Of a stretch of DNA of 64,000 nucleotides, positions 1 through 64,000 are shown piece after piece. The notes under the pieces are model-generated. The model saw only the letters and a program-made list of their open reading frames with translations, was not told where the DNA came from and made no database searches. The DNA lies in assembly GCF_036345915.1 (NCBI RefSeq), contig NZ_CP107785.1, positions 2,046,001 through 2,110,000 of the forward strand, read 5' to 3'. Every line of letters begins with the position of its first letter. Position 1 is the stretch's first letter. A program made the translations under genes and the position numbers. The DNA comes from Nocardia sp. NBC_00565. GTDB lineage: Bacteria > Actinomycetota > Actinomycetes > Mycobacteriales > Mycobacteriaceae.

Positions 1-113
1 CCACCCCGGCCTGCACGTATCCTTCGGAAGTACCACCCTGGGTATGACATTGAGGTCCATCGAGATCGCCGGTCGCGCCAGGCCGCACGCGCGCGTCGCC
101 TAGGCTCGACGGT

Positions 114-1613
114 ATGCAGCGCATCATCGGCATCGAGGTCGAATACGGCATCTCCACTCCCACCGAGCCGTCCGCCAACCCGATCCTCACCTCTACCCAA
201 GCGGTTCTCGCCTACGCGGCCGCGGAGGGTGTGCCGCGCGCCAAGCGAACGCGCTGGGACTATGAGGTGGAATCGCCGCTGCGTGATGCGCGCGGTTTCG
301 ACCTGAGCCGGATGAACGGTCCGGCCCCGGTGATCGACGCCGACGAGGTCGGCGCCGCCAATATGATCCTGACCAATGGCGCCCGGCTCTACGTCGACCA
401 CGCCCACCCGGAGTACTCCGCGCCCGAGGTCACCGACCCCATCGACGCGGTCATCTGGGACAAAGCGGGCGAGCGGGTGATGGAGGCGGCGGCCCGGCAC
501 GCCTCGAGTGTGCCCGGCGCCCCGCGGCTGCAGCTGTACAAGAACAATGTCGATGGCAAGGGCGCCTCCTACGGCACCCACGAGAACTACCTGATGAGCC
601 GCGATACCCCGTTCAACCAGATCATCGTCGGGCTCACCCCGTTCTTCGTCTCGCGCCAGGTGATCTGCGGTTCCGGCCGGGTCGGCATCGGCCAGTCCGG
701 TGACCACGCCGGGTTCCAGCTGTCCCAGCGCGCGGACTACATCGAGGTCGAGGTCGGCCTGGAGACCACGCTCAAGCGCGGCATCATCAACACCCGCGAC
801 GAACCGCACGCCGACGCCGACAAGTACCGCAGGCTGCACGTCATCATCGGCGACGCCAACCTCGCCGAGATGTCCACCTACCTGAAGGTCGGCACCACCG
901 CGCTGGTGCTGGACCTGATCGAGGCCGGGGAGGATCTGTCGGATCTGCAACTGGCCCGTCCGGTCACCGCCGTGCACCAGATCAGCCACGATCCGACCCT
1001 GCGCGCGACGGTGGCGCTCACCGACGGCCGCGAACTCACCGGTCTGGCGCTGCAGCGCATCTACCTGGACCGGGTGGAGAAGTTCGTGGCCCGTAGCGGC
1101 AGCGACGACGCCCGCGTCAAGGACATCCTGGAGAACTGGGCCATGGTGCTGGATCTGCTGGAGCGCGATCCGCTGGAGTGCGCCAACCTGCTCGACTGGC
1201 CCGCCAAGCTGCGCCTGCTCGAGGGTATGCGCCAGCGTGAGGGCCTGAGCTGGGCCGCGCCCAAGCTGCACCTGATGGACCTGCAGTACTCCGATGTGCG
1301 CCTGGACAAGGGCCTGTACAACCGCCTGGTCGCCCGCGGTTCGATGAAGCGCCTCATCAACGAGCAGCAGGTGCTCGACGCGATGACCAAGCCGCCAACC
1401 GACACCCGCGCCTACTTCCGTGGCGAATGTCTGCGTCGTTTCGGTGCCGATATCGCGGCGGCCAGCTGGGATTCTGTGATCTTCGACCTTGGTGGCGATT
1501 CCCTGGTGCGCATCCCGACCCTGGAACCCCGCCGCGGGACGAAGGCGCACGTCGGCAAACTGCTCGACGGTGTGAATACTGCCGCTGAACTGGTCGAACA
1601 GCTGACCACCTAG
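114..1613 (+). CDS. dop: Pup deamidase/depupylase Dop
   Basis: This 499-residue protein is the deamidase of Pup. It converts the C-terminal Gln of Pup to Glu before ligation and also removes Pup from tagged proteins in the cytoplasm. The N-terminal GIEVEYG stretch (residues 6-12) is the ATP/metal-binding start of the carboxylate-amine ligase fold shared with PafA. Asp95, in the segment [11 protein letters not shown], matches the catalytic aspartate known for the family. Residues 45-80 contain the insertion (Dop loop) that PafA lacks. The ATG lies 7 nt after a TAGGCT box at 101-106, so the mRNA is probably leaderless. The neighbours pup, prcB, prcA and pafA support the call. Confidence 0.97.
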
Positions 1614-1929
1614 CCCAGATGAGTGAATAAGCCCAGGTCGCAACGATTATCGTGGAAGTAACCACGTCGGAGCGACCCGTACGAGCAACCCGTTCGCGGC
1701 CTGTCCAGCGTCCGAGTCGTCGAAGCGCATGCGACGCAGTCGCGAGCCTCGACGACTCGGACGCGAGACCAAGGGGGCCGCGAACACGCCGCGGCCACAC
1801 GGCCGATAACAGAGCACGTTGTCGGGATGGCTGGGTAGTGTTTAGGTACGGGCACGGACATTGCTCATGATCAGGGTCGTGCTCAGAATGGAGCCCTGGT
1901 CGTGATGAGGACAGAGGAGGTCGGCTGCC
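1614..1929. other. dop-pup intergenic region with two large hairpins, no gene seen
   Basis: No credible reading frame lies in these 316 bases. The region holds a perfect 16-nt inverted repeat (1708-1723 with 1749-1764). Its loop contains a smaller GCGAC-GCA-GTCGC hairpin at 1731-1743. A second hairpin follows, GGCCGCG (1776-1782) with CGCGGCC (1790-1796). No U-tract follows either stem. A GAGGAGG-like ribosome binding site lies just before pup at about 1914-1920. Confidence 0.6.
1708..1764. repeat. 16-nt perfect inverted repeat between dop and pup
   Basis: The arms are 1708-1723 and 1749-1764, separated by 25 nt that can fold into a further 5-bp hairpin. It may terminate dop transcription or control pup. 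The function is inferred from position only. Confidence 0.7.
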
Positions 1930-2124
1930 ATGGCACAAGAGCAGACCAAACGCGCCGGGGGCGGCGACGAGGACGAGGGCCCGGAGGGCGTAGACGCCGC
2001 CGGTCAGGAGCGCCGCGAGAAACTGGCGGAGGACACCGACGACCTGCTCGACGAGATCGATGACGTGCTCGAGGAGAACGCGGAAGACTTCGTTCGCGCG
2101 TATGTGCAGAAGGGTGGCCAGTGA
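1930..2124 (+). CDS. pup: Prokaryotic ubiquitin-like protein Pup
   Basis: This 64-residue protein is the tag that PafA ligates to lysines of proteins destined for the proteasome. It is acidic and predicted to be disordered or helical, with the conserved ubiquitin-like core (residues 38-60, rich in Asp and Glu) that binds the Mpa/ARC coiled coil. It ends in Gly-Gly-Gln, so it is the Gln form that needs Dop for activation. A strong GAGGAGG-type ribosome binding site precedes the ATG. The stop overlaps the prcB start by four bases (GTGA), indicating translational coupling. Confidence 0.98.
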
Positions 2125-2987
2125 CAGCAGGTGACCCGTTGCGTCTCCACCCGGGGCACGCTCTCTCGTCGTTCACCGAGCACCTGCGTATGCACGCTCC
2201 GGAATTGTTGCCCGGCAACAGATTCGGCGCGATCGAGGGTGCCACCGGAATTTCCGGTGGCACCGCCGCGAAGGATCTGGCTCCGCATGGAACCACCATC
2301 GTGGCCGTCTCGTTCCGCGGTGGTGTGCTGATCGCCGGTGACCGGCGGGCCACCCAGGGAAACCTGTTGGCCAGCAGGGATATCGAGAAGGTGTACATCA
2401 CCGACACCTACTCGGCGGCCGGTATCGCGGGCACCGCGGGTATGGCCATCGAGATGGTGCGGTTGTTCGCGGTGGAGTTGGAGTACTACGAGAAGATCGA
2501 GGGCGTCTCGCTGACCTTCGACGGCAAGGCCAACAAACTGTCGAAGATGGTGCGCGACAACCTACCCGCCGCACTGCAGGGTCTGGCGGTGGTTCCAGTG
2601 CTGGTCGGCTATGACCAGCACGCCACCGATCCGGACAAGGCCGGTCGCATCGTGTCCTACGACGTGGTCGGCGGGCGCAGCGAGGAGCGGTTCGGTTACA
2701 CCGCGGTCGGCTCGGGTTCGATGTTCGCGAAGTCGTCGTTGAAAAAGCTGTACGCCAAGGGAATCGCCGAGGACCGCGCATTGCGCATCGCCGTCGAATC
2801 GCTCTTCGACGCGGCCGACGACGACACCGCCACCGGCGGACCGGATTTGGTGCGCGGCATCTACCCGACGGCGATCGTCATCAACGACGAGGGTGCCGAC
2901 GACGTGACCGAATCTCGTCTGGAGGAGATCACGCGGGCGATCGTCGCCGATCGCGAGGCCGCGGAAGAGGGGAGTGCCTCAGCATGA
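2121..2987 (+). CDS. prcB: 20S proteasome beta subunit PrcB
   Basis: This is the catalytic beta subunit of the 20S proteasome core particle, 288 residues. The N-terminal propeptide (residues 1-57) ends in HG, and autocleavage would expose Thr58 of TTIVAVSF as the nucleophile. The expected GDRRAT segment and the Lys of the active site lie downstream. The GTG start overlaps the pup stop, and the prcB stop overlaps the prcA ATG (ATGA), so pup-prcB-prcA form one coupled operon. The length agrees with mycobacterial PrcB. Confidence 0.98.
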
Positions 2988-3799
2988 CACTGCCGTATTA
3001 CGCGTCGGCCGAACAGATCATGCGCGATAAGACCGAACTCGCGCGCAAGGGTATCGCTCGCGGTCGCAGTGTGATCGTGCTGACCTACGACAAGGGTGTG
3101 CTGTTCGTCGCGGAGAATCCGTCGGCGACGTTGCACAAGGTGAGCGAGCTGTACGACCGCGTCGGGTTCGCGGCCGTCGGCAAGTACAACGAGTTCGAGG
3201 CGCTGCGCCGCGGCGGCATCCTGCAGGCCGACCTGAAGGGCTACCAGTACGACCGGCGCGATGTCACCGGTCGTGGGCTGGCCAACGCCTACGCGCAGAC
3301 TCTCGGCACGATCTTCACCGATCAGCTCAAGCCGTACGAGGTGGAGATCTGTGTGGCCGAGGTGGGCTATCCGGAGCAGTCATCGGAATCGGTGCTGTAC
3401 CGGATCACCTTCGACGGTTCGATCGTGGACGAGCGCGAATACGTGGTGATGGGCGGCACGACCGAGCCCATCCTCACCGCGTTGAAGGCGTCCTACCAGC
3501 CCGGCGTCGACCTGTCCACCGCCGTCGCGGTGGCGGTGGCGGCACTCCAGGCCGGTGTGCCCGACAGCGCCCCCGACAAGGAGAAGCGCGTCGTCGGCGT
3601 GACCTCGCTCGAGGTCGCGACATTGGAACAGGCCCGGCCCCGGCGCGCGTTCCGGCGGGTCGCCGGTCCGACGTTGGAGCAGTTGCTAACCGGTGGTAAG
3701 TCGGGCAGCAAGAGCAAGGCTGCGGCGGCCACGGCCGCGGCCGAGGCCGAGGAGAAGGACGCTCCGAAGTCGGATAAGGAGACTCCGAAGTCGGAGTAG
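2984..3799 (+). CDS. prcA: 20S proteasome alpha subunit PrcA
   Basis: This 271-residue protein forms the outer alpha ring that gates entry to the proteasome chamber. The start [20 protein letters not shown] is typical of actinobacterial PrcA, where the N-terminus forms the gate. No threonine nucleophile is present, as expected. The C-terminal 35 residues are rich in Ala, Lys, Glu and Ser and look disordered. The gene is last in the pup-prcB-prcA operon and is followed by a strong terminator hairpin at 3850-3879. Confidence 0.98.
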
Positions 3800-3849
3800 G
3801 TGCCGGGCGCGGTCACCATGTGGCTGTCCGCCCTACCAGGCGTGCCCGA

Positions 3850-3879
3850 GAGGCCCCCTCGATTTGTCGAGGGGGCCTC
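3850..3879 (+). terminator. Intrinsic terminator of the pup-prcBA operon
   Basis: A perfect 13-bp stem (GAGGCCCCCTCGA with TCGAGGGGGCCTC) closes on a TTTG loop. A T-run lies about 13 nt further on (GTTTTTCC). It sits 51 nt after the prcA stop. Confidence 0.88.
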
Positions 3880-3988
3880 GCTCGTGGGCGGTGTTTTTCC
3901 GTTGAGCGTTGCGCTCACGTGCGAAATTGTTGTGAAGACGTATGCATCCGGGTTGTCCGCAGCCCCACGCGAGTGCATGACATGGCTG

Positions 3989-3994
3989 TAATGT
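3989..3994 (+). promoter_or_regulatory. -10 box TAATGT of pafA (leaderless)
   Basis: TAATGT ends 7 nt before the GTG at 4002. That spacing places the transcription start on the start codon and supports GTG 4002 over the later in-frame ATG at 4017. Confidence 0.65.
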
Positions 3995-4001
3995 CGATAG
4001 T

Positions 4002-5360
4002 GTGCAGCGACGAATCATGGGGATCGAGACCGAATTCGGTGTGACGTGCACCTTCCACGGACACCGTCGGCTCAGTCCTGACGAGGTGGCCCGGTATCTG
4101 TTCCGCCGGGTAGTTTCCTGGGGCCGTAGCTCTAACGTGTTCCTCCGCAACGGTGCTCGGCTCTACCTCGATGTCGGGTCGCATCCGGAGTACGCGACCG
4201 CGGAGTGCGACAACTTGGCGCAGCTGGTTACCCACGACCGGGCCGGTGAGCGCGTGCTGGAGGAGTTGCTGATCGACGCCGAACAGCGCCTCGCGGAGGA
4301 AGGCATCGGCGGCGACATCTACCTGTTCAAGAACAACACCGATTCCGCGGGCAACTCCTACGGCTGCCACGAGAACTTCCTCGTGGTGCGCGCGGGTGAG
4401 TTCTCCCGGATCTCGGATGTGCTGCTGCCGTTCCTGGTCACCCGCCAGCTGATCTGCGGCGCGGGCAAGGTCCTGCAGACGCCGAAGGCCGCCACGTTCT
4501 GCCTGTCGCAGCGCGCCGAGCACATCTGGGAGGGCGTCTCCTCGGCGACCACCCGTTCGCGGCCGATCATCAATACCCGAGATGAGCCGCACGCCGACGC
4601 GGAGAAGTACCGCCGCTTGCATGTGATCGTCGGCGACTCGAACATGTCCGAGACCACCACCATGCTGAAGGTCGGCACGGCGTCACTGGTACTCGAGATG
4701 ATCGAGGCAGGCGTCTCGTTCCGCGATTTCGCCCTGGACAACCCGATCCGCGCCATCCGCGAGGTGAGCCACGATCTGACCGGTCGCCGGCCCGTTCGGC
4801 TCGCCGGTGGACGCCAGGCCAGCGCCCTCGACATCCAGCGCGAGTACTACGCCCGCGCCGTCGAGCACCTGCGCAACCGCGACCGCGATCCGAATATCGA
4901 CCAGGTAGTCGACCTGTGGGGCCGCACCCTGGATGCGGTCGAGGCGCAGGACTTCGCCAAGGTCGATACCGAGGTCGACTGGGTGATCAAGCGCAAGCTG
5001 TTCCAGCGCTACCAGGACCGCTACGGTATGGAGCTCTCCGACCCCAAGATCGCCCAACTGGATCTGGCCTACCACGACATCAAGCGTGGCCGCGGCGTCT
5101 TCGACCTGCTGCAGCGTAAGGGTCTGGCCAAACGGGTCACCGAAGACGAGGCCATCGACGCCGCCGTGGACACCCCACCCCAAACCACCCGGGCCAAACT
5201 CCGCGGCGACTTCATCACCGCCGCCCAGGAAGCCGGCCGCGACTTCACCGTCGACTGGGTGCACCTGAAGTTGAACGACCAAGCGCAGCGAACGGTGCTG
5301 TGCAAGGACCCGTTCCGCTCGGTGGACGAGCGGGTCGATCGGCTGATCGCCTCGATGTAG
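4002..5360 (+). CDS. pafA: Pup--protein ligase PafA
   Basis: PafA joins the deamidated C-terminal Glu of Pup to substrate lysines using ATP. The 452-residue protein starts [13 protein letters not shown], close to the mycobacterial enzyme as I remember it. Asp57 in [12 protein letters not shown] is the likely catalytic base of the carboxylate-amine ligase fold. The start is GTG with no ribosome binding site, but with a -10 box 7 nt upstream, so translation is probably leaderless. It is transcribed separately from prcBA, from behind the 3850-3879 terminator. A hairpin at 5385-5415 follows the stop. Confidence 0.97.
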
Positions 5361-5384
5361 CCGCCTGCGCCGCCGTCCGAGGGG

Positions 5385-5415
5385 GAGGCAGCGATCGATG
5401 TGATCGCGCCGCCTC
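5385..5415. terminator. Hairpin between convergent pafA and MTH1187-like gene
   Basis: GAGGC and GCGATC (5385-5396, one bulge) pair with GATCGC and GCCTC (5402-5415, three unpaired bases). It lies between two convergent genes and may act in both directions. No clear U-tract is seen. Confidence 0.55.
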
Positions 5416-5500
5416 TGTAGTCCTCGCAGATCTATTGGGTGCCTCGCGCAGGTTGTGTGACTTCTGTGAGGAGGCCGACAGGTGTGCGAGGACGTCGCGG

Positions 5501-5797
5501 CTAGTTCTCGGCGAGGTAGCGTTCGACGGTCTCGACCTTCGAGGCCATCGCGTCGGTGACGCCGGGGCGGATATCGGCTTTCAGGACGAGGCTGCAACGG
5601 GGTGCGACCGCGAGTATGGCATCCGTGGCGTCCTTGACCACGGCCATCACCTCGTCCCACTCGCCCTCGACGGTGGTGAACATGGCGTCGGTGCGGTTCG
5701 GGAGGCCGCTGGCTCGCACGACGCGCACCGCCTCGGCGACGGCTCGGCCGACATCTACACCCGCACCAAGCGGGGTCACGGAGAACGCGATGATCAT
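5501..5797 (-). CDS. MTH1187-family thiamine-binding protein
   Basis: This 98-residue protein starts [11 protein letters not shown] and contains the [20 protein letters not shown] region typical of the MTH1187/YkoF-like thiamine-binding family (ferredoxin-like fold, usually tetrameric). Members bind thiamine or its precursors in the cytoplasm. The physiological role is not settled. The start is the ATG at 5795-5797, because the longer frame upstream has no family similarity. It is convergent with pafA and divergent from pafB. Confidence 0.85.
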
Positions 5798-5872
5798 GGG
5801 TCCATGATGACGGCCGGCCAACCGGAACGGTGTGAATAGCGCGCCGACGCGCGGTGGCGGCGTGCGGCCGAT

Positions 5873-5878
5873 TACCCT
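5873..5878 (+). promoter_or_regulatory. -10 box TACCCT of pafB (leaderless)
   Basis: TACCCT ends 7 nt before the GTG at 5886, which marks that GTG as the start rather than upstream codons in the same frame. Confidence 0.65.
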
Positions 5879-5885
5879 GTGTCGA

Positions 5886-6881
5886 GTGGCGATATCCAAG
5901 GTCGAGCGGCTGATGAATCTGGTCATCGCGCTGCTGTCGACCCGGCAGTTCCTGACCGCGGAGCGGATTCGGGACAGCGTCGCGGGGTACGAGGATTCGG
6001 CCAGCGACGAGGCATTCAGTCGAATGTTCGAGCGAGATAAGAACGAACTGCGTGACCTGGGCATTCCCTTGGAAGTCGGGCAGGTCAGCCGGTATTCGAC
6101 GGTGGAGGGCTATCGGATCAACCGCGACGCCTACGAACTACCCGATATCGATCTGACCAGCGAGGAAGCGGCGGCAGTCGCGGTCGCGGTGCAAATGTGG
6201 GAGTCGCCGGAGCTAGCGGCTGCGGCCGAGGGCGCACTGCTGAAGCTGCGCGCGGCGGGGATTCATGTGGAGACCGATGCCGCGGTGGCGTCGGTGCCCG
6301 CAGTCCCGGCGCGCACCCGCGGCTCGGATGCGGTGCTCGGCAAGCTGCTCGCCGCGGTCGATGCGGGTCAGGCGGTGCGGTTCGAACACCGGGGTCAGAT
6401 CAATGAGCCGTACGTCATGCGTGATGTGGAGCCGTGGGGCGTGGTCACCCACAACGGCCGCTGGTACCTGGTCGGGCACGACCGGAATCGGGACGCCGTT
6501 CGCAGCTTCCGGCTATCCCGCATCGGCGACGACGTGACCGCCTACGGGCCGCCGAACGCGGTCCGCAAACCCGATGGCGTCGACCTACGGGAGATCGTCG
6601 GCACCGTCACCGGCAGTGCTCCGGTCACCGGCACCGCGACCGTGTGGGTCGCCGATGGCCGCGGCCGGGAGATCCGCAGACTCGGCCCCGTCATGGCGGA
6701 GCGGACCATCGGCGGCCGCTCCGGCGTCGTCGTCGAACTGCCGATCCGATCCCGAGATTGGTTGGCGCGCTTGATCACCGGACTCGGACCCGACGCCGTA
6801 GTGCTCGCACCCGATGATCTGCGCGCGGACGTGGTCGCGCGGCTGCGCTCTGTCTTCGACCACACGGAGGTCACCGCGTGA
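5886..6881 (+). CDS. pafB: WYL-domain transcriptional regulator PafB
   Basis: PafB partners with PafC to activate DNA-damage genes in mycobacteria, independently of LexA/RecA. The 331-residue protein has an N-terminal winged helix (residues 1-65, starting [20 protein letters not shown]), a middle linker and a WYL domain around residues 150-230 ([10 protein letters not shown]), followed by a WCX region. The GTG start is chosen because homologues begin at SKVERL and a leaderless -10 box lies 7 nt upstream. pafC follows with a 136-bp gap, and pafA precedes it across one minus-strand gene. Confidence 0.95.
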
Positions 6882-7017
6882 GAGTGCGCAGTCGAGTGAA
6901 CCATCGGCGCATCGCGCGTTCGGGCGGGACAAAGCCGAGCACCAGTGCGGTGAGCCAGCGAACCGTGACGCAGCGTGCATCGCACATGACGGAGCCGGGC
7001 GCCGGCGAGGTGCAGGC

Positions 7018-8007
7018 ATGAGCGAGCGCAGTCGCCTTTCGGTGCGGCTGTCGCGGCTGCTCAACATGATCCCGTACTTCATCGCCAACCCGGGCATCAG
7101 CGCCGCCGAGGCCGCGGCGGATCTGGGTGTGACGACCAAACAGCTGATGAGCGATCTCAATCAGCTGTGGATGTGCGGCCTGCCCGGGTACGGTCCCGGC
7201 GATCTCATCGACCTGTCGTTCTCCGAGGAGAGCATCGAGGTCACCTTCTCGGCGGGCATCGACCGTCCGCTGCGCTTGACCTCCACCGAGGCGACCGCGC
7301 TGCTGGTCGCGCTGCGATCAATCGTGGATATGCCGGGCATGGTCGATCCGACCGCGGCGCATGCGGCGATCGCCAAACTCGAATCGGCCATCGTCGGCGG
7401 CGCGACCATCGACGACACCGAATCCCGTGAGTCGGCGCTGCCGCCGACCGAGGCCCCGGCTGTTGCGACGGTGCGGTCCGCCCTGGCCCGCCAGCACGCG
7501 CTGCGGCTGGTCTACTACTCGGCGAGTCGTGATGTCGTCTCGGAACGTGTCGTCGATCCCATTCGTATTGTCCTTGTGGACAACAACAGCTACCTCCAGG
7601 CCTGGTGCAGGCAGGCCGAAGGGGTGCGGCTGTTCCGCTTCGACCGGATCGAGGCGGCCACCGAACTCGACGAGCCCGCTCGCCCGCCGAGCCACGCGAC
7701 CGAGGCGGCCGCCGCGCTCGACCTGTTCCAGGACGATCCCGCGGTTCCGTTGGCGCGCTTGCGGATTCGCGGTGATTACGGCTGGGTACTAGACCAGTAC
7801 CCGATGCACCGGATGGCCGTGCATCCGGATGGCAGCATCGAGACGACCATGCGCTTCGCGACCCTGGACTGGATGGCCCGACTACTACTGGGTTTCGGTT
7901 CCGGTGTCACTGTGCTCGGCCCGCCGGAGTTGGTCGCCGCCGTGCGCGAGCGGTCGAATGCCGCGCTCGCCGCGTACGAGGCGGCCGGGTTGCTGGAGAA
8001 CCGATGA
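7018..8007 (+). CDS. pafC: WYL-domain transcriptional regulator PafC
   Basis: This 329-residue partner of PafB starts MSERSRLSVRLSRLLNMIPY. It has an N-terminal winged helix-turn-helix (residues 1-70), a WYL domain around residues 155-225 (LRLVYYSASRD, SYLQAWCRQAEGVRLFRFDRI) and a C-terminal WCX region. The frame is open further upstream, but the extension overlaps pafB and has no family similarity, so the ATG at 7018 is preferred. It is co-directional with pafB. Confidence 0.94.
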   Translation: MSERSRLSVRLSRLLNMIPYFIANPGISAAEAAADLGVTTKQLMSDLNQLWMCGLPGYGPGDLIDLSFSEESIEVTFSAGIDRPLRLTSTEATALLVALRSIVDMPGMVDPTAAHAAIAKLESAIVGGATIDDTESRESALPPTEAPAVATVRSALARQHALRLVYYSASRDVVSERVVDPIRIVLVDNNSYLQAWCRQAEGVRLFRFDRIEAATELDEPARPPSHATEAAAALDLFQDDPAVPLARLRIRGDYGWVLDQYPMHRMAVHPDGSIETTMRFATLDWMARLLLGFGSGVTVLGPPELVAAVRERSNAALAAYEAAGLLENR

Positions 8008-8028
8008 ACGCACGGAGGCTGGATCTGC

Positions 8029-9090
8029 GTGAGTGAGGTGATTGCTCCCGCTCGGGTGCTGGTACTCGGCGCGGGGAGCATCGGATCGTTCGTGGGCGGG
8101 AAGCTGGCGGCGGCAGGTGCCGAGGTCACGTTCGTCGGTCGGCAGCGTGTGCTGGACGAGCTAGAGGTATCCGGGCTACACCTGACCGATCTCGACGGCG
8201 GCGACGTCGCGGTGGCCGGCGACGCGGTCGGATTGGCGACCACGCCGGAGGATGTCGGGTCCGCCGACCTGGTGCTGGTCACGGTGAAATCGGCGGCGAC
8301 CGGCGCCGCCGTGCGAGACCTCGACGGCAAGATCCGTCCCGGCACTGTGGTCCTGAGCTTGCAGAACGGGATCGGCAACGACAAGGTAATCCGCGAGATC
8401 CTGCCCACCTGCGTCGTGCTCGCGGGCATGGTGATGTTCAACGTGGTGCACCATCCGGACGGCCGGTTCCATCGCGGCACCGAAGGCGGACTCGCCATCC
8501 AGGACGATCCGGCGCTCGCCCCGTTCACCGACGTATTCCAGCGGGCCGGTCTGGCGCCGCGCCGCTATCCCGATCTGTTACCGGTGCAGTGGGCGAAGCT
8601 GCTGCTGAACCTGAACAACCCCATCAACGCACTCTCCGGCAGACCACTGCGCGAGCAGCTGGCCGACCGCGACTACCGTCGCTGCCTGGCACTGACCCAG
8701 CGTGAGGCGCTCGCCGCGATGAACAGAGCGCGAATTCGCCCGGCCCGCCTGACGCCGCTGCCGCCGGAATTGATGGCCCGGCTGCTGACCGTGCCGGATG
8801 GGATCTTCCGCCGGGTCGCCGGAAAGGTCCTCGCCATCGATCCGGTCGCCCGCTCGTCCATGGCCGACGATCTCGCGCTCGGGCGCAAGACCGAAATCTC
8901 CTGGTTGTGCGGTGAGATCGTGAGCCTCGGGGCGATGGTAGGCCTGCCGACGCCGGTGAACCAGCGGCTCATCGAACTGATCGTGGCCGCCGAACACGGT
9001 GACAAACGCACCTGGACCGGGCCGGAACTGTTGGAGCAATTGCGCGCGGCGGCGGCTGACACGGTAGAGCGACCTCGCGGCGGTCACTAG
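8029..9090 (+). CDS. Ketopantoate reductase family protein (ApbA/PanE-like)
   Basis: This 353-residue protein has an N-terminal Rossmann NADP-binding site (VLVLGAGSIGSFVGGKLAAAG, residues 10-30). The mid-region LQNGIGND and a Lys in WAKLLLNLNNPINAL match the ApbA/PanE catalytic region. The family reduces 2-dehydropantoate to pantoate in CoA synthesis, but many paralogues act on other 2-oxoacids, so the substrate is uncertain. The GTG start has a GGAGG site 10 nt upstream. The gene starts 21 nt after pafC, so it may be in the same transcript. I do not recall it at this place in M. tuberculosis. Confidence 0.82.
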   Translation: MSEVIAPARVLVLGAGSIGSFVGGKLAAAGAEVTFVGRQRVLDELEVSGLHLTDLDGGDVAVAGDAVGLATTPEDVGSADLVLVTVKSAATGAAVRDLDGKIRPGTVVLSLQNGIGNDKVIREILPTCVVLAGMVMFNVVHHPDGRFHRGTEGGLAIQDDPALAPFTDVFQRAGLAPRRYPDLLPVQWAKLLLNLNNPINALSGRPLREQLADRDYRRCLALTQREALAAMNRARIRPARLTPLPPELMARLLTVPDGIFRRVAGKVLAIDPVARSSMADDLALGRKTEISWLCGEIVSLGAMVGLPTPVNQRLIELIVAAEHGDKRTWTGPELLEQLRAAAADTVERPRGGH

Positions 9091-9095
9091 CGGCG

Positions 9096-9120
9096 CCGGG
9101 CTGCTCCTGAGCAGCTCCGG
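9096..9120 (+). terminator. Hairpin after the ketopantoate-reductase-like gene
   Basis: GCTGCTC (9100-9106) and GAGCAGC (9109-9115) form a perfect 7-bp stem, flanked by further complementary CCGG pairs. It sits just after the stop at 9090 and before the tatA promoter region. No U-tract is present. Confidence 0.5.
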
Positions 9121-9239
9121 GGCCGATCTTTGTGGCACAGAGGTGAGTCTGAACGCATGGCAAACGCATATGGACGCGGGAGTTCTCCCATGTCATAGTC
9201 CGGTAGCATCAGAGCTACCACATTCTTTGGAGGTAGATT

Positions 9240-9503
9240 ATGGGCAGTCTGAGCATCTGGCACTGGCTGATCATTGCCGCGGTCTTCGTGATGTTCTTCG
9301 GCGCGAAGCGTATGCCCGATGCCGCCCGTAGCCTGGGCCGTTCATTGCGCATCTTCAAGAGCGAAGTCAGCCAGATGCAGAACGAGAACACCGCGCAGGC
9401 AAGTGCAGCACCGGCCCAGCAACCGGCCGCGGAGCTTCCGCAGGCCCAGCCGACGGTCGTCCAGCCGCAGGCAGAGCCCCAGGCGCAGCCGAAGTCGCTC
9501 TGA
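9240..9503 (+). CDS. tatA: Sec-independent protein translocase subunit TatA
   Basis: TatA forms the pore-like component that moves folded proteins with twin-arginine signals across the membrane. This 87-residue protein has one N-terminal membrane helix (residues 5-21, [16 protein letters not shown]). The conserved [23 protein letters not shown] amphipathic helix follows, then a Gln/Pro/Ala-rich tail. A GGAGG site precedes the ATG by 5 nt. A small hairpin (GTAGC/GCTAC) lies near 9212-9227. tatC follows. Confidence 0.95.
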
Positions 9504-9605
9504 GCCCAGCGTTGCCGCCGGGGTGAGTGTGAACTCGCTCCGAGCGCAGTGCTGTTGCCCGCCGATCGGTGCGGGCACCGTCGACCCAGGGGCCAACACA
9601 CCACC

Positions 9606-10559
9606 ATGCGAATCCCGTTCGATCCCCGGCGCAGCAAGCGCAGGACGAATCCCGACGGCACCATGTCGTTGGTCGAACATCTGCAAGAGCTGCGGCGTCG
9701 ACTGCTGATCTCGATCGCCGCGGTCGTGATCACCACGGTGTTCGGGTTCTTCTGGTACGCGCACACGATCTTCGGCCTCGAAAGCCTCGGCTCGCTCCTG
9801 ACCGGACCGTACTGTTCGCTGCCCGCCTCCTCGCGAGCCGTGCTGACCGCCGACGGCGCGTGCCGACTGCTGGCCACGGCGCCCTTCGAACAGTTCATGT
9901 TGCGGTTGAAGGTCGGCATGACGGCGGGCGTCGTGCTGGCCGCCCCGGTGTGGCTGTACCAGATCTGGGCGTTCATCACCCCGGGTCTGTACTCGAAGGA
10001 ACGCAAGTACGCGGTCGGGTTCGTCACCTCGGGCAGCGCGCTGTTCATGACCGGCGCGGTCCTGGCGTATTGGGTTGTCGCCCATGCGTTGAGCTTCCTG
10101 CTGAATATCGGCAACAATGCGCAGATCACCGCGCTGAGCGGCTCGCAGTATTTCAGCTTCATCATCAATCTGCTGGTGATCTTCGGCGTCAGCTTCGAAA
10201 TCCCGTTGCTGGTAGTCGGATTGAATCTCGTCGGGGTGCTCAAGTACGAGAAGCTCGCCAAGTGGCGGCGCGGAATCGTGTTCGGGCTCTTCGTCTTTGC
10301 CGCGATCGTGACCCCGCAGGATCCGTTCTCGATGTTGGCGTTGGCGTTCGCGCTGACGGTACTGTTCGAGGTCGCCATCCAGTTCTCCCGGGTCAACGAC
10401 CGGCGGCGCGCCCGCCGAGAGGCCGCGGAATTGGCGGCGCTCGCGGATGAGGAGGCCTCCTCGATCACCGGACCCGAGCCGATCAACCCGGCCGATTCGA
10501 TCATGGAACCGCCCGAGAAATCACCGCGCCCCGTGTCGGACTACTCCGATACCCTCTGA
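9606..10559 (+). CDS. tatC: Twin-arginine translocase subunit TatC
   Basis: TatC is the multispanning receptor for twin-arginine signal peptides. The 317-residue protein has six predicted membrane helices. The N-terminal [17 protein letters not shown] segment (residues 21-37) carries the conserved HL.ELR motif that binds signal peptides. The C-terminal ~70 residues are hydrophilic. The ATG at 9606 is preferred to an upstream in-frame codon because the 19 extra residues are not conserved. It is followed two bases later by helY. Confidence 0.95.
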
Positions 10560-10561
10560 CG

Positions 10562-13261
10562 GTGACATATCAACGGTCGCAGGCAGGCGAGCTGGCAAAG
10601 TTTTCCGCCGAGCTGACTTTCGGGTTGGATCCCTTCCAGCGCAACGCCTGTGCGGCCCTCGAGGGCGGGCACAGTGTGCTGGTCTGCGCGCCGACCGGCG
10701 CGGGTAAGACCGTCGTCGGCGAGTTCGCGGTGCACCTGGCGCTCGCCGCGGGCGGAAAGTGCTTCTACACCACGCCGATCAAGGCGCTGTCGAATCAGAA
10801 GTTCGCCGACCTGACCGAACGGTACGGACGTGACCAGGTCGGGCTGCTCACCGGCGACCAGTCGATCAACCCGGACGCGCCGGTGGTCGTGATGACCACC
10901 GAGGTGCTGCGCAATATGCTCTACGCCTCCTCCGACGCGCTGCGCGGACTGTCGTATGTGGTGATGGACGAGGTGCACTACCTCGCCGACCGCTTCCGCG
11001 GCGCGGTGTGGGAAGAGGTCATCCTGCACCTGCCACCGGACGTGCGGCTGGTCAGTCTGTCCGCCACGGTCAGCAACGCCGAGGAGTTCGGCGCGTGGAT
11101 GGAGACCGTGCGCGGCGATACCTCGGTGGTGGTCGACGAGACCCGGCCGGTGCCGCTGTGGCAGCACGTCATGGTCGGGCGGCGGATGTTCGACCTCTTC
11201 GACACCGACTCCAGCGATCAGAAGGTGCTCGTCGACGAGGACCTGGTGCGTTATATCCGCCATCGCGAGGCCGCGGACCGGATGAACGGCTGGGGCGGGC
11301 CGCGCGGTGGTCGCGGTGGGAACCGGAACTTCCGGCCGTTGCCGCGCCCGGAGGTTCTCGCGAAGCTCGATGAGGAAGGGCTGCTGCCCGCGATCACCTT
11401 CATCTTCAGCCGGGCGGGCTGTGACGGGGCGCTGGCGCAATGCCTGCGTTCGCGCCTGGATCTCATTCGAGCGGACGAGACCGAAGAGGTCGACGCGATC
11501 ATCGAGAAGCACACCGGGGATCTGCCGAAGGATGATCTCGAGGTGCTGGGCTACTGGGAGTGGCGCGAGGCGCTGCACCGCGGGCTCGCGGCGCATCACG
11601 CGGGGATGCTGCCCGCGTTCCGGCACACCGTCGAGGAATTGTTCGTGCGCGGGCTGGTGCGGGCCGTATTCGCCACGGAGACACTGGCATTGGGCATCAA
11701 TATGCCGGCGCGGACAGTGGTGCTCGAGCGGCTGGTCAAGTTCAACGGTGAATCGCACGCCGAGCTGACGCCGGGGGAGTACACCCAGCTCACCGGTCGG
11801 GCCGGGCGGCGCGGGATCGACGTCGAGGGGCATGCCGTGGTGCTGTGGCAGCCCGAGGTCGATACGAGTGCGGTCGCCGGTTTGGCCTCCACGCGGACCT
11901 ATCCGCTGCGCAGTTCGTTTCGGCCGGGCTACAACATGTCGATCAATCTGATCGATCGGATGGGCGCGGACGAGTCGCGGGCGTTGCTCGAGCGTTCCTT
12001 CGCGCAATTCCAGGCCGACCGGTCGGTGGTGGGGCTGGTCCGTGGCATCGAACGCAATGAGGGGCAGTTGCGGAAACTGCGTGATCAGCTCGGCGGCGAG
12101 GACGGCGGATTCCTGGAGTACATCTCGTTGCGCGAGCGGATCAAGCAGCGGGAACGTCAGATCGAGCAGCAGGGTCGGGCCGATCGGCGCGGCGCCGCCG
12201 TGGACGCGCTGGTTTCGTTGCGGCGCGGCGACGTGGTGGCGATTCCGTCCGGGCGGCGGGCCGGACTCGCGGTGATTCTGGAACCGGATGCCACACCGGG
12301 AGACCCGCGCCCGCTGGTGCTGACCGAGGACAAGTGGGCGGGCCGGGTGTCGGTCGCGGACTTCCCAGTGCCGGCAAAGGCGTTGGGTCACATGCGGCTG
12401 CCCCGCAAGATCGATCACCGCACCGCGCGCACCCGCCGCGATCTGGCCTCGGCGCTGCGCAGCACCGGGATCTCGGCGCCGGGCCGGCAGCGGCGCGGTG
12501 ACCGGTCGAAGGCGGGCGACGACCGGGAATTGTCGACGCTGCGGCGCAGTCTGCGTTCGCATCCGGCGCATACCCGGCCCGATCGGGAGCAGATGAGCCG
12601 AGTCGGCGAGCGCTACAACCGGCTGCTGCGCGAGACCGAGACCATGCGCCAGAAGGTTGCCGCGACCACCAATTCATTGGCGCGCACCTTCGATCGGATA
12701 CTCGGATTGCTGGAGGAGCGCGGGTTCGTGCACGAGGGCGAGGTGACCGCCGACGGTCGCCGACTCGCCCGGATCTACGCCGAGAGCGATCTACTGGTCG
12801 CCGAATGCCTGCGGCAGGGACTGTGGCGCGGGCTCGGACCGGCCGAGCTGGCCGCGGTGATCTCCATCCTGGTGTACGAATCCCGCCAGGAGGGCGGCTA
12901 TCTCGGCGCCAGCGGTCCGACCGAACCCATCCGCCGCGCGGTCGGCGCGACCGTCGGCGTGTGGAGCGAGTTGCGTTCCGACGAGGCGCGGCACAAGCTG
13001 CCGCCGACCCGCGAACCGGATCTGGGCTTCGCGACCGGGGTCTACAAGTGGGCGCGCGGCGACGGGTTGGCCGAGTCGTTGCTGGCCAGCGGTGATCAGA
13101 ATTCGCCGCTGTCCGCGGGCGATTTCGTGCGGTGGTGCAGGCAGGTCATCGATCTGCTCGATCAGATCCATGGGACCGCCGATGACGTGGAGGTCGCGGC
13201 GACCGCGGCCAAGGCGGTCCGGGCAATCCGACGGGGTGTCGTAGCCGTGGACGCCGCGTAG
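10562..13261 (+). CDS. helY: DEAD/DEAH-box RNA helicase HelY
   Basis: This 899-residue superfamily 2 helicase resembles mycobacterial HelY and eukaryotic Ski2/Mtr4. The Walker A motif APTGAGKT is at residues 43-50, DEVH at 136-139, and SAT about 30 residues later. The helicase C domain (TGRAGRRGID) is near residues 412-421. The C-terminal DSHCT-like region begins around residue 690. It probably acts in RNA processing or decay. The GTG start lies two bases after the tatC stop, so it is transcribed with tatAC, the order known in mycobacteria. Confidence 0.94.
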   Translation: MTYQRSQAGELAKFSAELTFGLDPFQRNACAALEGGHSVLVCAPTGAGKTVVGEFAVHLALAAGGKCFYTTPIKALSNQKFADLTERYGRDQVGLLTGDQSINPDAPVVVMTTEVLRNMLYASSDALRGLSYVVMDEVHYLADRFRGAVWEEVILHLPPDVRLVSLSATVSNAEEFGAWMETVRGDTSVVVDETRPVPLWQHVMVGRRMFDLFDTDSSDQKVLVDEDLVRYIRHREAADRMNGWGGPRGGRGGNRNFRPLPRPEVLAKLDEEGLLPAITFIFSRAGCDGALAQCLRSRLDLIRADETEEVDAIIEKHTGDLPKDDLEVLGYWEWREALHRGLAAHHAGMLPAFRHTVEELFVRGLVRAVFATETLALGINMPARTVVLERLVKFNGESHAELTPGEYTQLTGRAGRRGIDVEGHAVVLWQPEVDTSAVAGLASTRTYPLRSSFRPGYNMSINLIDRMGADESRALLERSFAQFQADRSVVGLVRGIERNEGQLRKLRDQLGGEDGGFLEYISLRERIKQRERQIEQQGRADRRGAAVDALVSLRRGDVVAIPSGRRAGLAVILEPDATPGDPRPLVLTEDKWAGRVSVADFPVPAKALGHMRLPRKIDHRTARTRRDLASALRSTGISAPGRQRRGDRSKAGDDRELSTLRRSLRSHPAHTRPDREQMSRVGERYNRLLRETETMRQKVAATTNSLARTFDRILGLLEERGFVHEGEVTADGRRLARIYAESDLLVAECLRQGLWRGLGPAELAAVISILVYESRQEGGYLGASGPTEPIRRAVGATVGVWSELRSDEARHKLPPTREPDLGFATGVYKWARGDGLAESLLASGDQNSPLSAGDFVRWCRQVIDLLDQIHGTADDVEVAATAAKAVRAIRRGVVAVDAA

Positions 13262-13408
13262 CGGATTCGATTGTGATTTGATTTCTTTCGCGTACCGACC
13301 GTGGCGGAGGAGTCGGACAGGATCACCTCGACAGGATCGGTCCTGTTGGGCGACGAGTCTCACGCGGGGGGCTACCGTATGTATAACGATGCGAGTGGAG
13401 GCAAGCAG

Positions 13409-14143
13409 ATGAGCGGCCCGTACGGACCGAACGACGCCCCTGGTCCCGGGGAGGGACGCAACGATCCGACCCAGCAGTGGGGCGGACAGCAGGCACCCGG
13501 TGCAGCCGGGCCGGCCCAGCCGTGGGGTGGTACCCCGCCCGCCCAGCCGACCCAGCAGTGGGGGGATCCGAACGCGCAGCAGCCGCCGCAGCAGCCGTGG
13601 GGTCAGCCGAATCCGGCGAGTCAGCCGAGTCAGCCGCAGTGGGGTCAGCCGAACCCGCCCAGTCAGCCGAGCCAGCCCCAGTGGGGCCAGCCCAGTCAGC
13701 CGAGTCAGCCGCAATGGGGGCAGCAGCAGCCGACGCAGCAGGACTGGGCGGCTCAGCAGGGCCAGCAGCCGTGGCAGCAGAGTCAACCGCAGTGGCAGCA
13801 GCCGCAGCCGACTCCGACGCCGAGCAGCGGTGGCAAGAGCAAGGGCCTGTTCATCGGCCTAGGTGTGCTCGCGCTCGCCGTGATCGGCGCCATTGTGGTG
13901 CTGGTGCTGGTGCTGACCAGCAAAGACGAGCTCGACCAGGCCGCCGTCCAGGACGGTGTCAAGAAGGTGCTCTCGGATTCCTACGGCATCCAGGACGTCG
14001 CCGACGTCTCCTGCCCCTCCGGCCAGCAGGTCGAGGTCGACGCGACCTTCACTTGTGACCTGAAGGTCAGCGGTGAGCAGAAGAAGGTCAGCGTCAAGAT
14101 CACCAAGGACGACGGCACATACGAAGTCGGCCGCCCGAACTGA
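13409..14143 (+). CDS. DUF4333 membrane-anchored protein (Rv2091c-like)
   Basis: This 244-residue protein has a long Pro/Gln/Trp/Gly-rich cytoplasmic N-terminus (residues 1-140) with imperfect repeats of SQPSQPQWGQP. A single membrane helix follows at about residues 148-170 (GLFIGLGVLALAVIGAIVVL), then an extracytoplasmic DUF4333 domain with two cysteines (VSCPSG, TFTCDL) that could form a disulfide. The function of DUF4333 is not known. The ATG at 13409 is chosen because GGAGG lies 7 nt upstream. The frame is open further upstream. Its place between helY and the exonuclease matches Rv2091c in M. tuberculosis. Confidence 0.85.
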   Translation: MSGPYGPNDAPGPGEGRNDPTQQWGGQQAPGAAGPAQPWGGTPPAQPTQQWGDPNAQQPPQQPWGQPNPASQPSQPQWGQPNPPSQPSQPQWGQPSQPSQPQWGQQQPTQQDWAAQQGQQPWQQSQPQWQQPQPTPTPSSGGKSKGLFIGLGVLALAVIGAIVVLVLVLTSKDELDQAAVQDGVKKVLSDSYGIQDVADVSCPSGQQVEVDATFTCDLKVSGEQKKVSVKITKDDGTYEVGRPN

Positions 14144-14302
14144 CCTTCCGGATTTCGTCCAACGGGCGGCCCGCGTTCCCGCACGGGCGCCCGGTGAATC
14201 CTCGGCCCTGCTCCCGGTCCGGACTGTGGGCCTCCCGCTGGTGTCGGGCGCGTGGGCAGTTCGCTGCCAGTGATGGGACCAGCGGTCGGCCGGCGGTCGC
14301 GC

Positions 14303-15268
14303 TCAGCGCGGTGCGTTGAGCGCGATGATCAGGCGAGTGATGGGGCTTTCGGCGTTGTATTCGGATGCCAGCTTGTGTAGGCGGTCCGGGTCGACCGGGG
14401 CGGTGGGGAGGGTGTCTGGGCAGGAGAGTTCCACGTCGGCATCGCAGACCACGCGGGTGACCGGGGCGGCGGCCTTCAGGTAGCTCTCGGCGGCGCGGAG
14501 TTTGGCGCGCACGCCCTGGGCGATGTCGGCGGTGGGGTCATCGATGGCGGCAGTCAGGGCGTCGAGGGAACCGAAGCGGGAGATCAAGGTAGCGGCGGAT
14601 TTCTCGCCGATACCGGCGACGCCGGGCAGGCCGTCGGAGGAGTCACCGCGCAGGGTCGCCATATCCGCGTAGGCCGGGCCCGCATTCTTCAGGGGCACAC
14701 CGTATTTCGCGGATACCTCGGCAGGGCCGAACAGTTCGGCCTTGGCCAGGCCGCGACCGGCGTAGAGCACGCGGACCGGCGGCGTCGGTTCGTCGCGGAC
14801 GAGTTGGAGCAGGTCACGGTCGCCGCTGACGACCACAACGGGGTCGGTCTGCTCGCGGGTGGCCAGGGTGCCGAGCACGTCGTCGGCCTCCAGCCCGGCC
14901 GCGCCGCCGGTAGCGATACCGGCCGCGGCGAGTACGTCGAGAATCATCTCGACCTGCGGGGTGAGCGTATCGGGCACGGTTTCGGCGCCGGGCGCGGCAT
15001 CGGCGGAGGTGTCGAGGCGGTGAGTTTTGTAGGTCGGCACCAGAGCTACCCGGAAAGCGGGTCGCCAGTCCAGGTCGAGGCAGACGACCAGCCTGCTCGG
15101 TTTGTGCTTGGTGATGAGCGAAGCCACCATATCGGTGAAGCCGCGTAGCGCGTTCACCGAGCGGCCGTCGGGCGCGGTGATCTTCTCGGGAATCGCATGG
15201 AACGCGCGGAACCACAGGCTCGCGCCATCGAGCAGCAGCAGGGGCCCACCGGAAGTCGCAGAGTTCAC
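14303..15268 (-). CDS. 5'-3' exonuclease (PIN/FEN-like)
   Basis: This 321-residue protein matches the stand-alone 5'-3' exonuclease related to the N-terminal domain of DNA polymerase I. It shows the acidic metal-binding residues of the FEN fold ([13 protein letters not shown] near the start, [23 protein letters not shown]) and the helix-hairpin-helix [13 protein letters not shown]. It probably removes flaps or RNA primers. The GTG at 15268 is favoured because TAGCCT lies 7 nt upstream on this strand, although a TTG at 15298 is in frame. It is divergent from pepE, as with Rv2090 and Rv2089c. Confidence 0.9.
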
Positions 15269-15275
15269 GCCGCTG

Positions 15276-15281
15276 AGGCTA
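15276..15281 (-). promoter_or_regulatory. -10 box TAGCCT of the exonuclease gene (leaderless)
   Basis: TAGCCT (minus strand) is separated from the GTG at 15268 by 7 nt and decides between that start and the TTG at 15298. Confidence 0.6.
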
Positions 15282-15343
15282 CCTGTCCGCCACGACAAAC
15301 CGGGGTGATCGGAGTTCGGGTTCGGGCTGATCCTCGAGCCGGG

Positions 15344-15349
15344 TAACGT
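15344..15349 (+). promoter_or_regulatory. -10 box TAACGT of pepE (leaderless)
   Basis: TAACGT ends 8 nt before the ATG at 15358. The divergent exonuclease promoter lies about 65 bp away, so both transcripts appear to start at their start codons. Confidence 0.6.
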
Positions 15350-15357
15350 CGGACGGT

Positions 15358-16485
15358 ATGAGCTCGCACACGGAGTCCCGATTCGCGGCGGATGTCTACG
15401 GTGATCGACTCGAGCGGGCGGTGCAGCTGATGCGCGCCGCTCACCTGGATGCCCTATTGATCACGCCGGGTCCGGATCTGCGCTATCTCATCGGCTCGGC
15501 GGCGGAATCGTTCGAGCGTCTGACCTGCCTCGTTATCACGGCCGACGGCGCGACCCCGTCGGTGGTCATCCCTAAACTCGAACTGGCATCGCTGGAGGGT
15601 TCGGCCGCCGGCGACCTCGGTCTGCAGGTGCTGGATTGGGTCGACGGCGTCGATCCGTACCAGTTGGTGAAGTCCGCGCTGCACGTCGGTTCCCGGGTCG
15701 CGGTCACCGATGTCATGCCCGCACTGCACCTGCTGCCCCTGGCCGAGTCCGTCAGCGGTCTGCCCACTTCGGCGACGCCGGTGCTGCGCGAACTGCGAAT
15801 GATCAAGGACCAGGCCGAGATCGAGGCGCTGCGGCGCGCGGGCGCGGCCATCGACCGAGTGCATGCGCGGATGGGTGAATTCCTGCGCGTCGGGCGCACC
15901 GAAGCCGAGGTCGGCGCGGATATCGCGGCCGCCATCGTGGAGGAGGGGCATACCGAGGCGGCGTTCGTCATCGTCGGCAGTGGACCGCACGGCGCGGATC
16001 CACATCACGGCGTCTCCGATCGCGTCGTCGAATCCGGCGATGTGGTGGTGATCGACATCGGCGGCCCGGTCGAGCCCGGCTACTACTCGGACTCGACCCG
16101 CACCTATGTACTCGGTGCGCCCAAACCCATCGTGGCCGCGCAATTCGCCGAACTCGAGCGCGCCCAAGCCGCCGCCGTGGCCGCCGTTCGCCCCGGCGTC
16201 ACCGCCGAATCGGTCGACGCCGCCGCCCGAAACCCGTTGACCGAAGCCGGTTTCGGCCCCGCCTTCGTGCACCGCACCGGCCACGGCATCGGCCTGTCGG
16301 TCCACGAGGAGCCCTACATCATCGAGGGCAACACCCTGACTCTCCAACCTGGCATGGCCTTCAGCATCGAACCGGGCATCTACTTCCGCGGCGACTGGGG
16401 TGCGCGCATCGAAGATATCGTCGTGGTGACCGAGGACGGGTGTGAGTCGATGAACCAGCGTCCGCATGGGTTGACGGTGCTCTGA
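15358..16485 (+). CDS. pepE: M24-family Xaa-Pro dipeptidase, PepE-like
   Basis: This 375-residue cytoplasmic peptidase has an N-terminal creatinase-like domain (residues 1-145) and a C-terminal pita-bread M24 domain. The expected metal ligands are visible: Asp in VVVIDIGG, Asp in [12 protein letters not shown], His in [14 protein letters not shown], Glu in FSIEPGIYF and Glu in GARIEDIVV. The length equals that of mycobacterial PepE (Rv2089c) as I recall it. It likely cleaves dipeptides with C-terminal proline. Confidence 0.9.
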
Positions 16486-16554
16486 GGCGCGAGGGGCCGC
16501 GCCTGGTTCATGGTGCTGCGTGGGGCGAGCTATCCGTATGTGGCGGAGTCGAAT

Positions 16555-16965
16555 TCAGTGTGCAGCGCCGTTGAGTGTGCTGCTGGCCAGCACCCGCTCG
16601 ACTCGGATCTCGATGACCACGCGGGTCGGGTTCTCGCGGGGAACGCGGTAGCGGCCCGCATAGCGGTCGACCGCCTCGGCGACGCTGTCCGGGTCGTCGA
16701 GCACCACCGCTGGGCCTTCGAGGGTGAGCCAACGGATTCCGTCCACCTGGCTCACCGCCGCGTACCCGGAGCGGCGCACATTGCGCACCTTCACCGAGCC
16801 GTCGTTGGTGATCACCCGTGCGATTCCGCCCTCCTGATCCCAAGTGAATCCGACCGCCACCACATGTGGCGTGCCATTGGCACGCAACGTGGACAAGGTC
16901 GCGAGGTGCCGCTCGGCAACGAATTCGAGCGCGGCAGGGGACAACTGTGCAGTGGTCGTCGGCAT
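16555..16965 (-). CDS. F420-dependent biliverdin reductase-like PPOX protein (Rv2074 type)
   Basis: This 136-residue split beta-barrel protein (PPOX class) begins [20 protein letters not shown] and closely follows the pattern of M. tuberculosis Rv2074, reported as an F420H2-dependent biliverdin reductase. The [31 protein letters not shown] and [17 protein letters not shown] segments line the cofactor site of the family. TACGGT lies 6 nt before the ATG on this strand, suggesting a leaderless mRNA. Synteny with the adjacent SDR and cobL strengthens the call. The activity is inferred from the family. Confidence 0.85.
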
Positions 16966-17741
16966 CCCCCGACCGTAGCCCGCCGCACTCCGCCGCCCAA
17001 ACCCATGCCCGCAATCCGCGCTCCTGAACAGTCGCGCGAGACAGCGTGGTTCGGCCAGGCGTATCAACCGTGGGCGCTGTGCCGGTCCGCCGCTTACGCG
17101 GCACGCCGCGACCCTGGATAGCTCCTTTGTGCGGCGTTCGCACCCCGATGGGCAGTACTAGGGGTGCGACGGCCGAAAGAGGGGGCGGATCACGAGAGAT
17201 GACCGCGCGAGGCGGGGCGTGGACGACGGAGCGCGCCGCGAAACCTGTGAGCCCGGGAGTGGTCCTGGAGCGCGGAGTCGAACGGCGCAGCTTTCGGTAT
17301 GTCGCAGATTTTCGGTCCCAGTAGGTGAGGGTCATTTTGAAGGTTGGATTTATCCATTGGATTATCTGGATATGCGCATCTATATATGAATGGCGCTTAT
17401 CGCTTACGCACCAAACTCGCCACCACTTCAAACCCACAAGGACACCGGAGGGGTGAAATCAGGCGCGGACTCGTGTCGCATCCGAGCGCGACAGCAGAGG
17501 GGTTGTGAGTGGAGTCGGATCTCGAGGAGGGGACGGTGAGTGGCTGGGGGTGTGAGCGGTGCCTAGGCGTCCGGGCTCGTGGCCAGCGGGGCCGGTGAAG
17601 GGGCCGACAGCGGCTGCGGATTGCGAAAGGGGGCGGGAGAGGTGCGCGCCGGAAGACGAGGCGCTATTGCGTGGGCGGGTAGCTGGGGATCGGGGATGGC
17701 GGGGTGCACGAGGTGTGGGGGTGGGGTGAAAGACTGACGGT
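16966..17741. other. 776-bp intergenic region, no convincing gene
   Basis: Frames here on both strands are Arg/Pro-rich and show no family similarity. About 17330-17420 is AT-rich compared with its surroundings and includes TATATATG. A GGAGG at 17447-17451 followed by GTG would give only a 25-residue peptide of no recognisable type. The segment may hold promoters or decayed DNA. Confidence 0.5.
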
Positions 17742-18497
17742 ATGGGATTGCGAGGGATTGCCGAGGGGGCGGTGGTGGTGCTCGGGGGGCGCAGTGAGAT
17801 CGGGCTGGAGGTGGCGCGGCGGCTGGCGGCGGGGCGGGTGGTTGTGCTCGCGGCGCGGCGCAGTGGGGAGTTGGTCGAGGAAAGTGCGGTGGTCGCGGCG
17901 GCGGGGGCAACGGCGGTGCACACAGTCGAGTTCGATGCGGACGATACGGCCGGTCATGCCGCGCTGTTGGAGAAGATCGCGGCCGAGCACGGTCGGATCG
18001 GGGTGGCGGTGGTGGCGTTCGGGGTACTGGGCGATCAGGCGCGGGCCGAACGCGATCCGGCGCACGCGGTCGCGGTGGTGCACACCGATTATGTCGCGCA
18101 GGTCAGCGTCCTCACCACGCTCGCGAATCTGCTGCGCGCACAGGGCGAGGGCCAGATCGTGGTGTTCAGTTCGTTCGCGGGTGCGCGGGTGCGCCGTGCC
18201 AACTACGTCTATGGATCGGCGAAGGCCGGCCTCGATGGATTCGCCAGCGGTCTGGCGGATGCGTTGCACGGCAGCGGCGTGTACCTGCTGCTGCTGCGTT
18301 GCGGTTTCGTCATCGGCCGCATGACCGAGGGCATGGACCCGGCCCCCATGTCGAGCACCCCCGACCAGGTGGCCGACGCGGTCGTGCGCGGCCTGCACCG
18401 CCGTGCGTCCCGAGTCTGGGTCCCCGGCATCCTCCGCCCGGTAATCTTCGCGATCCGCCTACTGCCCCAACCCATCTGGCGCCGGATGCCCCGGTGA
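17742..18497 (+). CDS. Short-chain dehydrogenase, DprE2/Rv2073c-like
   Basis: This 251-residue classical SDR has a cofactor motif GGRSEIG near residue 14, and the catalytic YxxxK appears as YGSAK with an upstream Ser-Ser (VVFSSFAG). The C-terminus (LRPVIFAIRLLPQPIWRRMPR) looks membrane-associated, as in the decaprenylphosphoryl-ketoribose reductase DprE2 group. The gene sits between the Rv2074-like gene and cobL, where M. tuberculosis has Rv2073c, so it is the likely orthologue. The true substrate is unknown. Confidence 0.82.
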   Translation: MGLRGIAEGAVVVLGGRSEIGLEVARRLAAGRVVVLAARRSGELVEESAVVAAAGATAVHTVEFDADDTAGHAALLEKIAAEHGRIGVAVVAFGVLGDQARAERDPAHAVAVVHTDYVAQVSVLTTLANLLRAQGEGQIVVFSSFAGARVRRANYVYGSAKAGLDGFASGLADALHGSGVYLLLLRCGFVIGRMTEGMDPAPMSSTPDQVADAVVRGLHRRASRVWVPGILRPVIFAIRLLPQPIWRRMPR

Positions 18498-18554
18498 GCG
18501 CCTTTTCGGGTGGAGTTGGCGGCCGACGCTCGCGGTGCGGCTAGGAGTGCGGTA

Positions 18555-19835
18555 GTGGCGGAGTGGGGCGGAGCGCCGATCTCGGTGGTCGGGATCGGCG
18601 CGGATGGCTGGTTCGGGCTCGGATCGGCTGCGCGAGAAGTGGTCTCGCGTGCCGAGGTGCTGTTCGGGTCGGCGCGCCAACTTGCGCTGATTCCGGATGA
18701 CGTAGTCGCGGTGCGGCAGGAGTGGCCGTCGCCGTTGGTGCCAGCGCTGCCCACGCTGTTCGATGACTACGCGGGTCGGCGATTGTGTGTGTTGGCCAGT
18801 GGGGATCCGATGTTCTATGGCATCGGGGTGAGGTTGGCGCGGCTGTTCGGGGCGGGGGCGTTGCGGGTGATTCCGCAGCCGTCGTCGGCTTCGCTCGCGT
18901 GTGCGCGGCTGGGGTGGGCGCTGGCGGAGGTTCCGGTGGTCAGTGCCGTCGGGCGGCCGGTGGCGACGGTATTGCCCGAGTTGGTGGATCGGCGGGCGGT
19001 CTTGGTGCTGAGCGCCGATGAGCACACCCCTGGTCGAATCGCGGAGCTGTTGCGGGACAATGGATTCGGGGAATCGACGCTGACCGTGCTCGAACAGCTC
19101 GGTGGTCCGGGCGAGCGGATCGTGACCGAGCGAGCGGCGAAGTGGGAACTTCCGGCGGGTGATCCGCTCAATATCGTGGCGATCGACTGCGTCGCCGATC
19201 CGAAGCGCCCGCGGGCGACGCGGCTGCCCGGACTGCCGGACGGCTTTTACGGCGGCGACGGGCAGCTGACGAAGTCCGAGGTCAGGGCGTTGACACTGGC
19301 CGCGCTGGCACCTGCGCCGGGGGAGTTGCTCTGGGATGTCGGCGGGGGTTCGGGGTCCATCGCGATCGAATGGTGCCGCACGCATCCGAGCTGTCGGGCG
19401 GTGAGCTTCGAGCGGCTGGAACACAGGCGGCGGCAGATCGCCGACAACGCCGCCGCCCTAGGTGTCCCGCACGTCGGTGTGCGCGCGGAGGTGCTCACCG
19501 AATTAGGAAAATCTACCGAATCAGCGCCTCCTGACGCTATTTTCGTCGGTGGCGGCCTCACTGAAGGTGGCGTACTCGAGACATGCTGGTCGCATCTACG
19601 CCAGGGTGGGCGTTTGGTGGCAAATGCAGTGACCGCGGAATCGGAAGCGCTGCTGCTGAACTGGGCCGCCGCGCACGGCGGTGAACTGCGGAAGTTTCAG
19701 ATCTACCGGGCCGAAGCCCTCGGCAAGTTTACGACCTGGCGACCGCAACTGCCGGTCACCCAGTGGTCGGTGGTCAAGGAGGGCCCGCTCCGAAAACCGC
19801 ACGTTACGGGTGAAACGGACTCGTTTCACCGGTAG
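18555..19835 (+). CDS. cobL: Precorrin-6Y C5,15-methyltransferase CobL (CbiE-CbiT fusion)
   Basis: CobL methylates precorrin-6Y at C5 and C15 and decarboxylates the C12 side chain in aerobic B12 synthesis. The 426-residue protein has an N-terminal tetrapyrrole methylase domain (CbiE, residues 8-210, ASGDPMFYGIG) and a C-terminal class I SAM methyltransferase domain (CbiT, about 240-400, LLWDVGGGSGSIAIEW). The GTG at 18555 is favoured by AGGAG 6 nt upstream. A 9-bp hairpin overlaps its 3' end. The next gene is not cobM, as expected, but a secreted-protein gene. Confidence 0.94.
   Translation: MAEWGGAPISVVGIGADGWFGLGSAAREVVSRAEVLFGSARQLALIPDDVVAVRQEWPSPLVPALPTLFDDYAGRRLCVLASGDPMFYGIGVRLARLFGAGALRVIPQPSSASLACARLGWALAEVPVVSAVGRPVATVLPELVDRRAVLVLSADEHTPGRIAELLRDNGFGESTLTVLEQLGGPGERIVTERAAKWELPAGDPLNIVAIDCVADPKRPRATRLPGLPDGFYGGDGQLTKSEVRALTLAALAPAPGELLWDVGGGSGSIAIEWCRTHPSCRAVSFERLEHRRRQIADNAAALGVPHVGVRAEVLTELGKSTESAPPDAIFVGGGLTEGGVLETCWSHLRQGGRLVANAVTAESEALLLNWAAAHGGELRKFQIYRAEALGKFTTWRPQLPVTQWSVVKEGPLRKPHVTGETDSFHR
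19809..19830. promoter_or_regulatory. Palindrome GGTGAAACG-n4-CGTTTCACC at the cobL 3' end
   Basis: This perfect 9-bp inverted repeat with a 4-nt spacer lies within the last codons of cobL, 63 bp before the next start. It could be an operator for the downstream gene or a terminator or processing hairpin. It has no U-tract. Confidence 0.6.
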
Positions 19836-19892
19836 GGTCGGTCCCCGAGATCCGGTCGTTATCGCCGGATCCGCGTCCTATTGGGGAGATTT

Positions 19893-20483
19893 ATGAAGTA
19901 CAAGAAGTTTGCCGCTACCGCGATGATGGCCGTTGCCGCCACCGGTATCGCGGCGGGTACGTCCGGCGCCGCTCCAGCGGCACCCGCTCCGGCCGTGCAG
20001 AACCAGGCCGCGCCCACCGTGCAGGGCGAGGACCACGGCGTGAACTACGCGGTGCAGATGGTCGACAAGTCGATCGTCGCGGCCGTCACCGGCGGGACCT
20101 TCGGCCTCGACGCCGACCAGAAGTACGTCACGGTGAAGAACTCCGAGGGTGCGCTCGTCACCTCGATTCCGCTGAAGGCGATGGTCGGTGACCAGCTGAT
20201 CCCGATCGCGGCCACCATCGACGACTCGGCGCAGAAGCTGACCCTGACCCCGGACGTCAAGCCGACCGCCAGCGCGGTGGCGGCCAGCGCCGAGGCCATC
20301 TCCTCGCAGGAGTGGTTCTTCAGCGAACTGCAGCGCGCTTCGCTCGGCGCGGTCATCGGCGGCATCATCGGGTTCTTCTTCTTCGGTATCGGACTGCCGG
20401 TGGGCGCGCTCATCGGCCTGCTCATCGCGGGCGGCCCGGACCTGATCAACGCGGGCATCGCCTACTTCAGCGGGCAGCCCTGA
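19893..20483 (+). CDS. Small secreted/membrane protein of a Nocardia-type family (copy 1)
   Basis: This 196-residue protein has a signal peptide (MKYKKFAATAMMAVAATGIA, cleavage probably after SGA near residue 26). An extracytoplasmic beta-rich region with YAVQMVDKSIVAAVTGGTF follows, and then a Gly-rich hydrophobic C-terminus (residues 145-195, AVIGGIIGFFFFGIGLPVGALIGLLIAGG). GGGGAG precedes the ATG. A paralogue lies at 32749-33276. Such proteins are common in nocardiae, but I know no function. It occupies the place between cobL and cobK where cobM is expected, and its stop overlaps the proposed cobK start. Confidence 0.8.
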   Translation: MKYKKFAATAMMAVAATGIAAGTSGAAPAAPAPAVQNQAAPTVQGEDHGVNYAVQMVDKSIVAAVTGGTFGLDADQKYVTVKNSEGALVTSIPLKAMVGDQLIPIAATIDDSAQKLTLTPDVKPTASAVAASAEAISSQEWFFSELQRASLGAVIGGIIGFFFFGIGLPVGALIGLLIAGGPDLINAGIAYFSGQP

Positions 20484-21223
20484 AAATTCTGATTCTGGGC
20501 GGCACCCGGGAAGCCAGGGAACTCGCCCATATCGCCTCCGGCGAGCGAGGATTCGATATCGTCTCATCGCTCGCCGGTCGTGTTCGTGACCCACTGCTAC
20601 CCGAGGGGCCGGTGCGGATCGGCGGCTTCGGCGGCGTCGATGGTCTGCGGAAGTGGTTGGTGGCCAACGAGATCGCGGCCATCGTCGATGCGACACATCC
20701 ATTTGCGGGCACGATCAGTGCGAATGCGGCAAGTGCCGCAACAGATCTCGGTCTACCGCTGCTGCATGTGCGGCGACCCGGCTGGTCCGAAAAACCCGGT
20801 GATCGTTGGATTCGGGTGCCCGACCTCGATGCGGCCGCACACACACTCGTCGGTCTGGGCGACCGCGTTTTCCTGACGATCGGCCGCCAAGGAGTCGCCG
20901 CCTTCGCGCGACTGACGGACCAGTGGTTCCTGATCCGCGCCATCGACCCGCCCACCGGCGAGTTGCCCCCGCGCCACGAATTACTCCTTGCGCGCGGACC
21001 TTTCTCGCCTGCCGACGAATCGCGCCTACTCGCGCAACACCGCATCGATGTCCTGGTCACCAAGGACAGCGGCGGCGACCAGACCGACGCCAAACTCGCC
21101 GCCGCCCGCGCGGCAGCCATACCCGTGGTCGTCGTCGACCGCCCCGCGCTGCCGGTCGACGCGGTGGTCGCCGCGACGGTCCCGGACGCTTGGGAATGGT
21201 TGTGCAAGTGGAAATCCCGGTGA
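20480..21223 (+). CDS. cobK: Precorrin-6A reductase CobK, probable CTG start
   Basis: CobK reduces precorrin-6A with NADPH. The 247-residue product reads LKILILGGTREARELAH at its N-terminus, matching the Rossmann start of the family. It contains SSLAGRV, RIGGFGGVDGL, VDATHPFAGTISANA, FLTIGRQGVAAF and VTKDSGG in the expected order. The length agrees with mycobacterial CobK (about 244). No ATG, GTG or TTG occurs at the correct place. The CTG at 20480-20482 overlaps the upstream TGA (CTGA), which suggests coupled initiation at CTG or possibly ATT at 20486. An internal GTG would lose the nucleotide-binding loop. Confidence 0.9.
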   Translation: MKILILGGTREARELAHIASGERGFDIVSSLAGRVRDPLLPEGPVRIGGFGGVDGLRKWLVANEIAAIVDATHPFAGTISANAASAATDLGLPLLHVRRPGWSEKPGDRWIRVPDLDAAAHTLVGLGDRVFLTIGRQGVAAFARLTDQWFLIRAIDPPTGELPPRHELLLARGPFSPADESRLLAQHRIDVLVTKDSGGDQTDAKLAAARAAAIPVVVVDRPALPVDAVVAATVPDAWEWLCKWKSR

Positions 21224-21224
21224 T

Positions 21225-21755
21225 TCAGCGGCCGAGCAGCTCCGGTAGCTGGTCGAACCACGCCAGTACCGTGCGCTCGTAGCCGATACCGAATTCGAGG
21301 GTGGCGTGCTGGTAGGGGGACATCCCAGTGTGGTTGTCGGTGAGATAGCGGTCCAGGCGCTGCTGGTGAATCTTCCTGTTGGCGGCGATGATTCGATCGA
21401 GATGCTCGGGATCGACGTGCTCGCCGAACGATAGCGTCAGCAGCAGCGGCACCCGGATGGTCTCCGCGCCAGGATCGCGGGCCACCCATTCCAGGAAGGC
21501 TTCGCGCCCGGCATCGGTGATCTGATAGGGCGTGCGCTCCCGGGCGCCGGTCTGGCCCTTCTCGACCAGCCCGGCCGCGTCCATCGCGGCCAGTTCCCGA
21601 TACACCTGACTCTGCGTGATCGTCCAGAAGTCGCCGATCCGGTCCTGGGCCTGGGTCACCAGATCCCAGCCCGACATCGGACCGTCGTGTAGAAATCCGA
21701 GCAGCGACGCCGCCGTGGAATTCAGCGACTTGCGTGCTGTCGAGGTATTCGTCAA
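21225..21755 (-). CDS. PadR-family transcriptional regulator
   Basis: This 176-residue protein has an N-terminal winged helix (residues 12-90, LLGFLHDGPMSGWDLVTQAQ, QSQVYRELAAMDAAGLVEK) and a C-terminal helical dimerisation domain (VirR-like). It probably represses a nearby target and itself. The gene is divergent from the GntR gene, and a 13-bp palindrome lies in the shared promoter. It is convergent with cobK with only one base between the stops. Confidence 0.88.
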   Translation of the reverse strand: MTNTSTARKSLNSTAASLLGFLHDGPMSGWDLVTQAQDRIGDFWTITQSQVYRELAAMDAAGLVEKGQTGARERTPYQITDAGREAFLEWVARDPGAETIRVPLLLTLSFGEHVDPEHLDRIIAANRKIHQQRLDRYLTDNHTGMSPYQHATLEFGIGYERTVLAWFDQLPELLGR

Positions 21756-21780
21756 CAGACTGCTCCCTTCGCTCTCAACG

Positions 21781-21793
21781 TTCCATAGTGGAA
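21781..21793. promoter_or_regulatory. Palindrome TTCCA-TAG-TGGAA, candidate PadR operator
   Basis: It lies 26 bp upstream of the PadR start and about 64 bp upstream of the divergent GntR start. Its position fits autoregulation by the PadR protein. This is inference only. Confidence 0.45.
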
Positions 21794-21843
21794 TATTATA
21801 CGACTCGCATGCCGGGCGGCTGCCGACTTCTATCGCGTGTCGC

Positions 21844-21849
21844 TAAGAT
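21844..21849 (+). promoter_or_regulatory. -10 box TAAGAT of the GntR gene (leaderless)
   Basis: TAAGAT ends 7 nt before the GTG at 21857 and supports that start over an ATG at 21809. The motif CTAAGA occurs again just inside the gene (21861-21866), a possible autoregulatory half-site. Confidence 0.6.
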
Positions 21850-21856
21850 ACTACTT

Positions 21857-22492
21857 GTGTCTAAGACGTATTCATCGGCCGAGCTGGCGTACCGCGAGGT
21901 CAAGGAACGCATCCTGACCGGTGCGTTGCCCGGTGGTGAGCTCATCAGCGAGGGCGAGATCGCGACCGATCTCGGCATGTCCCGCACCCCGGTGCGCGAG
22001 GCGTTTCTGCGACTCGAGGTGGAGGGGTGGATGAAGCTCTACCCCAAGCGCGGTGCGCTGGTGGTGCCGATCCCACCCGCTGAGGCCGAGCATGTCGTAC
22101 ACGCCCGCTACGTTGTGGAGACCGGGGCGGTGCGCGCAGTGATCGCGGCCGATCGCTCGGCGCTGATCGCCGAACTGCATGCCTCGCTCGCGCGGCAGCG
22201 CGAGGTGGTCGCCGACTTCGACCGATTCGCGGTGGAGGACACCGACTTTCATCGCACGTACGTGGTGGCCGCTGGAAATCCGCTGCTCACCGGGTTCTAC
22301 GACTCACTGCGTGAACGGCAGCGCCGTATGAACAGCGCCGCGCTGCACCGCGGTTCGACCGATACCGCCCGCATCATCGAGCAGCACACGCGGCTGGCCG
22401 AGCTGATCGAAACCGGCGATGTGGCCGGATTCGCCACCGCGCTCGTCGATCACATGTCCGGCGTACACCAGCTCGAACTGCGAGGCCTGTAG
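21857..22492 (+). CDS. GntR-family (FCD domain) transcriptional regulator
   Basis: This 211-residue protein has an N-terminal GntR winged helix (residues 5-70, AYREVKERILTGALPGGELISE, LGMSRTPVREAFLRLEVEGW). A C-terminal all-helical FCD ligand domain follows, with metal-binding Asp and His residues (DTDFHRTYV, DHMSGVHQ). Its stop overlaps the GTG of a broken MFS transporter gene (TAGTGG), so it probably controlled that exporter. Confidence 0.9.
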   Translation: MSKTYSSAELAYREVKERILTGALPGGELISEGEIATDLGMSRTPVREAFLRLEVEGWMKLYPKRGALVVPIPPAEAEHVVHARYVVETGAVRAVIAADRSALIAELHASLARQREVVADFDRFAVEDTDFHRTYVVAAGNPLLTGFYDSLRERQRRMNSAALHRGSTDTARIIEQHTRLAELIETGDVAGFATALVDHMSGVHQLELRGL

Positions 22493-22748
22493 TGGCAACG
22501 CTGGCCACCGTCGAAACCCGATCGCCGGAACTCCGGCAGGGCTCGGGTCGGTGGTGGGGCGTCGCGGCCGCGATGTTCGCGATCGCCTGGGGCGGAAACG
22601 AATTCACGCCGCTGCTGGTGATGTACAAAGCAATGGATTACCCGTCACCACGGTGGATCTGCTGCTGTTCGACTACGTGCTCGGTATCGTGCCCGCGTTG
22701 CTTCGTCGCCCGCAACTATCGCGACTGAGCGGGCTCCGGCATTCATGA
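22492..22748 (+). pseudogene. MFS transporter remnant (N-terminal, frameshifted)
   Basis: From the GTG at 22492 the product starts as an MFS transporter: a cytoplasmic N-terminus, then WWGVAAAMFAIAWGGNEFTPLLVMYKAM. Near 22640 the coding potential moves to another frame, which reads VTTVDLLLFDYVLGIVPALL, the usual continuation into helix 2. Both frames stop by 22748. Roughly the last 300 residues of a normal transporter are missing. The gene overlaps the GntR stop, so it was the second gene of that operon. Confidence 0.8.
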
Positions 22749-22821
22749 AGATAACCCGTCGAGCCGGGGAGACCGCCTGACAGGTTGGGCGTGCATCCCC
22801 GGTCGTGAGCGGTGCGGGCGC

Positions 22822-23088
22822 TCAGGAGTTCTTCGGCCGGTAGACCAGTTCGGTGACCCCACAGTCGAACTGTGTCGCGAACACCAGGTCCAGCCGGGTG
22901 GTGCCACCGAAGACCGGCATACCCGCACCGATCGCGGTCGGACTGACGAACGGGTGCAGTTCGTCGATCAACCCCTCGGCGATCAGATTCGAGACAAGCG
23001 TGCCGCCGCCGTAGACGATGATGTCGCCGCCCGGCTGGGCCTCGAGCCGGTTGATGTTCTCGGCGAGGTCCGGGACCGGAATCAGCGT
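22822..23088 (-). pseudogene. Dihydrofolate reductase/RibD-C family remnant (C-terminal half)
   Basis: Read on the minus strand and ending at the TGA at 22822-22824, this frame gives about 88 residues: [12 protein letters not shown], then QPGGDIIVYGGGTLVSNLI, GLIDELHPFVSPTAIGAGMPVFGG and a Cys-containing end TELVYRPKNS. This is the C-terminal half of a RibD-C/DHFR-like reductase. The N-terminal half is missing, and the fragment runs into the 3' end of cobIJ in another frame. No start codon or promoter is visible, so it is a deletion remnant. Confidence 0.8.
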
Positions 23089-24770
23089 TGGTAGCGGCGC
23101 GAGGTGTAGACCCGGGTGCCGTGGTCGGACTCGATGACGGCGGTGGTGGACGCGCCGATGATCAACAGTGTGCGCATGTCGACCTCGGCCGGATCCAGGT
23201 CGGCGAGGGTGATCACTCGAACGGACTCGGTGGGGCCGCCGACATCGCGACCGAGCACCACCGGGGTATCGGGTTTACGGTGCTCCAGCAGCACATCACG
23301 CATGGCAGCGACCTGCCAGGTGCGCTGACTGGAGGCCGGATTGTAGATCGCGATCGCCATATCCGCCGCGGCGACCGCCGAAAGGCGTTGCGCGACAACC
23401 TCCCACGGCTTGAGCCGATCCGAGAGCGAGATCATCGCGTAGTCGTGGCCCAGCGGTGCGCCGACCCGGCTGGCCACCGCATTCGCCGCGGTGAGCCCGG
23501 GTAGCACTCGCACCGGCACGCCGCGCCACTGTGGGTCTGCGGATTCCTCGAACACCGCCGCCGCCATCGCGAACACCCCCGGATCACCGGAGGACACGAC
23601 CACGACCTTGGCTCCCTGCCCAGCGAGATCCAATGCCATCGCGGCCCGTTCGGACTCCACGCGATTGTCACTGGCATGCCTGCGCTGCCCGGGACGCGAC
23701 GGCACCCGATTGATGTAGGTCGTGTAGCCGACGAGATCGGTCGCTTCGGCAAGTGCGCGTTCGACTTCGGGAGTTGTCCAGTCGGGAGAGCCCGGCCCAA
23801 GCCCCACAACCACCACTTCGCCGAGCTCCGAGGCAGCTCCGTTGTCGGCGCCAGTCCCGTCGCCGGGGCCCGAAGCGGCTCCGCGCTCGGTGGCATCCTC
23901 GCCACTGAAAATGCGTGAGGCCGAACCGGCACCCGAAGTTCGGGACCGGCCGGTCGGGACTGCCCGCCCGGTGTCTGTAGTCGACACGTCGGCTGCTCCT
24001 GCTCTGTGCTGCTGAGCGCGCGCCGAATTCGCAAGGCGTAGTGGGGTTGTCGGCCGGGGGCCGGGGACGAGGGTGATGGAGAAGTACGGTACGTCGGCGT
24101 CGTCGACATCATCGGCGGCGAGCACACGCTCGCGGGTGCTGCTCGCGCGCTCGATGTAGTAGGCGTCGGCGAGGCGTCCGGAGTCCGAGAGGGCTTGGCG
24201 CACACCCGGGTAGGTACGGCCGAGCTTCATGATGGCGGCGGCGTCGGTGTCGCGCAGGCGGCGGGTGAGCTCGTCGGTTGGCAGGGTGCCGGGCAGTACG
24301 GTCAACACCTGCTCGCCCTCCACCAGCGGTGTGCCGAGGGCGGCCGAGGCCGCACTCACGGAGGTGATGCCGGGGATGATCTCGGCCTCGAACCGGTCGG
24401 CGAGGCGGCGGTGCATATGCATATAGGAGCTGTAGAAGAGGGGGTCACCCGCCGCGAGCAGTGCGACCGACCGGCCCGCCGACAGATGTACGGCGAGGCG
24501 CTCGGCGGAGTGCTCGTAGAACTCGTCGATGGCCCCTTGATAGCCGCCGGGGTGATCGGTCGTCTCGGTGGTCACCGGGTAGATGAGGTGCTCCTCGAGC
24601 TGGTCCGGGCGCATATACGGCGCGGCGGTCGCGCGCGAGATACTGCGACCGTGGCGCGCGCTGTGGAAGGCGATGACATCGGCCGCCGCGATCACCCGCG
24701 CCGCCTTGACCGTCACCAGCTCCGGATCGCCGGGTCCGAGCCCGACGCCCCACAACTTCCCGTTGCTCAT
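23082..24770 (-). CDS. cobIJ: CobIJ: precorrin-2 C20- and precorrin-3B C17-methyltransferase fusion
   Basis: This 562-residue bifunctional enzyme has an N-terminal CobI domain (residues 1-240, [29 protein letters not shown]). A low-complexity Ala/Gly/Ser/Thr linker of about 70 residues follows. The C-terminal CobJ domain (about 315-560, [40 protein letters not shown]) does the ring-contraction methylation. Its ATG overlaps the cobH stop (ATGA), so cobH-cobIJ are translationally coupled. It exceeds the M. tuberculosis fusion (about 508 residues) mainly by the linker. Confidence 0.95.
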
Positions 24771-25402
24771 TCCTGTTCGCTCGCAATCGCATTCAGCGCC
24801 GACGCGGTGATGGCGCTGCCGCCGCGTCGCCCGCGCACGGTCAGATATTCGACTCCGCCGAACTCGATCAGCGCGTCCTTGGATTCCGCGGCCCCGACGA
24901 ACCCGACCGGAATGCCCAGAATCGCGGCGGGCCGCGGTGCCCCCGCGTCGATCATGTCGAGCAGATGGAACAATGCCGTCGGCGCGTTCCCGATGGCGAC
25001 CACCGCGCCATCCAACCGATCGCGCCACAGTTCCAGCGCGGCGGCCGAGCGCGTATTGCCCAGCGCCGCAGCCAATTCCGGCACCCGCGGATCAGCGAGC
25101 GTGCAGATCACCTCGTTATCGGCGGGCAGCCGCTTACGCGTCACCCCGGACGCGACCATATTCGCGTCACACAGAATCGGAGCTCCGCCCCGCAGCGCCT
25201 CCCGCGCCGCCGCCACCACCCCGCTCGAAAACGCCACATCTCCCGCCAGATCCACCTGCCCACACCCATGGATCATCCGCACCACCACCCGTGCCACGTC
25301 GTCCGGAAACCCACTCAGATCCGCCTCGGCCCGGATCGTCGTAAACGACCGCCGATAGATCTCGGCCCCATCAGTGAGGTAACCAGCACGAACATCGGAC
25401 AT
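24767..25402 (-). CDS. cobH: Precorrin-8X methylmutase CobH
   Basis: CobH moves the C11 methyl group to C12 to give hydrogenobyrinic acid. The 211-residue protein contains the catalytic His in [12 protein letters not shown], the segment [18 protein letters not shown], and [14 protein letters not shown], all typical of the family. The ATG at 25402 lies 7 nt after a TAGGGT box on this strand, which fits a leaderless mRNA. It is the first gene of a cobH-cobIJ operon. Confidence 0.95.
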
Positions 25403-25409
25403 GCGCACC

Positions 25410-25415
25410 ACCCTA
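25410..25415 (-). promoter_or_regulatory. -10 box TAGGGT of cobH-cobIJ (leaderless)
   Basis: TAGGGT ends 7 nt before the ATG at 25402. No B12-box is seen upstream, so this operon is not riboswitch-controlled as far as can be read. Confidence 0.6.
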
Positions 25416-25454
25416 AGAGGTCCCCCCACCCCCACGCCCCCGCGGGTCACATCC

Positions 25455-25513
25455 GTCGAGAATGCGCTGGTACAGGTAAACGTCCAGGCGAACTGCACGA
25501 GCGCATTCTCGAC
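25455..25513. repeat. 14-bp perfect inverted repeat between Lrp gene and cobH
   Basis: GTCGAGAATGCGCT (25455-25468) and AGCGCATTCTCGAC (25500-25513) are perfect complements with a 31-nt loop. The right arm ends 3 bp from the Lrp/AsnC stop and the left arm lies about 50 bp upstream of the cobH start. It could terminate the Lrp transcript or act on the cobH promoter. Confidence 0.7.
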
Positions 25514-25515
25514 AG

Positions 25516-25977
25516 TCAGGTTCGGGGGCGCTCGAGGATGCGGGACATGACTATGGAGCTTCGGGTGCGGCCTACTCGGGTGTTTTCGCGGATTCGTTCT
25601 ACGGTGGATTCGATTTCGGCCATATCGGTTGCCATGACGTGGACCAGGGCGTCGGCTTCGCCTGCGATGGTCCAGACGCCGACGACCTGGGGGATGGGTT
25701 CCAGGCTGCGGCGGAGTTCGGCGGGGGTGATGTTGTCGCGGTAGTAGACCTCGACGTAGGCCTCGGTGGTCCAGCCGAGGGCGGCGGGGTTGACCAATGC
25801 GGTGAAGCCGGTGATCTGGCGGCTGGCGACCATTTTGTCGACGCGGCGCTTTACGGCGGGGGCGGAGAGGCCGATTTTCGCGCCGATCTCCTGGAACGAG
25901 GCGCGTGCCGATTTGAGCAGATGCGCCAGAATTCGTCGGTCGATGTCGTCCACGCCACACTCGCTCTCGACTAGCAC
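25516..25977 (-). CDS. Lrp/AsnC-family transcriptional regulator
   Basis: This protein of up to 153 residues has an N-terminal AsnC helix-turn-helix ([35 protein letters not shown]) and a C-terminal RAM ligand domain ([28 protein letters not shown]). The GTG at 25977 gives the full frame, but the GTG at 25953, just before DDIDRRIL, is equally plausible. It is divergent from dimethylargininase, and paired TTGCGCAA/TGGCGCAA sites lie between them, so it probably controls that gene in response to an amino acid. Confidence 0.88.
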
Positions 25978-26002
25978 AATGATTCGCTGGATTTACATGA
26001 TC

Positions 26003-26032
26003 TTGCGCAATGAATCGTTGTTTCTGGCGCAA
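26003..26032. promoter_or_regulatory. Paired Lrp-type sites TTGCGCAA and TGGCGCAA
   Basis: TTGCGCAA (26003-26010, perfect palindrome) and TGGCGCAA (26025-26032) start 22 bp apart, about two helical turns, in the intergenic region between the divergent Lrp and dimethylargininase genes. This arrangement fits binding by an Lrp dimer pair. Confidence 0.55.
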
Positions 26033-26091
26033 TAGTAGGCGAATTACCTTCGTGTCAGTGGAATGATCCGCGCCTACCTCCGGGAGACACG

Positions 26092-26967
26092 TTGACCTCT
26101 GTAACCACCCTCCGCATCGAGCCCGCTTCGCGGCAGCCGACACCACGACGGTTCGTGATGTGCCGCCCGGACCACTTCGACGTCTGCTACTCGATCAATC
26201 CGTGGATGGATCCGCAGAAACCGGTCGAACGTGCGCTGGCGCTGTCGCAATGGGAGACGCTGCGCGCGACCTTCGAGGGGTACGGCCATCGCGTCGACGT
26301 GGTGCCCGGTGAGCCTGGTCTGCCCGATATGGTCTTCGCCGCGAATAGTGGTCTGATCGTTGGCGATCGGGCGATGTCGGCGCGGTTCACCCACCCCGAG
26401 CGTGCCGCCGAAGGTCCCGCGTATCACCGCTGGTTCGCGCAGCGGGGTCTCATCGAGCTGGTCGAGGCAGCCGAAATCAACGAAGGTGAGGGCGACTTCC
26501 TGCTCGTCGGTGAGCGCATGCTCGCCGCGACCGGATTCCGCAGTTCGCTCGCCGCGCACCGCGAGGTCGAGCGGTACTTCGACCTGCCGGTGGTTTCGCT
26601 CGAACTCGTCGATCCGCGCTTCTACCATCTGGATACGGCGCTGATGGTCCTCGACGACACCAATATCGCCTACTTTCCGCCCGCCTTCAGCGCCGAAAGC
26701 CAGGCCGTTCTTGCTGGGCTCTACCCGGACGCGATCCGCGCTACGGACGACGACGCGGTGGTGCTCGGTCTGAACGGCGTGTCCGACGGACTCAACGTCT
26801 TCATCAGCAGCCGTGCCGAAAATCTGGCCGCTGAGCTGCGCGGACAGGGTTACAACCCGGTGGGCGTCGAGCTGTCGGAGTTGCTCAAGGCCGGTGGCGG
26901 CGTGAAATGCTGCACCTTGGAGATCCACGAGGATCCGCGGAGCGAGCCGACCGCAGTTGCCTCCTGA
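26092..26967 (+). CDS. ddaH: Dimethylargininase (DDAH)
   Basis: This 291-residue guanidino-group hydrolase would convert methylarginines or arginine-like substrates to citrulline. Its order of motifs matches [18 protein letters not shown] near the start, [15 protein letters not shown] with the substrate Asp, [23 protein letters not shown] with the catalytic His, and [11 protein letters not shown] with the nucleophile Cys near the end. The start is TTG with a CGGGAG site about 6 nt upstream. The divergent Lrp gene probably regulates it. A proline-dehydrogenase/ornithine context is not seen. Confidence 0.9.
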
Positions 26968-27081
26968 ACTGTGCCACGGGCGGTAATCGAGAGCCAGCCC
27001 TCAGGATCGACAGTCGAGGTGGCGTGTAGATCCGCAGCGATGCCGCCACCATATCCCGGCGATGATGAGCGATGCGGGCTG

Positions 27082-28257
27082 TCAGTTGATCCGGTAGCCG
27101 TCCGCGGTGGCGACGATATCGGTCACCGCGCCGCGGGGGCGGCCGCAGCGGCGTTCGCATCCGGACCAGTGCTGACGTCCCGCAACGGTGACGTCTTCGG
27201 CGTCGCGAACTTCCATGGTCCGAACGTCCTCCGACGCAGGCAGCACCCGACCCGACTCGACGGCGGCGGCCGCGTCGGCGCGGACATCGGTGCGGGACTT
27301 CGCGCAGCCGGGTTGCCCCGCGCAGGCGCTGACCTGGAGCCAGGGGGAGTTGGCGTCGAAGATGAGGCCGATCGGGGCGAGCACCCGGACAACCTGTTCG
27401 GCGGGCCATTCGTCGAGATCGGTGATCACCAGGCTGCGCCAGGGCGTGATGAATATGGGCCGTTCGATGGCGACGATGAATTCGGCGATGCGAGCGGGGA
27501 GGGAGCCGAGCCGCACAGCGGCGCCGAGGCTGACCAGACCGTTGTCCTGATCGAGCCAGCCGATCGGAATGTCTTGGGCAACACCGAATTCCAGCCGATC
27601 GGGGCCGGGCGCCAAGCCGAGTATGTCGATCACCCGCTGCGCGCCGCCATCGACTTCGTGCAGCCGCCACTGACCGGAGCCGAGGTCGAGGAAGCCGTGC
27701 GCGGCGGCGAGCAGTACCTGGACCGCGTCGGCCGCGGAAATCCGGATGCCGGAATCGCGACCGGCCAGCACCACCGCGAATTCGTCCGCGCCCGTGGCAT
27801 GTACGCCGATATCGCCACCGAGCCCGCTGATATCGCCACGACCGTCGTCGAGGGTGAACAACACCCGTCCGGGCAGTTCGGCCAACCGCGCCGCGGCGCG
27901 CAAACCTTCGTCGAGCTCCGGGACCAGCTCGTGCACATCCGTCCAACCGCCGATCCGGCCCGACAGCGGCGAGGCGACGATATTGCGCACCCGCTCATGC
28001 GTATGACTCGGCAGCAGCCCGGCCGCCGACAACCGCTCCGTCAGCGCCGCCGCATCCCGCACCTGCCGCAATTGCACATTCCCGCGCGAGGTGAGCTCGA
28101 TATTCCCGTCGCCGAGGTCCCCGGCCGCCTCGGCCAACACCTGCAGCTGCGCCGGTTCCAGCCGCCCACCGGGCAGCCGGATACGAGCCAGCGGTCCGTC
28201 GGCCGCCTGATGCAGCCGCAGCACACCGGGACAGGAGTCGGGATTCGTACGCGTCAT
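27082..28257 (-). CDS. cobG: Precorrin-3B synthase CobG
   Basis: CobG is the oxygen-dependent iron-sulfur enzyme that forms precorrin-3B, diagnostic of the aerobic B12 route. The 391-residue protein resembles a ferredoxin-dependent sulfite/nitrite reductase half. It contains ELTSRGNVQLRQV and SPLSGRIGGWTD in the N-terminal part, and near the C-terminus the [4Fe-4S] cysteines in SACAGQPGCAKS and SGCERRCGRP. It stands alone, convergent with ddaH, with a TAGGCT box 9 nt before its ATG. Confidence 0.93.
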   Translation of the reverse strand: MTRTNPDSCPGVLRLHQAADGPLARIRLPGGRLEPAQLQVLAEAAGDLGDGNIELTSRGNVQLRQVRDAAALTERLSAAGLLPSHTHERVRNIVASPLSGRIGGWTDVHELVPELDEGLRAAARLAELPGRVLFTLDDGRGDISGLGGDIGVHATGADEFAVVLAGRDSGIRISAADAVQVLLAAAHGFLDLGSGQWRLHEVDGGAQRVIDILGLAPGPDRLEFGVAQDIPIGWLDQDNGLVSLGAAVRLGSLPARIAEFIVAIERPIFITPWRSLVITDLDEWPAEQVVRVLAPIGLIFDANSPWLQVSACAGQPGCAKSRTDVRADAAAAVESGRVLPASEDVRTMEVRDAEDVTVAGRQHWSGCERRCGRPRGAVTDIVATADGYRIN

Positions 28258-28336
28258 GACCCGTCAAGCCTACGACCTGCCCCACCGTGTTATTCGGAAG
28301 CGGCCTCAGTGGTCGGTTATTAGGGTGAGCGAATGA

Positions 28337-28480
28337 GTGAAATCTCTACCGTTGCACGGCAAGACCCGTACCTTCGTCGGCAGCTACGCCATCGGCGTGG
28401 AACGCACTGCCGCAGGCTGGCGCGTCGACAAATTCCACTACCTCCTGAAGGTGATCGACGGAAACGCCGACCTGACCTGA
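28337..28480 (+). pseudogene. NTF2-like/SnoaL-family protein remnant (C-terminal)
   Basis: This GTG-started frame of 47 residues reads TRTFVGSYAIGVERTAAGWRVDKFHYLLKVIDGNADLT at its C-terminal part (split here as TRTFVGSYAIG and VERTAAGWRVDKFHYLL and KVIDGNADLT). That is the usual end of a nuclear-transport-factor-2-like protein. The codon before the GTG is a stop, and the N-terminal ~100 residues of such a protein are absent. It is most likely a decayed fragment in the cobG-cobN gap. Confidence 0.65.
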
Positions 28481-28654
28481 GCGTTGGGTACGGCGGACTG
28501 GCCCGGTTTCACCGAAGCGTCCAGCGGGCGTCCTTGCCACCGAGCGCTGGGTGGACCGTGATTCCGCCGGACTGCGCGATTCGATCGGACGGAGCATGAC
28601 GCGGCCCGCGACGACACTTTTGAGGCGCCCACCGGTCGAGGAGAGGTGGCGGGC

Positions 28655-28787
28655 TAGCATCTGGGTGCTCGGCGGGCGATGAGGAAACCGGTGGAACTCC
28701 GGTGCGGTCGCGCCACTGTCAAAAGCCAGACCCTCTCCGGCGAGCACCGTAACCGATGGGCGCGTAACCCGAGGAAGGCTGCCACCT
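28655..28787 (+). ncRNA. Cobalamin riboswitch upstream of cobN
   Basis: The conserved core GAAACCGGTGGAACTCCGG (28683-28701 region), GCGGTCGCGCCACTGTC and the B12-box-like AAAAGCCAGACC (28721-28732) are present. GGTGCTC (28664-28670) pairs with GAGCACC (28742-28748) to close the aptamer. CGCGCC in the L5-type loop (28709-28714) is perfectly complementary to GGCGCG (28759-28764) in a downstream hairpin, as expected for the kissing-loop interaction. The downstream hairpin lies just before the ribosome binding site GAGGAAGG (28771-28778), so control is probably translational. Confidence 0.92.
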
Positions 28788-31700
28788 GTGATTCTGCTGC
28801 TGTCGACGTCCGACACCGATCTGTTGAGCGCCCGCGCGAGCGGCGCCGAGTATCGGTGGGGCAACCCGGCTCGGCTGCTGGTCGATGACCTGCCCGCGCT
28901 GCTCGACGGCGCAGATCTGGTGATCGTGCGAATTCTCGGCGGCAAGCGGGCCTGGGAGGACGGTCTGGCGGCGGTGCGCGCCAGCGGGGTGCCGATGGTG
29001 GCGCTCGGCGGCGAGATCGCGCCCGATGCTGAGTTGATGGAGTGCTCGACAGTGCCCGGTGGTGTGGCCGCCGACGCGCACAACTACCTCGCCGCCGGTG
29101 GCGCGGAGAACCTGCGCCAGCTGTACAACTTCCTGTCCGACACCGTCCTGCTCACCGGGCACGGTTTCGAACCGCCGGTGCAACTGCCGAGTTGGGGCGA
29201 ACTCGAGCGGACCTCCAGCGCGACCGGATCTTCTGGGCAGCCCGCGGGACCCGAGACGTCCGAACGACCGACGGTCGCGGTGATCTATTACCGCGCACAG
29301 CATCTCGCCGGGAACACCAATTACATCGACGCGCTGTGCACCGCGATCGAACAGGCCGGTGCGAAACCGCTTCCGCTCTACAGCGCGTCCCTGCGCACCG
29401 CCGAGCCGGAACTGCTCGACACCCTCCGCGCGGCCGATGCGCTCGTGGTAACCGTTCTCGCGGCGGGCGGTACCAAACCCGCCGGCGCGTCGGCCGGTGG
29501 TGACGACGAGGCCTGGGATGTCGCGGCACTCGCCGAATTGGATGTGCCGATCCTGCAGGGCCTGTGCCTCACCAGCGGCCGCGCCCAATGGGAGGCCAAC
29601 GACGACGGGCTCTCCCCGCTGGATGTCGCGACCCAGGTCGCTGTCCCGGAGTTCGACGGCCGCATCATCACGGTCCCGTTCTCGTTCAAGGAATTCGACG
29701 CCGACGGCCTATCCGCCTATGTGCCCGATCCCGAGCGCGCGGCGCGGGTCGCCGGTATCGCGGTGCGGCACGCGCGACTGCGCTATATCCCGGCCGAACG
29801 GCGCCGCATCGCGATCATGATGTCGGCCTACCCGACCAAACACGCGCGCATCGGCAATGCCGTCGGCCTGGACACCCCGGCCAGTGCGATCCGACTGCTC
29901 ACCGAGATGCGGTCGGCCGGTTACGATCTCGGCGGTGACGGTGAGGTGCCCGGACTGGCGGAGCGCGACGGCGACGCGCTGATCCACGCGCTGATCGCCG
30001 CGGGCGGCCAGGATCCCGACTGGCTCACCGCCGAACAGCTCGAGGGCAACCCGATCCGCATCAGCGCCGATCAGTACACGAGCTGGTTCGACACCCTGCC
30101 CGATGACCTGCGCGCGGCCGTAATCGAGGCGTGGGGCCCGGCGCCCGGTGCACTCTATGTCGACCGATCCACCGATCCCAACGGCGAAATCGTCATCGCC
30201 GCACTGCGTTTCGGCAATATCGTGCTGATGGTGCAGCCGCCGCGCGGTTTCGGCGAGAACCCGGTCGCCATCTATCACGACCCGGATCTGCCGCCCAGCC
30301 ACCACTACCTCGCCGCCTACCGCTGGATCGCCGCATCGGACGGTTTCGCCGCCGACGCCATGGTGCATCTCGGCAAGCACGGCAACCTGGAGTGGCTGCC
30401 GGGCAAAACCCTCGGCATGTCCGCCTCCTGCGGCACCGACGCCGCCCTCGGCGAGCTGCCGCTGATCTACCCGTTCCTGGTCAACGATCCGGGGGAGGGT
30501 ACCCAGGCCAAGCGCCGCGCCCACGCAACCCTCGTCGACCATCTCATCCCACCCATGGCCAGGGCCGAAAGCTATGGCGATATCTCGCGTTTGGAGCAGC
30601 TGCTCGACGAGCACGCCAATATCTCCACCCTCGACCCGGCCAAGCTACCCGCCATCCGCCAGCAGATCTGGACGCTGATGCGCGCGGCCAAGATGGACCA
30701 CGATCTGGGGCTGGCCGAGCGTCCCGACGAGGACGTCTTCGACGATATGCTGCTGCACGTCGACGGCTGGCTGTGCGAGATCAAGGATGTGCAGATCCGC
30801 GACGGCCTGCACATCCTCGGCCAGGCACCGACGGGGGAGTCCGAACTCGATCTGGTGCTCGCCATGCTGCGTGCCCGCCAGCTGTGGGGCGGCGAACGGA
30901 ATGTGCCGGGCCTGCGGGAAGCCCTGGGGCTGAACGAATCCGGCAGCGAGGCCCGAGAGCGGGTCGACGCCGTGGAGAGCCAGGCCCGCGAGCTCGTCGG
31001 CGCGCTGCAGGCCGCCGACTGGTCGGCCGACGCCGTGGACCAGCTCGTCGCCGACTTCGCTGCGTCGCTCGCCGCTCCGGGGGCCGGGGTTGCACCGCAC
31101 ACCGGCGCGCCGACGTCCGCTATCGCTGTCGCAGGCGATGGAACCGCCGCTGCTGGTGTGGGATCCGTCGTCGCCGGCGCGGAATCGGCCGAGGCCGGCG
31201 GGCGCGTCGGCGCAGCGGACGCCGATGCCCGCTTCGCCGCTGTACGCATGGTGCTGCGCTTCGCGGCGACCGAGGTGGTGCCGCGCCTGCGTCAGACCGG
31301 GATCGAGATCGATCGAATCCTGCACGCGCTCAACGGTGGTTTCATTCCGGCGGGTCCGAGCGGGTCGCCGCTGCGCGGTCTGATCAATGTCCTGCCGACC
31401 GGTCGGAATTTCTACTCGGTCGATCCGAAGGCGGTCCCGTCGCGACTGGCCTGGGAGACCGGTCAGGCAATGGCGGATTCGCTGCTCGAGCGATATAAAT
31501 CCGATCACGGCGAGTATCCGCGCTCGGTCGGGCTTTCGGTGTGGGGCACCTCGGCCATGCGCACCTCCGGCGACGATATCGCGGAAGTGCTTGCGCTGCT
31601 GGGCGTGCGCCCCGTGTGGGACGAGGCGAGCCGCCGCGTCACCACCCTCGAGGTGATCTCGCCGGCCGAGCTGGGCCGCCCGCGCATCGACGTCACGGTC

Positions 31701-32576
31701 CGTATCAGCGGCTTCTTCCGCGACGCCTTCCCACACGTGCTCGCACTGTTGGACGATGCGGTCCGGCTGGTCGCCGAACTCGACGAGCCCGCCGAGTCGA
31801 ATTACGTGCGCGCCCATGCGCAGGCCGATCTCGCCGAGCACGGTGACACGCGCCGCGCCACCACCCGCATCTTCGGCTCCAAGCCCGGCACCTATGGCGC
31901 GGGCCTGCTGCAGCTGATCGACTCCAAGAGCTGGCGCACCGACGACGACCTCGCGCAGGTCTACACCGCGTGGGGCGGCTATGCCTACGGTCGCGACCTC
32001 GACGGCGCGCCCGCCGCCGACGATATGCGTACCGCCTACCGCCGAATCACGGTGGCGGCCAAGAACACCGACACCCGCGAGCACGATATCGCCGACTCCG
32101 ATGACTATTTCCAGTACCACGGCGGCATGGTCGCCACCGTGCGCGCGCTCACCGGGAAGAATCCGGAGGCCTACATCGGCGACAGCACCCGACCCGACGC
32201 CGTGCGCACCCGCACCCTCTCGGAGGAGACCTCGCGTGTCTTCCGCGCCCGGGTGGTGAACCCGCGCTGGCTCGAGGCGATGCGCAGGCACGGCTACAAG
32301 GGTGCCTTCGAGATGGCGGCCACCGTCGACTACCTGTTCGGCTATGACGCCACCACCAATGTCGTCGCCGACTGGATGTACGAAAAACTGGCGGAGAGCT
32401 ACGTTTTCGATGATGTGAACCGCAAGTTCATGGAGCAGTCCAATCCGTGGGCGCTACACGGCATTGCCGAACGTCTGCTGGAGGCGGCGCAGCGTGAGCT
32501 CTGGGAGCATCCGGAGCAGCAGACGCTGGACCGACTGCGTCAGATCTACCTGGAGACCGAGGGTGAACTGGAATAG
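28788..32576 (+). CDS. cobN: Cobaltochelatase subunit CobN
   Basis: CobN is the large subunit of the ATP-dependent aerobic cobaltochelatase, which inserts cobalt into hydrogenobyrinic acid a,c-diamide. The 1262-residue protein shows the family signatures HLGKHGNLEWLPGK, FWGSMPR-type segments near the middle, and YFQYHGGMVATVRAL near the C-terminus. Low-complexity Ala/Gly/Ser inserts appear around residues 145-160, 228-240 and 764-817. The start is GTG directly behind the riboswitch. The AAA+ partners (CobS/CobT or ChlI/ChlD type) are not in this window. Confidence 0.96.
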   Translation: MILLLSTSDTDLLSARASGAEYRWGNPARLLVDDLPALLDGADLVIVRILGGKRAWEDGLAAVRASGVPMVALGGEIAPDAELMECSTVPGGVAADAHNYLAAGGAENLRQLYNFLSDTVLLTGHGFEPPVQLPSWGELERTSSATGSSGQPAGPETSERPTVAVIYYRAQHLAGNTNYIDALCTAIEQAGAKPLPLYSASLRTAEPELLDTLRAADALVVTVLAAGGTKPAGASAGGDDEAWDVAALAELDVPILQGLCLTSGRAQWEANDDGLSPLDVATQVAVPEFDGRIITVPFSFKEFDADGLSAYVPDPERAARVAGIAVRHARLRYIPAERRRIAIMMSAYPTKHARIGNAVGLDTPASAIRLLTEMRSAGYDLGGDGEVPGLAERDGDALIHALIAAGGQDPDWLTAEQLEGNPIRISADQYTSWFDTLPDDLRAAVIEAWGPAPGALYVDRSTDPNGEIVIAALRFGNIVLMVQPPRGFGENPVAIYHDPDLPPSHHYLAAYRWIAASDGFAADAMVHLGKHGNLEWLPGKTLGMSASCGTDAALGELPLIYPFLVNDPGEGTQAKRRAHATLVDHLIPPMARAESYGDISRLEQLLDEHANISTLDPAKLPAIRQQIWTLMRAAKMDHDLGLAERPDEDVFDDMLLHVDGWLCEIKDVQIRDGLHILGQAPTGESELDLVLAMLRARQLWGGERNVPGLREALGLNESGSEARERVDAVESQARELVGALQAADWSADAVDQLVADFAASLAAPGAGVAPHTGAPTSAIAVAGDGTAAAGVGSVVAGAESAEAGGRVGAADADARFAAVRMVLRFAATEVVPRLRQTGIEIDRILHALNGGFIPAGPSGSPLRGLINVLPTGRNFYSVDPKAVPSRLAWETGQAMADSLLERYKSDHGEYPRSVGLSVWGTSAMRTSGDDIAEVLALLGVRPVWDEASRRVTTLEVISPAELGRPRIDVTVRISGFFRDAFPHVLALLDDAVRLVAELDEPAESNYVRAHAQADLAEHGDTRRATTRIFGSKPGTYGAGLLQLIDSKSWRTDDDLAQVYTAWGGYAYGRDLDGAPAADDMRTAYRRITVAAKNTDTREHDIADSDDYFQYHGGMVATVRALTGKNPEAYIGDSTRPDAVRTRTLSEETSRVFRARVVNPRWLEAMRRHGYKGAFEMAATVDYLFGYDATTNVVADWMYEKLAESYVFDDVNRKFMEQSNPWALHGIAERLLEAAQRELWEHPEQQTLDRLRQIYLETEGELE

Positions 32577-32748
32577 CGGAAAAGCAATCCCCCAGTTCCT
32601 TGGGTATTTCCAATATTTTGATCTTGCAACATAATTCGATTTCCTGATTCCCGCGACGCCGATCGCGTAGAGAGCGCATGATGATCGATGTCCCATGTCC
32701 GTTTCTCGGGGAACATCAATCGAATCGGCTGGATGATTGGAAATCCTG

Positions 32749-33276
32749 ATGAAGATCAAAAAACTGGTAGCGACAACGGTTTTGACCATTGCCGCGACAG
32801 GTATCACTGCGGCCACCGCCTACGGCTCGCCTGAAGTGGCGTCCGAAACCGTGCTCAACGGGGTGGATCGCGGCATCGAATACACCGCGGCGGTGGCGGC
32901 CGACCGCTCGGACGCCACCATCACACTGGCCTCCGGCAGATTCGTGCTGACGCCGGACGCGGGCATCACCGTGTTGGCACCCGACGGCTCGGTGGTCGCC
33001 ACCGTGCCGACCACGCTGCAGACCGCGGCGGGCCAAGTGCAGGTCACACCCGAAGTCGATGCCGCGGCAACGACATTGACACTGACGCCGGTCAACGCGC
33101 CGGTCGCGCAGTGGGCCCCGCTGCAATACATCGGTGACGCGGGCACCACGGTCGCGGGTGTCTTGATCGGATGCGCCGTCGGCGCGCTGATCGGGCTCCT
33201 GTTCTTCATCGTCGGATTCCTTCCCGGTTGCGTCATCGGAGGAATCATCGGCGGCATCGCGGGCGCCAACCAATGA
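32749..33276 (+). CDS. Small secreted/membrane protein, paralogue of 19893-20483 (copy 2)
   Basis: This 175-residue protein starts MKIKKLVATTVLTIAATGI, nearly the same signal peptide as copy 1 (shared pattern MKxKK-x-x-AT...AATGI). It continues with an ETVLNGVDRGIEYTAAVAADRS region and LTLTPV, also seen in copy 1, and ends in a Gly-rich hydrophobic tail (VLIGCAVGALIGLLFFIVGF, CVIGGIIGGIAGANQ). It carries two cysteines that copy 1 lacks. It follows cobN by 172 bp, which include an AT-rich stretch likely to hold its promoter. The function is unknown. Confidence 0.78.
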   Translation: MKIKKLVATTVLTIAATGITAATAYGSPEVASETVLNGVDRGIEYTAAVAADRSDATITLASGRFVLTPDAGITVLAPDGSVVATVPTTLQTAAGQVQVTPEVDAAATTLTLTPVNAPVAQWAPLQYIGDAGTTVAGVLIGCAVGALIGLLFFIVGFLPGCVIGGIIGGIAGANQ

Positions 33277-33318
33277 CGGGGTATACAACCGCCTGAATAA
33301 GTATCGAGCGAGTACCCT

Positions 33319-33350
33319 CGGCCGGGCTTTCGCCTGAATTCGCCCGACCG
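33319..33350. terminator. Hairpin between convergent genes
   Basis: CGGCCGGGC (33319-33327) pairs with GCCCGACCG (33342-33350) with one mismatch. It lies between the secreted-protein gene and the convergent WYL regulator and may serve both. Confidence 0.5.
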
Positions 33351-33387
33351 GGGTTCCCGCTTATCGAAATTCAGGACACATCGCATT

Positions 33388-34380
33388 TCAATTCTCGCCC
33401 GCCGCTTTCCGAAACCGTTCCGCGGTTGCCCGGAGGTGCGCCGCGAGTTCCGGCGCGTCGAGCACTTCGAAATCGGCGTCGAGCAGACCGAGATACAGCG
33501 TCAACATATGCGGAGTGTCCGAACCGACCTGGATCACACAGTGATTCGAGCCGTCGGCTTCGACCGTGACGGCGGCGGGCAGGCGCGCACGCACGTCGGT
33601 AGCGGGTGCCGCGACACGCACCGTGGCCCGGTAGCGCCAGGTCGCCGCGCCGACCCCGCGCTGGATCCGTTCGGCCACCTCACTTTCCGGAACGGTGCGT
33701 GGCGTGAAGCGCCGACCATTCGGGGTGCGCGGCGTCATCCGGTCGACCCGGAAGGTGCGCCAGTCCGCCCGCCCGATATCCCAGGCGACCAGATACCAGC
33801 GGCCGTTCCAGTGCGCCAAGCGGTGCGGCTCGACTTCGCGCCGTGACATCACCGCGGCCGCGTCACCGGCCCGCCGCGCCGCTGCGGCCGAATGGGTTTC
33901 GTAATCGAACCGCAGCCGCTCACTCGCCCGGATGGCGGCGGCGGTAGTGGTCAGCACGCCCGCGTCGACCGCCGACCGACCCGGCGTCGGCACATGCACG
34001 GTCGCCGAGGTCAATGCCTGCACCCGATGCCGCAGCCGCGACGGCAGCACCTGTTCGAGCTTGGCCAGCGCCCGCACCGAGGTCTCCTCGATCCCGGTCA
34101 CCGCCCCATTGGCCGCGGTCGCCAACCCCACTGCCACCGCAACGGCCTCCTCGTCATCCAAAAGCAATGGCGGCAGCGAAGATCCGGCGCCCAGCCGATA
34201 CCCACCCGCAACCCCCGGCGTCGCATCCACCGGATACCCGAGCCTGCGCAACCGCTCGATATCCGTACGAATAGTCCGCGTCGAAACCCCGAGCCGCTCA
34301 GCCAACGCGGGCCCGGTCCAATCCCGATGCATCTGCAGCAACGACAACAACCGCAACAACCGTGCCGAAGTCTCCAACAT
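33388..34380 (-). CDS. YafY-type WYL-domain transcriptional regulator
   Basis: This 330-residue protein starts MLETSARLLRLLSLLQ. It has a DeoR-like winged helix (residues 5-60, LAERLGVSTRTIRTDIERLRRLGYPV), a middle region with LLLDDEEAVAVAVGL, and a WYL domain around residues 150-230 (LAHWNGRWYLVAWDIGRADWRTFRVDRM). The ATG at 34380 is preferred to an upstream in-frame codon because the family begins with LETSARLL. It is the third WYL protein in the window, after PafB and PafC. Its target may have been the broken gene cluster just upstream. Confidence 0.88.
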   Translation of the reverse strand: MLETSARLLRLLSLLQMHRDWTGPALAERLGVSTRTIRTDIERLRRLGYPVDATPGVAGGYRLGAGSSLPPLLLDDEEAVAVAVGLATAANGAVTGIEETSVRALAKLEQVLPSRLRHRVQALTSATVHVPTPGRSAVDAGVLTTTAAAIRASERLRFDYETHSAAAARRAGDAAAVMSRREVEPHRLAHWNGRWYLVAWDIGRADWRTFRVDRMTPRTPNGRRFTPRTVPESEVAERIQRGVGAATWRYRATVRVAAPATDVRARLPAAVTVEADGSNHCVIQVGSDTPHMLTLYLGLLDADFEVLDAPELAAHLRATAERFRKAAGEN

Positions 34381-35006
34381 CCCTCGATGATCCCAGCAAT
34401 CGCGGAACAAAGCCTTCCGCATTCGTCGAGCAGGCATCGGGTCCGCCGACCGCCGTCGACGGACCTTGTGACGCGAGCGCTCAGCCGGAAGGTTCTACTC
34501 GGGGACGGCTCGCGGCCGGGTACGGCTCCCGCTCCGGCTGCTGGCAACTGGACGGCGGCGACGGCCATTCGACATCGTCGATACCGCGAGATCGTGGTCA
34601 TGCGCGCGTCCGGTCAATAGGGTGGCGTCGGCACGGCGCTCATCGACCGACTCGACGAAATCGCTCGCGCGCAGGGGTGTTCACGTCGGTGGTTGGTGAC
34701 AACCAACGACAACCTCGATGCGATCAGGTTCTACCAGCGGCGCGGGTTCCGGCTCACCGCGATCCTCGGTGTGGATTGTCCGCTACTCGGCCAGATCCCG
34801 TTCGACCCCGACGTATGCGCCACGAGAGATCAGGGCATACCGATGGTGATCACCGATCCGGAATCGACCACTTCGGCAGCGTTCCGCGCCATCGCGACCA
34901 CATTGGCCGACAGGCCTCGCGGCATCGCCGGGATGAGCCTGGCGGTGTATCCGACCGGCTGATTTCGCTATCGCGGAATGGACACGATCAAACCCCCCGC
35001 GGTTGT
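34381..35006. other. Gene-poor stretch holding a chimeric remnant
   Basis: Apart from the GNAT/Mrp chimera described separately (34621-34962), no intact gene is seen. The 34381-34617 part may contain the decayed N-terminus of the acetyltransferase in shifting frames (REIVVMRASGQ just before an amber codon). Confidence 0.5.
34621..34962 (+). pseudogene. Chimeric remnant: GNAT acetyltransferase joined to Mrp C-terminus
   Basis: The frame directly follows an in-frame TAG at 34618-34620. Residues 1-50 are the acetyl-CoA-binding half of a GNAT enzyme (GGVGTALIDRLDEIA, WLVTTNDNLDAIRFYQRRGFRL). From about base 34775 the sequence reads PLLGQIPFDPDV, GIPMVITDPES and RAIATTLADRP, GIAGMSLAVYP. That is the C-terminus of the Mrp/ApbC iron-sulfur carrier ATPase. 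Two unrelated genes have therefore been fused in frame by deletion. The N-terminal parts of both are absent, so it is probably not functional. Confidence 0.75.
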
Positions 35007-35780
35007 ATGTCAGCCGTGATCCGGTTTCGATTCGGTCTGGTGCCTCTCGACGAGGTCACCCCATGGGGTGAGCGCAATGTGCTGCACTGGTTCGGCTTGA
35101 CCCAAGGCTGGTACTGCATCGACATCGACGGTCATGAACTGCTGCGTTACTCCGACCACACGATGGGCCTGTGGAGTACCGACTCGGCCGGTGCGAGAGC
35201 CCATCCATGGGTGGACTACTACGTCGTCCGGCTGTGGGAAGACGTGCTGGAGGTGCTGCCGCACGCACTCGAACCGGTTCCGGAAGATCTGGTCGAGTTC
35301 GTGGCGAGCGAATCCGCGAACTGGTGCGAAACCGACGACCCGGCTGCCGACGCCGCACTGTCCGCGCACGCAGACCGCACGGTCGATACCGGTTACCTGC
35401 GTGTAGGGCCGTACCTGCGGTGGTGGCGCGAAGCCCATGCCGAAGACACCATCGTGATCGCCTGGCGGCACACCGAGGATCCGCACGGCGAAATCTCATT
35501 CACCGCACCGGAATGCGGCCGAGCATCGGTTTCCACCGAGGAATTCGTCTCGGCAGTCACCGATTTCGATCGTTCCCTGTTCGACGCCATGCAGACCCGA
35601 GTCACACAGTTGGCCTCAACCGGCCCACGAACCGACGTCGAACTGAATGTCGAAGATCTGCATCGGGAGCACAAGGACCGGCAAACCTGGTTTCCTCGCG
35701 CACTGAGCCGACGCGTATGCACGGACTGGGATGCCGTACGCGCCGGCGCCCGCATCTTGTCCGGCCAAGGCATGGTATGA
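35007..35780 (+). CDS. DUF5984-like protein of unknown function
   Basis: This 257-residue soluble protein contains IRFRFGLVPLDEVTPWG at its N-terminus, then LHWFGLTQGWYCIDIDGHELLRYS and VDYYVVRLWEDVLEVLP, a pattern I associate with DUF5984. The C-terminal half has RWWREAHAEDTIVIAWRH. No catalytic motif is recognised and there is no signal peptide. The family is found in actinobacteria and no function is known to me. A short frame overlaps its stop (ATGA). Confidence 0.7.
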   Translation: MSAVIRFRFGLVPLDEVTPWGERNVLHWFGLTQGWYCIDIDGHELLRYSDHTMGLWSTDSAGARAHPWVDYYVVRLWEDVLEVLPHALEPVPEDLVEFVASESANWCETDDPAADAALSAHADRTVDTGYLRVGPYLRWWREAHAEDTIVIAWRHTEDPHGEISFTAPECGRASVSTEEFVSAVTDFDRSLFDAMQTRVTQLASTGPRTDVELNVEDLHREHKDRQTWFPRALSRRVCTDWDAVRAGARILSGQGMV

Positions 35781-35947
35781 ATCGGCGGCTGTCGAGCTTC
35801 GAGCCCCCTGCCGACCACCCGTGGTACGCGGTGGCCGTGCTCCCGAGACGCGGTCGTATGATCAAGTTCGTAACCAGCTCTACCCATCGACATCAGCATA
35901 TTTGCCACGCCGAACAAGAGGGCTCCCGCTTCCTCGCTCGAGCGTAA
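35777..35947 (+). CDS. Possible small protein overlapping the DUF5984-like gene
   Basis: A 56-codon frame begins with the ATG that overlaps the upstream stop (ATGA) and ends at 35947. Its sequence (MNRRLSSFEPPADHPWYAVA...) matches no family I know. The overlap is the only support for translation, and it may be chance. Confidence 0.22.
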   Translation: MNRRLSSFEPPADHPWYAVAVLPRRGRMIKFVTSSTHRHQHICHAEQEGSRFLARA

Positions 35948-36003
35948 TCCCGGATTCCGACTTGTCAGCCATGGCAATCAGGACACTTCGAGGGGACAGC
36001 ATT

Positions 36004-36897
36004 ATGCGTAGCGAAGGCGATACCTGGGACATTGTGAGCAGCGTCGGCATGACCGCGCTCGGCGTCGCGGCCGCACGGGCTATCGAGACGAAACGGCCCG
36101 ATGCCCTCGTCCATGACGAGTACGCCGCCCAGTTCGTGGTGGCATCCGGCGATTCGGATATGAACCGACTGATCAACGATCCGACGCTGTGGGCGCAGAT
36201 CCCGTTCACCTCTGGATTCATCGGATATCGAAGTAGGTTCTTCGACGAATTCTTCTTGTCCATGGCGGCGGACGCAGTGACCCAGGCGGTGATTCTGGCT
36301 GCCGGGCTGGATGCCAGGGCCTACCGGCTGGATTGGCCGGCGGGCGCGGTTGTATTCGAGATCGACCAGCCCAAGGTGCTGGAGTTCAAACGTCAGGTGC
36401 TCACCGAATCCGGCGCCGTGCCGCGATCGGACCGGCGCGAGGTGGCCGTCGATCTGCGAGGCGACTGGCCCGCGGCGCTTGTCGAGGCGGGGTTCGATCC
36501 GAGCTCGCCCACCGCATGGTCGGCGGAGGGGCTGCTGCCATACCTGCCAGGCGCCGCACAGGATGCCTTGTTCGCACGGATCGGTCAGCTTTCGGTGCCC
36601 GGTAGCAAGGTGGCGGCGGAGACTGTCGGCAAGGGTGTCGATATCGCCCGCATCGCCGAGCAGGAGTCCGAACACTTGAAAGACACTCCGTTCGGCAAGG
36701 TCGACCTCGCGTCACTGTTCTACACCGACGAACGCACCGATCCGGCTGAATTGCTCGCCGCCCACGGTTGGACCACCTCATCCCTGCGCCTGCAGGAACT
36801 GGCCGAACGCTACAACCGTCCAGTGGCACCGGTCGCGGAGCCACTGGCGGAAATATTCGACAGCACGCGATATCTGACAGCTATCAAGCCGTTCTGA
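36004..36897 (+). CDS. Class I SAM-dependent methyltransferase (TIGR00027/LCMT-like)
   Basis: This 297-residue protein belongs to the large mycobacterial/nocardial family of putative SAM methyltransferases. It starts SEGDTWDIVSSVGMTALGVAAARA, then has YRSRFFDEFF, the SAM motif VILAAGLDARAYRLDWP, FEIDQPKVLEFK, and WSAEGLLPYLPGAAQDALF. Substrates of the family are mostly unknown. A GAGGGG site lies 10 nt before the ATG at 36004. It stands alone on the plus strand. Confidence 0.88.
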   Translation: MRSEGDTWDIVSSVGMTALGVAAARAIETKRPDALVHDEYAAQFVVASGDSDMNRLINDPTLWAQIPFTSGFIGYRSRFFDEFFLSMAADAVTQAVILAAGLDARAYRLDWPAGAVVFEIDQPKVLEFKRQVLTESGAVPRSDRREVAVDLRGDWPAALVEAGFDPSSPTAWSAEGLLPYLPGAAQDALFARIGQLSVPGSKVAAETVGKGVDIARIAEQESEHLKDTPFGKVDLASLFYTDERTDPAELLAAHGWTTSSLRLQELAERYNRPVAPVAEPLAEIFDSTRYLTAIKPF

Positions 36898-37270
36898 TTC
36901 GCCGGCGCCCGCATCTGTGAATTCGGCCGGTTACGAAGCGGCAGTTCACATTTGAGCTATGTGATCTACACGATCGCTACCGTCGAACGGCCGACGGCCG
37001 GAAGTTCACCGAGCGGGTCTGCGAGACCCGATACCTCGACAACTCGCCGCTGGTGGGCTCACCGCCGGAAGAGAACGGAGTGGGCATGGATGTATCCGAC
37101 CCGTTTCGGCGAGCCACGAGCGGGCAGTGTCCGAGATCCCGCCCCGAAGTGTCATTTTCGGCGCATCCGACTCTTTCCACATCGTGTCGCTGTAGATTTG
37201 CCGGCGGTGGGATTTGGATTCAGCCTGGCTTGTCGACTAATACCGCGAACAATCCGTGGAGGTCAAGGTC
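36898..37270. other. Intergenic region with a possible protein remnant
   Basis: No intact gene is seen. One frame around 37006-37086 reads RKFTERVCETRYLDNSPLVG, preceded in another frame by YVIYTIATV. This looks like a decayed small protein, perhaps NTF2-like, but it cannot be assigned. A GGAGG at 37257-37261 serves the lipase gene. Confidence 0.4.
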
Positions 37271-38506
37271 GTGACTCGTCCGTTTCATCTTCGTTTCCTC
37301 GGCAGCAGGTGCAGCGGTTGGGCCGCTGTTCTCGGTGCATTCGGCGTTGCACTCACGCTGATGCTGGCGACGACGGCCACCGCGGAACCGCTGTATCCGC
37401 AGCCCGATCCCGACCCGTTCTACACCGCCCCGGCGGATCTGGGCGCGCACCAACCCGGTGACGTCCTCGACGTGCGGGCAATGCCGCCGGTGCCACTCTT
37501 CCCCGGCGCCACCGTTACATTGGTCAAATTCCGGTCGACCGACTCGCACGGCGGGCCGATCGCGGCGACCACCACGATCCTCACCCCCTTCGGCCACCAG
37601 CCCGACGGGCCGTTGCTGTCGTATCAGCATTTCATCAACTCGCTGGGCACCGGCTGCGCGATATCGCACATGCTGTACAGCGGCGATGTGAATCTGTCGA
37701 CGACGGCGTCGATGTTGAACGTCATGCTGCAGGAGGGGTGGAGTATCGCGATGCCGGATCATCTCGGACCGCAGTTCGCTCTCGGAGCGGCGCATTTGGG
37801 TGGCCACATCGTGTTGGACGGCATCCGGGCGGCGAAACGTCTGCCCGAACTCGCTGTGCAGCACAGCCCTGTCGCGATGGCGGGCTACTCCGGTGGCGGC
37901 CTGGCCACCTCATGGGCGGCAGTGCTGCAGCCGTCGTACGCGGCTGAGCTGCAGCTCGCGGGCGCGGCCATCGGTGGTGTCCCGGTGAATTTGGTGACGA
38001 TGGCGCAGGCGCTGGGCCTCGAGCCGCACCCGGCCTTCGGCCTGGCCATGGCGACGGCAATCGGTCTGGAGCGGGAGTATCCGGACGAAATGCCGACCAG
38101 CTTGTATCTGAATCCGCGTGGCATAGCGCTTCGTGACGCCATGGCCAATCGCTGCACCAATGAGATCCTCGTCATCGGAGCCAACGGTAGTGCGCGTGAG
38201 TTCGTCACCACCACTTCGGTCTTCGACAGGCCCGAAGCCCGGTCGGTGGTAGAGGACAACAGTCTGGAGATCTACCCCGGGGTGCCGGAAATTCCCATGT
38301 TCGAATGGCATTCGCCGAGCGACCCGCTGATTCCGGTCGATGCCATCAACATAACCAACCGCCGCTGGTGCAATGCCGGGGTGCAGCTGCAGACGCGGTT
38401 GGTGTCGGTGCCCGAGCATTTGTCCGCGGCGGTAGCGGGCGCCCCTGAGGTACTGAGGTGGCTCAACGGCCGCGTTCACGGAGAGCCCGCGCCTGTCGCC
38501 TGCTGA
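37271..38506 (+). CDS. Secreted lipase (LIP family, alpha/beta hydrolase)
   Basis: This 411-residue protein has an N-terminal signal peptide (hydrophobic AAVLGAFGVALTLML, cleavage probably at TATA-EPLYP). The mature part has the secretory lipase pattern: PGDVLDVR, YQHFINSLGTGCAIS, and the nucleophile elbow AGYSGGGLAT with Ser207. The acid in HSPSDPLIPVD and the His in PEHLSAA complete a likely triad. Such enzymes hydrolyse triacylglycerols or other esters outside the cell. The GTG at 37271 has GGAGG at the right distance. Confidence 0.88.
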   Translation: MTRPFHLRFLGSRCSGWAAVLGAFGVALTLMLATTATAEPLYPQPDPDPFYTAPADLGAHQPGDVLDVRAMPPVPLFPGATVTLVKFRSTDSHGGPIAATTTILTPFGHQPDGPLLSYQHFINSLGTGCAISHMLYSGDVNLSTTASMLNVMLQEGWSIAMPDHLGPQFALGAAHLGGHIVLDGIRAAKRLPELAVQHSPVAMAGYSGGGLATSWAAVLQPSYAAELQLAGAAIGGVPVNLVTMAQALGLEPHPAFGLAMATAIGLEREYPDEMPTSLYLNPRGIALRDAMANRCTNEILVIGANGSAREFVTTTSVFDRPEARSVVEDNSLEIYPGVPEIPMFEWHSPSDPLIPVDAINITNRRWCNAGVQLQTRLVSVPEHLSAAVAGAPEVLRWLNGRVHGEPAPVAC

Positions 38507-38701
38507 CATCCCGATCAGATCCTGCGGGCTCGATATCGAGGTGTTCATCCCGATCTTCGTGATGAGCCGCAGCACGGGCCGCGCATTGTCAATTCGCTGC
38601 TCGGTGTCCAGGCCTGCGCTGTGAGATTTTGGCAGCGATTGCATGGGCGCGGTCGCCGTCTTTCCTGCGCCAGAGGGCGAGGTCGTTTCCGATGCGGACG
38701 G

Positions 38702-38741
38702 TACGGAAGGAACTCCGTAATGCGGAAGCAGGTCTTCCGTA
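38702..38741. promoter_or_regulatory. Tandem inverted repeats upstream of the epoxide hydrolase gene
   Basis: TACGGA-n6-TCCGTA (38702-38719) is followed by CGGAA-n7-TTCCG (38723-38739). The outer arms TACGGAAG and CTTCCGTA are also complementary. They lie 20-60 bp before the start at 38762 and could bind a TetR- or MarR-type repressor not encoded next to them. Confidence 0.5.
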
Positions 38742-38761
38742 ATGGGGTCGAGAGTGGTCGC

Positions 38762-39928
38762 ATGACGAAAACAGCGGCCATCCGCCCCTTCCGGATCGAC
38801 ATTCCGCAGCCCGAGCTCGATGAGTTGCGTACGCGGCTCACGCACGCTCGGTTGCCGCACCCGGTGCCCGGCACCGAAGCCGATTGGAGCCGTGGCATCG
38901 CGCCCGGCTACCTTCGGGAGCTGGCCGAATACTGGCGCGACGGGTTCGACTGGCGGGCGCAGGAGGCGAAGCTCAATGCCTTCGACCAGTTCACGACCGA
39001 GATCGACGGGCAGAGCATCCATTTCTTCCATGTTCGCTCGTCCGAGCCGGATGCGGTGCCGCTGCTGATCACCCACGGATACCCGAGCTCGATCGTCGAA
39101 TTCCTCGAGCTGATCGGCCCGCTGACCGACCCGCGGGCGCACGGCGGGGATCCGGCGGACGCATTCCATGTCGTGATTCCATCTCTGCCCGGCTTCGGTT
39201 TCTCCACGCCGCTGGCCTCGACCGGATGGGAGCTGGCGCGTACGACGGAGGCCTTCGCCGAACTCATGGCCCGGCTCGGCTATGAGAAGTTCGTCGCCCA
39301 GGGTGGTGACGTCGGCGCGGGGGTGACCGGACGGCTCGCCGCCACCCATCCCGAGCGGATCATCGCGACGCATGTGAACAGCGACCGCGGCTCCCTCGGC
39401 CTGGTGGGCGAACAGCTGCCGATGCCCGAGGGCTTGACCGAGGGCGAACTAGCCGCCATCCAGGCCCAGCAAGCCAGGTGGAATCAACAGAAGGGCTACC
39501 TGGTACTGCAGACCACCCAGCCCAACGGCATCGCCGCCGCGCTGACCGATTCGCCGATCGCCCAGCTGGCGTGGATCGCCGAGAAGTTCCAGGTCTGGAC
39601 CGATCCGGCCCGCGCCGAGGGCGAGGCGGTGGACCGCGATCTGCTGCTGACCGATATCAGCATCTACTGGTTCACCCGCAGCGGCGCCTCCGCCGCGCAG
39701 TTCCTCTGGGAGACAGCACATTCCGGCATGGACTGGGTGGCGCCGTCGAGTGTGCCGCAGGGGTGGGCGGTCTTCAATACCGATCCGCTGATGCGCCGGG
39801 TGATGAACCCGGACGGGCATATCGAGCACTTCACCGAATACACCGAGGGCGGTCACTTCGCCGCAATGGAACAGCCGGAGCTGTTCCTGGATGACGTCCG
39901 AACCTTCTTCCGGGCCTATCGCGGCTGA
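38762..39928 (+). CDS. Epoxide hydrolase with EHN domain
   Basis: This 388-residue alpha/beta hydrolase has an N-terminal epoxide-hydrolase domain (IRPFRIDIPQPELDELRTRL, DWRAQEAKLNAFDQF). The oxyanion motif HGYPSS follows, then the nucleophile Asp183 in QGGDVGAGV. The lid tyrosine region is IYWFTRSG, and the catalytic His is in EGGHFAAMEQPE. It opens epoxides to diols in the cytoplasm and resembles microsomal-type enzymes. The ATG at 38762 starts the conserved domain. Tandem palindromes upstream suggest regulation. Confidence 0.9.
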   Translation: MTKTAAIRPFRIDIPQPELDELRTRLTHARLPHPVPGTEADWSRGIAPGYLRELAEYWRDGFDWRAQEAKLNAFDQFTTEIDGQSIHFFHVRSSEPDAVPLLITHGYPSSIVEFLELIGPLTDPRAHGGDPADAFHVVIPSLPGFGFSTPLASTGWELARTTEAFAELMARLGYEKFVAQGGDVGAGVTGRLAATHPERIIATHVNSDRGSLGLVGEQLPMPEGLTEGELAAIQAQQARWNQQKGYLVLQTTQPNGIAAALTDSPIAQLAWIAEKFQVWTDPARAEGEAVDRDLLLTDISIYWFTRSGASAAQFLWETAHSGMDWVAPSSVPQGWAVFNTDPLMRRVMNPDGHIEHFTEYTEGGHFAAMEQPELFLDDVRTFFRAYRG

Positions 39929-40045
39929 GTGGGCAAAACGATGGGGCGTGCATGGGCGCGCCCCATTCATACGTCAGGGCGCGTACGAACGAGTTCTGTC
40001 CGTGTACGGATGTCGCGGGCACCGCCACGGCCTACCGTTTTCGGT

Positions 40046-40432
40046 ATGACCTGGAACGACATGAGCACGAGCAGCTTCGCCCTGCTGACTACCTACAAGA
40101 AGGACGGCACGCCGGTCGGCACACCTGTCTGGGTGGCCCCGGACGGCGACGAGATCGTGGTGTGGACCAATCCGAAGACCTGGAAGGTCAAGCGCATCCG
40201 ACGCAACCCGCAGGTCACCCTGCAGGTGTGCGACGGCCGTGGTCGCCCGAAAGGGGATGCGGTATTCGTGGGGAAGGCCGAGGTCCTCGACGCGGCGGGT
40301 ACGCAACGTGTGCGCGAGATCGTCGCCCGCAAGTACGGCATCATCGGGAAACTGCTGATCTGGGGTCACAAGCTGCTCCGGGGTGCGGATGCGTCCGTCG
40401 GCATCGCGATCGCGCCCGCGACCGGCGAATAG
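40046..40432 (+). CDS. PPOX-class F420-dependent protein
   Basis: This 128-residue split-barrel protein (FALLTTYKKDGTPVGTPVWVAPDGDEIVVWTN, TWKVKRIRRNPQVTLQVCD) belongs to the F420/FMN-binding PPOX family (Rv1155/Rv2991-like). Its substrate is unknown. TACCGT lies 7 nt before the ATG (leaderless). It is clearly paralogous to 44267-44656, sharing DGTPVGT, WKVKR and a RVREIVARKYG/RVRKLIKRKYW block. It is convergent with the XRE gene. Confidence 0.85.
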   Translation: MTWNDMSTSSFALLTTYKKDGTPVGTPVWVAPDGDEIVVWTNPKTWKVKRIRRNPQVTLQVCDGRGRPKGDAVFVGKAEVLDAAGTQRVREIVARKYGIIGKLLIWGHKLLRGADASVGIAIAPATGE

Positions 40433-40441
40433 TCGCCCGGT

Positions 40442-40705
40442 TCAGGCGGATTCGGCGAGACCCGCCGAGCACCAGGTCTCGGCGAGTTCCTGCAGCGGAA
40501 TGTCGAGGACGGCGGCCAAGGACACAACCGTGCCGAACGCGGGTGTCGGCAGCCGTCCGGTCTCGATCTTGCGCAGCGTCTCGGGCGAGATTCCGGCCGC
40601 CTGAGCGATCTGCGCCGGATCGCGATCGGCGCGCGCCCCCCGCAGCCGGGCGCCGAGGCGACGACCGGCCTCGACCTGGGCGGGAGTCAGCGGAAGTCGG
40701 ACCAT
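40442..40705 (-). CDS. Small XRE-family transcriptional regulator
   Basis: This 87-residue protein is almost only a helix-turn-helix domain: LGARLRGARADRD, then IAQAAGISPETLRKIETGRLPTPAF, then LAAVLDIPLQELAETW. An 18-bp perfect palindrome lies in its promoter between and over the -10/-35 elements (TAGTCT -10, 6 nt before the ATG), which indicates autoregulation. The same core recurs twice upstream of the methionine aminopeptidase gene at 42576, so that gene is the likely second target. It is the gene downstream of the lipoprotein gene 40744-42372 but has its own promoter. Confidence 0.9.
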   Translation of the reverse strand: MVRLPLTPAQVEAGRRLGARLRGARADRDPAQIAQAAGISPETLRKIETGRLPTPAFGTVVSLAAVLDIPLQELAETWCSAGLAESA

Positions 40706-40720
40706 GACACCAGACTATGG

Positions 40721-40738
40721 GCGGTATTTAAATACCGC
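40721..40738. promoter_or_regulatory. Operator GCGGTATTTAAATACCGC at the XRE promoter
   Basis: This is a perfect 18-bp palindrome. It begins 3 bp upstream of the TAGTCT -10 box (minus strand, 40712-40717) and covers the spacer and -35 region. The core GGTATT-n2-AATACC is repeated at 42515 and 42545. Confidence 0.8.
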
Positions 40739-40743
40739 AAGCA

Positions 40744-42372
40744 TCAGCGGTCGAACTTCACCCGGAACGGTCCGCCGACGCTGTTGAACAGCAGATCGCC
40801 ATTCGGAAGGAACTCGATCAGCGCGTAGGCGCCGTTACCCAGATTGCTCTGTCCGAAGATGGTACGGAGTACCGTCTTTCCGGACTGCCAGTCCAGCCCC
40901 GTCACTTCCCAGCCGTCGGCCTTGGTGTAGCCGTTGACGAATACGACGCCGGATTTGGTGCTCTCGGTGGGCACCATGCTCGTCGACACCACATCGCCGC
41001 GCGACCACAGCGAGGTCCAGTGGTTGTTGGCCGGATCCCATTGGAACCGTTCGATACCCGACGGCGGTGCGAAGACCGGTCCGCCCGCGAGCGCATCGAC
41101 GAGCCGGTCCGGCGAGCCCTGCGGCCGGGCATTGTTGACCACGAACGCGCCGTAGCCGTCCACCACGACCGACTGCTCGCTCTGGATGAACTCCGGTGCC
41201 TGATTCAGCCCGGCGGTGACCTGGATCTGGTCGGCGATCCGGTTGGATTTGGTGCCCGGCTTCGGCTGGAACCCTTCGGGAATGGCGTCGCGCCAGAATG
41301 CGACCAGCTTCATCCGGTTCGCACCGTCGGTGAGCACCACGAGTCGGTCGTCCTTGCCGTAGCCCATGAGCGTCGGGGTCGAGCCGGTGCCGACGCCGAA
41401 CTTCACCGCGGGTGGCTGCTGGCCGAAGTCATACGGTGCTGACCAAGCGCCGTCGCCGGCATCGGCGGAGAGTTTGCTTCCGGTCCACACGATTTTGCGC
41501 ATGATCTTGTCCGAGGCGGCGTAGATACCGCCCGCCTCGTCGACCGCCATCGCATTGGAGACGACCTCGTCCGCGCCGAAGCGGACCCGCTGCGGTTCGC
41601 CCTGCAGACTGCGGTCGATGATCGAGAGCCCGCGCGTGCTGAGCACGGCCAGTTTGCCGTCATAGGTCATGTTCAGGCCGACGACAGTTTCGGGTAGACC
41701 GCCGATACCAGCGCCGGTGCCGAGCCACGGCTTGAAGTCGAGGCTGCGCAGAATCCGGACGCCTGCAGCGGGATTGTTCGCATTCGTCAGGCCGAAGACG
41801 ACGATCTGCGCGTCCTGGGTGACGTAGTAGACCCGATTGTCCTTGTCCACCAGGCTGTAGACGCCATTGGTGATGCGGGTCCAGTCGATGCCCCAGTCGT
41901 TGTGCACGGCGTTCTGCACTTGGCCGACGTCGGTGAAGCTCTGGTCGAGCACCTGGTCGAGGGCCTGCGGCGACAGTGATTTCACCCCGGGCGCGTCCGC
42001 GCGGGCGATCTCGTGGAACATGCCGTCGCCCACCTGGACGTAGACCACGCCCTGGGTGGAGGAGATCCACATGTAGTCCGGATTGGTGGCGGCCAGCGTC
42101 ATGATGTTGACCGGTCCCGAAGCGACGCGCTGCTGCTGCTTCGGATCGAAATGGAACTCGCCCTGCGGTGTTTGAAACGGGAAGGTGTCGGACTGGGCCG
42201 GATCGATGTGGGTGAGGCCGTAGGTCGCGGCAGCGAGGTAGGGATTGCGGGCGGGACCAGAGGCACTGCCGGACTGGTTCTGGTTCTTCGCTGAATCGCC
42301 GCCACAGGCGGGCGTGGCGAGAGCGAGGGCCATCGCGACGGCGACGACAAGAGCTTTGCGACGCATCCTCAT
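40744..42372 (-). CDS. Putative lipoprotein with beta-propeller-like repeats
   Basis: This 542-residue protein starts MRMRRKALVVAVAMALALATPACGGD, a signal peptide ending in a lipobox-like TPAC with a Ser/Asn/Gln-rich linker after the Cys. It is probably a lipoprotein exposed outside the membrane. The rest has repeated strand patterns (DYMWISSTQGVVYVQVGDG, NRVYYVTQDAQIVVFG, GKLAVLSTRGLSIIDR, GGIYAASDKIMRKIVW), suggesting a beta-propeller, but no named family is recognised. It lies between the XRE gene and the divergent aminopeptidase gene and may share the control region with the latter. Confidence 0.72.
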   Translation of the reverse strand: MRMRRKALVVAVAMALALATPACGGDSAKNQNQSGSASGPARNPYLAAATYGLTHIDPAQSDTFPFQTPQGEFHFDPKQQQRVASGPVNIMTLAATNPDYMWISSTQGVVYVQVGDGMFHEIARADAPGVKSLSPQALDQVLDQSFTDVGQVQNAVHNDWGIDWTRITNGVYSLVDKDNRVYYVTQDAQIVVFGLTNANNPAAGVRILRSLDFKPWLGTGAGIGGLPETVVGLNMTYDGKLAVLSTRGLSIIDRSLQGEPQRVRFGADEVVSNAMAVDEAGGIYAASDKIMRKIVWTGSKLSADAGDGAWSAPYDFGQQPPAVKFGVGTGSTPTLMGYGKDDRLVVLTDGANRMKLVAFWRDAIPEGFQPKPGTKSNRIADQIQVTAGLNQAPEFIQSEQSVVVDGYGAFVVNNARPQGSPDRLVDALAGGPVFAPPSGIERFQWDPANNHWTSLWSRGDVVSTSMVPTESTKSGVVFVNGYTKADGWEVTGLDWQSGKTVLRTIFGQSNLGNGAYALIEFLPNGDLLFNSVGGPFRVKFDR

Positions 42373-42514
42373 GAGGTGCTCCTACGTGCGCTGATGGCGC
42401 TGTCGGGCAGTCGATCGGGCGGAACGCATACCGCGCGGGGCGGCGAACAACGATACAACCAGTGCTCTTTTGTGCTCGCGAACATAACACATGGCCAGGT
42501 CAAACGGGGTGAGT

Positions 42515-42528
42515 GGTATTAAAATACC
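42515..42528. promoter_or_regulatory. XRE-type operator 1 GGTATTAAAATACC (over the -35)
   Basis: It matches the core of the XRE promoter palindrome. Its first half occupies the -35 position relative to TATGCT at 42538-42543 (17-bp spacer). Confidence 0.75.
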
Positions 42529-42537
42529 GAAGCGGGC

Positions 42538-42543
42538 TATGCT
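42538..42543 (+). promoter_or_regulatory. -10 box TATGCT of the methionine aminopeptidase gene
   Basis: It sits exactly between the two GGTATTAAAATACC operators. The transcription start would fall inside operator 2. Confidence 0.6.
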
Positions 42544-42544
42544 T

Positions 42545-42558
42545 GGTATTAAAATACC
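42545..42558. promoter_or_regulatory. XRE-type operator 2 GGTATTAAAATACC (over the start site)
   Basis: This is an identical copy of operator 1, displaced by exactly 30 bp, about three helical turns. The two dimers would sit on the same DNA face with the promoter between them. Confidence 0.75.
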
Positions 42559-42575
42559 GATGTGGAGGATTGGGC

Positions 42576-43340
42576 ATGGTGGAGTTGAAGTCGCCGGCGG
42601 AGATCGAACGAATGCGGGTGGCGGGGCGGTTCGTCGCCGAGATCCTGGGCGAACTGCGCGAGCGTGCGCAGGTCGGGGTGAACCTGCTGGAGTTGGAAGC
42701 TCATGTGCGGGAGCGGATTCGGGAGCGTGGCGCGGTGTCGTGCTATTGGGACTACGCACCGTCCTTCGGACGCGGACCGTTCCGCAACACCATCTGCCTA
42801 TCGGTGAACGACGCTGTCCTGCACGGACTTCCGTTCGACTACGTGCTGCGGGACGGGGATGTGCTGAGCATGGATCTGGCGCTCGGCATCGACGGGTGGG
42901 TCGCCGATTCGGCCGTCAGCGTGATCGTCGGCAGTGCCGCGCCGGAGGATCTGCGGCTGGTCAAGGCGACCGAGGATGCGCTGGCGGCGGCCATCGCGGT
43001 AGCGCTGCCGGGCAATCGGATCGGCGATATCTCCGCGGCCATCGCGGAGGTGGCGGGGGCGAACGGCTATCGCGTGAACACCGAATTCGGCGGGCACGGA
43101 CTCGGGCGCACGATGCACGAGGATCCGCACGTGCCCAACGCGGGCCGCGCGGGTCGCGGATTTCCGCTGCGGCCCGGATTGACCATCGCGATCGAGCCGT
43201 GGTTCGCCCGCACCACCGATCGGGTCTATACCGATCCGGACGGCTGGACCATTCGCTCCGCCGACGGCTCGCGCACCGCGCATTCCGAACATACGGTCGC
43301 GATCACCGGGGACGGGCCGCAGGTGCTCACCACCGCGTGA
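42576..43340 (+). CDS. map: Type I methionine aminopeptidase (operator-controlled paralogue)
   Basis: This 254-residue M24 enzyme removes the N-terminal methionine from new proteins. Visible are VSCYWDYAPSFGRGPFRNTICLSVNDAVLHG, the metal-binding Asp residues in LSMDLALGIDGWVADSAV, His in GHGLGRTMHEDP, Glu in IAIEPWF, and the last Glu in AHSEHTVAI. A GTGGAGG site precedes the ATG at 42576. Two XRE-type operators flank its promoter, which is unusual for a housekeeping map gene and suggests a conditional second copy. The main map gene is presumably elsewhere. Confidence 0.9.
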   Translation: MVELKSPAEIERMRVAGRFVAEILGELRERAQVGVNLLELEAHVRERIRERGAVSCYWDYAPSFGRGPFRNTICLSVNDAVLHGLPFDYVLRDGDVLSMDLALGIDGWVADSAVSVIVGSAAPEDLRLVKATEDALAAAIAVALPGNRIGDISAAIAEVAGANGYRVNTEFGGHGLGRTMHEDPHVPNAGRAGRGFPLRPGLTIAIEPWFARTTDRVYTDPDGWTIRSADGSRTAHSEHTVAITGDGPQVLTTA

Positions 43341-43353
43341 AATCCGCGGCTGC

Positions 43354-43743
43354 TCAGTCCGTTTCGGACAACCACTCGGCGAGATCGGTGGCGGCGCGCA
43401 GTTCCGCGGCGACTGCGGCGCGCTCATCCTCCGTGAGCGTCATCGCTCGGAGTTCGGCGCGTAGTTTCTCGGCTCGCTCGGAATCGTCCGTGGCGTCGGC
43501 CAATTCGGTGAGTGCGGCGAGCGCTCGTGCCTTGTCGACCGGCGGCGCTTCCGCGCCGTAGCGGCCCAGGCCGACCTCGAGCACGCGGATCGCGGCCGCG
43601 TCGTCGTTCTTGAAATCGCGCAGGATACGGGCGTTGTCCAGTACCCGTGCCAAGCCTTCGAGTTCGCGGGAGCCGCCGTAGTCGAGCTCCTCGGGCTCGT
43701 CGCGCTGGATGTAGATGATGGTGTTGCCCACCGGGTCGATCAC
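43354..43743 (-). pseudogene. VOC (glyoxalase/bleomycin-resistance-like) protein, N-terminus deleted
   Basis: The frame begins at about VIDPVGNTIIYIQRDE, preceded by SRFS in the same frame. That is the last strand of a VOC domain with its normal FSVIDPxGN motif. A helical tail (RELEGLARVLDNARILRDF..., ending WLSETD) follows, as in full-length actinobacterial relatives that carry a tetratricopeptide-like C-terminus. The first ~100 residues are missing and a stop interrupts the frame shortly upstream. The break point meets the truncated PadR gene head to head. Confidence 0.72.
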
Positions 43744-44257
43744 GCTGAATCTGCTTTGGCCGGGCCGGAATCCCGGGTCGATCTATCACGCGCTCAAACA
43801 GCTGAGCCAGGAGGGCAAGTTGAGCGCGTTCGGAGTCGAGGGGAGCAGCCAGGGACCGGGCCGGACCCTGTTCGAGCTGACCGAGGCGGGGGAGGACGAG
43901 TTCCGCAAACTTATGGACGCGGCGCTGGTCAGCGTCGATATGGAGGAACTCGGCGCGGGTATCGCCTTCATGGACGCGCTCCCCAGCGTGCACGTCATCG
44001 AGAAGTTACGCGAACAACGCCGCAACAGTGCGGCAGTCCGCGACGACCTGCTCGCGATGATCCCGACCTTTCCGGGCCGCTACGAGCCGCCGCATGCGAC
44101 CGATCTGCTCGAGCTCTGGAGCGGGGTGTTCGACAATCTGGCCACTTGGACGGGCGGCATCCTCGCGCGGCTGGAGGCGGGGGAGTATCGGATGGCGGAC
44201 GCCGAATCCCGCGGTTGGCGACCGCATGACGAGCCCGCACCGGCGAACCCGGACTAG
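43715..44257 (+). pseudogene. PadR-family regulator, N-terminus deleted (frame still open)
   Basis: The recognisable part starts at LLWPGRNPGSIYHALKQLSQEGKLS, the recognition-helix end of a PadR winged helix, and continues through the usual C-terminal VirR-like domain (ELTEAGEDEFRKLMDAAL, ATWTGGILARLEAGEY). The first ~30 residues of the domain (helices 1-2) are absent and replaced by 14 residues read from antisense VOC DNA. An ATG at 43715 keeps the frame open (180 residues), but DNA binding is probably lost. The stop TAG is part of the next gene's -10 box. Confidence 0.7.
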
Positions 44258-44266
44258 GCTGCCCTC

Positions 44267-44656
44267 ATGACGACGACGCTCGAGGCGCTCGGCAAGGCCG
44301 ACTACGTGCTGCTGACCACCTTCCGCAAGAACGGCACACCGGTCGGCACCGCGGTGTGGGCCGCCGAAGCCGACGGCAAACTCTATGTCTGGACCGAGAC
44401 CGAGAGCTGGAAAGTGAAGCGCCTGCGCAATAATCCGGCCGTCACCTTGCAGCCGTGCAGTCCGTCGGGTAAGCCACGTGGCGAGGTGATCGAGGGCACC
44501 GGCGTGGTACTCGACGCCGAGGGCACCGAACGCGTCCGCAAGCTGATCAAGCGCAAGTACTGGCTGCTGGGTCCGCTGTTGGTCACGGCCAGCGTCATTC
44601 GCCGCGGCAAGTCCGGCACCATCGGCCTCGAGATCACACCGGCCGCGCAATCGTGA
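44267..44656 (+). CDS. PPOX-class F420-dependent protein (paralogue)
   Basis: This 129-residue split-barrel protein (YVLLTTFRKNGTPVGTAVWAAEADGKLYVWT, WKVKRLRNNPAVTLQPC) is a paralogue of 40046-40432. The family binds F420 or FMN and reduces various substrates, and the specific role is unknown. TAGGCT (44255-44260) lies 6 nt before the ATG and overlaps the stop of the preceding PadR gene, so transcription probably starts at the ATG. It is convergent with tldE. Confidence 0.85.
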   Translation: MTTTLEALGKADYVLLTTFRKNGTPVGTAVWAAEADGKLYVWTETESWKVKRLRNNPAVTLQPCSPSGKPRGEVIEGTGVVLDAEGTERVRKLIKRKYWLLGPLLVTASVIRRGKSGTIGLEITPAAQS

Positions 44657-44691
44657 GTGTCGGGCTCCACGGAGCCCGACACTCAGCGAGC

Positions 44692-46104
44692 TCAGGTCGC
44701 CTGGCTGACCGATGACATGTGGAAGTCCGGAATTCGCAACGGCGGCATGGCGGTTCGGGTGAACCAGTCCTTCCATTCGCGGGGCAGGGTGGTCTCGGTG
44801 GCGCCCGCCTCGGTGGCGCGTCGGAGCAGGTCGATCGGGCTCTCGTTGAACCGGAAGTTGTTGACGGCCGCGGTGACCTCGCCGTTCTCGACGAGGTAGA
44901 CCCCGTCGCGGGTGAGGCCGGTGAGCAACAGCGTCGCCGGATCGACTTCGCGGATGTACCAGAGCGTGGTCAGCAGCAGGCCGCGCTCGGTGTTCGCGAT
45001 CATTGTGTCGAGTGTCGTCCCCGACCCTCCGGTGAGTAGCAGGTTCGCACCGGGAACCGTTGCGGTGGCACCGAATTCGGCGGCGGTGGCGCGCGGGTAG
45101 ACGAGAGATTCGATGACGCCCGCACGCAACCAATCGACGCGTTCGGCCGGCATGCCGTTGTCGAAGACCGACAGTGACTCCGAGGACGAGGGCGTCGCGA
45201 CGAACGGGCGGTATTCGAGTCCGTCGGCGCTGGGATCGGAGAAGAGCGTCAGCGGAATCGCACTGAGCCGCTCGCCGATTCGGGTGCCGCCCGCCTTCGC
45301 GAAGGCATTGTGACCTTCGTGTGCCCCCCGGCCTTCCATGGACCAGGCCAGGTAGATCATCAGATCCGCGACCGCCGAAGGCGGCAGCAGGGTTTCATAG
45401 CGCCCCGCGGGCAGATCCACCCGGCGCTTGGACCAATCCAGTCGCCGCGACAGCTCACTGAGCAGACCGGGCACGTCGACATCGGTGAAGTCCGCGGTGC
45501 CGACCCCGACCCACGCACTCGCCAGATCCGTGCCCGCGCTGCGCTTTCCATTGATCTCCACCGAACCCGTCGGCTGCACGAAGCGACGGCGGATGCCGGT
45601 GGAGGTGCCCAGCCAGGTGGTGTGCATCTGGTGGTGCGCGAAACCGTAGAGCCGGTCGGTGCCGTCGAATCCGCCCGCCAGATCCCGCGCCACCTCGGTG
45701 AAGACCTCGATGCCGGTGCTGCCCGGCGCGGATGCCCAATCGGCGGTGTCGTTGCGCGCGCCCGGCACGCCGTCGGCGCCATCGGGCGTCAGCAGCGGCA
45801 TCGCGTCCTTGGCAGGTTCGGCGGTGCGGGCTGCGTTCTCGCTGGCCCGGACCACCGCCTCGATATCGGCGGGGTCGACGCTGGTGGAGCTGACGCTGCC
45901 GACGCGTGCGGAGTTCGGGCCCTCGCGGAAAATCGAAATGACCGCCCAGTCACGGGAGATCGAGGAACCGTTGGTGGTCATCGAGTTGCCCGCCCAGCGC
46001 AGCGACGCCTCGTGCGCGTCGGTGACGATCACCATCGCCTCGTCCGCGCGCGAGAGCGCCAGCGCCTGCTCGACGACCGCGCCCGCCGGCGTCATCGGAT
46101 TCAC
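44692..46104 (-). CDS. tldE: TldD/PmbA-family protein TldE (metalloprotease partner)
   Basis: This 470-residue protein is the non-catalytic partner of TldD, with which it forms a heterodimeric metalloprotease in other bacteria. It has the PmbA/TldE order of motifs (ALRWAGNSMTTNGSS-like start, RRVDLPAGRYETLLPPSAVADLM, LLLTTLWYIREVDP, LTGLTRDGVYLVENGEV) and lacks the HExxxH motif. The GTG start overlaps the tldD stop (GTGA), so the two are co-translated. Their natural substrates in actinobacteria are not known. Confidence 0.92.
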   Translation of the reverse strand: MNPMTPAGAVVEQALALSRADEAMVIVTDAHEASLRWAGNSMTTNGSSISRDWAVISIFREGPNSARVGSVSSTSVDPADIEAVVRASENAARTAEPAKDAMPLLTPDGADGVPGARNDTADWASAPGSTGIEVFTEVARDLAGGFDGTDRLYGFAHHQMHTTWLGTSTGIRRRFVQPTGSVEINGKRSAGTDLASAWVGVGTADFTDVDVPGLLSELSRRLDWSKRRVDLPAGRYETLLPPSAVADLMIYLAWSMEGRGAHEGHNAFAKAGGTRIGERLSAIPLTLFSDPSADGLEYRPFVATPSSSESLSVFDNGMPAERVDWLRAGVIESLVYPRATAAEFGATATVPGANLLLTGGSGTTLDTMIANTERGLLLTTLWYIREVDPATLLLTGLTRDGVYLVENGEVTAAVNNFRFNESPIDLLRRATEAGATETTLPREWKDWFTRTAMPPLRIPDFHMSSVSQAT

Positions 46105-47630
46105 GCCCCTGCCTCCGTCCGGGTGTTCAGAATATTGATGCCGCGCACCAGGACCGCCGGGCAGCCGTGGCTGACCGCCGCGACCTGGCCGGGTTGGGCC
46201 TTTCCGCAGTTGAACGCGCCGCCGAGCCGCCAGGTGGACGGGCCGCCGACCGCCTCCATCGAACCCCAGAAGTCGGTGGTGGTGGCCTGATAGGCGACAT
46301 CGCGCAGCTGGCCGTCGAGCTGGCCGTCGCGGATGCGGAAGAAGCGCTGACCGGTGAACTGGAAGTTGTAGCGCTGCATATCGATCGACCACGACTTGTC
46401 GCCGACGATGTAGATGCCGTTCTCGACTCGGGAGATGAGTTCAGCGGTGCTGGTGTCGTTGTCGGGGTCCGGTTGCAGCGAGACGTTGGCCATGCGCTGG
46501 ATCGGCACATGGTGCGGGGAGTCGGCGTAGGAGCAGCCGTTCGAGCGATCCAGGCCCAGGCGCGGGGCGAAGACGCGGTCGAGTTGGTAGCCGACCAGCA
46601 CGCCGTCGCGGACCAGATCCCAGCGCTGCCCGGCAACCCCCTCGTCGTCGTAGCCGACCGAGGCGAGGCCGTGCACCTCGGTGCGGTCACCGGTGACGTG
46701 CATGATCGGGGTGCCGTACCGCAGCGTGCCGAGTTTGTCCGGCGTGGCGAACGAGGTACCCGCATAGGCGGATTCGTAGCCGATGGCGCGGTCGTATTCA
46801 GTGGCGTGACCGATGGATTCGTGGATGGTCAGCCACAGATTGGTCGGGTCTATCACCAGGTCGGTCGGACCCGCTTCGACGCTGGGCGCCTTCACCTTCT
46901 CGGCCAGCCATCCCGGGATCTGCGTGAGTTCCGCACTCCAATCCCAGATTCCGTCCGCGCCGGTGACGTACTCCCATCCGCGTCCCGCCGGGGCGGCGAG
47001 GGTGCGCATGGTCTCGAAGACGCCGGCTGCGGCGTCCACCGTGATCGCCTCGAGCTGCGGATGCAGGCGCACCCGCTGCTGGGTGATCGCGGAACCGGCG
47101 GTGTCGGCATAGAAGGTCTGTTCCTTGACCTGCAGTACCGAGGCGGTGACGTGGTCGACGCCGCCGGCGGCGGACAGCCGCCCCGAATAGTCCTGCAGCA
47201 GTGCGACCTTGTCGGTGGTCGGCACCGTGAACGGGTCCAGGTCGTAGGCCGAGACCCAGTGCGCGTTGTCGTAGCGAGGTTCGTCGGCGAGTTCGACGCG
47301 TTCGCGATTGAGGGCACGCAGGGTGGTCGCCACCGTGACCGCCCGGCGCGCCACCTCGGCGGCGGTGTCCGGGGTCAGCGCGGCGTGCGAGGCGAAACCC
47401 CAGGTGCCGTCGACGATCACGCGCACGGCGAAGCCGAGGTCGGTGGCATTACTGATCGCCTCGACCCGGCCGTCGCGCAAGCGGATCGACTGGGTGACCA
47501 GCCGGTGCACCCGCAGATCCGCGTGCTGGGCGCCCGCCGCGCGCGCCGCGGACAGCGCGGCGTCGGCGAGCGCGTGCAGTGGTAACGCAAGGAACTCGGC
47601 GTCCACATCTTTGGATGTCGCGATGCTCAC
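46101..47630 (-). CDS. tldD: Metalloprotease TldD
   Basis: This 509-residue zinc metalloprotease subunit has the catalytic HESIGH at residues 270-275, followed by the characteristic GHATEYDRAIGYESAYAGTSFA. The TldD C-terminal features GCSYADSPHHVPIQRM and GGAFNCGKAQPGQ are also present. TldD/TldE cleave unfolded peptides and take part in maturation of ribosomally made peptides such as microcin B17. The GTG at 47630 lies 7 nt after TACGTT on this strand (leaderless). It is first in a tldD-tldE operon. Confidence 0.93.
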   Translation of the reverse strand: MSIATSKDVDAEFLALPLHALADAALSAARAAGAQHADLRVHRLVTQSIRLRDGRVEAISNATDLGFAVRVIVDGTWGFASHAALTPDTAAEVARRAVTVATTLRALNRERVELADEPRYDNAHWVSAYDLDPFTVPTTDKVALLQDYSGRLSAAGGVDHVTASVLQVKEQTFYADTAGSAITQQRVRLHPQLEAITVDAAAGVFETMRTLAAPAGRGWEYVTGADGIWDWSAELTQIPGWLAEKVKAPSVEAGPTDLVIDPTNLWLTIHESIGHATEYDRAIGYESAYAGTSFATPDKLGTLRYGTPIMHVTGDRTEVHGLASVGYDDEGVAGQRWDLVRDGVLVGYQLDRVFAPRLGLDRSNGCSYADSPHHVPIQRMANVSLQPDPDNDTSTAELISRVENGIYIVGDKSWSIDMQRYNFQFTGQRFFRIRDGQLDGQLRDVAYQATTTDFWGSMEAVGGPSTWRLGGAFNCGKAQPGQVAAVSHGCPAVLVRGINILNTRTEAGA

Positions 47631-47637
47631 CCGACCA

Positions 47638-47643
47638 AACGTA
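47638..47643 (-). promoter_or_regulatory. -10 box TACGTT of tldD-tldE (leaderless)
   Basis: TACGTT ends 7 nt before the GTG at 47630 and rules out the longer upstream frame. Confidence 0.6.
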
Positions 47644-47762
47644 GTCGGTTCGGTGAGCGAGCGCCGCTTCCCGCGCGCTGGCGCAGACCATGTCGTCGGG
47701 TATCGGCCGCGCCACCGCACGAAATGCCCGGCGGTGCACGAAATGCCCAGCGCTGTGGTGAT

Positions 47763-48533
47763 TCAGACCATGGCCCCGGGGGTGGCGGTGACCAGGCCGC
47801 CGTCGATGAGCAGATCCTGTCCGTTGATATAAGACGCCTCATTGGATGCGAGGAAGGCGACCGCGGCGGCGACGTCGTCCGAGGTGCCGATGCGGCCCGC
47901 GGCCACCGCCGCGACGGCGGCGGCCTGGACTTCCGCAGAAGCTTCGGCATAGAACGCCGGGGTCGCGGTGTAGCCGGGGCTCACGGAATTGACCCGAATT
48001 CCCCTGGGTGCCAGTTCGGCCGCCAGCGTGCGGGCCAAGTTGTGCACGGCGGCTTTGGTCGCCGAGTAGAGGGCCGCGCCCCGCCCGCCCCGATGCAGTG
48101 CGAACGACGCGTTGATCACGATCGCGCCATGGTCGGCCAGCAGGGGCAGGGTCTTCTGGATGGTGAAGAATCCGGCCTTGAAGTTGGTATCGACGACGCG
48201 ATAGAACTCCGCCTCGGTCACATCGGTGAGCGGCTGGAACGCGCCGATGCCCGCATTGGCGAACACCACGTCCAGCCGTCCGTAGCGGGCCTCGATCGCG
48301 GCGGCCAGCGCATCGAGATCGGCGAGATTCGCGGCGTCGCCTGGTAGTGCGAGGACACGGTCCCCGCCGTCGAGCTCTTCGACCGCCGCGTCGAGGCGAG
48401 TCTTGTCGCGCCCGGTGATGACTACATATGCGCCCTCGGCGAGCAGTCGGTGCGCGGTGGCCAACCCCATGCCGCTGGTGCCGCCGGTGATGAGCGCGAT
48501 CTTGTCGGCGAATCGGGAACTGTGCGCGGGCAT
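47763..48533 (-). CDS. Short-chain dehydrogenase/reductase
   Basis: This 256-residue classical SDR has TGGTSGMGLATAHRL (cofactor site, residues 16-30), NAG at ANAGIGAF, and the catalytic Ser (INASFA) with YSATK. It ends SYINGQDLLIDGGL. It probably oxidises or reduces a small alcohol/ketone with NAD(P). GAAAGG precedes the ATG. It is divergent from an ArsR regulator, and a TGTTC-n10-GAACA palindrome between them suggests that ArsR represses this gene. Confidence 0.9.
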   Translation of the reverse strand: MPAHSSRFADKIALITGGTSGMGLATAHRLLAEGAYVVITGRDKTRLDAAVEELDGGDRVLALPGDAANLADLDALAAAIEARYGRLDVVFANAGIGAFQPLTDVTEAEFYRVVDTNFKAGFFTIQKTLPLLADHGAIVINASFALHRGGRGAALYSATKAAVHNLARTLAAELAPRGIRVNSVSPGYTATPAFYAEASAEVQAAAVAAVAAGRIGTSDDVAAAVAFLASNEASYINGQDLLIDGGLVTATPGAMV

Positions 48534-48558
48534 GGCACGACCTTTCAGAGAGTTGTAT

Positions 48559-48578
48559 TGTTCAAATACTTACGAACA
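48559..48578. promoter_or_regulatory. Palindrome TGTTC-n10-GAACA between SDR and ArsR genes
   Basis: It lies 26 bp upstream of the SDR start and about 40 bp upstream of the ArsR start, over the likely divergent promoters. It is a candidate ArsR operator. Confidence 0.55.
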
Positions 48579-48604
48579 GTTCGGCTGTATGTCAACAATC
48601 GAGC

Positions 48605-48610
48605 TATTCT
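48605..48610 (+). promoter_or_regulatory. -10 box TATTCT of the ArsR gene (leaderless)
   Basis: TATTCT ends 7 nt before the GTG at 48618, which precedes an ATG by one codon. Confidence 0.6.
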
Positions 48611-48617
48611 GGTTCGC

Positions 48618-48938
48618 GTGATGACGGCACATCCCGAGCGCACTCAGATCCAGTTGGCGAATGTGCTTGCCGCCATGGGTAGTCCGCTGCGGCTGCGCAT
48701 CGTGCGCGTGCTGGCGGACGGGGGCGAGCACACCTGCGGCTCGATCGTGGACGGGGTGGCCAAGTCGAATCTGACGCATCACTATCGGGTGCTGCGCGAA
48801 GCGGGGATCATCTGGCAGCGGCCCTCCGGCCGGGAGACACTACAGTCGTTGCGCCGCGACGATCTCGACGCCAGGTTTCCCGGTCTGCTGGACGCGCTGA
48901 TCGATGCGGCGTGCCTGGAGGCCGCCGCCGAAGTTTGA
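48618..48938 (+). CDS. ArsR-family transcriptional regulator
   Basis: This 106-residue winged-helix protein (LAAMGSPLRLRIVRVLADGGEHTCG, KSNLTHHYRVLREAGII, RETLQSLRRDDLDARFPGLL) has one Cys near the recognition helix but no classical metal site, so it may sense an organic ligand. It probably represses the divergent SDR gene through the palindrome at 48559-48578. The GTG start is set by a leaderless -10 box. Confidence 0.87.
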   Translation: MMTAHPERTQIQLANVLAAMGSPLRLRIVRVLADGGEHTCGSIVDGVAKSNLTHHYRVLREAGIIWQRPSGRETLQSLRRDDLDARFPGLLDALIDAACLEAAAEV

Positions 48939-49002
48939 TCACGGTTTGGCCGCACGGCGCGCGTGAAAGTCGTGCTTACCATACCCAAGTGGCGTTATGC
49001 CG

Positions 49003-49008
49003 TACTGT
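49003..49008 (+). promoter_or_regulatory. -10 box TACTGT of the TetR gene (leaderless)
   Basis: TACTGT ends 6 nt before the GTG at 49015. It overlaps the alternative ATG-initiated frame from 48997, so the GTG is the better start. Confidence 0.55.
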
Positions 49009-49014
49009 GCCCGC

Positions 49015-49668
49015 GTGCCGCCATCCGCCCTCCGCGATCGTAAACGGGAACGTACCCGCCGCGCCCTCCTCCAGGCAGCCGTCGAACTTTTCGAGGACAG
49101 AGGTTATGAGGAGACCACGGTGGCCGATATCGCCGCCGCGGCGGAGGTCGGAACCCGCACGTTCTTCAACTACTTCGCCAGTAAGGAAGAGTTGCTCTTT
49201 CCGGAGCAGGACGAACGGGTCCGCGCCGCGGTCGCGGCGATCGCCAGCCGTCGGCCCGGCGAGCGGCCGGTGGAAGTGCTGTTGCGGGCGTTGCGGGCGG
49301 CGGGCGACAACCCTGGCGAACACCTCGTCGACAATCTGAGCGCGCGCATTGCCGCACTGCGCGCACAGGTTTCGCGCACCGTGCCCGCGGTGAGCGGTCG
49401 CGCCGCGTACGCGCAACTGGTCGCGCAGCGCGAGATCGCGCGGCAGTTGCATATGGCGTTTCCCGCCGAATTGGACGAGGTCGGCGCGGCCGCGCTGGTC
49501 GGTGCGGTGGTCGGTGCGGTGTCCGGTGCGCTGACCGTGCTGTTCCAGAGTCCGATCGACGGCGCGGACGGGGAGCGGCTGCATCGCCGGATCCACGAGA
49601 CGACCTCGCGGGTGCTGCGACCATGGCTCGCGTCCAACACCACCATGCACACCGAAACCGTGCACTGA
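49015..49668 (+). CDS. TetR-family transcriptional regulator
   Basis: This 217-residue protein has an N-terminal TetR helix-turn-helix (RERTRRALLQAAVELFEDRGYEETTVADIA, VGTRTFFNYFASKEELLF) and an all-helical C-terminal ligand domain. The target is unknown. The neighbouring TSUP permease is convergent, so it is not an obvious partner. GTG 49015 is preferred over ATG 48997 because of the -10 box. Confidence 0.87.
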   Translation: MPPSALRDRKRERTRRALLQAAVELFEDRGYEETTVADIAAAAEVGTRTFFNYFASKEELLFPEQDERVRAAVAAIASRRPGERPVEVLLRALRAAGDNPGEHLVDNLSARIAALRAQVSRTVPAVSGRAAYAQLVAQREIARQLHMAFPAELDEVGAAALVGAVVGAVSGALTVLFQSPIDGADGERLHRRIHETTSRVLRPWLASNTTMHTETVH

Positions 49669-49669
49669 T

Positions 49670-50449
49670 TCAGCCGAACTGCTGCCAGCCCAATCGGATA
49701 ACCATGCCGATGACCACCACGAGCAGCACGACGCGCACGAACTTCGCGCCGTTGCGTAAGGCCATGTGGGAGCCGATGATCGCGCCCGCCACATTGCCGA
49801 CGGCCATAGCTGCGCCGAGCGCGAACATGATGTGGCCGGTGACGCCGAAGAAGATCAGCGCGCCGAAGTTGGACCCGCAGTTGATCACCTTCGCCATCGC
49901 CGCCGCGCGGACGAATTCGGTGCCGAGCAGGGTGGCGAAGGTGATGATGAGGAATGTGCCGGTGCCGGGGCCCAGTAGTCCGTCATAGAAGCCGATCAGT
50001 CCGGCCGCCAGCGCGATGACGAGTATGACCTTGCGTCGGGTGGGTGCATGGGTGGCCATAGTTATGCCGATCGACGGGCGCAGCGTGACGAACACGGCGA
50101 CCCCGACCAGCACCACCATCACGATCGGAATGAACAGGTCGCGATCGATGAGCGATACGGCGGCGGCGCCGGTGGCCGCGGTCACCGCCGCGATCGCCGC
50201 CGCGGGCAGCAGCGTCCGCCACTGCATCGGGACCTTGCGCGCGAAGGTGATCACCGATGCGCTCGTGCCGGCGACCGCGGCGAGTTTATTGGTGCCGAGC
50301 GCGGTCTGCGGGGCGATGCCCGGCGCGACGAGGAACAGTGTCGGCAGGATGATCAATCCGCCGCCACCCACCACCGCGTCTACCCAGCCCGCGGCGGTCG
50401 CGGCCGTTAGTAAGGCCGCCCAGTCTGCAAAATCCACCCGGTCAGCCAA
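49670..50449 (-). CDS. TSUP (TauE/SafE) family permease
   Basis: This 259-residue membrane protein has about eight predicted helices in two repeats. The family motif appears as GGGGLIILPTLFLVAPGIAP.TALGTNK in the first half and GLIGFYDGLLGPGTGTFLII in the second. Members export sulfite, sulfoacetate or other organosulfur anions, and the substrate here is unknown. The start is TTG at 50449, with GTG at 50437 as an alternative. It is divergent from the histidine kinase gene. Confidence 0.88.
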   Translation of the reverse strand: MADRVDFADWAALLTAATAAGWVDAVVGGGGLIILPTLFLVAPGIAPQTALGTNKLAAVAGTSASVITFARKVPMQWRTLLPAAAIAAVTAATGAAAVSLIDRDLFIPIVMVVLVGVAVFVTLRPSIGITMATHAPTRRKVILVIALAAGLIGFYDGLLGPGTGTFLIITFATLLGTEFVRAAAMAKVINCGSNFGALIFFGVTGHIMFALGAAMAVGNVAGAIIGSHMALRNGAKFVRVVLLVVVIGMVIRLGWQQFG

Positions 50450-50501
50450 GCAGATAACATGCGGGCTCGGCCGGGCGGCATCCGGCGGCTTCGGTCACAC
50501 C

Positions 50502-50507
50502 TAGGCT
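50502..50507 (+). promoter_or_regulatory. -10 box TAGGCT of the histidine kinase gene (leaderless)
   Basis: TAGGCT ends 7 nt before the GTG at 50515 and is too close to the ATG at 50509 for that codon to be used. Confidence 0.6.
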
Positions 50508-50514
50508 GATGGTC

Positions 50515-51690
50515 GTGCGTCGGTTCAGCCTGTGGCTTCGCGGAAAGCCCCTCATCTCGGATTCGATACTGGCCGCCGCGCTCATGCTGCTCGAGATTCT
50601 CGGCGTCGGCAATTCCGATCAGAAACTGGCGTATCTGGGGATCGGCCTCCTGCTGCCGGGGCCGGTGGCGTTCCGGCGGCTGTATCCGCGGGCCATGGCG
50701 GCCGCGATGCTCGGGCTCTCGATCGCCTCGACGCTGGTGAGTTACGCGTCCGGGGACAAGGCCGATCACATCGCGCTGTTCGGGCTCGGCATCATGCTGT
50801 ACACCCTGGTCGCATATGTCGGCCGTCGGGAAGCCCTGTGGTACGCGCTGGGTCTGGTCGCAGACAGCACCCTCTCATTTCTGTTGCTGCACAAGCCGGC
50901 TGGTTCGGATCTGATCTTCACCGCGATGTTCTACGCGCTGTGCTGGACCTTGGCCGAGTTCATCGGCGCGCGGCATGCTTACGACCAGGAGGTGGCGGCT
51001 CGGCTGGCGGTCGCCGACTACGATCGGGAACGCCGCGCCCACGATGCCGTCGCCGCCGAACGCACCCGTATTGCCCGCGAACTGCACGATGTCGTCGCGC
51101 ATGCGGTGAGCGTGATCATCGTGCAAGCCGACGGCGCGAAGTATGCGCTGCGCCGCGATCCCGATGTCGCCGAGCGGGCGCTGACCACGATCGCGGGCAC
51201 CGGCCGGGAGGCGCTGCGCGAACTGCGCCGCACCGTCGCGTTGCTGCGTATCGAACACGCACCGGATCAATTGCCGCAGCACGGCACCGCTGGTCTGGCC
51301 AAGGTGGTGGAGATGATGCGCGATACCGGTCTGGCGGTGGAACTCGAAATGACCGGTGAGCTCGACGACATCACGCCCGAGGTGAGTCTGGGCGTGCACC
51401 GCATCGTGCAGGAGTCGCTCACCAATACGCTGCGACATGCGGGTTCGCACCCGAAGGCGTGGGTGCGGGTGCAGCGCCGGGACGACGATGTGGTCATCGA
51501 GGTCACCGATTCCGGTGGGGTGCCGGTGGAGCAGGCCGCGAGTCCGATCGAGGGGGGCGGGATGGGGCTGGTCGGCATGCGCGAACGGATCGCCGTGCTC
51601 GGCGGCACGCTCGAAGCCGGTCGGATGCCCGACGGCGCGTGGCGGGTGCACGCGACGATCCCATTGGTGCGCGGCGGCGAAATCTGTTAG
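50515..51690 (+). CDS. Sensor histidine kinase (NarL-type, HisKA_3)
   Basis: This 391-residue kinase has five or six N-terminal membrane helices with no large extracytoplasmic loop (residues 15-150). A HisKA_3 domain follows with phospho-acceptor His191 in RTRIARELHDVVAHAVSV, then a HATPase_c domain (HRIVQESLTNTLRHAG, GGGMGLVGMRERI). It would sense a membrane or envelope signal. The response regulator gene begins 42 nt after its stop. Family DesK/NarX-like; stimulus unknown. Confidence 0.9.
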   Translation: MRRFSLWLRGKPLISDSILAAALMLLEILGVGNSDQKLAYLGIGLLLPGPVAFRRLYPRAMAAAMLGLSIASTLVSYASGDKADHIALFGLGIMLYTLVAYVGRREALWYALGLVADSTLSFLLLHKPAGSDLIFTAMFYALCWTLAEFIGARHAYDQEVAARLAVADYDRERRAHDAVAAERTRIARELHDVVAHAVSVIIVQADGAKYALRRDPDVAERALTTIAGTGREALRELRRTVALLRIEHAPDQLPQHGTAGLAKVVEMMRDTGLAVELEMTGELDDITPEVSLGVHRIVQESLTNTLRHAGSHPKAWVRVQRRDDDVVIEVTDSGGVPVEQAASPIEGGGMGLVGMRERIAVLGGTLEAGRMPDGAWRVHATIPLVRGGEIC

Positions 51691-51732
51691 CGGGTGCGGA
51701 AACCCGCTGGACGGTGCCGTTAGATTGGGGTC

Positions 51733-52392
51733 GTGCCGATTACCGTTCTCGTTGTCGACGACCAGGAACTCATGCGTATGGGTTTGAAGATGGTGCTCGG
51801 TGCGCATCCGGACATCGATGTGATCGGGGAGGCCGAGAACGGGGCCACCGCCATTGCACGGGCCAAGGAATTGCGGCCGGATGTGGTGCTGATGGATGTG
51901 CGGATGCCGGTGGTCGACGGCGTCTCGGCCACCCAGCGGATCGTCGAGGCGGGCGACGGCTGCAAGGTGCTGGTGATGACCACCTTCGATCTCGACGAAC
52001 ATGCGCTTGGCGCGCTGCGGGCGGGGGCGAGCGGGTTCCTGTTGAAGGACACGCCGCCGGAGGATCTGGTCTCGGCGATCCGGAGCGTGGCAGGCGGTGA
52101 CGCGGTGGTGTCGCCGAAGGTGACCAAGCGGCTGCTGGACCGGCTCATCGCCGATGATCCCGGCGGGATGCGCGATCCGGTGGTGCTCGAGGTGCTGACC
52201 GCGCGGGAACGCGAGGTACTCGAGCAGATCGCGGCGGGGCGCTCGAACGCGGAGATCGCCGAGCAGTTGTATCTGTCCGAGGCGACCGTGAAGACGCACG
52301 TCGGGCGGGTGCTCACGAAACTCGGTCTGCGCGACCGGGTTCAAGCGGTGGTGCTGGCGTACGAGACCGGGTTGGTTCGGCCGGGCGGATGA
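51733..52392 (+). CDS. Response regulator, NarL/LuxR type
   Basis: This 219-residue protein has a receiver domain ([16 protein letters not shown], phosphorylation at Asp55 in [12 protein letters not shown], Lys in [11 protein letters not shown]) and a C-terminal LuxR helix-turn-helix ([39 protein letters not shown]). It pairs with the kinase upstream. TAGATT lies 6 nt before the GTG, so a second leaderless promoter may serve it in addition to the operon promoter. Confidence 0.93.
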
Positions 52393-52476
52393 GATCTCAG
52401 CGAGCTATCAGGCGGGATCGGGAGAAAAATCGGCGACCGCGACGTTGAACCGGGTAGATCGTCCGAAAGGATCGCC

Positions 52477-52959
52477 ATGCCCGCCGTACTGTTCGTGCTC
52501 TACGTCATCGTCGAGATCGCCGCGCTGATCGGCGTCGGCTCGCTCATCGGGGTGATGCCGACCATCCTGTTGCTCATCGCCGGTTCCGCGGCGGGCATGC
52601 TGCTCATCGGCTCCCAGGGCCGACGCGTCTTCGAACAGTTCCGCCGTGCGGGCCGCGGCGAAATCGAGCCGGGCACCGCCGTCGCCGATGGCGCGCTGGT
52701 CGCCGCGGGCGGGTTCCTGATGTTCATTCCGGGTCTGGTCACCTCGTTCGTCGGGCTGCTCCTGCTGCTGCCGCCGACCCGGTTCCTGGTCCGGCCGCTG
52801 GTAGCCGCCTTCGCCGCCCGGCGGTTCGGCCGTCTGGCCGCGGCCATGCCGTATCGAGGCGTGATCATCGATGGGGATGACGTCGTCGACGGCGTCGTGG
52901 TCACCGAGTGGTACGACGACCCCCGGCCGTCCACCCGGCCTGCGCTCGGGCGCGGCTGA
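52477..52959 (+). CDS. fxsA: FxsA family membrane protein
   Basis: This 160-residue protein has three or four membrane helices. The family pattern includes FVLYVIVEIAALIGVGSLIG, TILLLIAGSAAGMLLI and PGLVTSFVGLLLLLPPTR. FxsA suppresses F-plasmid exclusion of phage T7 in Escherichia coli, and its role in actinobacteria is unknown. M. tuberculosis Rv2053c has the same position near lnt. A GAAAGG site precedes the ATG. A hairpin at 52996-53013 follows. Confidence 0.9.
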   Translation: MPAVLFVLYVIVEIAALIGVGSLIGVMPTILLLIAGSAAGMLLIGSQGRRVFEQFRRAGRGEIEPGTAVADGALVAAGGFLMFIPGLVTSFVGLLLLLPPTRFLVRPLVAAFAARRFGRLAAAMPYRGVIIDGDDVVDGVVVTEWYDDPRPSTRPALGRG

Positions 52960-52995
52960 TCCCGCCGCCGCGTGGCCGGGAGTGTACTGAACGTC

Positions 52996-53013
52996 GCTCC
53001 GGTCGCCCGGAGC
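52996..53013 (+). terminator. Hairpin after fxsA
   Basis: GCTCCGG and CCGGAGC form a perfect 7-bp stem around TCGC, 37 nt after the fxsA stop. No U-tract is present. Confidence 0.5.
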
Positions 53014-53205
53014 GGCCGCGGTGCGAGGAGACGAATGGCCGCAGCGCCCGCTGCTGTGCTGAATCAGCGGGCCGCAGGATTTACGAAGGAATGGGCGCTC
53101 AGGCCAATCCCTCGCACCATCAAGAGTGTGCCACTGCCGTAAACCGTGCTAACTATCACCGTCGTGCCCATTTCGTGAGACGGGGCGAAGGACTAAGGTG
53201 GCCGG

Positions 53206-53472
53206 ATGGCGACCGAAGAGCTCACCGTCACGGTGAGCGAGGAGCTGGCGGCGGCGGTCAGGCAGGCCGCGGCGGCTGCGGGACAGTCGATTTCCGGATT
53301 CACGGCGGCGGCGTTGCGGCTGGAACTGATCGCGGTGGAGGCGGGCATGCGGGCCGCGCCCGATCGCGGTGGCGCGCCACCGAAGTATGCGGAGGTCATG
53401 GCGGTGCTCGCGGAGCCCGCGGACGTCTCGTTGCGGGCGGACTCGTTCGAGCGACCCGCAAGCGGTCGCTGA
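53206..53472 (+). CDS. Ribbon-helix-helix-like small protein
   Basis: This 88-residue protein begins TEELTVTVSEELAAAVRQAAAAAGQSISGFTAAALRLEL, a beta strand followed by two helices as in ribbon-helix-helix antitoxins or regulators. The C-terminal half is less ordered. No toxin gene lies next to it. TAAGGT lies 6 nt before the ATG (leaderless). The amidohydrolase gene follows by 53 nt. Confidence 0.65.
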   Translation: MATEELTVTVSEELAAAVRQAAAAAGQSISGFTAAALRLELIAVEAGMRAAPDRGGAPPKYAEVMAVLAEPADVSLRADSFERPASGR

Positions 53473-53525
53473 CAACGCTGTCCGACTTGTAGGACTGAAA
53501 CGCGCATACGGCAGACTGGTCGATC

Positions 53526-55124
53526 GTGAGTACCCAGTTGCTGATCGGCGGTCGTTTCTACAGTTCGAGTGCACCCGACGCGACGGCGATGGCCGTGACC
53601 GACGGCACGGTGGTGTGGCTGGGCGCCGAGCAACCGGGACGCGCGCTGCATCCCGATGCCGAGATCACCGACCTGGACGGCGCATTCGTGGCGCCCGCGT
53701 TCGTCGATCCGCACGTGCATGTGACGGCGCTGGGACTGAAGCTGACCGGACTCGATCTGTCGACGGCACGATCGCTGGCACAGTGCCTGGAGCTCTTACG
53801 CGCGTTCGCGGCTGCGCATCCCGATGGCGCGATCCTCGGCGACGGCTGGGACCAGACCGGCTGGCCCGAGGGTCGTCCGCCGACGATCGAGGAGATCGAC
53901 GCGGCGGTGCAGCCGGGTCGACAGGTGTACCTGTCGCGGGTGGACGCGCATTCGGCGGTGGTGTCCACGGCATTGCTCGACGCGGTACCGACGGTCACCT
54001 CGGCGGCGGGATTCACCCGCGGTGAACCGCTGCGCGCCGCAGCACATCACCTGGTGCGCGGTGCAGTCCTCGCGGGATTGGATCGCGCGCAACGGGATCG
54101 GGCGCGCAAGGCGGCGCTGGATTCGGCTGCCGCCCACGGCGTCGTCGCCGTGCACGAATGCGGGGGACCGGAGATCGCCGGGCGCACCGATATTCGCGAA
54201 CTGCTCGAGTTCGAGCACGGCGTCGAGGTCCGGGCCTATTGGGGTGCGGCGGTGCGCAGCGCGGGCGAGGCGCGCGAACTGGTCGCCGAACTCGGCGTGC
54301 ACGGGCTCGGCGGCGATCTGTTCGTCGACGGATCGATCGGCTCACACAGCGCTCGGTTGCGTGCGCCGTACGCCGACGCCGCCGGAACCGGCTTGGGCTA
54401 CCTCGACGCCGACAGCATCGCCGCACATGTGCGCGCCTGCACCGAGGCAGGCATCCAAGCCGGATTCCACGTCATCGGCGATGCCGCGATGGACGCGGTC
54501 GTCACCGGAATCGGGCAGGTCGTCGACGCGCTCGGCGTGCCGGCCGTCGCCGCGCGTGGACACCGAGTCGAGCACGCGGAGATGATCGATGCGAATCAGA
54601 TCGCCGAACTGGGTTCCTGGGGTGTAATCGCCAGCGTCCAACCGGGTTTCGACGCGACCTGGGGCGGACCCGACGGTATGTACGCCACCCGCCTCGGCCC
54701 CGAACGCGCCGCCACACTGAATCCCTTCGCCGCCATGGCCGCTGCGGGCATCGCCCTCGCCATCGGCTCGGACGCTCCCGTCACCGCGCTGGATCCCTGG
54801 TCCGCGATCCGCGCCGCCGTCAATCACCGCACCTCCGGCCACGGCCTGTCACCCCGAGCAGCCTTCGCCGCCGCCACCCGTGGCGCCTGGCGCGCCGGCG
54901 GCATCCGCGACGGCATCGCGGGCACCCTCGTCCCCGGCGCCCCCGCCTCCTACGCGATCTGGGACGCCGCCGACCTCGTCGTGGCCGCGGCCGCCGACAC
55001 CGTCCAACGCTGGTCCACCGACCCCCGCTCCCGAGTCCCCGGCCTCCCACCCCTCGACCCCGCCGCGGACCTCCCCACCTGCCTACGCACTGTCCACCGC
55101 GGAGTGACCATCCATGAGGCCTGA
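53526..55124 (+). CDS. Amidohydrolase family protein (YtcJ-like)
   Basis: This 532-residue metal-dependent hydrolase has the HxH of strand 1 in FVDPHVHVTALG, a later ligand region GDLFVDGSIGSHSA, AGFHVIGDAAMDAV and RGHRVEHAEMID, and the catalytic Asp in AIGSDAPVTALDPW. The YtcJ/AmiD-like branch hydrolyses N-acyl or formamide-type compounds, and the substrate here is unknown. The start is GTG. M. tuberculosis lacks this arrangement as far as I recall. It is co-directional with lnt. Confidence 0.87.
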   Translation: MSTQLLIGGRFYSSSAPDATAMAVTDGTVVWLGAEQPGRALHPDAEITDLDGAFVAPAFVDPHVHVTALGLKLTGLDLSTARSLAQCLELLRAFAAAHPDGAILGDGWDQTGWPEGRPPTIEEIDAAVQPGRQVYLSRVDAHSAVVSTALLDAVPTVTSAAGFTRGEPLRAAAHHLVRGAVLAGLDRAQRDRARKAALDSAAAHGVVAVHECGGPEIAGRTDIRELLEFEHGVEVRAYWGAAVRSAGEARELVAELGVHGLGGDLFVDGSIGSHSARLRAPYADAAGTGLGYLDADSIAAHVRACTEAGIQAGFHVIGDAAMDAVVTGIGQVVDALGVPAVAARGHRVEHAEMIDANQIAELGSWGVIASVQPGFDATWGGPDGMYATRLGPERAATLNPFAAMAAAGIALAIGSDAPVTALDPWSAIRAAVNHRTSGHGLSPRAAFAAATRGAWRAGGIRDGIAGTLVPGAPASYAIWDAADLVVAAAADTVQRWSTDPRSRVPGLPPLDPAADLPTCLRTVHRGVTIHEA

Positions 55125-55292
55125 AACGGCTCCGATCCCCGTCCCACGCTCGCATTCCCGGTGCGACGGAGCCGAATTCGTGACGAAATCGCCGAATCTG
55201 GCCCGACGGCCCCGAATCCGGCGCGCTGTTCCAGGTGTCGCACCCGAACGACGTACCGGCCGTATTCGCACGGATGAACCGAAGGGCGAGCG

Positions 55293-56975
55293 GTGATGAG
55301 TGACGGAGCCGGGGTGCGGCGCGTGGCGGCGGTGTTCGCGAAGTATCCGGTGTCGAGCCGGTCGGTGGCGGCGGTGCTGGCTGGTCTGCTGATCTTCGGC
55401 AGCTTTCCGCCGCGGCCGTTCTGGTTTCTGGCGCCCATCGGGGTCGCGGTGCTCACGTTGGTCGTGCGCGGTGCCGGGCGGCTGCGGGGTGGGTTCGGGT
55501 ACGGGTTCTTGGCCGGGCTCGGGTTCTTCGTACCGTTGTTGCCGTGGACCGGGATCTATGTGGGGCCGGTGCCGTGGCTCGCGCTGTCTACGGTGTGTTC
55601 CTTATATATAGGCCTATTCGGGCTGCTGGCACGGTTGTTGTTCGTGCTGCGGGGGTGGCCGCTGTGGATTGCGCTGGCCTGGACGGCTACCGAGTGGCTG
55701 CGGTCGAGTTTTCCGTTCGGCGGATTTCCCTGGGGCCGCCTGGCATTCGGTCAGGCGGACGGGTGGTACCTGTCGCTCGCGATGGTCGGCGGCGCGCCGC
55801 TGATCGGATTCGCGGTGGCGCTCACCGCAACCGCCGCGGCGGCGGTTCTCATGGCACTGTGGGCGCGCACGGCGGGTGCCTCGTCCAGTGTCGTGTCCGG
55901 CCGTCCCGCGTCCACCCGACTCGGCATTATCGCCGCGGCAGCGACGCTGGTTGTCGTCCCGGCCACCGGAGTGATCCTGCGGACCGCGCTGCCCGGCCCG
56001 GCGGAGGGCGACCGGATGATCACGGTCGCGGCCATCCAGGGCAGCGTGCCGCGGCTCGGCTTGGATTTCAATGAGCAGCGGCGCGCTGTGCTGGACAACC
56101 ATGTCCGGCGCACCGAGGAGTTGGCACGGGCGGTCGCCGACGGACGGGCACGCAAGCCGGACGTGGTGATCTGGCCGGAGAATTCGTCCGATATCGATCC
56201 ATTGCGCAATGCCGACGCGGCCGCGGAGATCACCGCGGTGTCCGAGCAGATCGGCGCCCCGATTCTGGTCGGCGCGGTGCTGGTGAACGATGACCGCACG
56301 ACAACGAACTCGGTCATCGTCTGGAACGGTGCGGCCGGGCCGGCGGAGCGGCACGACAAGAAGATCATCCAGCCGTTCGGCGAGTACTTGCCGATGCGAA
56401 GTTTCTTCCGTCTGTTCTCGGAATACGCCGACCGCGCTGGATACTTCGTGCCCGGTCACGGTGATGGTACGGTCCACGCTGGCCCTTTCGAGCAACCTGC
56501 GAGCAGTCGCTACGGCGACGGAGTCGATATCGGCGTAGCGACCTGTTATGAGGTCGCCTTCGACCGTGCCTTCCGCGATTCGATGCACGCTGGCGCTCAA
56601 CTGCTGACCGTACCCACCAATAACGCCACTTTCGGCGACAGTGAGATGACCTATCAGCAGTTGGCCATGTCTCGCGTCCGCGCGGTCGAACACGGCCGCG
56701 CCCTTGTCGTCGCCGCCACCTCGGGCGTCAGCGCCATCATCACCGCCGACGGCACGGTCCAGCAGGAGACCCCGAAGTTCGTCCCCGCCGCACTGGTCGC
56801 CGAACTTCCGTTGCGGGACAACATTACGATTGCGACTCGATTCGGCCACGCGCTGGAACTCCTCTCCGTTATCCTGGCCGCTGCTGCTGTGGTGGTCGCA
56901 GCAATCCGGCGTAGAAATGCCCGCGGCGGGAGCGCGACCGACCGGGATGCCACCGTGGACCAGCCTGTCGGCTGA
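55293..56975 (+). CDS. lnt: Apolipoprotein N-acyltransferase Lnt
   Basis: Lnt transfers a third acyl chain to the N-terminal Cys of lipoproteins. The 560-residue protein has a membrane part with about seven helices (residues 20-230, ATEWLRSSFPFGGFPWGRLAFGQ) and a nitrilase-like domain with the triad Glu in VVIWPENSSDID, Lys in DKKIIQPFGEYLPMRS and Cys in GVATCYEVAFD. One more helix lies near the end. In M. tuberculosis Lnt is fused to the Ppm1 mannosyltransferase, but here no Ppm domain or following ppm1 gene is present. GTG at 55293 or the ATG one codon later may start it. Confidence 0.92.
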   Translation: MMSDGAGVRRVAAVFAKYPVSSRSVAAVLAGLLIFGSFPPRPFWFLAPIGVAVLTLVVRGAGRLRGGFGYGFLAGLGFFVPLLPWTGIYVGPVPWLALSTVCSLYIGLFGLLARLLFVLRGWPLWIALAWTATEWLRSSFPFGGFPWGRLAFGQADGWYLSLAMVGGAPLIGFAVALTATAAAAVLMALWARTAGASSSVVSGRPASTRLGIIAAAATLVVVPATGVILRTALPGPAEGDRMITVAAIQGSVPRLGLDFNEQRRAVLDNHVRRTEELARAVADGRARKPDVVIWPENSSDIDPLRNADAAAEITAVSEQIGAPILVGAVLVNDDRTTTNSVIVWNGAAGPAERHDKKIIQPFGEYLPMRSFFRLFSEYADRAGYFVPGHGDGTVHAGPFEQPASSRYGDGVDIGVATCYEVAFDRAFRDSMHAGAQLLTVPTNNATFGDSEMTYQQLAMSRVRAVEHGRALVVAATSGVSAIITADGTVQQETPKFVPAALVAELPLRDNITIATRFGHALELLSVILAAAAVVVAAIRRRNARGGSATDRDATVDQPVG

Positions 56976-57372
56976 GCTCCGCGGACCGCTGTGGGCGGCG
57001 AACGAGGCTTCCTAATAACCGAACATTGAGTATGTTTCGGGGCCGGATAACCGGTGTTCACCCTGCCTCGCGCCCCCACATGGCGTTTGCCAGACTATAG
57101 CCGAGGTTGTCGCCCGTTGTCGTTGCCGCCTGCATATCTGGCGTTTCTACTGGCATATCTGACCAAATCGGCTGATTTGCATGAAGGTAGCCCGCGAAAG
57201 TCCCCCGCTGCCAACGGCGTTCAATGTGAAACAAATCCGCATCGCTGGCCATCCGCCGCATCCGATGCTCCGAATCAATGGGCGTGGATCACGTCCTACG
57301 GCTGGCGCATGCGCGCCTGCGGTGGCGGTGCTCGGGGAGTTGTGCATCAACAGCGGCAAGAAGGAGTGATTG
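56976..57372. other. Upstream region of the NRPS gene with repeats
   Basis: No gene is seen in these 397 bases. GCATATCTG occurs twice (57132-57140 and 57153-57161), 21 bp apart. CAAATC-GGCT-GATTTG (57164-57179) is a palindrome directly after the second copy. No IdeR/DmdR-type iron box was recognised. AAGGAG at 57361-57366 is the ribosome binding site for the NRPS. Confidence 0.6.
57132..57179. promoter_or_regulatory. Direct repeats and palindrome upstream of the NRPS gene
   Basis: Two GCATATCTG copies two helical turns apart are followed by CAAATC-n4-GATTTG. The group lies about 195-240 bp before the start and is a likely regulator-binding region. Confidence 0.5.

Positions 57373-64000
<6,628 letters not shown>

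Follow-up and report, generated by a model that had tools for sequence, protein, structure and literature searches.

Controller proteins of restriction-modification systems use paired operators and regulate their own synthesis, and C.BclI, C.AhdI, and C.Esp1396I possess the same small one-domain XRE fold as the regulator analyzed here, which differs from them in its partner, a methionyl aminopeptidase (MetAP). No restriction gene was found among the ten proteins profiled between positions 37256 and 46392, of which a putative lipoprotein and the product of the open reading frame (ORF) at 43354 to 43743 remained matchless. The DdrO/IrrE system of Deinococcus is alike in pairing an XRE repressor with a metallopeptidase, with profile E values to DdrO of 8.5e-05 to 9.9e-04, and IrrE cleaves its repressor. 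A pair of the DdrO/IrrE type was nevertheless rejected because the partner is an M24-type MetAP and not an IrrE-type protease. The self-resistance of the bengamide producer is said to rest on a resistant MetAP. A self-resistance mechanism of this producer is mentioned in one source (PMC6022970). The Map protein of this study resembles such a second enzyme as an extra MetAP possibly answering natural MetAP inhibitors, but it is part of a distinct switch that includes a dedicated predicted repressor and occurs in 22 named actinomycete genera among the best 80 of 555 loci.

The predicted structure of the regulator (pLDDT 92.4) matches PDB entry 2ofy, a putative XRE-family regulator from Rhodococcus sp. 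that was used as a globular dimer in simulations (PMC9861041). A literature search for the function of 2ofy, its operator, or a link to a MetAP found none. In Saccharopolyspora erythraea, genes named xre-reg and meth-ap share the neighborhood of sace_3599 and are, in the accessible part of the source, named in passing, without regulation, operator, or gene order (PMC7435583). A description of this regulator-MetAP module was not found in the open-access literature, to which the search was mostly confined. The data presented below indicate that the pair is probably a dedicated regulator-target module, in which XRE would repress the extra MetAP through operators of the form GGTAT-N4-ATACC.

The xre-map region of Nocardia sp. 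NBC_00565

The features of the region are listed in Table 1, with positions given for the window, which is the whole analyzed stretch of 64,000 nucleotides. A sequence-only reading of this DNA had described a perfect 18-bp palindrome over the xre promoter and twin palindromes at map, 30 bp apart with TATGCT between them and the first copy at the −35 position. Both descriptions were confirmed.

Table 1. Features of the xre-map region, with positions in the window
Feature	Position	Strand	Remark
PNPOx-family gene	39929-40432	+	paralogue of the gene at 44267-44656
xre	40442-40705	−	87-residue one-domain XRE-family regulator, predicted repressor
xre −10, TAGTCT (predicted)	40712-40717	−	−12 to −7, 6 bases before the ATG (40705)
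Operator at xre, 18-bp palindrome GCGGTATTTAAATACCGC	40721-40738 (core, 40723-40736)		over −35 and spacer
xre −35, TTGCGG (predicted)	40735-40740	−	17-bp spacer
Putative lipoprotein gene	40744-42372	−	542 aa, between xre and map
Distal map operator, GGTATTAAAATACC	42515-42528		at −35 position
map −10, TATGCT (predicted)	42538-42543	+	between the twin operators
Proximal map operator, GGTATTAAAATACC	42545-42558		over predicted transcription start
map	42576-43340	+	type I methionyl aminopeptidase, 254 aa; TIGR00500, 240.5 bits (cut-off, 171.35)
ORF	43354-43743	−	head-to-head with the following ORF
ORF	43715-44257	+	start overlapping that of the preceding ORF
PNPOx-family gene	44267-44656	+	paralogue of the gene at 39929-40432
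PmbA/TldD-type metallopeptidase gene	44692-46392	−	1.4 kb beyond map

A search of the 64-kb window with GGTATTNNAATACC, allowing up to two mismatches, yielded three matches, all of them exact, compared to 0.36 expected, and this number was reached by none of 100 shuffled windows. In the whole genome of 9,711,624 bases, exact GGTATTNNAATACC occurred three times, at these same sites and inside 1.84 kb. With up to one mismatch, nine matches were obtained versus none for the reversed control pattern, and the looser GGTATNNNNATACC gave seven versus one for its control, which means four copies beyond the three operators; among the matches listed, the centers of these extra copies were mostly GC-rich. 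The genome-wide scan, which the sequence-only reading had proposed as a check, thus revealed no unrelated copies of the strict motif in this genome, and a wider regulon is not supported at this level of stringency.

The xre-map region is flanked by two PNPOx-family paralogues in the same orientation, which are 46% identical over 124 residues. The PadR-like ORF of the overlapping head-to-head pair matches just positions 30 to 74 of the 75 profile positions, and this partial match suggests that it may have lost its 5′ end at an old junction.

The lipoprotein had been thought to belong possibly to the same unit as map. Matches to Pfam and NCBIfam were sought for it and none were found. Homologues are present in just 4 of 34 same-genus genomes, the own genome included, and within this set they lie next to map in just two, the own one and G009, those of G013 and G024 being located away from the xre-map pair; another one is positioned beside map in N. 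vinacea (L103). Sparse and partly unlinked homologues speak against the lipoprotein as a member of the module, so that this part of the earlier interpretation was given up. The gene is probably a lineage-specific insertion between xre and map and incidental to the module.

Promoters, operators, and linkage in other actinobacteria

The predicted promoter elements recur in related loci. Of 115 intergenic regions, 114 carry a TANNNT motif at −12 or −13 relative to the start of xre, compared to a mean of 1.8 and a maximum of 6 after shuffling, and 90 have a TTG separated from this position by 17 or 18 bp. Judged by the positions of these elements, the xre mRNA looks leaderless. On the other side, 81 of 96 loci have a map-directed TANNNT between the two map-proximal sites, compared to a mean of 8.4 and a maximum of 17 after shuffling; the 15 twin-site loci without a recognizable −10 motif between the sites count against the repression model. 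Among the 103 loci with at least one exact site, 90 had a site 14 to 22 bp before xre, over the −35 motif or the spacer, and 13 had no own site at the xre promoter.

The strict motif was found in 33 of 60 genomes searched, the own one included, at 58 sites compared to three for the reversed control. All but two of these sites (L005 and L157) were at xre and/or map. Thirty of 35 other same-genus genomes contained the strict motif and five did not. Four of these five keep xre, which counts against the model, but looser-form sites are present at map in three of them (G016, G031, and G032) and in the xre-map gap in the fourth (G030); in G015, which is 78% complete, neither xre nor map was detected. 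Across 396 genomes of the phylum, an XRE match at a threshold of 1e-12 was obtained in 23, all of which also possess the Map subfamily, itself present in 57 genomes at a threshold of 1e-75. In 21 of these 23 XRE-positive genomes, xre and map are divergent neighbors 32 to 94 bp apart, and the same arrangement, at distances of 17 to 180 bp, was seen in 74 of 80 named loci. These named loci, drawn by the peptides PETLRKIE and MVRLPLTPA, are the best 80 of 555, which favors close relatives; the genera with the module among them include Nocardia, Actinomadura, Pseudonocardia, Saccharopolyspora, Frankia, Nonomuraea, Phytohabitans, and Streptomyces. The joint occurrence of xre, this type of map, and the motif in other actinobacteria, by which the sequence-only reading could be judged, was thus found, and with the motif present near such pairs in relatives, that reading was not refuted.

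Exact GGTATNNNNATACC sites were counted for 116 distinct divergent pairs: three sites were present in 12 pairs, two in 73, one in 18, and none in 13. The last group would need an assumed diverged operator, which counts against the repression model. This set excludes L125, whose two genes share a strand, L103 and L138, whose genes are far apart, six duplicates, and any locus with no Map in reach. The spacing of neighboring sites (n = 108) was 28 to 34 bp in 85 cases and 21 to 23 bp in 14; it does not always correspond to an integral number of helical turns, with 28 bp as a common value, and this also speaks against the model. The intergenic region of Streptomyces-type loci (L042, L044, L049, L051, and L213 to L216) is compact, measuring 32 bp in several of them, and contains back-to-back ATACC-GGTAT half-sites in place of the usual operator. 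A search of 15 genomes for this diverged box, with up to one mismatch, gave 14 sites in 13 genomes, none of them farther than about 40 bp upstream of the map coordinates; the pattern had been derived from those loci, so that its presence is by construction and only its rarity elsewhere is informative.

Rearranged pairs were found in 10 genomes. The two genes are separated by the lipoprotein insertion in the own genome and N. vinacea (L103), by about 39 kb in N. pseudovaccinii (L092/L185) and G016, by about 4.5 kb in N. lijiangensis (L064/L183), by 1.4 kb in Kitasatospora (L138), and by about 1 kb in G032; they are on the same strand in Tsukamurella (L125) and on different contigs of draft assemblies in N. 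amikacinitolerans (L060/L184) and G302. The operator was kept at map in all 10 genomes: eight have two exact sites, L125 has a single one, and G302 a diverged form. In three of the genomes, the nearest site is farther from the map start (73 bp in N. lijiangensis, 84 bp in N. amikacinitolerans, and 51 bp in Kitasatospora) than the usual 10 to 30 bp. At xre, it was kept in six, five times as an exact site and once in a diverged form, which was judged by eye (G302, L054).

None of 13 loci of the Map subfamily that lack a neighboring XRE had an exact site, an absence that is partly confounded by phylogeny. Twelve of these loci belong to genomes in which no XRE was matched at 1e-12; the remaining one is a second Map in G399, a genome that has another Map beside XRE. 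Part of the 58 Map matches yielded loci, and upstream regions were covered for 29 Map-subfamily loci along with the two paralogues of the own genome. The Maps L197 to L205, L208 to L210, and L212, which have neither an adjacent XRE nor an exact operator, are from other actinobacterial families. Operators that persist after separation of the genes and are missing, in the exact form, at Maps without an adjacent XRE suggest that XRE is the protein that binds them and map its target; map looks like the constant target, with autoregulation common but optional.

The enzyme and its regulator

The map product is the third type I MetAP of its genome and was, in addition to its TIGR00500 score, assigned to Peptidase_M24 (135.4; cut-off, 23). 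The other two enzymes, 42% and 32% identical to it, both score above the TIGR00500 cut-off. Residues D100, D111, H174, E207, and E238, which we take to be the metal ligands, and H83 and H181, presumably the catalytic histidines, are invariant in 20 aligned Maps and aligned with both paralogues. The paralogues have a short GYxGF loop and this Map subfamily a longer segment in its place, here ending in SFGRGPF. An altered substrate or inhibitor preference of this Map is plausible.

Mapped onto a 52-row tree, the presence of XRE, labeled locus by locus (L202 being the second, non-adjacent Map of the XRE-positive G399), requires four changes, at least three of them forced by well-supported branches. 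These changes contradict a single clade of XRE-linked Maps. Judged by this tree, the XRE link is a trait gained or lost several times within the Map subfamily.

The XRE protein contains a Cro/CI-type HTH domain and consists of this DNA-binding domain alone, with no ligand domain. In 54 aligned sequences, the HTH residues E42, T43, L44, R45, and K46 are invariant and so are M1, V2, R3, and P5. All 117 distinct XRE sequences start with Met-Val-Arg, including the 68 without the peptide MVRLPLTPA. The codons for Val and Arg vary, so the constraint on the N terminus should act on the protein. The second residue of the Maps from the same loci was V in 64, I in 48, L in 4, and T in 1. In the XRE model, the first helix begins at residue 8 and the invariant start is ahead of it; residues 1 to 4 of 2ofy chain B (80 residues; aligned range, 5 to 84) are probably unmodelled, as for a flexible arm.

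In size, valine is near the upper limit for a second residue that permits removal of methionine. The Met-Val-Arg start in all 117 sequences raises the thought that XRE itself may sense the removal of its own methionine, although this is unlikely. Only a repressor with a free N-terminal Val would then clamp DNA well. During a shortfall of deformylase or MetAP, (formyl-)Met would stay on newly made repressor, map would be released, and activity would be restored, in a feedback loop that directly measures N-terminal methionine excision. Copies of XRE away from map (L054, L057, and L148) likewise start with MVR, which counts against such sensing, and a DNA-contacting arm would be the ordinary explanation of the invariant MVR and would account for the same facts.

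The proposed switch and its alternatives

The operators, promoter elements, conservation, linkage, and enzyme class, as read from the sequence, suggest how binding, repression, signal, and physiological role may be connected. An XRE dimer would bind the GGTAT-N4-ATACC operators. The map −10 motif is enclosed by the twin operators, whose distance mostly corresponds to roughly two or three turns of the helix, so that a repressor bound there would shut out RNA polymerase and map would stay off. The operator over the xre −35 motif, which is usual and present here, would close an autorepression loop, and when some signal inactivates XRE, map and xre should rise together. With a DNA-binding domain alone, XRE would have to be released by its loss, by a partner, or by a change of the protein. 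The intact ligands and the different active-site loop suggest that the map product is a conditional back-up or alternative MetAP. The proposal that XRE represses itself and map is supported in silico for map as the target; its other half, self-repression, is supported in this genome but is common rather than universal.

The resemblance to the restriction-modification controllers would also allow XRE to be a dual activator-repressor that stimulates from one operator and shuts off from the second, and thereby generates a timed pulse of map instead of plain repression. This is quite unlikely, because both map sites overlap the core promoter, at the −35 position and the start, where a bound protein would block instead of help, and because the site over the −35 motif or spacer of xre is found in 90 of 103 loci. 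Binding of the palindromes by another regulator, with XRE as a mere neighbor, finds some support in the 13 of 103 loci without an own site at the xre promoter. The sites, however, follow both genes after their separation and are missing, in the exact form, at all 13 Map relatives without adjacent XRE, and the invariant residues E42 to K46 of the HTH fit a constant GGTAT half-site; another regulator as the binder is accordingly very unlikely.

A toxin-antitoxin-like or addiction module with XRE as the antitoxin is suggested by the small autoregulated XRE, by a weak match to a Y4mF/HipB-type model, and by HipB among the structural matches. The score for this model was 19.4 bits, below the cut-off of 71.65. 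The partner gene encodes an intact MetAP that has two paralogues in the genome, and such genes should normally be beneficial. The same Map subfamily, moreover, occurs without XRE in 12 genomes examined, and an addiction module is thus extremely improbable.

The removal of N-terminal methionine is commonly regarded as a constitutive housekeeping function. Repression of an extra MetAP by a dedicated XRE would imply conditions under which the ordinary MetAPs fall short, perhaps brought about by natural inhibitors of deformylase or MetAP. This may be relevant wherever MetAP or deformylase is considered as a drug target, because a spare enzyme that can be induced might make inhibitors less effective. 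The map promoter would provide a ready reporter for finding the inducing signal.
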